Shown here piece after piece: positions 1-36,413 of a stretch of DNA of 36,413 bases. Position 1 is the first letter of the stretch; every line of letters starts with the position of its first letter. Source of the DNA: an uncultured Paraglaciecola sp. GTDB lineage: Bacteria; Pseudomonadota; Gammaproteobacteria; Enterobacterales; Alteromonadaceae. The notes under the pieces are model-generated. The model had not been told where the DNA came from, did not search any database, and worked only from the letters and a program-made list of their open reading frames with translations. Location of the stretch: positions 1-36,413 of the forward strand of contig NZ_CAJXPA010000022.1 of NCBI RefSeq assembly GCF_913058035.1. The letters are read 5' to 3'. Both the position numbers and the translations under genes were made by a program.

Positions 1-1261
1 GGCAATATGTAGCTGTTGTGCTGAAGCCTTTAGGGGGCTTGATGGTAAATTCAAAGATAAATTTATCAACTGACAATACCGACGTGTCAAACAATAACGG
101 AGCAAGACGTGCACCAGTGTGGCTTAAGGCTAATGCAAACTGATTGTCAGGTTCGAGTTGTAAAACCTTATTCAGTTCTAGGTGAGCCACTTCAAATTCA
201 TTACTTTGTAATGCAGTTTCAACAAAATTAAGTCTAGCTTCTGTGGGTATAAATTTAAGAGTGAGTATTTTTTTTTCGAGTTCAAAAGCTTTTTTAATAT
301 CACCATTAACCTTACATGCACGGCTAGACAAACCGATAAAGCGAGCATTCAAACGATTCACTTTGCTTAGAGCCTCAACAATCTTTAAAGCTTCTTTATT
401 CAGCCCAAGCCGTATAACTTGTTCAAGATAATCTAATTGCAAATCTACACTGTGTAAAGATGATTCAAATGCTTTTTTATAATGTGTAAATAAGTTTTGA
501 TGATCGCCTATTTCCCATTTTAATTCAGTCATGTTTTTATATGACTGTGCATAGGCTGGATTTAAGTTAATCGACTTCTGATAAGCTTCGATTGCCTCAT
601 CGTATCGACTTAAATTTGAATATGCATTACCAAGGTTATGCCATATTGCAAATTCATTAATCCCTGCATTTATGAGCTCAAAATAATAATGAATCGCCGT
701 TTCACACTGCCCTGCACTAAAATAAGTTTTTCCCAATTCAAGTTTTGCTGAAGCATCGTTTGGTTCATATTGTATAATAGAGTTAAGCAATGTGATCGCT
801 TGTTCATGTTGCAATAATCCTCGTCTAGCTTGAGCACATAAAAGTATCAAACGTTTAGAATGGCCAAACAATGTGTCTGCTTGATTAGCTACAGAGAGTG
901 CCTCTACATATTCCTCAGTTTCAACAAGCAATGATACAAGGTTATTCCATGCATCCTGATATTTTTCTTCTAATTGGATCGCGTTTTCATAATGTCGACG
1001 TGATTTTTTATATTCAGAGGCTCGTTTATACGCATTGCCTATATTATTTTCAGTATTAGGTTGGTTGGCGTTATGCTTCAGAGACTGCAGCATATAACTA
1101 ATGGCTTTTTGGTAATCTTCAGCCTTATAAGCTAACATGCCAAGTAATTGTAATGCGTTAAAGTCGTTTGCAACGTCTTTTAAATGACACAAATAATATT
1201 TTTCAGCTTCTGAAAATTCACCACGATTATGTGCTGCAAAGCCTCTTTGAAGATAATTCAA
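1..1261 (-). CDS. TPR-repeat protein, C-terminus outside window (possible TPR-2OG-Fe(II) oxygenase)
   Basis: The frame is open for about 420 codons and leaves the window before any stop. No ATG lies near the beginning. I place the start at a TTG at 1259-1261, about 10 nt after a GAGAA-type ribosome site and 5 nt past the methyltransferase stop, so the two are probably co-transcribed and translationally coupled. The protein is nearly all tetratricopeptide repeats; a clear unit near residues 210-240 reads AIWHNLGNAY...YDEAIEAYQKSINLNP, and I count about eight units. The last visible residues (DKFIFEFTIKPPKGFSTTATY) resemble the linker that precedes a 2OG-Fe(II) oxygenase domain in TPR proteins found beside TonB receptors. 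The catalytic part is not visible, so a sulfotransferase or another terminal domain cannot be excluded. TPR content is certain; the enzymatic role is inference. Confidence 0.75.
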   Translation of the reverse strand, partial: MNYLQRGFAAHNRGEFSEAEKYYLCHLKDVANDFNALQLLGMLAYKAEDYQKAISYMLQSLKHNANQPNTENNIGNAYKRASEYKKSRRHYENAIQLEEKYQDAWNNLVSLLVETEEYVEALSVANQADTLFGHSKRLILLCAQARRGLLQHEQAITLLNSIIQYEPNDASAKLELGKTYFSAGQCETAIHYYFELINAGINEFAIWHNLGNAYSNLSRYDEAIEAYQKSINLNPAYAQSYKNMTELKWEIGDHQNLFTHYKKAFESSLHSVDLQLDYLEQVIRLGLNKEALKIVEALSKVNRLNARFIGLSSRACKVNGDIKKAFELEKKILTLKFIPTEARLNFVETALQSNEFEVAHLELNKVLQLEPDNQFALALSHTGARLAPLLFDTSVLSVDKFIFEFTIKPPKGFSTTATYC

Positions 1262-1266
1262 TTCAG

Positions 1267-2184
1267 TTAATTCTCTTTTTTAAACTTCAAAATCCATGCC
1301 ACAGGTTTATCGTGTTGACCAAGAACAAATGGTTCGACTGATAATTCTTTAGCTCCTTTTTTTACAAGAGCGTCGACCATTTTAGCCATTCTATCTTTTG
1401 AAAAAGCGACACCTCTCATGTTCAGAAGCCTCACCTGAGCCTGTTGAAGTTCTTGATGCATATTTTCAAACCATTCAATGACATCTGCGTGGTTATACTT
1501 GGCGTATTCCTGTAATAACCTTTTACAACCATTATAACAATGGGCCGTCATACCGGAACTATGCTTAACACAATAAGCATGAACAATAGGTTCAATAGCT
1601 GAAAATTCTTTAAAATATGTTTGAGTTCTTGTGGTGTCTTTATTATTGAATGAATTGGCAATTTTTTTAGATAAATCAATAAATGAACTATCTATAAGCA
1701 GATCAACTCCTTCTAACTCAGTTGCATTTCTATCGTCAATATAACCATTTTTATAATGTACAAGCGCTACAAAATCTCCCTTAAGAGTCATAATTCGCAA
1801 CGCTTCGTAAAAGCCATCTTCTGTGGAATATTCGATGCCAAACTGACTCAGCACATGTTCAAAACTACTATCTGAAAAAGATAAATTATTACATGAACCT
1901 ATTTGTACCTGTGCTTGAGGAATATCTTCCTGAAGACGCACAAGAGCAACATTCGAAATATCAACCGCATAGAGATTTAAATAAGTTTGATGACTGACTG
2001 AATGAAATATGGAACCTGCACCTGACGCTAAGTCAATTATTCGATCGGTAGGCTGAAAGTCATTAAATATTTGCTTCCAAAACTCAGCTAATTCAGGATG
2101 TTTATTGCCTAATTTATCAACAAACACTTCACCTTTTGAACTTTCATATTCCCAGTAGTCAGACCAGTTTTCACTTTGACTCAT
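1267..2184 (-). CDS. Class I SAM-dependent methyltransferase, substrate unknown
   Basis: A 305-residue cytosolic protein with a Rossmann methyltransferase core in its N-terminal half. Motif I is RIIDLASGAGS (about residues 48-58), the acidic strand-2 end is YAVDIS (about 72-77), and a motif IV-like stretch FEHVLSQFGIEYS follows. The C-terminal 150 residues (FKEFSAIEPIVHAYC... and a helical region rich in Gln) match no family I recognise, so the substrate is unknown. The ATG start follows a GAGGGT ribosome site at 4-5 nt spacing. It sits between a TonB-dependent receptor and the TPR gene on the same strand, with a hairpin terminator separating it from the receptor. Its expression therefore needs read-through or a promoter near 2190-2260. 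A role in processing something imported by the receptor is only a guess. Confidence 0.8.
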   Translation of the reverse strand: MSQSENWSDYWEYESSKGEVFVDKLGNKHPELAEFWKQIFNDFQPTDRIIDLASGAGSIFHSVSHQTYLNLYAVDISNVALVRLQEDIPQAQVQIGSCNNLSFSDSSFEHVLSQFGIEYSTEDGFYEALRIMTLKGDFVALVHYKNGYIDDRNATELEGVDLLIDSSFIDLSKKIANSFNNKDTTRTQTYFKEFSAIEPIVHAYCVKHSSGMTAHCYNGCKRLLQEYAKYNHADVIEWFENMHQELQQAQVRLLNMRGVAFSKDRMAKMVDALVKKGAKELSVEPFVLGQHDKPVAWILKFKKEN

Positions 2185-2203
2185 TGTACCCTCAACAAAA
2201 AAT

Positions 2204-2231
2204 AAAAAAGGCGGGCTAAGCCCACCTTTTT
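2204..2231 (-). terminator. Rho-independent terminator after the TonB-dependent receptor gene
   Basis: On the minus strand this reads AAAAAGGTGGGC, a TTA loop, then GCCCGCCTTTTT. That is a near-perfect stem with one T-G wobble, ending in a run of T. It lies about 40 nt after the receptor stop codon and about 20 nt before the methyltransferase start, so it should separate or attenuate the two transcripts. Confidence 0.85.
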
Positions 2232-2271
2232 GTCTTACTTATTTAATTACTAACTAATCAAATTACTTAAA

Positions 2272-5175
2272 TTAGAATTCAGCAGTAAAAGTTATATATC
2301 CAGTACGACCGAATACATCATAAGTTGCAGGCCAAGTATTTGCTTGTTGATCGTTATCACCAATTACTGGTGGAGCTTTATCAAGCAAGTTATCAATACC
2401 AGCAGTTAAACGGTAATTATCATTGATATAATACGTTCCAGATAAATCAAAGTAGTTATAACCATCGATAGACTCAACAGTGAAAACTGACCCATCATCA
2501 TCATCGTTAACTTCACCAACATGTCGCCATGCTAACTGAGCAGTAAAGTCATCTGTTGCATATCTTACTGATGTACGATGCTTATACTCTGGGACAGGTT
2601 GCCCACAGTTCGCGCCAAAATTACCAGCACATTCGATAAGCTCTCCGCCTTCAAACGGCAAGAAATCACTTTCAGAAGTGAAGGTACCTAGGTAATCAAC
2701 TGATATATCTCCACCAAAAGCTTCGATATCATAACCCAATATAACATCGACACCTTTAAGGGTAATAGATGCTACGTTTTGGCTTCCAGTCTCAACAAAA
2801 TCAATCGTACCATCAGCACGTCTGTTTACTGTATTACAGAACTGACCGCCTGCACCAGAACCGGTAACAGAAGGGTCATAACAAGTCGCTAATATATTGT
2901 TGGTACCACCACCAAAACTAGCAACCGCATCATCAATTTGAATATCAAAGTAATCAATACTCAACGACATATCTTCACTCACATCGTAAACAAAACCAAT
3001 TGTTAAGGTTTCTGCTTCTTCTGGAACTAAGTTAGGGTTACCACCGCCAATTGAACGAACTTGACCTGAAGCTGGGTTGATAGCATTACTGAAGACTACG
3101 TCAGCTGGAACACCTGTTGCTAAACATATAGCTCTAGTTGCTTCAGTTTGTAATGCCGCAGGGCCGTTTCCAGCACATGGATCAGCTGCGCCAGGGAAAC
3201 CTTCGCCACGCGGAGAGAATAACTCACCAATATTGGGAGCACGAACTGCAGTATTGAAACCTGCACGTATTCTAAAGGTATCAACAGGTGCCCATGAGCC
3301 AGCAACTTTATAGCTGTCTACTGTTCCTGAAGAAGAGTAATCTTCAGAACGATATGCTAATTGCATATCTAATGAATCTGCAAATTTAACACCATCTAGA
3401 AATGGCATATCAATTTCAACAAAATAGCCACCTACTGTGAAACCACCAGCAAGAGCAGGCGCTCCGTTAAAACCAGCAATAGTTCCTGCGGCTAAATCTT
3501 GAGAAGGTAAGAATTCAAAAAACTCGTTTCTGTGCTCATAACCTACAGCGATACCTACTGCACCGCCGGGTAATTCAAACCAATCGCTAGTGTCGCCAGA
3601 AAGTGAAGCACCCCAGATTTTCTGTTCAAATAGTGCCGTTGCTGAAACTGCTGTTCTTAAGAACTGAGCCGATTCTTCAGAGATATTACCTTCACCAAAG
3701 ATATTTAGTGGTGAACAAGCTGATGTAGAGCCACTGGCTGAGGCATCTGCACAAGACGGATTACCATCTGCATCAAGTATTACTTGCCCAGCATCATCTG
3801 TTGCTAACAATAACGACTGGTCAAAACGACCACGGTTAACGTTACCTAACTGTGCGTTAGCATTCTGCGATTTTGCTGTTTGATAAAATACATCATAGAA
3901 CCAGCTAGAATCACCAACATTGCCACGAGCACCTACTTGGAATTGATAAGAAGTGTAAGCATCTTCTGAACGACGAGGACCAACTTCTTGCAAACGACGA
4001 CGTAATAAACCGCCACCAGCTTCGTCAGCAATGCCGTCCATATCTGTGTCGACATCTAAACCAATAGCATCAGAAATTATTTGTTGCGCTTCTGAAGTAA
4101 TAAAAGGGTTTCCGTCAAGTGTAAAAGTAGAGGTTTGGAAGATAGGAGTAGGAGCCAATTGTGAAGGAACACGGCTATCAGTGAACATATACTTGCCATA
4201 GAACTCTAGGCTTTCACTAACTTCATAAGTACCTAGCACGGTTGCCTGATGACGTTCTTGAGGTAATTGAATGTAGTTTACTGGGGCATAATTATAAAAG
4301 TCATTAACCTCACCGCTACTTACAAATGGACGAATACCGCCATCTTGGCCAAAAATTATTCCAGCATTATCAGGAGAAAATGCTGCAAAACCGCCGTTAA
4401 ATATTGCTGTTCCTGGAACACCACTAGAACCACCTGGCTCTAAACCGCCATCACCATCATCAAACAATGCAGTGGTGGCAAAATCACGGTCGCCTTGGAA
4501 CAAATCATCACGGTCTGTATAACTTAGATTAAACACAAGGTTACCTTTGCCTTCAGCAAAGTTGCCACCCAAAGTGAAATCAACGTTAAAAAGACCTGCA
4601 TCGCCGCTTTCAGTTTCTTTATAGCCTGAAGAAATCTGAACACCTTCGAAGTCATTTTTTAGTTGAAAGTTAACAACACCAGCAATCGCATCAGAGCCAT
4701 ATATGGCCGATGCACCACCAGTTAATACTTCAACATTTTTTATCAATGCAGTAGGGATTGAGTTTAAGTCAACAGTACCGCCTCTACTAGTTGGAACTGT
4801 TCGCTTTCCATCTATCAATACTAAAGTTCTGTTGGCACCTAAACCACGTAAATCGATTGACGCAGTTCCGTCACCTGGGTTATTTGATGTTCTGTCAAGA
4901 CCTGGTATTACCTGAGGAAGAGTATTCAGTAAAGCTTCGGTGTTAAACGTAGCGCTTAATTCGAACTGTTCAGCGCCTATAGAGGCGACGGGGGCGTTTG
5001 CAGCGAACTCTGCGCGTCGAATACGAGATCCGACAACAGATACTCTTTCTATTGATTTTTCCGCACTATCTGTATTTTCTTCTTGAGCTAATGCCGCTGT
5101 AGGAGCTAAGGCAGATGCCGCTCCGCAAACGACTGCTAGACGAATGGCTTTCGCCAATTTTGAATTTGTAAACAT
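2272..5175 (-). CDS. TonB-dependent outer-membrane receptor
   Basis: I start the gene at the ATG at 5175, 5-6 nt after a strong AGGGAG ribosome site, giving 967 residues; an upstream in-frame start would add seven residues without such a site. Residues 1-31 form a signal peptide ending ALAPTAALA-QEE. The plug domain follows (VSVVGSRIRR near 45, DLRGLGANRTLVLIDGKR near 105-122, IYGSDAIAGVVNFQLK near 155-170). A large beta-barrel ends GRTGYITFTAEF, with the terminal Phe typical of proteins assembled by Bam. Several Cys-containing loops lie in the barrel. The family takes up substrates such as siderophores, vitamin B12 and oligosaccharides using TonB-ExbBD energy. Nothing here fixes the substrate; no sugar or iron genes are adjacent, and the next genes are a methyltransferase and a TPR protein. 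This is the 'SVVGSRI' type common in Alteromonadales. Confidence 0.95.
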   Translation of the reverse strand: MFTNSKLAKAIRLAVVCGAASALAPTAALAQEENTDSAEKSIERVSVVGSRIRRAEFAANAPVASIGAEQFELSATFNTEALLNTLPQVIPGLDRTSNNPGDGTASIDLRGLGANRTLVLIDGKRTVPTSRGGTVDLNSIPTALIKNVEVLTGGASAIYGSDAIAGVVNFQLKNDFEGVQISSGYKETESGDAGLFNVDFTLGGNFAEGKGNLVFNLSYTDRDDLFQGDRDFATTALFDDGDGGLEPGGSSGVPGTAIFNGGFAAFSPDNAGIIFGQDGGIRPFVSSGEVNDFYNYAPVNYIQLPQERHQATVLGTYEVSESLEFYGKYMFTDSRVPSQLAPTPIFQTSTFTLDGNPFITSEAQQIISDAIGLDVDTDMDGIADEAGGGLLRRRLQEVGPRRSEDAYTSYQFQVGARGNVGDSSWFYDVFYQTAKSQNANAQLGNVNRGRFDQSLLLATDDAGQVILDADGNPSCADASASGSTSACSPLNIFGEGNISEESAQFLRTAVSATALFEQKIWGASLSGDTSDWFELPGGAVGIAVGYEHRNEFFEFLPSQDLAAGTIAGFNGAPALAGGFTVGGYFVEIDMPFLDGVKFADSLDMQLAYRSEDYSSSGTVDSYKVAGSWAPVDTFRIRAGFNTAVRAPNIGELFSPRGEGFPGAADPCAGNGPAALQTEATRAICLATGVPADVVFSNAINPASGQVRSIGGGNPNLVPEEAETLTIGFVYDVSEDMSLSIDYFDIQIDDAVASFGGGTNNILATCYDPSVTGSGAGGQFCNTVNRRADGTIDFVETGSQNVASITLKGVDVILGYDIEAFGGDISVDYLGTFTSESDFLPFEGGELIECAGNFGANCGQPVPEYKHRTSVRYATDDFTAQLAWRHVGEVNDDDDGSVFTVESIDGYNYFDLSGTYYINDNYRLTAGIDNLLDKAPPVIGDNDQQANTWPATYDVFGRTGYITFTAEF

Positions 5176-5210
5176 GTATGTCTCCCTGGACCACAATTTT
5201 AGTGTGTTTT

Positions 5211-5224
5211 GTCGTTGAAACGAC
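5211..5224. repeat. Small perfect inverted repeat in the receptor leader
   Basis: GTCGTT-GA-AACGAC, 6+2+6 nt. It lies between the predicted promoter (5258-5285) and the receptor ATG, so it would be transcribed as a leader hairpin about 36 nt before the start codon. It could be an operator or an mRNA structure; no T-run follows, so a terminator is unlikely. Confidence 0.4.
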
Positions 5225-5257
5225 TTTTAATAACAAGGTAGTGAACCTCTAGACGAT

Positions 5258-5285
5258 AATATACGCAATTAGGTCGGTTGGTCAA
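5258..5285 (-). promoter_or_regulatory. Predicted sigma-70 promoter of the TonB-dependent receptor
   Basis: On the minus strand TTGACC (5280-5285) is followed after 16 nt by TATATT (5258-5263). Transcription would start near 5250, giving a leader of about 75 nt before the receptor ATG at 5175. This is from sequence match only. Confidence 0.5.
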
Positions 5286-5349
5286 TAAGATGAGTGGCAT
5301 AGATTATTAGATACAACCAATCAAGCAGCATATTGCATTAAACTAGTAA

Positions 5350-5367
5350 AAAATTGTTTACAATTTT
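5350..5367. repeat. 18-bp palindrome between receptor and ComFB-like gene
   Basis: AAAATTGT-TT-ACAATTTT is a perfect 8+2+8 palindrome in the divergent region between the receptor (minus) and the ComFB-like gene (plus). It has the size of a dimeric repressor operator. I do not recognise the regulator, and AT-rich composition raises the chance of coincidence. The remainder of 5286-5434 holds nothing I can name. Confidence 0.35.
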
Positions 5368-5476
5368 ATAACATGACTATCATTTTTTTAAAGTGATTTC
5401 AGCAACTAACTCACTGTTGGAGGTGCGTTATTAGATTTGTAAACGTGCCAAAAGTGTAAAGTCTCAAGCAAAATAT

Positions 5477-5519
5477 CTTCTTGATGCATATATTAAATAC
5501 CAAAATATACATCAAGAAG
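5477..5519 (+). repeat. Long inverted repeat at the 5' end of the ComFB-like reading frame
   Basis: The left arm cttcttgatgcatat (5477-5491) pairs with atatacatcaagaag (5505-5519) over 15 bp with a single C-A mismatch, around a 13-nt loop. The right arm contains the AAGAAG (5514-5519) that would be the ribosome site for the TTG start at 5528, so in the mRNA this site would be buried in the stem. Confidence 0.6.
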
Positions 5520-5527
5520 TTAAACAT

Positions 5528-5761
5528 TTGGTATTAGAAAGAATTGAGATTTTGGGTTTGAGTAAGTCAAAAAATGAAGATTATTTGGCAGACCTATGCT
5601 GCCTTGCACTCAATCAGATCCCACCCCGATACATTCGATTTGAAGTGGATATGTCGTTTTATCTGCACCAAAGTGAACGTCAACAAATGGAAATGAATGC
5701 CCTAAACGCTGTGAGTCAAGCCATTAGCTTTTTAGACCAAACAGAATTAGAAAGAAATTAA
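5528..5761 (+). CDS. Late-competence ComFB family protein, start uncertain
   Basis: The ComFB signature is clear: DYLADLCCLALNQIPPRYIR, then VDMSFYL and a C-terminal helix ERQQMEMNALNAVSQAISFL. These are small helical proteins of poorly known function; in gammaproteobacteria they are usually stand-alone. The family also has an N-terminal helix of the IHNYYE-LV type. Here the matching IHQEVKHLVLERI lies mostly upstream of the first conventional start, a TTG at 5528 with AAGAAG 8 nt before it. The frame stays open back to a TAG at 5432-5434. The only strong ribosome site upstream is GGAGGT at 5419-5424, 10 nt before an ATT codon at 5435; that start would give 108 residues. The given coordinates are the minimal conventional form. 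Either an unusual start is used or the gene is losing its start. Confidence 0.65.
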   Translation: MVLERIEILGLSKSKNEDYLADLCCLALNQIPPRYIRFEVDMSFYLHQSERQQMEMNALNAVSQAISFLDQTELERN

Positions 5762-5781
5762 TGATGTTGAATGAAAATTTT

Positions 5782-5892
5782 GGTGGCGACCCCCCAGCCA
5801 CACCTCGGCACATGAGTCCTTTGCTGCGGCTGCTCCCTTCCGGGTCTGACCGGGTTCACAAATTATCATTGCGAAGGGACCGAAAGGTCACC
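5782..5892 (-). ncRNA. ffs: 4.5S RNA, small bacterial signal recognition particle RNA
   Basis: On the minus strand the core reads GGTCAGACCCGGAAGG then GAGCAGCC, matching the SRP RNA apical domain with its GGAA tetraloop and the Ffh-binding internal loop. The ends pair (5' GGTGACC with 3' GGTCGCC), giving a hairpin of about 111 nt, close to the 114 nt of E. coli 4.5S RNA. It binds Ffh and guides membrane-protein ribosomes to FtsY. It is convergent with the ComFB-like gene. A spurious reading frame covers it on the plus strand. Confidence 0.95.
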
Positions 5893-5938
5893 ATTGAAAT
5901 CTCTACTTACAGCTTTAGCTTTGTTCTAGAGCGGGCGC

Positions 5939-5967
5939 ATTATGGACAAAGCTTATGACAGATGCAA
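5939..5967 (-). promoter_or_regulatory. Predicted sigma-70 promoter of ffs with GC-rich discriminator
   Basis: Minus strand TTGCAT (5962-5967), 17-nt spacer, CATAAT (5939-5944), followed directly by GCGCCCGC. A GC-rich discriminator after the -10 is typical of stable-RNA promoters under stringent control. Start near 5932 would leave a 5' leader of about 40 nt to be trimmed from the SRP RNA precursor. Confidence 0.65.
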
Positions 5968-6048
5968 CCCACTTTTATAACAATAATTACAAAATATAGA
6001 AATTATTTAAAATTTTCTCAACCATCTGATTACCAACTAACGTAATTA

Positions 6049-7098
6049 TTAACCAAAACGTTCTTCAGCAATTTGATTAGCGACTATATTAGTTGAAAGA
6101 CCTTGTGACTTAGCACGATGATATATTTCTAGCAGTGTATCGCTAATTTTTTCGATATGGTCTCGTAATTCTTTATCAGAGCTTGATATAGACTGGTGGT
6201 ATATGTCAATTATACCACCAGCGTTAAGTACATAATCCGGGGCATACAAAATTCCCTTGTCAACCAACAACTGACCACATTCTTCTTTGGCTAATTGATT
6301 GTTTGCTGCCCCGGCAACAACTTTTACCTTAAGTCTTGCAATGTTTTTGGCATTAAGAATAGCTCCCATTGCACAAGGAGCGAATACATCGACATCTAAA
6401 TCATAAATGTCTTCAGGACTGACTGCCGTGGCAGAAAACTCGGTAACTGCTTTTTCAATATTTTCTGGATGCATATCAGTCACAAATAACTTAACACCCT
6501 TTTTGTGTAAATGTCTCGCTAAACGAGTACCAACATGTCCTAAACCTTGAATAGCTACTTTCACACCCTTAAGGTCTGATTTCATTACATGTTCAACACT
6601 AGTCTTGAGGCCAACATACACCCCATAAGCTGTTGAAGGAGCAGGATTTCCATCGGCTGGTTCAGAATTAATATGATAATTTGCGTGAATACCTGATACA
6701 TATTTTGTTTGTCTGCTCATTACCTTCAAGTCATCAACAGTCAAACCTGAGTCTTCGGCACTAATATATTGACCAGATAAACTATCAATGAACTTACCCA
6801 TCGATAACATTTTTTCAATGGTTTTTTCAGTTCGTGGATTGCCAATAATAACGGCCTTGCCACCCCCCTGTTTTAGACCAGCCATTGCTGCTTTGTAAGT
6901 CATACCCTTTGACAATCTCAACACATCTCGTAATGCTTCTTCGTCGCTTCCATAAGGCCACATTCGGCAACCACCCAACGCACTACCAAGGTTTGAATTA
7001 TGCACAGCAATGATCGCTTTTAATCCTGTGGTTTTATCTTGATAAAAAGCCACATGTTCGTGCCCATCATATTCGCTATGCTCAAAAACCGACATCAT
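6049..7098 (-). CDS. Leucine dehydrogenase (Glu/Leu/Phe/Val dehydrogenase family)
   Basis: NAD-dependent oxidative deamination of leucine, valine and isoleucine to branched 2-oxo acids, feeding catabolism or branched fatty-acid precursors. The 349 residues match the usual length of about 350. The N-terminal substrate domain carries the glycine-rich GGCRMWPY and the active-site region MTYKAAMAGLKQGGGKAVI (about 66-84) with its conserved lysines. The C-terminal nucleotide domain has GLGHVG (about 185-190). The downstream APCAMGAILN and AGAANNQLA blocks are also present. The start is the first of two ATGs, placed 5-6 nt after AAGAAGG. The gene diverges from an Lrp/AsnC regulator, which makes that protein its likely regulator. 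Phenylalanine dehydrogenase is a close relative and cannot be fully excluded by eye. Confidence 0.9.
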   Translation of the reverse strand: MMSVFEHSEYDGHEHVAFYQDKTTGLKAIIAVHNSNLGSALGGCRMWPYGSDEEALRDVLRLSKGMTYKAAMAGLKQGGGKAVIIGNPRTEKTIEKMLSMGKFIDSLSGQYISAEDSGLTVDDLKVMSRQTKYVSGIHANYHINSEPADGNPAPSTAYGVYVGLKTSVEHVMKSDLKGVKVAIQGLGHVGTRLARHLHKKGVKLFVTDMHPENIEKAVTEFSATAVSPEDIYDLDVDVFAPCAMGAILNAKNIARLKVKVVAGAANNQLAKEECGQLLVDKGILYAPDYVLNAGGIIDIYHQSISSSDKELRDHIEKISDTLLEIYHRAKSQGLSTNIVANQIAEERFG

Positions 7099-7217
7099 GT
7101 TGCCCTTCTTAAATTCTTAATTGCTAATAATATCCCAAAACATATAGGACATCTTTTGCAACTTTATTGACTAGCTGTTCTAGTTACACCAATAAATTAC
7201 AAATGAATTGAGTCACT

Positions 7218-7231
7218 AGGATAAATATCCT
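7218..7231. promoter_or_regulatory. Candidate Lrp-type operator between divergent genes
   Basis: AGGATA-AA-TATCCT is a perfect 6+2+6 palindrome in the 211-bp gap between leucine dehydrogenase and the Lrp/AsnC regulator. Its outline (TAG-AT-rich centre-CT) resembles the Lrp consensus YAGHAWATTWTDCTR. Assignment is by position and shape only. Confidence 0.4.
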
Positions 7232-7309
7232 CTTTTTTGTCTTGAAAAAGAATTAAACTTTCATCATGCTACCGATCAAGTTAACGCTCTAAACCAGACA
7301 ACATATTTT

Positions 7310-7777
7310 ATGAAACTAGACAAATTTGATCGAGAAATTCTCCGTGTCATGCAAAAAGATGCAACTGTTTCGATGGCTGATTTAAGTCAGAGAGTGGGCC
7401 TATCACACACACCTTGTTGGAGAAGGGTAAAACGCCTTGAAGCAGAAAAAGTTATTTTACAAAAAGTAACCCTACTTGATAATAAAAAGTTGAATTTAGG
7501 TGTGTCGGTATTCATTTACGTCACTTTGAAAAATCATGACGGCGAGTCATTAAATGATTTCGAAAAAGCGGTGCAAAGTATTGAATCAATTGTGGAGTGT
7601 CATACTACAAGTGGAGACAAGGATTATTTACTTAAGGTCATTGTTGAAAGTATTGAAGAGTATGAGCACTTGCTTAAAACTAAGCTAACAAACCTACCTT
7701 TAGTTGATCATTTAAGTTCTACTTTTGCTCTTAAACAAGTCAAAAACACAACTGAGTTACCAATTAAAAATTTATAG
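7310..7777 (+). CDS. Lrp/AsnC-family transcriptional regulator
   Basis: A 155-residue protein with the full two-domain layout. The N-terminal winged helix-turn-helix begins KLDKFDREILRVMQKDATVSMADLSQRVGLSHTPCWRRVKRLE (about 2-45); the SHTPCWRR recognition helix is typical of the family. The C-terminal RAM/ACT-like effector domain (about 65-145) includes VECHTTSGDKDYLLKV and ends DHLSSTFALKQVK. Such proteins form dimers to octamers and respond to amino acids. The gene is divergent from leucine dehydrogenase, so regulation of branched-chain amino acid catabolism (as with BkdR) is the natural inference, but the ligand is not visible. Confidence 0.92.
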   Translation: MKLDKFDREILRVMQKDATVSMADLSQRVGLSHTPCWRRVKRLEAEKVILQKVTLLDNKKLNLGVSVFIYVTLKNHDGESLNDFEKAVQSIESIVECHTTSGDKDYLLKVIVESIEEYEHLLKTKLTNLPLVDHLSSTFALKQVKNTTELPIKNL

Positions 7778-7861
7778 GAAATACCTTAGCTCAGAAATAG
7801 TAAATATTTTCACAAAAATTAAAGAATCTACTAACACTCTCCATCTCGAATCGCTGAGCTG

Positions 7862-7917
7862 ACTTTGAAATTACCTTCCAAAAACTTATCTTGTTTTTTG
7901 ATGAGTAATTTCAAAGT
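7862..7917. repeat. Large nested inverted repeat between convergent genes
   Basis: Outer arms actttgaaattac (7862-7874) and gtaatttcaaagt (7905-7917) are perfect over 13 bp. The 30-nt interior holds a second pairing, caaaaac with gtttttg. It lies between the convergent ends of the Lrp gene and tyrR, a usual place for a two-way terminator, but no clean T-run follows the outer stem on either strand. The rest of 7778-7968 shows nothing else. Confidence 0.6.
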
Positions 7918-7968
7918 AGATGAACATTGTGTGTTTAGTCAGCATTTATAAACTAACTGACGTTATCA

Positions 7969-9528
7969 TCACGCTATTTTTACCGTCTTTTTACTAATGC
8001 CGTAGTCGCGCAATTTATTAGCAATAGCGGTATGACTTAAACCTAGTTTCTTAGCAAGCTGCCTTGTACTTGGATAACTGGGATATAAGCGCATCAGAAT
8101 ATCTTTTTCGAAACGCTTTACTTCATCATCTAAACTTCCGGCGAACTCTTCTGAAACAAAACTAACTGTCGCAGAGCATGACGGCAGTTGTATATTTTCT
8201 TTTTCAAGTTCGTTGCCTTCCAATAACGAAACCGCACGATAAAGAGCATTTTCAAGTTGTCTCACATTACCCGGCCAAGGATAAATTTGTAAATAATCGA
8301 GACAGGCTTTAGACATTTTAGGTGTTTTACGACCTAACTTAACACTGTGCTGTTTAATGAAACGCTCAGCAAGAGCGATAACATCTGATTTACGTTCTCT
8401 TAAGGGAGGCAACACCAGACTTAGTACATTCAAACGATAAAATAAATCTTCTCTGAATCGGCCTTCTTGCATTAACTTACCTAAGTCTTTCTGAGTGGTA
8501 CAAATGATCCGAACATCAACTTGAAGCTCTTTTTCATCACCAATCCTTCGATAGCTGCCATCTTGTAACACCCGCAAAAGTTTTACTTGAAGCTGTGCCG
8601 ACATGTCGCCTACTTCATCTAAAAACAATGTGCCGCCTTGTGCTAATTCTAACAAACCGGCTTTGTTGTCGGTTTGACCAAAAGCACCAGGGGCAAAACC
8701 AAATAACTCTGTTTCTGCAACATTATCTGGTAACGACGCACAGTTTAGCGCTAAAAATGCTCCTTCACTTCTTCTACTTGCCTCATGGCATGCTTTGGCA
8801 AGCATCTCTTTACCGGTACCCGTTTCGCCAAAAATAATAATAGACCCATCTAACTCGGCCATTCTTTTAGCTTCTTTCACCACATTTTTCATTGCCTTGC
8901 TATCTGCTTGGATAGAAATAAAACTATCAACACTTACTTTATTAAAAACAGTAAGTTGTTGACCTAACCTTAGTTCTGATTTTAACATAAATACTGCCCC
9001 AGCCAAGATGTCAGCACCATCATTGTCGGGGACCATAACAGGCAGCATATCAAGCAAATAATCTTGCTCTGAAAACCTTATTCTTTGAGATTGGGATTGG
9101 GGATTTTTACCTTCCAACCAGCGAATGACGTTAAATCCTTTTAGCAGCTCAGCAATATTACTTCCAATTATATCATTCTTAGGGATATCTAAACTTAATA
9201 CGACAGCATCATTAATCAAGATTATTTTACCTTTGGTATCGACCGAAAAAACTGGGTCGGGTAAGGTCTGTAACAATGCTTTCAGCTGATATTGTTCGCG
9301 CTCTATAGGCATGAAAGGTGTAGTTTTTACATCCTCTATGCCTTCTATTTTACGTATCTTTGGCATCAAATGTTGAAAATCAGCAAATTCAATATTGGGG
9401 AAGTTAAGGAAAATTTTTCCTAGCAAATCGATTTCAATTCCGCGTAGATCGATTTCATGCTCAACTAATATATCTAACACATCTTGGGCAATGCCCAATC
9501 GATCCTGGCAGTTCACTTCTAAACGCAT
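7969..9528 (-). CDS. tyrR: TyrR/PhhR-family regulator of aromatic amino acid genes
   Basis: A 519-residue enhancer-binding-type regulator with the TyrR layout: an ACT domain (about 1-72, MRLEVNCQDRLGIAQDVLDIL), a PAS domain (about 80-185), an AAA+ domain (about 205-430) and a C-terminal Fis-like helix-turn-helix (about 483-512, STRQLAKKLGLSHTAIANKL). Walker A is GETGTGKE at 234-241 and Walker B is GTLFLDEVGD. The GAFTGA loop that contacts sigma-54 is changed to GAFGQT (281-286), as expected for TyrR proteins that act on sigma-70 RNA polymerase. The family senses Phe, Tyr and Trp with ATP. Phenylalanine hydroxylase lies just upstream on the same strand, with a TyrR-like box before it, which supports a PhhR-type activating role on phenylalanine breakdown. 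Confidence 0.93.
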   Translation of the reverse strand: MRLEVNCQDRLGIAQDVLDILVEHEIDLRGIEIDLLGKIFLNFPNIEFADFQHLMPKIRKIEGIEDVKTTPFMPIEREQYQLKALLQTLPDPVFSVDTKGKIILINDAVVLSLDIPKNDIIGSNIAELLKGFNVIRWLEGKNPQSQSQRIRFSEQDYLLDMLPVMVPDNDGADILAGAVFMLKSELRLGQQLTVFNKVSVDSFISIQADSKAMKNVVKEAKRMAELDGSIIIFGETGTGKEMLAKACHEASRRSEGAFLALNCASLPDNVAETELFGFAPGAFGQTDNKAGLLELAQGGTLFLDEVGDMSAQLQVKLLRVLQDGSYRRIGDEKELQVDVRIICTTQKDLGKLMQEGRFREDLFYRLNVLSLVLPPLRERKSDVIALAERFIKQHSVKLGRKTPKMSKACLDYLQIYPWPGNVRQLENALYRAVSLLEGNELEKENIQLPSCSATVSFVSEEFAGSLDDEVKRFEKDILMRLYPSYPSTRQLAKKLGLSHTAIANKLRDYGISKKTVKIA

Positions 9529-9692
9529 TACAACCCCAATTTAATACAAGACTAGGCCAACCCGATTTCGGCTAGCGTAAAGATATTATTACAATTAGTT
9601 GACCTTAGACAGTATTTTTACTTGGTAATTTTTTTATATGAGTGATCCTGCTCCAAAATGGACGAATTTGTATATTTGTAGGTTGCAGCCAA

Positions 9693-10493
9693 TTAACTTA
9701 CTTTTTTTTCTTTGGGTAAAAATTTGGGTGCAAATAATCCTAGTTTTTTGGCTTGGTCCACTAGTTCCATAATATCCATCTCTGCAATATCAAATAAAGA
9801 ATCAAATGATTCCAATATATAATAAATCGGCTGCATGATATCAATACGGTAAGGAGTTCTTAATGCATCCAATGGCAGCATTGGCATATGTATACAATCA
9901 TCTGACTCGAGCGAATGTATTGTCTCACCGGGTGAAGACAATACACCCCCGCCATATATACGTATTCCATCAGGTGTATCAACTAAACCAAATTCAACTG
10001 TAAACCAATATAATCTAGCTAAGAAAGCTCTATCTTCTTTACTTGCAGCATAACCAAGCTTCCCATAAGTATGGGTAAAATGTGCAAAAGCAGGGTTAGT
10101 TAATAATGGACAATGCCCAAAAATTTCATGAAAAATATCAGGCTCTTGTAAGTAATCAAACTCTTCATTTGAACGAATGAAGGTCGCCACAGGGAATTGT
10201 TTGTTTGCTAAAAGTCGAAAGAACTCATCAAAATTTATTAACGATGGTACTTCTTTTACCTGCCAACCTGTTGCCTCGATTAGTATAGAATTAACTTCGC
10301 TTAATTGTGGAATATGTTTAGAAGGTAAATTTAGCAGATTAAGTCCGTGTAAATACTCATCGCAAGCTCGCCCTTTGATTAAGCAAAGCTGCTCTTCTAG
10401 CAATGCTGCCCAAGTTTTATTTTCTTGCGCGCTCCAGTTTACAATACCATTTTCATCTGACTGATGAGATTTATAACGGGTAATTTTTGACAT
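9693..10493 (-). CDS. phhA: Phenylalanine 4-monooxygenase
   Basis: Non-haem iron, pterin-dependent hydroxylation of phenylalanine to tyrosine in the cytosol. Numbering from the ATG at 10493 (266 residues), the iron ligands are H122 and H127 in FHEIFGH and E167 in YWFTVEFGL, all present. LSSPGE and the substrate-side motifs are intact. Length fits the monomeric bacterial enzymes, which lack the animal regulatory domain. An in-frame GTG six codons upstream is possible, but neither start has a strong ribosome site; family alignment favours the ATG (MSKITRY). The usual partner phhB (pterin carbinolamine dehydratase) is not adjacent: the 164 bp to tyrR contain no gene. Confidence 0.94.
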   Translation of the reverse strand: MSKITRYKSHQSDENGIVNWSAQENKTWAALLEEQLCLIKGRACDEYLHGLNLLNLPSKHIPQLSEVNSILIEATGWQVKEVPSLINFDEFFRLLANKQFPVATFIRSNEEFDYLQEPDIFHEIFGHCPLLTNPAFAHFTHTYGKLGYAASKEDRAFLARLYWFTVEFGLVDTPDGIRIYGGGVLSSPGETIHSLESDDCIHMPMLPLDALRTPYRIDIMQPIYYILESFDSLFDIAEMDIMELVDQAKKLGLFAPKFLPKEKKVS

Positions 10494-10588
10494 GTAATTA
10501 CATAATTTCACTAGATAACATATCCAAAATTGTACCCGTTCTAAGCCAAATCAAAAGCTTAGTGTATGTATTCGTGTTAAGCGTAAAT

Positions 10589-10606
10589 CGTAAATATAAG
10601 CTTACA
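10589..10606. promoter_or_regulatory. TyrR box upstream of phhA
   Basis: The plus strand reads CGTAAA-TATAAG-CTTACA; the minus strand reads TGTAAG-CTTATA-TTTACG. This matches the TyrR consensus TGTAAA-N6-TTTACA with one mismatch per half and keeps the essential G and C spacing. It is centred about 105 bp before the phhA start, a fitting place for activation by the neighbouring TyrR/PhhR protein. Confidence 0.65.
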
Positions 10607-10654
10607 TATACTTTTATTAACACAGTTACTAAGCGGCTTAAATTATTTAAAACC

Positions 10655-11719
10655 TCATCTAAAATGCTTGTTTAGGTCAGCTAACAATTGTTTAGTGACA
10701 CCTGACAAACTTGGTTTAGTTTGCGACAGCCAAGGCAAAGGACGGCTTTCATTAATAGCCTTTAAGCCTATCCTAGCGGTCAACACTCCAGCACCCATAC
10801 CCTGTGCTGCTCGAGTAGATAACTTACCTGTTATTCCAGCACTCAATGCATAATTACCGGCATCAGACAAAATTTCGGCGGCACCTGCATACAACATAGT
10901 GTCGAATATTTTGCGTATTAACCTAATTCTGGCCCAATAACCTAAATGTAAACCATATATTTTGCTCACTTGATTCATCATCCGAATATTCCGCCATAGA
11001 ACTATCAGCATATCCATTACAGCAAACGGGCTAACGGCTATCATAACGGTAGCTGCAGATGCATTTTTACTTACCTGTTTTATGGCTACTTTATCAATAG
11101 GAGCCAAAACGTGGTATTCAAACAAACATAAAACTTCACTATCACAGTGATGAGAATTAAAGCTATCACGCCAGCTTTCCACTAAATATTGATAATCATT
11201 GGGAAGACTTTTGGCTACTTTCATGCAATGTTGCTCAGCCAACCCAATGACACTTGTGTTCGCTATTTGCTCAGATTGATTTCGAATATCTTCTTGGCTT
11301 TTAAGTAGCTTTAATCCTGTGAACTCAACAAAAACTTGGCGTAAAATCCGAATTCCAAAAACAGAAAAAATAACTAGCCATACACCTGCTAACCAATCCA
11401 TTTGATCAACCAAAGTAATGATAAAAAATACTAACTCAACACTGCTTGCCAGTAATATGGCTAAACACATCAATAGAAACCACTTTTTACTGGTTTTTTT
11501 ACTGGTTTTTTGCCCCTCGCCTCCTAGTGTTTGCTCGTCATCTATCGGTTCATCGCTCAGCTCAAATATATCAGCATCGCTAACAATGATTGCTGGTTTG
11601 ACATGGTTTTGTAACGGGTCATCGGGTACTTGCTTATTGAAAACATGTGCAGCTTTAATTTTCTTAGGTGCGTTTGCATCAAACTGGTTTTGTTCTTCAG
11701 AGCTAAGCAATTGTTTCAT
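10655..11719 (-). CDS. ycjF: YcjF-type inner-membrane protein (TIGR01620, DUF697)
   Basis: A 354-residue membrane protein. After a polar N-terminal 80 residues come two hydrophobic segments (WFLLMCLAILLASSVELVFF near 80-100 and WLAGVWLVIFSVFGI near 110-125). The C-terminal DUF697 domain includes SPFAVMDMLIVLWRNIRMMNQ and the YGLHLGYWARIRLIRKI block. Its ATG overlaps the ycjX stop by 4 bp (ATGA), indicating coupled translation. In E. coli ycjX and ycjF follow the psp genes and are induced with them; the same order is kept here. The molecular role is not established. Confidence 0.9.
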   Translation of the reverse strand: MKQLLSSEEQNQFDANAPKKIKAAHVFNKQVPDDPLQNHVKPAIIVSDADIFELSDEPIDDEQTLGGEGQKTSKKTSKKWFLLMCLAILLASSVELVFFIITLVDQMDWLAGVWLVIFSVFGIRILRQVFVEFTGLKLLKSQEDIRNQSEQIANTSVIGLAEQHCMKVAKSLPNDYQYLVESWRDSFNSHHCDSEVLCLFEYHVLAPIDKVAIKQVSKNASAATVMIAVSPFAVMDMLIVLWRNIRMMNQVSKIYGLHLGYWARIRLIRKIFDTMLYAGAAEILSDAGNYALSAGITGKLSTRAAQGMGAGVLTARIGLKAINESRPLPWLSQTKPSLSGVTKQLLADLNKHFR

Positions 11720-13146
11720 GTTAATTTATCCGCTAGCAGAAAATCGAGCACCTGATCCATTCTAATATGTGGCAGTGCATGGTCGATATTCATTTGTGGG
11801 GGGGATAATTTAGGGAACTCAAATTGCTGCTGTTTCCAAAATTCAGGACTTGGGCAGCTCTGTGGAACTTCTCCAGGAAACAATGTGATGGCCACCCCCT
11901 GTGCATTTCTACCTTGAAGTACTGGAATTTTCTCACCATTAAGCTGGCCAATGCCTGGTTTTGAAGCGCAAATTGCCGATACTGCAGTCGATTCAGTGCT
12001 CACACCATCAAACTGTATTTGTTTTCTTGCGCTGTGCAGCATGCTATCCAACAGCTTCACTAAATTAGTTTGCTGGTCGGGTGTAATGTGGTCAGCCTTG
12101 CTAGCAGCAAACACAAGTTTATCAATTTTAGGTTGAAATAAACGATTGAGTATATTGGAAGAGCCATATTGAAAGCTGCCCATTAACCAGTCTAATGCTT
12201 TTTGTAAGTCTTGGTAGCTATGATAACCGCGATTTAATGCCGATAAACAATCAACTAAAACAACTTGTCTATCAAATCCCTTGAAGTGGTCTTTATAAAA
12301 TGGCTGTACGATTTGAAATTTATAATGTTTAAAACGCTTGATCAATAAGTCTGCATTACTGTCTTTTATTGGCTTGTTAAGGTCGATTCCTTGTTGTTCA
12401 AGTTGAATATCTGTGACAGGAAAAAAATGTAAAATAGGTGCACCATTCAATTCACCCGGTAAAATAAATCTTCCTGGTTGTAACAACTGATAACCACGTT
12501 TTTGGCAAGTAAGTAAATACTGACTATACAGCTCTGCGATTTTTTGTAGCGCCAATTCGTCGCTTTTTGCATTTAAGTCGAGATTTGACAACGCGTTACA
12601 AAAACTAGCAGCTAAGTCATGCCTAATTGGGTCGTTGAGTTCACACTGACAATGCTTAGACCACTGAATGTAATCCATATTCAATAGCGGTAAATCTAAT
12701 AACCATTCTCCGGGATAGTCTGTGATATCTAAAGTCAATGTGGCATCTTCGGTTAAGTATTTACTCAGCCCTTTACTTTTTTTGTATTTTATTTTTAATC
12801 TTACCTGCGAGATCCCTTTTGTCGATGATGGCCATTCAGGTGACGTTTGATTTAACTTGGTCATTGCATCTTCGTAAGCAAAACGCCTAAAGGTTAAATC
12901 AGGTTGCACATCTCTTTTCACACCTACTAGGCGCGACTCTCTTACCACTGAAAAAAAAGGCAGATGTGAAATTTCATTGGCTTCAATAAGTTGATTAACC
13001 AAAGAAGTGATGAACGCTGTTTTACCGCTTCCACTTAATCCCGTCACTGCCAAGTTAACATGGTTATTAACCAGTCTGGCGGCGCTAAGTTTAAGCTTTT
13101 GTTTGCTGTATTGCATGGAAGGGTGATTTAAAAAAGAGGTCTGCAT
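11716..13146 (-). CDS. ycjX: YcjX-family P-loop NTPase (DUF463)
   Basis: A 476-residue cytosolic protein of the YcjX/DUF463 family, a GTPase-like stress protein. The P-loop is GLSGSGKT (36-43). A switch-type DITDYPGEWLLDLPL follows, and QVVLVDCLSALNRG and KLVFAASKADHI (the NKxD-like base-recognition position as SKAD) come later. It is placed directly after pspC, 84 bp away, and overlaps ycjF. Co-induction with the phage-shock genes is expected from the family context. The start is the ATG at 13146; no strong ribosome site is evident before it. Confidence 0.92.
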   Translation of the reverse strand: MQTSFLNHPSMQYSKQKLKLSAARLVNNHVNLAVTGLSGSGKTAFITSLVNQLIEANEISHLPFFSVVRESRLVGVKRDVQPDLTFRRFAYEDAMTKLNQTSPEWPSSTKGISQVRLKIKYKKSKGLSKYLTEDATLTLDITDYPGEWLLDLPLLNMDYIQWSKHCQCELNDPIRHDLAASFCNALSNLDLNAKSDELALQKIAELYSQYLLTCQKRGYQLLQPGRFILPGELNGAPILHFFPVTDIQLEQQGIDLNKPIKDSNADLLIKRFKHYKFQIVQPFYKDHFKGFDRQVVLVDCLSALNRGYHSYQDLQKALDWLMGSFQYGSSNILNRLFQPKIDKLVFAASKADHITPDQQTNLVKLLDSMLHSARKQIQFDGVSTESTAVSAICASKPGIGQLNGEKIPVLQGRNAQGVAITLFPGEVPQSCPSPEFWKQQQFEFPKLSPPQMNIDHALPHIRMDQVLDFLLADKLT

Positions 13147-13230
13147 AAAAACGTTGTCAACCTTATGTATTTTGAAAAGCGATATTATTGAGGGCTAAGG
13201 CCAAAGAACCATTAACCCGTCAAAAACATA

Positions 13231-13695
13231 CTATAATTTGCTTAACTCTCGGTTGAGTTGAAACTCGGATGATGTTACGTAAGTCTCCATTTTTCTGAGT
13301 CTATTTTCATTTTTTGTAAAACGTTGTTTAATATCAATAAAAGCTTGCTTAGGGGGCTCACCTGCTTGCCAAACTTTAGACTTCACCATCACTTTATCCG
13401 ATTCTTGCTCCGAAACATTGTGCCATCCCTTGCTATGAACTTTATTATGCTGGCTTTTGCTCGCAAGTTCGTCATTCCTAGACTTAGGTGATGAGCCTCG
13501 AGGCTTTTTTTCTAAAACAAACCAAGCTGCAATATAACCAACAAAGAAAAATGGTGGTGCTAGTAGGAAAAAGCCAGTTAGGGTTAGAATTCTTACTAGC
13601 CATATCTCCATTCCAAAATATTCGGCTATACCAGCACACACTCCGGCAATTTTTCCTTTACTGGGATCACGATGCAAACTGCCAAACGTTTTCAT
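13231..13695 (-). CDS. pspC: Phage shock protein C
   Basis: A 154-residue inner-membrane protein. The PspC domain covers about 1-62: the amphipathic LHRDPSKGKIAGVCAGIAEYFGMEIWLVRI, then a transmembrane helix (LTLTGFFLLAPPFFFVGYIAAWFVL). A long polar linker leads to a C-terminal helix (about 118-154) that probably contacts PspA/PspB. It is somewhat longer than the E. coli protein of about 119 residues. PspC senses envelope damage and frees PspF from PspA. Its ATG overlaps the pspB stop by 4 bp. No pspD, pspE or pspG follows. Confidence 0.93.
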   Translation of the reverse strand: MKTFGSLHRDPSKGKIAGVCAGIAEYFGMEIWLVRILTLTGFFLLAPPFFFVGYIAAWFVLEKKPRGSSPKSRNDELASKSQHNKVHSKGWHNVSEQESDKVMVKSKVWQAGEPPKQAFIDIKQRFTKNENRLRKMETYVTSSEFQLNRELSKL

Positions 13696-13928
13696 ACTTT
13701 ATTCCTCCATTCTGGCGCCTCAGCGTCCAGAATAGACTCTAACGTATGGATCCTGTCTGACATTTTCTCTGCTCTATCAGCTAATTCCTGCAACGTGCCA
13801 TATTCAGCTTCAGTCAATCCCTGACTCATTTGTTTTTTACTCCGATAATGCATTATCAACCATATCGGAGCGACAAAGATCATAAATATAATGATAGGTG
13901 CTACTATTATCCCAATTACGTCTTCCAT
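13692..13928 (-). CDS. pspB: Phage shock protein B
   Basis: A 78-residue protein of normal PspB length. It has one N-terminal transmembrane helix (IGIIVAPIIIFMIFVAPIWLIMHY, about 5-28) and then a cytoplasmic coiled coil with the conserved LQELADRAEKMSDRIHTLESILDAEAPEWR. PspB works with PspC at the inner membrane to signal secretin mislocalisation and loss of membrane integrity. It lies 42 bp after pspA and overlaps pspC. Confidence 0.95.
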   Translation of the reverse strand: MEDVIGIIVAPIIIFMIFVAPIWLIMHYRSKKQMSQGLTEAEYGTLQELADRAEKMSDRIHTLESILDAEAPEWRNKV

Positions 13929-13970
13929 AATTCATCTCCTTCTTGTCAGTGTCTACCGACCCTTTTATTC

Positions 13971-14648
13971 TTAATCTTTAGTGACCGTTGATTGACTTTT
14001 CATCTTTTTCTTCAGCGCTGCTAGTTCATCATTGATTTCATCATCTGACTCAAGTTCAGCAAATTCATCAGCTAAGGTCTTTTTACCTAGATCGTAAGCG
14101 TCAACTTGTGACTCTAAGTCATCAATTTTACGTTCGTATTGCTCAAAACGTCCCATTGCCGCATCAACTTTGCCACTTTCTAAGCTTTTCTTCACTTCAA
14201 GTCTTGAGCTAACGGTTTTCTGACGCAATAAAATAGCCTTTTGACGCGTTTTTGCATCCGCTAATTTATCTTGTAACTGCCCTACTTCACTCTGTAATTT
14301 AGTGATTTGTTCATCGATGACTTTAAGTTCAGATGACAAGGCACTGGCATGTTCATCACATTTTTTCTTTTCTTGTAATGCGGCGCGAGCTAAGTCTTCT
14401 CTGTCTTTACTTATAGCTAACTCAGCTTTTGAATTCCAATCTTTAGCTTCGTTTTGCATTTTATTAATTTGTGAAGAAATCTCTTTCTTACTGGCCAAAG
14501 TCTTTGCTGAAGCGGAACGTACTTCAACCAAAGTGTCTTCCATTTCCTGAATAATTAAACGTACCATTTTTTCAGGATCTTCGGCCTTATCTAAAATGGA
14601 ATTAATATTTGAGTTCACTATGTCTGTGAAACGCGAGAAGATACCCAT
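13971..14648 (-). CDS. pspA: Phage shock protein A (ESCRT-III/Vipp1 family)
   Basis: A 225-residue, wholly helical protein. It begins MGIFSRFTDIVNSNINSILDKAEDPEKMVRLIIQEMEDTLVEVR, the PspA membrane-binding amphipathic helix followed by the PspF-contacting coiled coil. The charged heptads run to about 200. PspA binds and inhibits PspF in unstressed cells, and oligomerises on damaged membrane to limit proton leak. It is the first gene of pspABC-ycjXF, read from a sigma-54 promoter about 75 nt upstream, and is divergent from pspF. The ATG follows an AGAGGT ribosome site. Confidence 0.96.
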   Translation of the reverse strand: MGIFSRFTDIVNSNINSILDKAEDPEKMVRLIIQEMEDTLVEVRSASAKTLASKKEISSQINKMQNEAKDWNSKAELAISKDREDLARAALQEKKKCDEHASALSSELKVIDEQITKLQSEVGQLQDKLADAKTRQKAILLRQKTVSSRLEVKKSLESGKVDAAMGRFEQYERKIDDLESQVDAYDLGKKTLADEFAELESDDEINDELAALKKKMKSQSTVTKD

Positions 14649-14733
14649 AGTCTTTACCTCTTTTATTAAGTGTTAGTTAGATATCACTACCTAACTGGGT
14701 TATTAGTTTTTCTTACTAAACTACTATTTATCA

Positions 14734-14750
14734 TTCAATTTATAGGCCAA
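14734..14750 (-). promoter_or_regulatory. Sigma-54 promoter of the psp operon
   Basis: The minus strand reads TTGGCCTATAAATTGAA: a -24 TTGGC and a -12 TTGA with the required GG-N10-G spacing. The -12 dinucleotide is GA rather than GC; the E. coli pspA promoter also departs here (GT). Start would be near 14722. PspF, encoded divergently, should bind in 14755-14865; I could not pick out its sites by eye. Confidence 0.75.
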
Positions 14751-14870
14751 TATAATATTTTAACTAAATTACTGATTTTAAAGAAATAATAATATACACA
14801 CCGATCGCTGAGATCTACAATAATTATATACAGACTATTAGTTAGTTGTTTAGACCACTTTTTAAGGATA

Positions 14871-15971
14871 TTGATGAGCCGCTTTCGCCAACAAGATAAA
14901 ATGCTAGGCCAATCTAATAATTTTTTAGAGGTGTTAGAGCAGATTTCACAAATTGCACCTTTGAATAAGCCAGTTTTAATTATTGGTGAAAGAGGAACAG
15001 GTAAAGAACTTGTGGCCGCCCGTATGCATTTTTTGTCCAAACGCTGGGAACAAACTTATCTAACATTGAATTGTGCTGCTCTGAATGAAAGTTTGTTAGA
15101 AAGCGAATTATTTGGGTATGAAGCAGGTGCATTTACTGGCGCAGCTAAACGCCGAGAAGGTCGATTTGAAACCGCAGATAACGGCACATTATTTTTAGAC
15201 GAACTTTCTAATACCTCTGGTATGGTTCAAGAAAAACTACTACGCGTGATTGAGTATGGAGAGTTTGAACGTGTGGGTGGTTCGCGGAGTGTAAAAGTCG
15301 ATGTTCGAATAGTTGCTGCAACAAATGAAGATTTACCCGCATTAGCAGATTCAGGTGAATTCCGAGCAGATCTTCTAGATAGACTAGCATTTGATGTCAT
15401 TACTCTTCCTCCTCTTCGCGAACGAAGGGAAGATATAATGATGTTAGCTGAGAACTTTGCAATTAACATGGCCAGAGAACTTGAGATGGAATTGTTCAGC
15501 GGTTTTACAGAAAAAGCCAAACGCACCTTACTGGACTATCAATGGCCAGGTAATATTCGCGAATTAAAAAATGTGGTTGAGCGCGCAGTATATCGCAGTA
15601 ACAACCCGAATTTGCCAGTCCATAATATTGTACTAGACCCTTTTGAGTCCATTTATCGACCGCAAAAAAGGGTAAAAACACACACCAGAACAATCCAGCC
15701 TGAAGTTGTTTCTTCACCTATTGTATCAACTGAAAATATGTCTAAAAACCAAATTTCAACTGAAACCAGCAAAAAAATTAGCTTTGATTTTCCTGTTGAT
15801 TTGAAACAACTTTCACAAGACTTTGAGGTTGATTTAATTAATCAAGCATTAATAGATAATCAATTTAATCAAAAAAAGACAGCGGAGAAACTTGGTTTAA
15901 CTTATCATCAACTACGAGGTTATTTAAAAAAGTATAACTTGTTAGAACAAACTAACGAAGATATGGAATAA
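14871..15971 (+). CDS. pspF: PspF, sigma-54-dependent activator of the psp operon
   Basis: A 366-residue enhancer-binding protein without an N-terminal receiver domain, as in PspF. The AAA+ domain has Walker A GERGTGKE (38-45), the sigma-54-contacting GAFTGA intact at 85-90, Walker B TLFLDE (105-110) and the LPPLRERREDI region. After a linker longer than in E. coli (about 265-320, with the protein 366 against about 325 residues), a Fis-type helix-turn-helix ends the protein (KKTAEKLGLTYHQLRGYLKKYNL). PspA represses it by direct binding. The ATG is 5 nt after AAGGA. sapA begins 9 bp downstream on the same strand. Confidence 0.95.
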   Translation: MMSRFRQQDKMLGQSNNFLEVLEQISQIAPLNKPVLIIGERGTGKELVAARMHFLSKRWEQTYLTLNCAALNESLLESELFGYEAGAFTGAAKRREGRFETADNGTLFLDELSNTSGMVQEKLLRVIEYGEFERVGGSRSVKVDVRIVAATNEDLPALADSGEFRADLLDRLAFDVITLPPLRERREDIMMLAENFAINMARELEMELFSGFTEKAKRTLLDYQWPGNIRELKNVVERAVYRSNNPNLPVHNIVLDPFESIYRPQKRVKTHTRTIQPEVVSSPIVSTENMSKNQISTETSKKISFDFPVDLKQLSQDFEVDLINQALIDNQFNQKKTAEKLGLTYHQLRGYLKKYNLLEQTNEDME

Positions 15972-15980
15972 ATTACGCCA

Positions 15981-17621
15981 GTGAACCTTCCCCAGAAATA
16001 TAACAAAAGCATTTGGTCTAGTATGACTTTGGTCGTATTGCTAATCACTTTCTTGAGCGCTTGTGATGCGCTTCTTCAATCAACAACAGACCCAGATGGT
16101 ATCGTATATTGCTCTGAGGGAAGCCCAGCAAGCTTTAATCCACAATTAGATACTTCTGGCACAACAGTTGATGCCTCATCCCATCAAATTTATGACCGAT
16201 TAATAGACTTTGACCCTGTAACTGGAAACATAGTACCTGCATTAGCTACCAGTTGGCTGACCAGTGATGATGGCAAAACGTATACATTCCAACTAAGAAA
16301 AGAGGTGGCTTTTCACAAAACTGAAACCTTTAAGCCAACACGTTTTTTTAATGCAGACGACGTATTATTTAGTATTAACCGTTGGCGATTAACAGACCAC
16401 CCTTATCACGAAATATCAGGTGGAAGGTATCCTTACACAGATAGTTTAAATCTTGGGGAATTAATAACACAAGTTAAACGCTTAAATGGTTATCGAGTAG
16501 AAATCACACTCAGTAAACCAGAAAGTTCATTTTTAGCTAATCTTGCTACAGATTTTTCTGTTATTTTATCCTCAGAGTATGCTGACAAATTAACATCACG
16601 AAATCAAAAAGAACTCATTGACTATAGTCCTGTAGGAACGGGGCCTTATCAACTTTCTAGCTTTCGCCAAGATCGTTATATACGTTATAAAAAGCATTCA
16701 GAATATTGGCGTAAAATTGAGTTAACTGACAAGCTCATCTTTGACATCACCCCTTCCAGTTCTCTTAGATTAGCTAAATTGTTGACTGCTGAATGTGATG
16801 CGATTGCTTTGCCAGCACACAGTGAACTTGAAGTAATACGTAAACAAGAAAATTTAGTATTAGATGAAAAGCCAGGTTTAAATATTGGATTCTGGGCATT
16901 TAATACCTCAAAACCACCATTCAACAATCCTAAGGTACGCAGAGCTCTTGGCATGGCTATCGACAGAAATGTGTTAATTGAAGCGATTTATTTTAACAGT
17001 GCAATAACTGCAAAAAACATTGTTCCTCCAACATCTTGGGCGTTTCAAGCTGATGTTAGGCCTCTTAGTTATAATCCGAGCGCAGCGAAAAAGCTGCTCC
17101 AGGAACAGGGTATACCCGATGGTTTCACAATGAATATTTGGGCCATGCCAGTACAACGGGCTTATAACCCAAATGCCATAAAAATGGCTGAGCTAATCCA
17201 AGTTTACCTGCAAGAAGTAGGTATAAAAGCTAATATTATAAGTTATGAATGGTCAACATTTAGAGAACGATTGACAGAAGGATTACATGATTCTGTTCTA
17301 ATTGGTTGGTCAGCAGACAATGGCGACCCAGATAATTTTTACCGTCCACTATTATCTTGCGCAGCCATAAAGTCTGGCACTAACAGAGCAATGTGGTGCT
17401 CACAAGAATATGACTTATTGATTAATCAGGCATTAGATTATACTGAAATTAGCGAACGAACCTACTTTTATGGCAAAGCAAATGAACTTTTGGCTGAGCA
17501 GTTACCTTTGATACCCATAGCTCATGCTTCTCGATATCAAGCCCATCGTAAAAAATTAAGCGGGTTAGTGATTAACCCGTTTGGTGGTGTGCGTTTTGGT
17601 GGGGTGAAAAAGCTACAATGA
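15981..17621 (+). CDS. sapA: SapA, peptide-binding component of the Sap ABC transporter
   Basis: A family-5 extracellular solute-binding protein of 546 residues, close to E. coli SapA (547). It starts with GTG 9 bp after pspF. The N-terminus has a hydrophobic segment ending in LLITFLSAC, a lipobox with Cys at about 28, so it is predicted to be a lipoprotein tethered in the periplasm. VYCSEGSPASFNPQLDTSG and TYTFQLRKEVAFHK mark the substrate-binding fold, and NPKVRRALGMAIDR is a typical motif. Sap systems import peptides, and have been linked to antimicrobial peptide resistance, potassium uptake and putrescine handling. It overlaps sapB by 4 bp. Confidence 0.93.
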   Translation: MNLPQKYNKSIWSSMTLVVLLITFLSACDALLQSTTDPDGIVYCSEGSPASFNPQLDTSGTTVDASSHQIYDRLIDFDPVTGNIVPALATSWLTSDDGKTYTFQLRKEVAFHKTETFKPTRFFNADDVLFSINRWRLTDHPYHEISGGRYPYTDSLNLGELITQVKRLNGYRVEITLSKPESSFLANLATDFSVILSSEYADKLTSRNQKELIDYSPVGTGPYQLSSFRQDRYIRYKKHSEYWRKIELTDKLIFDITPSSSLRLAKLLTAECDAIALPAHSELEVIRKQENLVLDEKPGLNIGFWAFNTSKPPFNNPKVRRALGMAIDRNVLIEAIYFNSAITAKNIVPPTSWAFQADVRPLSYNPSAAKKLLQEQGIPDGFTMNIWAMPVQRAYNPNAIKMAELIQVYLQEVGIKANIISYEWSTFRERLTEGLHDSVLIGWSADNGDPDNFYRPLLSCAAIKSGTNRAMWCSQEYDLLINQALDYTEISERTYFYGKANELLAEQLPLIPIAHASRYQAHRKKLSGLVINPFGGVRFGGVKKLQ

Positions 17622-18649
17622 GTAACGTATTTTTTCGCTATACAAACCTTATTTTAGTGACTCTTTTCATCCTTAGCCTGTTATCATTTTTTTTGGCCTA
17701 TCTATTTCCGGGGCAAGCGATAGAGAATCTCACTGGCCTTAGAATTGACGAATTAACAGAGCTGCAAAATAGTCAGATAAAATATGCTGTAGATGGCAAT
17801 ATGTTTATTCAATATTGGCATTATATGAGCGAATTGTTTTCAGGTAACTGGGGGGTCAGTTTCAGTTCGGGCCTACCTTTATACGAAGATGTAAGCCATT
17901 ACCTTCCAGCGAGTATAGAACTGAGTGCTTACGCCCTTTTCCTATCTTTTTTTATTGGCTTACCTTTAGGATTTTTAGCCGGCCTACGGCATCATAAAGC
18001 CACAGATTACGGCTTACTTTCGATTAGCTTATTAGGCTATTCCATACCTGTATTTTGGCTAGCCTTAATACTTATTTTAGTATTTTCTCTTCAACTTGGA
18101 TGGTTTCCATTATCTGGGCGTATTAGCCTAATATTTGAAATCCCAAGCATCACAGGCTTCATATTAATTGATATCTTATTGTCTGACTCTGTCGATAGAC
18201 ATGCCGCTCTTATTGATGCCTTAAGACATCTTATACTCCCTACTTTTTCTATTGCTGTTGTTACCACAACACTCATACTGCGTATTACTAGACGTTCGGT
18301 AATTGAAACATTAAACAGCGAGTTTATCTTGGCCGCTTACGCTAGAGGTTTGACACCCCGGCAGGTGTTGATGCGCCACGGAGTGAGAAATGCATTAATA
18401 CCCGTTTTGCCACTTTTAGCCATGCAATTCCCTACGTTGTTAACCAACGCCATGATAGTAGAGAGTATCTTTTCTTGGCCAGGTATAGGCAATTGGCTTA
18501 TCCAAGCTATTTATCAACAAGATTACCCAGCAATAAGAGCAGGAATGTTAGCGGTATCTGTCCTGGTTGTTATTTTCACTATGTCGATTGAGCTGACTAT
18601 TCGTATAACCGATCCAAGACGCAGAAGGGCCGAACGTGCCGCAATCTAG
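17618..18649 (+). CDS. sapB: SapB, ABC transporter permease
   Basis: A DppB/OppB-type permease of 343 residues. It has an N-terminal transmembrane helix, a periplasmic stretch (about 30-90) and five more hydrophobic segments. The EAA loop contacting the ATPases is LAAYARGLTPRQVLMRHGVRNALIPVLPLL (about 243-272). It forms the membrane channel with SapC. Its ATG overlaps the sapA stop as ATGA, and its end overlaps sapC by 14 bp, so translation is tightly coupled. Confidence 0.94.
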   Translation: MSNVFFRYTNLILVTLFILSLLSFFLAYLFPGQAIENLTGLRIDELTELQNSQIKYAVDGNMFIQYWHYMSELFSGNWGVSFSSGLPLYEDVSHYLPASIELSAYALFLSFFIGLPLGFLAGLRHHKATDYGLLSISLLGYSIPVFWLALILILVFSLQLGWFPLSGRISLIFEIPSITGFILIDILLSDSVDRHAALIDALRHLILPTFSIAVVTTTLILRITRRSVIETLNSEFILAAYARGLTPRQVLMRHGVRNALIPVLPLLAMQFPTLLTNAMIVESIFSWPGIGNWLIQAIYQQDYPAIRAGMLAVSVLVVIFTMSIELTIRITDPRRRRAERAAI

Positions 18650-19529
18650 TTTATACCAGGAAGAACATCATCCCTCACCATTGCAATACACTTGGATGGA
18701 ATTTAAGAACAATCATATCGCTGTTGTCGGGTTATTTTGTTTTGCTTTTTTTCTAATTATTATCATTTTCTGCCCGTTATTAGCCCCCTTTGACCCAAAT
18801 ATGCAACAAATTGGGGATTTATTGATACCACCTGCTTGGGATCCCAATGGCGGTATTAGTCACTTATTTGGGACTGACGCATTAGGCCGTGACTTATTAT
18901 CTCGCATTATTTATGGTTGCAGGATGACCTTTGGCATTAGCCTTTTATTGGTTTTAGTCGCAATGTTACTAGGTGTGGGTTTAGGAGCATTAGCAGGCAT
19001 GAGTAATGGATTTCGTTCAAGTGTCATCAATCATACTCTAGACTCCATTCAAGCAATTCCGACTCTACTTATTGCCATCATTATTATCGCCATTTTAGGA
19101 CCCGGATTAGTAAATAGTATGTGGGCCATCGCGCTAGCGCTTATACCTCAATTTGTTCACCAGACTCGTGATTTCGTAAGGTATGAATTATCTAAAGAAT
19201 ATATCATGGCCGCCAAACTCGACGGTGCCAGTCAATTACATATTTTTATACGCTCGATATTACCCAATATGGGTGAGATGTTAGTGGTGCAAGCGACCCT
19301 AGCTCTATCCGTTTCTATTCTAGACATCAGCGCTTTAGGATTTCTCAAATTAGGTGCTCAAGCTCCCTCTTCAGAACTAGGTGCAATGCTTTTGGAAGGT
19401 ATTGAAGTGGCTTATATCGCCCCATGGACTATAGCCCTGCCCGGTGGAGCATTATTTATGATGATGATTTCTATAAACTTAGTAGGCGATGGCCTTCGCT
19501 CAGCGCTTAGGAATAGGTTGTTACACTAA
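18636..19529 (+). CDS. sapC: SapC, ABC transporter permease
   Basis: A DppC/OppC-type permease of 297 residues. It begins with GTG inside sapB, 6 nt after a GAAGGG ribosome site. The N-terminal transmembrane helix (IAVVGLFCFAFFLIIIIFCPLLAPF) is followed by LFGTDALGRDLLSRIIYG, the family hallmark. The EAA loop is EYIMAAKLDGASQLHIFIRSILPN (about 187-211). It pairs with SapB. Its stop overlaps the sapD ATG by one base (TAATG). Confidence 0.94.
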   Translation: MPQSSLYQEEHHPSPLQYTWMEFKNNHIAVVGLFCFAFFLIIIIFCPLLAPFDPNMQQIGDLLIPPAWDPNGGISHLFGTDALGRDLLSRIIYGCRMTFGISLLLVLVAMLLGVGLGALAGMSNGFRSSVINHTLDSIQAIPTLLIAIIIIAILGPGLVNSMWAIALALIPQFVHQTRDFVRYELSKEYIMAAKLDGASQLHIFIRSILPNMGEMLVVQATLALSVSILDISALGFLKLGAQAPSSELGAMLLEGIEVAYIAPWTIALPGGALFMMMISINLVGDGLRSALRNRLLH

Positions 19530-20524
19530 TGATTTTACTTGATATCAAAAACTTGACCTTAGAAATTGATATATCTGCAGGATGGGTAAAGGCACTTGAT
19601 AAGATCAACATGGTGATACATGAGGGTCAAATTCATGCATTGGTTGGTGAGTCAGGCTCAGGTAAAAGTTTAATAATCAAAGCAATTGTTGGAGCATTAC
19701 CTCAACGCTGGCGAATAACTGCCGACCGAATGACGTGGAGAGGACAAAACTTGTTGACCATGTCGGCTAAAGCTCGTCGCAAATTAATTCGCAAAGATAT
19801 ATCAGTAATTTTTCAAAATCCTCTTGAGTCACTCGATCCGTCATTGACCATGGGCCAGCAACTTAAAGAAATGCTTCCCAGTAACAAATTAACGAAAACA
19901 TGGTTTTGGCAGCGCAATGAGGAAAAACAGATTTTAGCTATAAAACTGCTGCATAAAGTGGGTATCAAAAATCACCACTTGTGCTTAAGTAGTTATCCCC
20001 ATCAGATTGCAAACGATGTAGTACAGAAATTTATGGTGGCAATGGCTTTAGCATCTGAGCCCAGATTAATTATTGCCGATGATCCTACTAAAGGCATGGA
20101 AGTGACTTCAAAAACACAAATATTGAAGTTGCTCAGCAGAGTCAATCAAGTCAAAAGCATGAGTGTTTTGTTTGTAAGTCATGACTTATTAGCTATATCC
20201 AGTATGGCCAGCTACATGACTGTTTTATATTGTGGGCAAACTGTTGAAAGCGGTGATTTAAAGCAACTGAGAAAACGTGCTTTTCATCCTTACACTCAGG
20301 CATTACTTGACAGTGCCCCAAGTTTTCGAAAAGACTTGCCACCTAAGTCGCCACTTAATTCACTTGATGGCACTATCCCAACTCTGCATCATTTACCAAT
20401 TGGCTGCCGATTAGGACCAAGATGTCCAAGGGCACGAAGAGAGTGCGTGACAGTACCTCAAATAAGGCGAGTTCATACACATTTTTATAGTTGTCATTTT
20501 CCACTACACTGGGATGCAAAATAG
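19529..20524 (+). CDS. sapD: SapD, ABC transporter ATPase with degenerate catalytic motifs
   Basis: A 331-residue ATPase (E. coli about 330). Walker A is GESGSGKS (40-47). The signature is degenerate: HQIANDVVQK (about 158-167) replaces LSGGQ-R, much as E. coli SapD has a divergent signature. In the Walker B region the catalytic glutamate is replaced: ADDPT with D185 where ADEPT is usual; the DNA shows GAT GAT. The C-terminal oligopeptide-transporter extension is present, with Cys residues in the GCRLGPRCPRARREC motif, likely a metal or Fe-S site. It works as a heterodimer with SapF. E. coli SapD is also reported to support Trk potassium uptake. Confidence 0.93.
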   Translation: MILLDIKNLTLEIDISAGWVKALDKINMVIHEGQIHALVGESGSGKSLIIKAIVGALPQRWRITADRMTWRGQNLLTMSAKARRKLIRKDISVIFQNPLESLDPSLTMGQQLKEMLPSNKLTKTWFWQRNEEKQILAIKLLHKVGIKNHHLCLSSYPHQIANDVVQKFMVAMALASEPRLIIADDPTKGMEVTSKTQILKLLSRVNQVKSMSVLFVSHDLLAISSMASYMTVLYCGQTVESGDLKQLRKRAFHPYTQALLDSAPSFRKDLPPKSPLNSLDGTIPTLHHLPIGCRLGPRCPRARRECVTVPQIRRVHTHFYSCHFPLHWDAK

Positions 20525-21309
20525 TGGATCTCATCAATGTTGAAGAATTAACATTTCAAAATAGTACAAAAAGCCTCTGGTCAAAAAGCAAGGTAACGTT
20601 TGATTTAGGACCTGTAAGTTTTAATTTTAAAGCAGGCGAAACTTTAGCTATTGTGGGCGACAACAGTTCCGGCAAATCACTACTGGCAAAACTACTTGTA
20701 GGTTTAGAAACGCCTAAAAGTGGAAAAATATTTATGAATGGAGTTGAGCTAAATAAATCGAACATTGGCGCAAGATGCCATGATATTAGAATGATTTTTC
20801 AAAACAGTAATGAATCTCTCAACCCAGGGCTGACCTTAGGTTCTATTCTTGATGAGCCTCTTCGTCTCAATACTAAACTTGATGCTCAGCAACGCAAGTT
20901 ATTAATAGAACGTACCCTTAGAAAGGTTGGCTTAATGGTAGAACATCAGTTTTTTTATCGACATATGCTATCTGATGGACAACGTCAAAGGATAGCTTTA
21001 GCTAGAGCCCTGATACTCAATCCCAAGGTAATAGTGGCAGATGAACCGTTTGCAGCCTTAGACCCCTCTGTGCGCTCTCAGGCAGTTAATCTTTTAATGG
21101 AGTTACAACGTGATTTAGGACTAGGTTTTATCTTCATATCTCACAATTTAGGTATAGTGAGACATATATCTGACAAGGTGATCATTATAAAGGATGGAAA
21201 AGTGGTGGAGTCGGGTAAAACTGATGCGATATTTAATTGGCCTAAAAATGAATATACAAAGAAATTAATTGATTCGCATCAGGCATTGATTAATAGGCAG
21301 AGTAATTAA
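20524..21309 (+). CDS. sapF: SapF, ABC transporter ATPase
   Basis: I start it at the GTG at 20524, which overlaps the sapD stop (TAGTG) and begins MDLINVEELTF like other SapF proteins, giving 261 residues. The ATG at 20491 inside sapD has no ribosome site. Walker A is GDNSSGKS, the signature is LSDGQRQRIALARAL, and Walker B ADEPFAALDPS has the catalytic Glu, followed by the switch histidine in FISHNLG. So unlike SapD its Walker B and signature are near canonical. It is the last gene of sapABCDF; a strong hairpin follows. Confidence 0.92.
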   Translation: MDLINVEELTFQNSTKSLWSKSKVTFDLGPVSFNFKAGETLAIVGDNSSGKSLLAKLLVGLETPKSGKIFMNGVELNKSNIGARCHDIRMIFQNSNESLNPGLTLGSILDEPLRLNTKLDAQQRKLLIERTLRKVGLMVEHQFFYRHMLSDGQRQRIALARALILNPKVIVADEPFAALDPSVRSQAVNLLMELQRDLGLGFIFISHNLGIVRHISDKVIIIKDGKVVESGKTDAIFNWPKNEYTKKLIDSHQALINRQSN

Positions 21310-21352
21310 TCCTAGACGTCATAACGGTGTTACACACAGATTGGTCTGGACA

Positions 21353-21386
21353 CGGGCGAAGTAAAACTTTACTTCGCCCGATTTTT
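21353..21386. terminator. Bidirectional terminator between sapF and oadB
   Basis: CGGGCGAAGTAAA (21353-21365) and TTTACTTCGCCCG (21368-21380) form a perfect GC-based stem, followed by ATTTTT on the plus strand. It lies between convergent operons about 45 nt after the sapF stop and 10 nt from the oadB stop, so it probably serves both, best for sap. Confidence 0.85.
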
Positions 21387-21391
21387 ATATT

Positions 21392-22522
21392 TTATCCTAC
21401 AAGAGCCAACAATATTCCAGCAGCCACTGCCGAGCCCAGCACACCAGCTACATTAGGCCCCATAGCATGCATCAGTAAAAAGTTATGATGATTGGCTTCT
21501 AGTCCTACCTTATTAACCACTCTGGCCGCCATAGGCACTGCAGATACGCCAGCTGCACCAATCAATGGATTGATTTTTTGACTACTCAGTTTACTCATTA
21601 CTTTTGCCATCATGATACCCGCAGCAGTCCCAACAGAGAAAGCAATAGCACCTAGGGCTAAAATACCTAAGGTTTCAACAGTCAAAAACTTATCAGCCGA
21701 TAATTTTGAACCCACTGCTAACCCCAAAAAGATGGTTACCACGTTAATCAACTCATTTTGAGCACTGTTACTTAATCTATCGACTACGCCCGATTCTTTC
21801 ATCAAGTTTCCTAAGCAAAACATACCCACTAAAGGAGTGGCGGTAGGCAAAAACAGAATACACAAAAATAGCACTGCTAGTGGAAAAACAATTTTCTCAC
21901 GTTTAGACACAATTCTTAACTGAGGCATCTCAATTTTTCTTTCTTCTTCGCTGGTAAACAATCGCATGATTGGCGGTTGAATAATAGGGACTAACGCCAT
22001 GTACGAATAAGCTGCAACCGCAATAGCTCCTAAAAGGTCAGGCGCTAGTTTTGAGGCTAAAAATATTGCCGTGGGTCCGTCAGCACCACCAATAATAGCG
22101 ATAGCTGCGGCGTCTTGTAACGAAAACTCGAAGCCGGGTACCATGTTAAGGGCAATGGCACCAAACAATGTACCAAAGATACCAAATTGGGCTGCAGCGC
22201 CAAGCAGCAGCATTCTAGGATTGGCAATTAATGCACTAAAGTCTGTCATTGCTCCCACGCCCATGAATATAAGCAAGGGAAACACTCCAGTGTCTATACC
22301 AATATGATAGACGAGATAAAGCAGCCCACCCGGATCACTAAAACCAGCTAATGGAATATTGGTCAGGACGGCACCAAAACCGATAGGAAGTAGCAGTAAC
22401 GGTTCAAACTTTTTAACAATAGCTAAATAGAGTAATAATGCACCAACGCTCATCATGATCACTTGACCTAACTCAAAGTGTGCCAGAGAGGTGCTTTGCC
22501 ATAATAATTCAAGCTTTTCCAT
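21392..22522 (-). CDS. oadB: Oxaloacetate decarboxylase beta subunit (sodium pump)
   Basis: A 376-residue integral membrane protein with about nine hydrophobic segments. It decarboxylates carboxybiotin and couples this to outward sodium transport. Family motifs include [38 protein letters not shown] and the C-terminal [19 protein letters not shown], which contain the conserved Asp, Ser and Gly residues of the sodium path. Length is shorter than the 430-residue enterobacterial form but normal for the glutaconyl/oxaloacetate beta family. It follows oadA by 9 bp. Confidence 0.95.
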
Positions 22523-22531
22523 TTGTATTCC

Positions 22532-24319
22532 TTATCCTATGACTAATAAAGGTTGACCTGTTTGCACAGCATCACCTTCTTTAGTTGATACATTGGATAT
22601 GACACCTGAAATTAATGCCCGAATTTCGGTTTCCATTTTCATAGCTTCCATGATGATAACTACATCACCTGAATTCACTTCGTCACCTTCTGTGACCAAT
22701 ACTTTAAAAATATTACCTGCCAATGGAGAGTTTAATGCTTGTCCTGTTGCAGGTGTCATTATATTAGCTTGCAGTAAAGATACTGGGTTTGAAGCTTGAA
22801 CGCTTAATAACTCACCACTTTGAGCCACTTCAACCTCAAACACTTGACCGTCTACTCTTACTGAATATGCTGATGCGCCAGAGTTTTTTGCCTCAGGTAA
22901 AGAAGCAGTAGCTGGGGCTACTAGTTGTGTCTCATTAGGTACTGGTTCAAATGCATCAGAGTTATGTCTATTTTTAAGAAACTTTAAGCCAATTTGTGGG
23001 AACAAAGCATAGGTCAATACGTCATCCACAAAATCATCTGCAACTTGGATAGATTCTTTTTTGACGATACCAGTCAATTCATTAGTCAGCGCCTCTAGCT
23101 CATCTTTAATTAAATCTGCTGGGCGACATGTAATTGCTTCTTTGCCATCTAATACTCGGAGTTGCAGTTCCTTATTAACAGGTGCAGCGGTTGCGCCATA
23201 CTCACCTTTTAGTACACCAGCGGTTTCTTTACTAATGCTTTTATAACGCTCACCTGTTATTACGTTAATAACGGATTGAGTACCAACAATTTGTGAGGTT
23301 GGGGTTACCAGAGGAATAAAACCAAGATCTTCTCTTACTCTTGGGATTTCTAAAAGAACCTCATCCATCTTATCTTCAGCGCCTTGCTCTTTCAGTTGGC
23401 TTTCCATGTTGGTCAACATACCACCTGGGACCTGAGCTATTAATATTCGTGCGTCAACACCTTTAAGGCTACCTTCAAACTGAGCATACTTTTTACGCAC
23501 ATTACGAAAGTAACTAGCAATTTCAGTAAAAGCTGGCAAGGCCAAGCCTGTATCGCGCTCAGTGCCTTCAACAATAGACACTATTGTTTCTGTTGCAGTA
23601 TGACCATAAGTCATGCTCATTGATGAAATAGACGTATCTAAAATGTCAATGCCTGCATCAATCGCTTTTTGGTAGGTTGCAGTGCTCAAGCCCGTTGTGG
23701 CATGACAATGCAAAGCAATAGGTACTTCAATTGATTCTTTCAACTTAATGATCAATTCTTCACATTCGTAGGGTTTGAGTAAACCAGCCATATCTTTTAC
23801 ACAAATTGAATGAACACCCATGTCTTGCAATTTGTTGGCCATATCCAACCAAGTTTGTAGGGAATGAACCGGTGATACTGTGTAAGACATGGTTCCTTGA
23901 GCATGTGCACCTTGTTTAATTGCTGCTTTTACTGCCGTTTGCAGGTTACGAATATCGTTCATCGCGTCAAATATACGAAAAACATCAACACCGTTTGAAT
24001 GTGCACGTTCGACAAATTTTTCAACCACGTCATCAGCATAATGGCGGTAACCTAAAAGATTTTGACCACGTAACAGCATTTGCTGTTTAGTTTTAGGCAT
24101 AGCCTTTTTAAGTTGGCGGATCCGCTCCCAAGGATCTTCACCTAAATAACGGATACAAGCATCAAAGGTCGCACCGCCCCATGTTTCTAATGACCAGTAG
24201 CCGATGTCATCTAATTTACTTGCAATAGGTAACATGTCTTCCAGACGCATTCTGGTAGCAAACAATGATTGGTGGCCGTCCCGCAATACAACATCTGTGA
24301 TCGCTAGTGGTTTACGCAT
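22532..24319 (-). CDS. oadA: Oxaloacetate decarboxylase alpha subunit (biotin carboxyltransferase)
   Basis: A 595-residue cytosolic subunit. The N-terminal carboxyltransferase TIM barrel begins [19 protein letters not shown] (metal and substrate residues, about 7-25) and contains [15 protein letters not shown] and the histidine pair LHCHATTG. A conserved PYC-OADA region follows. The C-terminal biotinyl domain holds EAMKMETE with the biotinylated lysine at 561. It moves CO2 from oxaloacetate to biotin, leaving pyruvate. The order oadG-oadA-oadB is the classical one. A methylmalonyl-CoA decarboxylase or pyruvate carboxylase B subunit is the alternative, but the G and B neighbours fit an oxaloacetate sodium pump. 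Confidence 0.95.
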
Positions 24320-24343
24320 AGTATATTTCCTTAAAATTTTGAA

Positions 24344-24610
24344 CTAATTTGATTGTCTATGTTGAATAACAGCTGCACTGATCGCAGCCACAACCTCCGG
24401 AGACACACCATCTTTGCTAGCCAATTTGCTGTTTATGGGTTTTTGTTGGTTATTTACAGTGTTAAGCAACTTGTCAGGAAAGAATTTGTCAGCCCAAGCA
24501 ATCAGTGTAATTGCACCGATCAACATAGATAAAAACAAAAACACCACTACCATTCCTACTAGCAATAAATTAGCGGCTTCTGCAAGTGCATTTGCGACAT
24601 CGGGTTGCAT
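24344..24610 (-). CDS. oadG: Oxaloacetate decarboxylase gamma subunit
   Basis: An 88-residue protein with one N-terminal transmembrane helix (NLLLVGMVVVFLFLSMLIGAITLIAWA, about 15-41) and a polar cytoplasmic tail ending SPEVVAAISAAVIQHRQ, a motif conserved in the gamma family. It anchors the alpha subunit to beta and aids assembly. It is the first gene of oadGAB, 24 bp before oadA. The upstream 24611-24843 region must hold the promoter; I do not see a clear one. Confidence 0.92.
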   Translation of the reverse strand: MQPDVANALAEAANLLLVGMVVVFLFLSMLIGAITLIAWADKFFPDKLLNTVNNQQKPINSKLASKDGVSPEVVAAISAAVIQHRQSN

Positions 24611-24843
24611 ATAAACGTAATCTCAATATTGAACAATTTCTACTTGATAAGTACCATGCAGCCTGAGTAAAAACAACTAAATGACAAAAATTAAAGTGCA
24701 TAAAAAATAAGAATAAATTCACTTTTTAAGAATATTTACCCATCCACATCGATCATTAACATTTTCTATACGTGAGCACAGTTCAGTCACTTCAAAGTGG
24801 GAGTAATTAATAAATTAGAATTGAACATAATGCTGCAGATACA

Positions 24844-24874
24844 AAAAAGCCCGCAAATAAATTGCAGGCTTTTT
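24844..24874 (-). terminator. Terminator of the tRNA operon
   Basis: The minus strand reads AAAAAGCCTGCAA, loop, TTGCGGGCTTTTT, a stem with one T-G wobble ending in five T. It lies 7 nt past the CCA end of the last tRNA-Arg. Confidence 0.85.
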
Positions 24875-24880
24875 GTTGTG

Positions 24881-24957
24881 TGGTGCGCGTGGAAGGATTC
24901 GAACCTCCGACCACCTGGTTCGTAGCCAGGTACTCTATCCAGCTGAGCTACACGCGC
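24881..24957 (-). tRNA. tRNA-Arg (anticodon ACG), copy 2
   Basis: 77 nt including an encoded CCA. The acceptor GCGCGTG pairs with CACGCGC. The D arm has AGCTCAGCTGGATAGAGT, the anticodon loop is CTACGAA with ACG, and the T arm has GGTTCGAATCC. ACG is normally edited to ICG and reads CGU, CGC and CGA. It is identical to the copy about 60 bp upstream. A false reading frame on the opposite strand gives the RIRTSDHLVRSQVLYPAEL peptide often misannotated over this tRNA. Confidence 0.98.
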
Positions 24958-25017
24958 AAACTGTTATAAAGAAGTATAACCAAAAGATTAGCAATAATCT
25001 TAAGTATTTTTGGAATA

Positions 25018-25094
25018 TGGTGCGCGTGGAAGGATTCGAACCTCCGACCACCTGGTTCGTAGCCAGGTACTCTATCCAGCTGAGCTACACGCGC
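25018..25094 (-). tRNA. tRNA-Arg (anticodon ACG), copy 1
   Basis: Same 77-nt sequence and encoded CCA as the second copy, including the ACG anticodon. It is 27 bp after tRNA-Ser and 60 bp before the next tRNA-Arg, all one transcript by arrangement. Confidence 0.98.
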
Positions 25095-25121
25095 AATAAC
25101 ATATTTCCCGTCAAGAACTAA

Positions 25122-25209
25122 TGGCGGAGAGGGAGAGATTCGAACTCTCGGTAGCCGAAGCTACGGTTCCTTAGCAGGGAACTGGTTTAAGCCACTCACC
25201 CACCTCTCC
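25122..25209 (-). tRNA. tRNA-Ser (anticodon GCT)
   Basis: 88 nt with encoded CCA. The acceptor GGAGAGG pairs with CCTCTCC. The anticodon loop is CTGCTAA with GCT, reading AGC and AGU, and a long variable arm (CGTAGCTTCGGCTACG) is typical of serine tRNAs. It comes first in the tRNA operon after csrA, as serV does before argVYZQ in E. coli. Confidence 0.98.
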
Positions 25210-25330
25210 GGAATTTAAATCTTGATAACATTTTGGTGATTAGCTACTAAAACTAATCAGGATTATATGCTTAAACATTACGCTTTGTAGCCTTTCGTTT
25301 AAGATTTTCCTCCCCTAAATGAGGAGCAGG

Positions 25331-25358
25331 ATTCTACCTATCCACATGAGTATGTCAA
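25331..25358 (-). promoter_or_regulatory. Predicted sigma-70 promoter of the tRNA operon
   Basis: Minus strand TTGACA (25353-25358), 16-nt spacer, TAGAAT (25331-25336). It lies between the csrA terminator and tRNA-Ser, giving a leader of about 115 nt. The 309-bp gap 25210-25518 otherwise holds only this and the csrA terminator. Confidence 0.65.
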
Positions 25359-25475
25359 ACACTTTTTATGAACTTAATGACCGCATGCTGGCAATTTAAA
25401 CAATTATTGACTAAGTGTTTATTTTTTGTCACGTTTGAAGAAAAATTTAAATTATTTTGGCTTAATATTGGGAGC

Positions 25476-25504
25476 AAAAAAAAGCTGGTCTCCCAGCTTT
25501 TTTT
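25476..25504 (-). terminator. Terminator of csrA
   Basis: Minus strand: a run of A, AGCTGG, GAGA loop, CCAGCT, then a run of T. It is 14 nt after the csrA stop. Stem and U-tract are both clear. Confidence 0.9.
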
Positions 25505-25518
25505 AAGTCTTATCGCTT

Positions 25519-25734
25519 CTATTCTTCGTCGGTACTTGCAGCCTGTTCACTGGCTGCAATTTGAACGTTCTTTTCAGCTTGGATACGCATATATATTTCT
25601 TCACGATGCACAGATATTTCCTTAGGCGCGTTAACACCAATTCTTACCTGATTACCTTTTACCCCTAATACTGTTACGGTGACGTCATCACCAACCATTA
25701 GAGTTTCACCAACACGACGAGTTAAAATTAGCAT
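25519..25734 (-). CDS. csrA: Carbon storage regulator CsrA (RsmA)
   Basis: A 71-residue RNA-binding dimer. It begins [48 protein letters not shown], the near-invariant CsrA core with L4 and R44, which contact GGA motifs in mRNA leaders. The C-terminal tail is longer and acidic (STDEE). It controls carbon flux, motility and biofilm switching post-transcriptionally. The ATG follows AAGGAG. Position between alaS and the tRNAs is conserved in gammaproteobacteria. Confidence 0.98.
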
Positions 25735-25897
25735 TCTATTGCTCCTTTATCCGTTAAAAATCCCATTCCTTCGTTAAAGTTAGTGTAAATTGCCAGCATC
25801 GCTAGAAATTTACCCAATCGGTCTTTCCCTGTTATTGTTGTCACCACAAAAAACAACCGAAAAATTTTTGAGAGACTACATTATGCTTTTATCAGCT

Positions 25898-28495
25898 TTA
25901 CAACTTTTCTTGTAACCAAGCTTGAACTGAAGCTATGGCTGAGTCCAAATGTTGTGATTCAGAACCGCCAGCTTGAGCCATATCAGGACGGCCTCCACCT
26001 TTACCACCGACTTGTTGAGCAAGATAGCTGACCAAATCACCAGCCTTTACTCTAGACACAAGGTCTTTAGTCACACCAACAATCAAATTTACCTTATTTT
26101 CTTCAGCTATGCCTAAAACAATGATAGCGCTACCTAATTGATTCTTGAAATCATCGACCATAGGTCGCAGCGCATTAGATTCGATACCTTGTAGCACTAC
26201 AGAAATTATTTTAACTCCTTTAATTTCGAAAACATCAGATAAAATATTCATCGTTATATTACTAGCTAGTTTTAACTTTAATTTTTCTAACTCTTTTTCT
26301 AATATTTTGTTTTGATCTAACACATGCTGCATACGAGCATGTAAGACTTGTGGATCTGTTTTCAATAAATTGGCTATCTGGTTTAGTTGATGGCTTTGAG
26401 TCTGAACTACATCAAAAGCTTTTGCTCCAGTAACGGCCTCAATTCTTCTAACACCTGCTGCAATACCACTTTCTGAAATAATTTTAAAGAGACCAATATC
26501 CCCTGTCCTTTTGACATGAGTGCCACCACACAATTCCATAGAAAAATCTCCCATAGAAACCACACGAACATCTCCTAAATACTTTTCACCAAACAGGGCC
26601 ATCGCGCCTGCAGCTTTAGCATCATCCAAATCCATCAATTTAGTGTCTAAAGTGTGATTAATACGAATTTGTTGGTTAACTAACTTTTCAACATTTTGCA
26701 ACTCTGAGTTGCTTAATGCTTCAAAATGTGAAAAATCGAAGCGAAAACGTTCTTCAGATACCAGTGAACCTTTCTGGTTCACATGCTCACCTAGTATCTT
26801 TCTCAATGCTGCATGCATTAAATGTGTGGCACTATGATTTAACGTTATCGCTTCACGGCGCTCAACATCAAATTCAGCTTTTACCATGTCACCTAGTTTA
26901 AAATCAAAATCAGACGTACCTCTATGGGCGATTGCATTACCTAACTTCAACGTTTCTGTTACCACAAAACTACCGTTAGCGACCTTCAATAAACCTGTAT
27001 CACCGATTTGACCACCTGACTCAGCATAGAATGGGCTTTTATCGAGAACAACAACACCCTCTTGACCTATGGTTAATTTGTCTACCTGTTGACCGTTGAC
27101 AAACAACTCCACGATTTTGGCATTGTTTGTGTATTGATCATAACCTGTAAAATCAGAAGTACAATTAGACTTTAGTAGTTCGTTGTAATCAGTATCAAAT
27201 TGACTAGCCTGTTGCGCGCGTTTACGCTGAGCAGCCATGGCAAGTTGAAAGCCTTCTTCGTCTATACTCAGATTTTTTTCACGAGCCACATCATTAGTTA
27301 AGTCTGCTGGAAAACCGTATGTATCATAAAGCTTGAATACTAACTCACCCGGAACCACATCGGATGTTAATTCATTGAGCGCATTGTTAAGAATGCTCAT
27401 GCCACGTTCCAGAGTCCTAGAAAACTGTTCTTCCTCAGTTCTTAATACTTTTTCTATAAGTTCACGATTTGCGGTTAACTCTGGATAAGCATCAGACATT
27501 TGTGTCTCTAAAGCTTGTACTAGACGATAGAAAAATACATCAGTAGCACCGAGTTTGTTCCCATGTCTTACTGCTCTGCGGATAATACGCCTCAACACGT
27601 AGCCTCGGCCTTCGTTTGAAGGGATAATACCGTCAGAAATTAAAAAACTACAAGAACGAATATGATCCGCAATAACACGTAGAGACTTATCTTGTTTGTC
27701 ACTTACTCCAATAATATCAGCTGCTGCTTCAATTAAATTCTGAAAAATATCAATTTCATAGTTGCTGTGTACATTTTGAATAATAGCCGAAATTCGCTCT
27801 AAGCCCATACCCGTATCAATAGAAGGTTTAGGTAATAGCTGCATAGTCCCATCACTTTGACGATTAAACTGCATGAAAACCAGATTCCAAATTTCAATAA
27901 ACCTGTCGCCGTCTTCTTCTGGAGTGCCTGGAGGTCCGCCCCAAATATGTTCACCGTGGTCATAAAATATTTCTGAACAAGGTCCACAAGGACCTGTATC
28001 GCCCATAGACCAAAAATTATCTGAAGTACTGATACGGATAATTTTGTCCTCAGATAAACCTATTTTGTTTGCCCATATATCGAAGGCTTCATCGTCATCA
28101 TGATATATAGTAACCAATAATCTGTCCTTGGACAGATTGAGTTCTTTGGTCAAAAAATCCCAGGCGTATTGAATTGCCTCAGTTTTAAAATAATCACCAA
28201 AACTGTAGTTACCTAACATTTCGAAAAAAGTATGGTGACGGGCAGTATAACCTACGTTTTCAAGGTCATTATGCTTTCCACCAGCTCGCACACATCGTTG
28301 TGAAGATGTCGCCTTAGTGTAATTCCGGGATTCAGTGCCTAAAAACACATCTTTAAACTGGTTCATTCCAGCATTTGTAAACAAAATTGTTGGATCATTT
28401 GCTGGAACTAAAGATGAACTGGATACTTTTTGATGTCCCCTAGAGGCAAAAAAATCTAAAAATGCACACCGGAGCTCGGCGGTTGTTTTACTCAT
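25898..28495 (-). CDS. alaS: Alanyl-tRNA synthetase
   Basis: An 865-residue class II synthetase that charges tRNA-Ala. The N-terminal aminoacylation domain begins [46 protein letters not shown] (motif 1 and 2 regions), with the GMGLERI motif 3 near residue 237. The editing domain has [11 protein letters not shown] (zinc HxxxH) and [13 protein letters not shown] with its partner Cys and His. A C-terminal oligomerisation domain ends [15 protein letters not shown]. Length is typical (875 in E. coli). csrA follows 163 bp downstream. A recX relic lies upstream, in place of the intact gene normally found there. Confidence 0.98.
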
Positions 28496-28641
28496 TTACA
28501 ATCCTGAAATATTAGTAATTAGTGGAGTTCACCTGTGCCAAAAGCAGCATAAGTAGTACTTGCGAAACCAAAGATATCAGTTTACTAGACTTTTGTTAAG
28601 ACTAGCGTTAATACTATAGAAACTTATTCTCTTGTTGATTC

Positions 28642-28702
28642 AATCGCATAGCGATTTGTTATGGATAAAAGCATAATGATGCAAAAACATTCCTGTTTTT
28701 GC
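28642..28702. repeat. Two small hairpins between alaS and the recX relic
   Basis: AATCGC-ATA-GCGATT (28642-28656) and GCAAAAACA-TTCC-TGTTTTTGC (28681-28702) are both perfect. On either strand neither is followed by a proper T-run. They lie in the 221 bp between the recX remnant and alaS, and may be a weak terminator of the former recX or the alaS leader. Nothing else is visible in 28496-28716. Confidence 0.4.
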
Positions 28703-28716
28703 TATTCTTTAACTAT

Positions 28717-29069
28717 CTATTGCAGGTTTATTTGCAAATTTTTTGTTAGATACTTTACAGCCAACTCAAACCAATCGATATAACGTTCTCTCATTGCTTG
28801 TGACACAATCTGTATAGAATTTTGATAACCCTGTAACGCATTATTATTCCTTCCTATATCTTTACTCTCAAAATCAAGAATTAAAGCCACCACACACACT
28901 TAATTGCAATGTAAATAGTGCGACTTAAATCTGACAACTCATTCAACACACAATTGATGTTCATGGTCTTGTAGTTACAGCTTATTAAGTAGTTCAGGCT
29001 GGATGTGCTCTCGCCCTAAAATGATCTATAAATCGTATTTTTAATGATCTTAAAATCATTTTCTGTCAT
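28717..29069 (-). pseudogene. recX: Decayed recX (RecA regulator) with frameshifts and a deletion
   Basis: Pieces of RecX appear in order in different frames. From an ATG at 29069 comes MTENDFKIIKNTIY, then after a shift ILGREHIQPELLNKL, then a TAA, LQDHEHQLCVE and a TGA. Then VLNELSDLS appears in another frame, and finally GYQNSIQIVSQAMRERYIDWFELAVKYLTKNLQ to a TAG at 28717. E. coli RecX has [21 protein letters not shown] and AMRECDIDWCALARDQATRK at these places. The total is about 350 nt against about 450-500 for an intact gene, so a middle part is missing. RecX normally binds RecA filaments and limits recombination. It sits exactly where recX stands in the recA-recX-alaS-csrA order; recA is not here. 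A 60-codon open frame at its 3' end (28717-28899) is a leftover. Confidence 0.8.
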
Positions 29070-29107
29070 ATTAGTTTTGTTAGATTAGTTAAGGGTTAGG
29101 CCAAATA

Positions 29108-30271
29108 TTGTCAATATTGAGTTCAAAATATACATTTAAATTTAGTACATCGATTGAAAAAATTGGTCAAACTGTGTGGGACGATTTAGCCAATGGTAAT
29201 AGTCCGTTTTGTCAATATCCATTTTTGCACGCTTTAGAAACGTCAGGGTCAGTAGGTGCAGATTCTGGTTGGCTACCATTTCATTGCGTCATTTATCAAA
29301 ACTTTGAGCCTGTCGGTATCCTACCTTTATACAAAAAAACACATAGCTACGGAGAATATGTGTTTGATTTTGCCTGGGCAAATACTTACAAACAACATGG
29401 CATTAATTATTATCCTAAATTAGTCGGCGCCATCCCTTTTACCCCAGTGACTGGCGCCAGGTTAATGCTCAGTGATGAGGTTGATAAACAGCAATTGTTA
29501 CCCGCCCTGTGCAAAGAAATTACTGAGCAGCTGACGTTAAGCGGTATGTCTTCAATGCATTGGTTATTTGTTGAACAAGACATCAGCCAATTATTACATC
29601 AGCATGGGCAAGTGCAGCGCCACACGGTTCAATTTCAGTGGTTTAATAGACAGTATTCTTCTTTTGAAGATTATTTATCACACTTTAACTCTCGCAAAAG
29701 AAAGAATGTGAAAAAAGAACGTCTTAAAGTCACGTCTGACGATGTAAAGGTTGTTCGCTTACATGGTGACAACTTGAGCAAAGATAATATGCATTTTTTT
29801 TACCATTGCTACAAACAAACCTATTTAAAACGCAGTGGTCATGATGGTTATTTAACTGAAACATTTTTTCAACAACTTTTTAAAGATTTGCGACATAATC
29901 TAATGCTTGTAATTGCTTTGAAAGACGAACGACCTATAGCTAGCGCACTTTTTATATTTGACCATAATCAACTATGCGGGCGATATTGGGGAGCTCTAGA
30001 AGAAGTACAAAACCTACATTTTGAATGTTGTTATTATCAAGGTATCGAATTTTGTATTGAGCAAAATATTGCAAAATTCAATCCTGGAACTCAAGGAGAG
30101 CATAAGATACTAAGAGGTTTTGAACCCATTTATTGCTATTCAAACCATTCGCTCAAAGAGTTAGCGTTTCATGAAGCAGTAGAAAGATTTATACAACAAG
30201 AAAATATCCAGATTGCAGAATACAAAAACAACGCAGAAAAACTTTTACCCTTTAAACAATCAGAAGCTTAA
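29108..30271 (+). CDS. GNAT-fold protein of the DUF482/FemAB-like family (PF04339)
   Basis: A 387-residue protein starting with TTG, 7 nt after AGG in AAGGGTTAGG. It belongs to the 'peptidogalycan biosynthesis' GNAT family of tandem acetyltransferase-like folds: an N-terminal WDDLANGNSPFCQYPFLHALETSGSV, then ALFIFDHNQLCGRYWGALEE, CCYYQGIEFCIEQNIAKFNPGTQGEHKILRGFEP, which is diagnostic. The biochemical role is unknown; transfer of an acyl or amino-acyl group is inferred from the fold only. It runs divergently from the recX remnant and ends 10 bp from the convergent DUF938 gene. Confidence 0.88.
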   Translation: MSILSSKYTFKFSTSIEKIGQTVWDDLANGNSPFCQYPFLHALETSGSVGADSGWLPFHCVIYQNFEPVGILPLYKKTHSYGEYVFDFAWANTYKQHGINYYPKLVGAIPFTPVTGARLMLSDEVDKQQLLPALCKEITEQLTLSGMSSMHWLFVEQDISQLLHQHGQVQRHTVQFQWFNRQYSSFEDYLSHFNSRKRKNVKKERLKVTSDDVKVVRLHGDNLSKDNMHFFYHCYKQTYLKRSGHDGYLTETFFQQLFKDLRHNLMLVIALKDERPIASALFIFDHNQLCGRYWGALEEVQNLHFECCYYQGIEFCIEQNIAKFNPGTQGEHKILRGFEPIYCYSNHSLKELAFHEAVERFIQQENIQIAEYKNNAEKLLPFKQSEA

Positions 30272-30281
30272 ATGAGCCAAA

Positions 30282-30896
30282 CTAGGAATGACTTAGAGAT
30301 TTAATGCTTTGCCAAACAAGTAAGAAATTGTTTGCTGGCATGGTAACTACTTCCACTAGGTCCATGTTGTTAGCCCAAAGTATCAACTCCTCAATATCGC
30401 GTATACCACCATATCCTTTTTCGATAATATGTTGATCAAAAGATTTATTAGACTCACTGCTGTGACGTCCTTGAAATGTATAAGGACCGTATTGGCAAAA
30501 TATCCCTCCACTAGGCAGGTTACTAGCCACTTGCTGCATCATAAGTTGTGCTTCTGATGGTTGCATAATATGCGTAGTATTAGCTGTATACACTGCATCA
30601 ATATTGGCTATTGGCCAAATATTATTGCCATCAGCACCGATTGTAAATGTCAAAGGCTGATGTAAATTATTAACCGCAACCTCTTTTATCCATGCTGATA
30701 TACCAGAATGTTTATCTGGCATATCGCTAGTGTGCCATTCAAGGTGTGACAGCCTAGGAGCAAAATAAACGGCATGTTGACCCGTGCCAGAGCCAATTTC
30801 TAATAGCTTTTTTTTATCCGCTAAGACCCTATTTAATATTTTTAAAATTGGTTGCCTGTTATTTTCGCAAGCTTGGCTAAAAGGTTTATCGAACAT
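30282..30896 (-). CDS. DUF938 SAM-dependent methyltransferase-like protein
   Basis: A 204-residue protein. It opens KPFSQACENNRQPILKILNRVL, then motif I LLEIGSGTGQHAVYFA (about 31-46), LEWHTSDMPD, and the DUF938 signature ANTTHIMQPSEAQLMMQ and FCQYGPYTFQGRHSSESNKSFDQ. The family is widespread in proteobacteria with no known substrate. It follows the C-terminal MetH gene by 18 bp and probably shares the met transcript, though no functional link is established. Confidence 0.9.
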   Translation of the reverse strand: MFDKPFSQACENNRQPILKILNRVLADKKKLLEIGSGTGQHAVYFAPRLSHLEWHTSDMPDKHSGISAWIKEVAVNNLHQPLTFTIGADGNNIWPIANIDAVYTANTTHIMQPSEAQLMMQQVASNLPSGGIFCQYGPYTFQGRHSSESNKSFDQHIIEKGYGGIRDIEELILWANNMDLVEVVTMPANNFLLVWQSIKSLSHS

Positions 30897-30914
30897 GCTT
30901 TACTGATCCATAAT

Positions 30915-33578
30915 CTATTGAAGGTTAGGCCCTAGCCACTTTTCCGCTTCTAATCTATCCCAACCCTTGCGAGTTGCATAATCAAGCAATTGATCTTCTT
31001 GAATGTGAGCCACTGCAAAATATCGACATTCAGGATGAGAAAAGTAAAAGCCAGATACAGCTGCACCAGGCCACATGGCATAACTCTCCGTTAGTTTCAT
31101 ACCAGTATTCTTTTCGACATCTAACAGATCCCAGATCAATTGTTTTTCAGTATGTTCAGGGCAAGCAGCATAACCTGGAGCAGGTCGAATACCTTGGTAT
31201 TTTTCACGAATAAGTGCGTCATTAGTTAACGTCTCATCAGGAACATACCCCCAAATTTCTTTACGCACTTTTTTATGTAAATATTCGGCAAAGGCTTCTG
31301 CAAATCTATCTGCAAGAGACTTAACCATGATGGAATTATAATCATCACCGTCATCTTCGAATTCTTTAGCTAAGCCATCTTCCCAAGTGCCCGCAGTCAC
31401 GGCAAAAGCACCAAGATAATCCGCTTTACCTGAGGATTTAGGCGCAACAAAATCACTTAAGCAGTTGTTTGCCCCTTTAGATTTTTCAGTTTGTTGGCGC
31501 AGATGGTGAGCAACGTGAATGACTTTACTACGACTTTCGTCAGCGTACACATGAATATCGTCTTGCACTCGATTGGCGGGGAATATACCCGTAACTCCAT
31601 TGGCTTTTAGTTTGGGGTTGTTGCACAGAACTGTTAGCATATTCTGCGCATCAGCAAATAGAATTTGTGCCTCTTTGCCAACCACTTCGTCTTGTAAAAT
31701 ACGTGGATACTTACCTGCTAGAGACCAAGTTAAAAAAAACGGCGTCCAATCTATGTAATCAACCAACTCCGTCAATCCAATACTCACTGCGGTCACACCT
31801 AACTTATTGGGTATAGGTGGTTGATAATTGTCCCAATCAAACGTAAAACCATTTTTGCGAGCTTGGTCTAAAGTAACGGGCCTAGTTCGTGGCTTTTTCT
31901 TGGCATGTTGTTGGCGCACTTTCTCATAATCAAGTTTTAATTCTTCTGCATAAATGGCACGATTTTCAGCTGTGATCAATCTTTGACATACACCAACAGC
32001 ACGACTGGCGTTAGGTACATAAACTACAGGGTGTTGGTAATGATGTTCAATTTTAACTGCAGTATGTGCTTTTGAAGTGGTTGCACCACCAATTAGTAAT
32101 GGTAAATCAAAATTTAAGCGCTGCATTTCTTTTGCGACATGTACCATTTCATCAAGAGAGGGCGTAATTAAGCCAGAAAGGCCGATCATGTCGACATTTT
32201 CATCTTTAGCCACTTGCAATAATTTTGCGCAAGGCACCATGACCCCTAGGTCGATAATCTCAAAATTATTACATTGCAGCACAACACCAACAATATTTTT
32301 ACCGATATCATGCACATCGCCTTTTACCGTGGCCAACAATATTTTTCCGTTACTGCTTCCTTTGTCTTTTTCAAGTTCGATATAAGGATTAAGATAAGAT
32401 ACCGCTTTTTTCATTACTCGGGCTGATTTAACCACTTGCGGTAAGAACATTTTCCCTTCACCAAACAAGTCCCCTACTACGTTCATGCCATCCATTAATG
32501 GCCCTTCTATAACGTGTAAGGGTTTTTCTGCTGCCAGACGGGCTTCTTCAGTGTCGTCTTCTATAAAGTCCATGATTCCGCGCACCAACGCGTGCTCTAA
32601 ACGTTTATAAACTGGTAGTTCACGCCATTCAAGATTATCTTTAATTAAGGCTTTACCATCACCTTGATATTTGGGCGCAAGTTCTAAAAGTTTATCTGTA
32701 GCTTGATCATGACGATTTAAGATCACATCCTCGACGGCTACTTTTAGCTCTGCAGGGATCTGATCGTACACTTCTAGTTGTCCAGCATTTACGATGCCCA
32801 TATCCATACCAGCTTTAATAGCATGATACAAAAACACAGAATGCATCGCCTCACGAACGGGGTTATTGCCACGAAAAGAAAACGATACATTTGATAAACC
32901 GCCCGACACATGAGCATGGGGTAAGTGCTGACGAATCCGCTTTGTAGCATTAATAAAATCTACAGCATAATTGTTATGCTCTTCAATACCTGTTGCCACA
33001 GCAAAAATATTGGGGTCAAAGATAATATCTTGGGGCGGAAAACCAATTTGTTCAGTAAGTAATTTATAACTACGTTCACATATTTCAAATTTGCGGTCTT
33101 CAGTATCGGCTTGACCTTTCTCATCAAACGCCATAACTACTGTGGCAGCACCATATCGTTTTAACAGCTTGGCTTGATACAGAAAATTTTCTTCTCCTTC
33201 TTTCAAACTAATTGAATTAACAATGGCTTTACCTTGCACACACTTTAAACCTGCCTCGATAACCGTCCATTTGGATGAGTCAATCATAATAGGCACCCGA
33301 GAAATATCAGGTTCAGAGGCAATCATGTTCAAAAATCTCGTCATCGCAGCTTCAGAATCCAACATGGCTTCATCCATATTGATGTCGATAATCTGCGCTC
33401 CGTTTTCGACTTGCTGGCGAGCAACATCTAAAGCCTTTTCATAATCGTCGTCAAGGATTAAACGTTTAAACATGGCAGAACCGGTTACGTTAGTTCGTTC
33501 GCCTATATTGATAAAGTTTGCTGAAGTTTTCGCCGTAACAAAAGTAGGCAACCGTATGTCTTCTTCATTAATACTCAT
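30915..33578 (-). CDS. metH: Cobalamin-dependent methionine synthase, C-terminal polypeptide
   Basis: 887 residues from the ATG at 33578; an adjacent GTG could add one. It holds everything after the homocysteine domain: the pterin-binding barrel ([19 protein letters not shown] near 23, then [12 protein letters not shown]), the B12 cap (about 340-400), the cobalamin domain with GDVHDIGKN including the cobalt-ligand His at about 423, and the AdoMet activation domain with [15 protein letters not shown]. It lacks the zinc site. The previous gene ends with TAG at 33588-33590, and only three codons (GCG GTT GTG) separate this from the ATG in the same frame. AGGCGG overlaps that stop at 5-nt spacing and serves as ribosome site. 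The two products together (about 1245 residues) match one MetH (1227 in E. coli). Confidence 0.95.
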
Positions 33579-33587
33579 CACAACCGC

Positions 33588-34664
33588 CTAATGTACAAAA
33601 GGTTCTAAACCAGACAGGCGCATCTTCACCTCTCGTTGTACTATTTTACGAGGCACATAATTTTTTACCGCATCAGCGATGGCCGCAATATGTTTTGGTG
33701 TGCTGCCACAACATCCACCCACAATGTTTAATAAGCCTGATTTTGCCCATTCTTTAATATGTGCGGCCATTTCATCACTTTCCATATCATATTCACCAAA
33801 CTCATTGGGTAAGCCGGCATTAGGGTGAGCCGAAACAAAACATTCAGCTATTTGGGATATTTCATCCACATATTGACGCAATAAGTCAGGACCTAGCGCG
33901 CAATTTAAACCAAAAGAAAATGGCTCTATATGATTCATCGAATAGTAGAAAGCTTCAGCTGTTTGGCCTGACAACGTCCGTCCAGAAGCATCGGTAATGG
34001 TACCTGAGATCATCACGGGTAACTTAAACCCAAGCTCGTCAAATACCAGCTGCACCCCGAATATCGCAGCTTTGGCATTTAATGTATCAAAAATAGTTTC
34101 CAACATGATCAAGTCCACACCACCTTTAATTAGTCCGTGAGTCGCCTCTACGTATGCTTCAACCAATTCATCAAAAGTGACGTTACGTTTGGCAGGATCG
34201 TTTACATCTGGGGAAATAGACGCCGTCCGACTAGTGGGTCCTAATACACCGGCTACAAATCTAGATTTGTCAGGTGTTTGAATGCTAAATTTATCTGCTG
34301 CTTTCCTAGCTAATTTTGCTGCTTCGATGTTTATTTCTTTTGCTAGCCCCTGCATATTATAATCTGCCATGGAGATGGAGGTGGCATTGAACGTATTGGT
34401 TTCAATAATATCGGCCCCTGCGTCAAGATAAGCGCAATGAATTTCATAGATAATGTTAGGCTGACTTAATACTAACAAATCGTTATTGCCCTTTACATCA
34501 CAATGCCAGTCAGCAAAACGTTCGCCGCGGTAATCATCTTCTTCAAATTTGTATTCTTGGATCATGGTGCCCATAGCACCATCGAGCAACAAAATACGCT
34601 TGTTTGCTGCTTCAATCAGTCGTTCTTCTACTTGTTTTAGGGACTTACGCTGACTCAATGTCAT
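33588..34664 (-). CDS. metH: Methionine synthase, N-terminal homocysteine-binding polypeptide
   Basis: About 358 residues from the ATG at 34664 ([11 protein letters not shown]); an in-frame TTG at 34706 and an ATG at 34682 are other possible starts, none with a strong ribosome site. It is the homocysteine S-methyltransferase barrel: [35 protein letters not shown], and the zinc-ligand cysteines in FGLNCALG and GGCCGSTP, all present. It ends [10 protein letters not shown] where E. coli MetH continues CRLSGLEPLNIG into the pterin domain. Thus the break falls in the natural interdomain linker. It starts 8-50 bp after metA, within one operon. The two halves must work together, since the methyl group passes via cobalamin on the other chain. 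Confidence 0.93.
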
Positions 34665-34714
34665 TTCTGTTCTCGACTTCATTAAAAAAATAACCACGCT
34701 ATACAAATTAACGT

Positions 34715-35635
34715 TTACTCAGAAAGCTGAGCCAAGTCATAAGGGGTATTTTGGTAAACGTAATAATTCAGCCAATTAGTAAACAATAAGCTGCCGTGAG
34801 CTCGCCAACTGACGATGGGATCTTTGTTTGGATCATCATCTATAAAGTAGTTTACTGGGATTTGTGGTTCACTATTGATTAATAAATCTCTCTGATATTC
34901 TTGTTTTAAACTCTCAGGATCGTACTCGGGATGACCAGTAACAAACACCATACGTTTATCCTCAGACGCAACAATGTAAGCTCCACCCTCATCGGATTTA
35001 GCCAACACATTCAATCCAGGTATAGAAGCATAATCAGCCATGCTTATTTCACCAAAACGCGACTGCGGTGCATTAAAAACTGGGTCAAAGCCTCGCAGTA
35101 ATTCATCGTGTTCATTTTGCACAAAATGACGATAAACACCGCTCAATTTATGGTCACGGAGCCCTCTATTTTTACCAAAAAAATGATAAATAGCTGCGTG
35201 TGCTGCCCAGCATGAGAATAAAGTAGATTGCACATTACGTCGGGCCCAATCTAAAATAACAGTCATTTTTTCCCAATACTTCACATCTTGATAGGCAAGA
35301 TGCGCAAGCGGCGCTCCAGTCACAATTAACCCGTCGTATTGTTTATTGACTACATCATCAAACTCTACATAGAAATCATCCATATGTGCTGCAGGCGTGT
35401 TTTTAGGTGCTTGGTTATCGATACGAATTAAATCAATATTAATTTGCAAAGGTGTATTCGAGAGTAAGCGTAAAAACTGCTCTTCAGTTTCCATTTTATT
35501 CGGCATCAAATTCAAAATACCCACTTCCATAGGTCTAATATCTTGGGTAGCTGCGCGCTGGGTATCCATCACAAAAATTCTTTCTTTGTCTAACACATTT
35601 TGTGCAGGCAGGTTACTTGGAATTCTAATCGGCAT
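34715..35635 (-). CDS. metA: Homoserine O-acyltransferase MetA
   Basis: A 306-residue cytosolic enzyme (E. coli 309) that acylates homoserine, the first committed step to methionine. The catalytic residues C142 (FSCWAAHAA), H235 and E237 (TGHPEYD) are all present. The acyl-CoA specificity position 111 is Ala (TGAPLA), where E. coli HTS has Gly and acetyl-using enzymes have Glu; a small residue favours succinyl-CoA. The C-terminus [26 protein letters not shown] is conserved. It heads the metA-metH operon with MetJ boxes about 60-80 bp upstream. Confidence 0.96.
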
Positions 35636-35692
35636 AACGTTCCTAACAACTGAAAATGATATAGCAAATCTGTCTTAATATACTAAAAAAGT

Positions 35693-35716
35693 CAACATCT
35701 TTACGTCTAGACGTCT
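35693..35716 (-). promoter_or_regulatory. Tandem MetJ operator upstream of metA
   Basis: Consecutive 8-bp units, in phase: CAACATCT (5/8), TTACGTCT (6/8) and AGACGTCT (8/8) against the met box AGACGTCT. MetJ with SAM binds such head-to-tail boxes cooperatively and represses methionine genes. A TTGACT (-35-like, minus strand) overlaps the promoter-proximal edge, fitting repression by occlusion. No metJ is in the window. Confidence 0.85.
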
Positions 35717-35861
35717 AAATGAAAAAGGTATACTGATATAGTAATTAGTCTTAGGTATTCTTAATTGCTGAGGAAACGAACATTTACTCAATATAATTAG
35801 ACTTACACAATAAACAAAACAACAAAATCAATCAGACCAAACAATCTAAACAGGCTGAAAA

Positions 35862-36272
35862 TTATCTTTTTTTATTGTGTAAATTGAAGAGTAGTTCTGC
35901 CTCTGCCACCGGCATATCGCATTCGCGCATTACATCATCTAGGCTGGCACCTTGGCTTATGAGCTTTGCGCCCTTGCTATAGAAACGACTTTGAGAGTCT
36001 TGTTCGACTGAATTTTGTTGAGCCAATTGTAATGTATCTACTTGCTTTACCAGCTCTTTAACACGTGCAATCACACCATGATTACCGCTTCGGATCTCAT
36101 GTATTTCTTCGCTTAGGTTATTTATTTTTTTACGTAGTTCTGACAGTAAATCATCTTGTAATTTAATGGTTTCGAGTTGTGAGTTACAACGTTTAAATAA
36201 TACAACCAAAAATGTAGAACAAACAACGGAGACAATCAATGTTATTAAAATTACTAATATCGAAAAACTCAT
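35862..36272 (-). CDS. Membrane-anchored coiled-coil protein with DUF2802 domain
   Basis: 136 residues from the ATG at 36272; a TTG two codons earlier is possible. An N-terminal transmembrane helix (ILVILITLIVSVVCSTFLVVLF) is followed by a coiled coil (about 33-85, with Leu/Ile heptads and KKINNLSEEIHEIRS). The C-terminal DUF2802 motif is SKGAKLISQGASLDDVMRECDMPVAEAELLFNLH. In many gammaproteobacteria DUF2802 genes sit at the end of the flagellar/chemotaxis cluster; here no motility gene is nearby. Function unknown. Confidence 0.8.
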   Translation of the reverse strand: MSFSILVILITLIVSVVCSTFLVVLFKRCNSQLETIKLQDDLLSELRKKINNLSEEIHEIRSGNHGVIARVKELVKQVDTLQLAQQNSVEQDSQSRFYSKGAKLISQGASLDDVMRECDMPVAEAELLFNLHNKKR

Positions 36273-36301
36273 AATCAACTCTAAAAATTAAATCACGTAA
36301 C

Positions 36302-36316
36302 ACTATAAATTATAGT
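36302..36316. repeat. Small palindrome at the IS remnant edge
   Basis: ACTATAA-A-TTATAGT, a perfect 7+1+7 palindrome, ends just where the IS3 orfA-like reading frame begins. It may be a target or junction feature or only an AT-rich coincidence. Confidence 0.3.
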
Positions 36317-36413
36317 AAGAAAAATTCGCAGCTTGAAGGGGCAAGTTAAACGTCTCGAAATGGAGCGCGAGATATTAAAAAAAGCGACGGTCTTCTTTGC
36401 CAAAGAAACGAGG
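36315..36413 (+). pseudogene. IS3-family transposase OrfA, 5'-truncated, continues beyond window
   Basis: The frame reads VRKIRSLKGQVKRLEMEREILKKATVFFAKETR in two overlapping parts. The KRLEMEREILKKATVFFAKE block is the leucine-zipper end of IS3/IS911-type OrfA. The usual N-terminal helix-turn-helix (about 60 residues) is missing: a TAA lies in frame at 36306-36308 and no IS sequence is seen before it. So this is a broken copy, or the junction of one, whose OrfB would lie to the right of the window. No terminal inverted repeat can be seen. Confidence 0.75.

Follow-up and report, generated by a model that had tools for sequence, protein, structure and literature searches.

Probable repeated displacement of the RecA modulator RecX, with the old gene copy decaying in place, in Paraglaciecola and related Alteromonadaceae

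Introduction

RecX is reported to promote the disassembly of RecA filaments (PMC9252578). Canonical proteobacterial RecX (E. coli type; PDB entries 3c1d and 3dfg) is encoded in the gene order recA-recX-alaS, and a 2005 survey found 35 of 37 bona fide recX genes close to recA (PMC1193525). Whether RecX proteins that are distant, unlinked and longer share the job of the E. coli type was judged uncertain in the same survey (PMC1193525). One longer form, the firmicute type, is represented by RecX of B. subtilis, with 264 residues (PMC3527212).

Here we describe a recX locus of an uncultured Paraglaciecola sp. in which a remnant of recX matches, throughout its length, the alaS-linked recX of the genus. 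Unlike its canonical counterpart, recX here is not beside recA and has no SOS box beyond chance, whereas recA carries such a box in 22 of 22 genomes of the genus; both marks of an SOS-controlled recA-recX operon, adjacency to recA and a LexA box, are thus missing from recX. The situation is close to what is termed xenologous (non-orthologous) gene displacement, in that a divergent homologue is present elsewhere and the resident copy is lost. It differs on three counts: many lineages keep a legible old copy at its original site, some of them with lesions of their own; two different newcomers show the same pattern; and carriers of both copies survive as possible intermediates.

Results and Discussion

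The recX pseudogene upstream of alaS

The window, that is the whole stretch of 36,413 nucleotides analysed here, is one whole contig (G000:C22) of the draft assembly (348 contigs) of the uncultured Paraglaciecola sp., hereafter the window genome (G000). We use RecX1 for the canonical alaS-linked RecX, RecX2 for a divergent RecX of ~167 aa and RecX3 for a RecX of ~270 aa. The recX1 remnant (28624..29069, minus strand) lies directly upstream of an intact alaS (25898..28495, minus strand; 865 aa; TIGR00344, 1077 bits), which is followed by csrA (25519..25734, minus strand; 71 aa, named by eye from its translation), tRNA-Ser with anticodon gct (25122..25209, minus strand) and two copies of tRNA-Arg (acg; 25018-25094 and 24881-24957). 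On the other side of the remnant, a FemAB_like gene (29108..30271, plus strand; PF04339, E 4e-138; PF13480, E 5e-8) is transcribed divergently.

The preliminary description of the window had reported three RecX fragments and had proposed that recX had decayed in place between 28717 and 29069, with its middle missing. We place the fragments at 28978-29019, 28923-28949 and 28759-28800 on the minus strand, in two frames. A RecX1 profile (A1), built from 13 intact sequences of relatives, matched 28678-29034 on the minus strand with an E-value of 5e-12 and six stops within the match. When the remnant was aligned with the intact recX of the sister species G021, 446 of 456 bases were aligned at 59% identity; the old frame is interrupted by four stops and shifted by three indels. 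An alignment of this extent and identity excludes a chance match, and the region is a genuine recX pseudogene, decayed in place upstream of alaS as had been proposed; no open reading frame of about 150 codons survives these seven lesions. The remnant runs from the old ATG to the old TAA, both ends checked, and is therefore real but longer (28624-29069) than first reported. Its middle is not missing: it aligns to the intact recX of G021, and is too diverged and frame-shifted for recognition by eye. It had seemed absent because the open stretches, scored singly, give weak RecX matches only (16.6 and 7.1 bits). PF02631 alone (42 positions) missed both the remnant and the RecX2 of the same genome, and whole-protein profiles were needed.

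Position of recA and SOS control

It had further been proposed that recA was gone from its usual position, that a divergent GNAT-like gene had replaced it and that the lineage had thereby broken a conserved synteny block. recA is indeed not adjacent to the remnant, but a search of the genome found it intact on another contig (G000:C24:344-1129, E 5e-145), and it was found once in each of the 22 Paraglaciecola genomes, the copy of G005 being cut by a contig end. The supposed GNAT-like gene is the FemAB_like gene, which was recognised by sequence at the same place in nine listed relatives with intact recX. As a normal neighbour of recX in Paraglaciecola, it was rejected on gene order as a replacement of recA. 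Nor did this lineage break the synteny. From the wider family, 40 loci of 7.2 to 11.2 kb with recX and alaS were retrieved: in all 40, recX or its remnant stands directly upstream of alaS, and none of them contains recA; hence recX and recA parted before the genus arose, and their separation is no part of the present decay. In two genomes of another family within the same taxonomic order (L114, L115), recA and recX are still adjacent. Of the 22 recA loci of the genus, 17 were listed, and none of these has a recX-like frame next to recA, with contig ends lying close to the gene in G000 and G005. Judged by eye, the neighbours of recA in these 17 loci include a pncC-like gene (12 loci) and a mutS-like gene (seven).

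Upstream regions of 200 bases were searched for perfect matches to CTGTN8ACAG, which we take to be the LexA box consensus. Such a box was present at all 23 recA loci (22 genomes), at one of 30 intact RecX1 genes, one of 38 RecX2 genes and none of six RecX3 genes. With no LexA box beyond chance near any recX, direct SOS control is improbable and RecX in these genomes probably lies outside it, as judged from these upstream regions; the idea of an SOS-driven second RecX was rejected on the same ground. Given no direct SOS control, a RecX copy at any site could replace another. Two further observations concern these loci. A dinB-like gene (by eye), a further DNA-damage gene near the detached recX, occurs in 23 of 72 recX loci, L172 and L181 among them. 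RecA of G013 (L079) is unlike that of G006 (L071), its near relative in the AlaS tree, in N-terminus and sequence, a hint that Paraglaciecola may have exchanged recA as well.

A second RecX in genomes with broken recX1

Of the 22 Paraglaciecola genomes, 12 have an intact recX upstream of alaS and nine have a remnant there (G000, G001, G004, G005, G010, G015, G017, G018 and G020). Comparison with related species, as suggested in the preliminary description, thus showed remnants at the same site in eight genomes besides that of the window. G012, in which a 3.9-kb contig carries other genes on the alaS side, was left out of both classes. The remnant of G017 is separated from alaS by a gene for a 417-aa protein, transposase-like by eye (L010, L051).

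The A1 profile also found a divergent RecX of ~167 aa in six genomes of the genus with broken recX, together with an end piece in the window genome. A profile of this RecX2 (A2) matched in G001, G004, G010, G015, G017 and G020, plus the end piece in G000. RecX2 is therefore present in seven of the 22 genomes, all seven with broken RecX1, and its gene was found in none of the 12 genomes with intact RecX1, one of which (G013) has a short stub. Weaker A2 matches in the recX-intact genomes were discarded, being their own RecX1 plus the G013 stub. This stub is a 19-residue RecX2-like piece with a stop (L105:1510-1566), and G017 has a second RecX2, internally deleted (L104:1501-1741).

In the window genome, RecX2 is represented by its last 66 codons at a contig end (G000:C184:3-200); the RecX2 profile search did not find the front part, and the gene is seen in half only. 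The loss of the RecA modulator, as originally put forward, consequently holds for canonical recX, which is dead, and not for RecX at large, since part of a second RecX gene is present elsewhere. A check of the genome for a second recX thus returned a partial, divergent RecX2 at a contig end. The alternative named at the outset, an intact recX elsewhere and a chance match here, was checked on both counts: a different RecX is present, though half seen, and the remnant is real. Two draft genomes with broken RecX1, G005 (340 contigs, completeness score 100%) and G018 (92%), yielded no other RecX when searched with the RecX1, RecX2 and RecX3 profiles and with the RecX third domain, and may be plain losses.

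Association of RecX1 decay with a second RecX across the family

We extended the comparison to a draw of 395 Alteromonadaceae genomes. The RecX2 scan (E<=1e-15) gave 51 matches, reduced to 50, including a very divergent one in G618, on removal of G419, whose match was its own RecX1. For a third type, the RecX third domain was searched in 13 RecX2-negative genomes with broken, weak or missing RecX1 and in five others. Six of the 13 (G564, G647, G657, G749, G414 and G442) have RecX3, and a RecX3 profile scan of all 395 genomes matched exactly those six, which belong to three genera. Carriers of a second RecX thus number 56 of 395, 50 with RecX2 or its very divergent relative and six with RecX3.

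RecX1 is not intact in 50 of the 56 carriers, 30 of which were read as DNA and 20 of which lack a strong profile match (decayed or absent). The DNA was read in the 35 carriers where the locus was known, and RecX1 proved broken in 30 and intact in five (G457, G508, G517, G618 and G737); G660, judged by E-value only, brings the carriers with intact RecX1 to six. Among the 339 non-carriers, RecX1 was shown to be decayed in two (G005 and G018), and five more were left unclassed: the canonical recX is cut by a contig end in G586 and G549 and has unread bases inside its frame in G736, G578 gave no match, and in G012 the alaS side of the short contig carries other genes. Of the 150 RecX1 matches listed, 144 come from non-carriers; 143 of these lack an internal stop, and that of G022 is a single open frame on reading. 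The state of RecX1 was taken from E-values alone in 188 of 339 non-carriers (weakest 1e-24, in G322) and in 21 of 56 carriers, and because the recX of G020, with three stops, still scores 2e-61, recent lesions among the non-carriers so judged could escape notice. One non-carrier, G395, gave two separate RecX1 matches (best 1.5e-34), and its recX is perhaps split.

The resident RecX1 is thus lost where a newcomer is present, being not intact in 50 of 56 carriers and shown decayed in 2 of 339 others, with five unclassed. When labels were shuffled within six genera, 48 broken carriers were seen against 36.3 expected (p 7e-12), a test that ignores kinship within genera. Relatedness was considered on a tree of AlaS, a single-gene tree of 72 rows made by a quick method, with 29 of 69 inner branches starred and some long rows, on which the state of RecX1 changes 12 times. 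Independent pairs drawn on this tree were typically seven for, none against and three tied (median p 0.016, range 0.016-0.06). Leaving out the four RecX3 rows gave typically 6:0 (median p 0.03, range to 0.125), and leaving out G005, G018, G000 and G618 gave 7:0. RecX1 decay is therefore associated with a second RecX, and the association holds on the single-gene tree.

Under simple loss, these marine bacteria could do without recX, which would decay occasionally, and the second RecX genes would be coincidental. It would account for G005 and G018, decayed with no other RecX found, and would suit a recX that, having SOS boxes at no more than chance level, no longer follows the SOS control of recA. 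It does not explain why decay was shown in so few genomes lacking a second RecX and in so many having one, nor the outcome of the within-genus shuffle. Moreover, outside genus g1, all six RecX2-negative genomes at least 90% complete and with broken RecX1 hold RecX3. We regard simple loss as improbable.

Nature and origin of RecX2 and RecX3

RecX2 proteins match PF21981 and PF02631 over the cut-off, PF21982 being absent or under it. They stay under the NCBIfam RecX equivalog cut-off (best 59 bits vs 175); the intact canonical RecX1 of the genus also matches NCBIfam RecX models under their cut-offs in the two proteins tried. RecX2 shares 23% identity with RecX1 over 107 aligned profile columns. 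Its predicted structure (mean pLDDT 73) has nine helices in three units of three, as in canonical RecX, and among structure matches only RecX chains reach probability 1.00, with rmsd of 10 to 11 A. In RecX3, three of three proteins exceed the cut-off of each of the three Pfam RecX models, and in some of them two small unrelated helical models are just over it as well. RecX3 too is under the NCBIfam RecX equivalog cut-off (best 78 bits vs 146 in two proteins tried). Its model (mean pLDDT 80, pTM 0.50) has sixteen helices, which we grouped into five units of three, and its structure list is led by six RecX chains with probability 1.00 and E 1e-3 to 3e-2. For both models, the first six matches are RecX chains of 3d5l, 3e3v, 3c1d and 3dfg (E 5e-5 to 3e-2). 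These matches support membership of the family and not structural detail.

RecX3 resembles the long firmicute RecX in length and in not being beside recA in the contexts read, and NF010733 (267 positions) was the best NCBIfam match of one of the two RecX3 proteins tried. It differs in its occurrence, in 6 of 395 genomes of a gammaproteobacterial family, and in its sixteen modelled helices, so that we speak of likeness only and not of orthology. The dN/dS ratio was 0.04-0.23 in 11 of 12 RecX2 pairs, one pair being saturated, and 0.04-0.10 in four RecX3 pairs, as compared to 0.04-0.11 in six pairs of intact RecX1 and 0.13 in the single RecX1 pair tried from genomes with both copies. RecX2 and RecX3 evolve under selective constraint.

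The RecX2 proteins of the genus form one clade (100/100), sister to that of G517 from another genus (94/92), in a tree much of which is poorly supported. Paraglaciecola may have received RecX2 from another lineage of the family. Among the 16 contexts examined, three (G010, G004 and G517) have next to RecX2 a gene belonging to one and the same cluster, which was typed as radD in G010; another neighbour is common to G000, G001 and G020. The second RecX of G618 is so divergent (branch 8 in the RecX tree) that it is hardly a RecX2; it is a fourth, very divergent RecX-like protein (173 aa; L244:430-951) near a contig end in a genome with intact canonical recX.

Relatives of RecX2 were found on mobile elements in 43 plasmid and three phage records, all distant (<60% identity), and plasmids or phages were accordingly set aside as an identified source. 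A scan of viral contigs with patterns of the genus RecX2 gave no match, and a scan of named genomes gave five loci, in Paraglaciecola strains. Five matches came from an order-wide draw of 394 genomes: G000, two genomes of genus g27, G302 and G214, the last two being in fact recX genes beside recA and not RecX2. The conjugative plasmid PWN146p1 of Serratia marcescens (L251:1-4477) carries overlapping genes for RecX and for a very large DEAD/DEAH helicase, possibly a mobile RecX-helicase pair.

RecX2 and RecX3 might instead be RecX-like proteins that do something else, perhaps in connection with the RadD helicase, and their association with RecX1 decay might reflect a shared ecological cause. 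The radD neighbourhood in three contexts, the overlap with a helicase gene on the conjugative plasmid and the low identity of RecX2 to RecX1 would all agree with this. However, the same link with RecX1 loss is seen for two different RecX types, both profiles and structure models match RecX best, and RadD is itself reported as a RecA accessory (PMC8887467). Such another role seems to us about as improbable as simple loss, and we infer from sequence that RecX2 and RecX3 may well act on RecA.

Order of events and displacement of RecX1

The reading that we prefer, at a rough probability of 0.77, is repeated displacement of the RecA modulator RecX, with the old copy decaying in place. It would start from a canonical recX already apart from recA and sitting upstream of alaS. 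Several lineages, that of the window included, would then come to hold a second RecX type, RecX2 or RecX3, at an unrelated site. If the second RecX supplied the same activity, limiting and dismantling RecA filaments, selection on the old recX1 would be relaxed and the gene could break in place, often by lineage-specific lesions.

The lesions themselves bear on the order of gain and decay. Among the six broken recX1 genes of the window's clade there is no convincingly common lesion, and the three of genus g128 have none in common. A one-base gap near codon 111 in three of the six rows of the window's clade was set aside as a common lesion, because the gap of G000 lies about ten columns from that of G018 and G015, and the latter two are not sisters in the AlaS tree. 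In genera g27 and g118, where the rows were aligned, several lesions are common to genomes, so that some decays there are inherited and the carriers are not all independent. The different lesions among near relatives, and the six carriers keeping canonical recX, lead us to prefer gain first: the second RecX was probably gained before recX1 decayed. These six carriers also show that the presence of a second RecX does not force the decay of recX1 at once.

In the reverse order, recX1 would have decayed first, whether through chance or as a sequel to parting from recA, and selection would have favoured a foreign RecX that restored the function. G005 and G018, with decay and no second RecX, could then be the intermediate stage. 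The opposite intermediates, with both copies, are more numerous (five read as intact and one by E-value), and in two groups near relatives with a common RecX2 broke recX1 by different lesions. Decay followed by rescue is, if anything, slightly less credible than the two alternatives above. Sequencing or assembly error breaking an intact recX, conceivable in a draft of 348 contigs, is next to impossible, given seven separate lesions at 59% identity to the sister species' gene, open frames in alaS and the FemAB gene on both sides, and separately broken recX genes in eight other genomes of the genus, the single-contig G001 and G004 among them.

Displacement thus gives the window a different meaning: what was seen there is true, but it was probably misread as plain loss and is one case of repeated replacement of a RecA regulator. 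A stricter form of displacement is a one-RecX rule, by which two RecX proteins would over-restrain RecA filaments, so that arrival of a mobile second one would select for breakage of one of the two. If true, the rule would explain the many separate in-place breaks of recX1, the two unlike newcomers and the stub in G013; we consider it doubtful. For displacement as a whole, the draft assemblies, the half-seen RecX2 of the window genome, E-value states in many genomes, the single-gene tree and the function of RecX2 and RecX3, predicted from homology, set the limits within which it should be read.

Nature appears to have swapped RecX repeatedly: the canonical copy decays in genomes with a divergent form, 167 or 270 residues long. 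This suggests that exchange of a RecA regulator does not require exchange of recA. Among the best matches listed in the open-access literature there was no account of such displacement of recX. The same genomes offer ready sets of RecX1, RecX2 and RecX3 with related RecA proteins for asking whether these are functionally equivalent, and the many lesions of recX1 may help to date gains and losses relative to one another.

Elsewhere in the window, two adjacent open reading frames of 888 and 372 aa (30915-33581 and 33588-34706, minus strand) were recognised by eye from their translations as methionine synthase; metH is usually one long gene.
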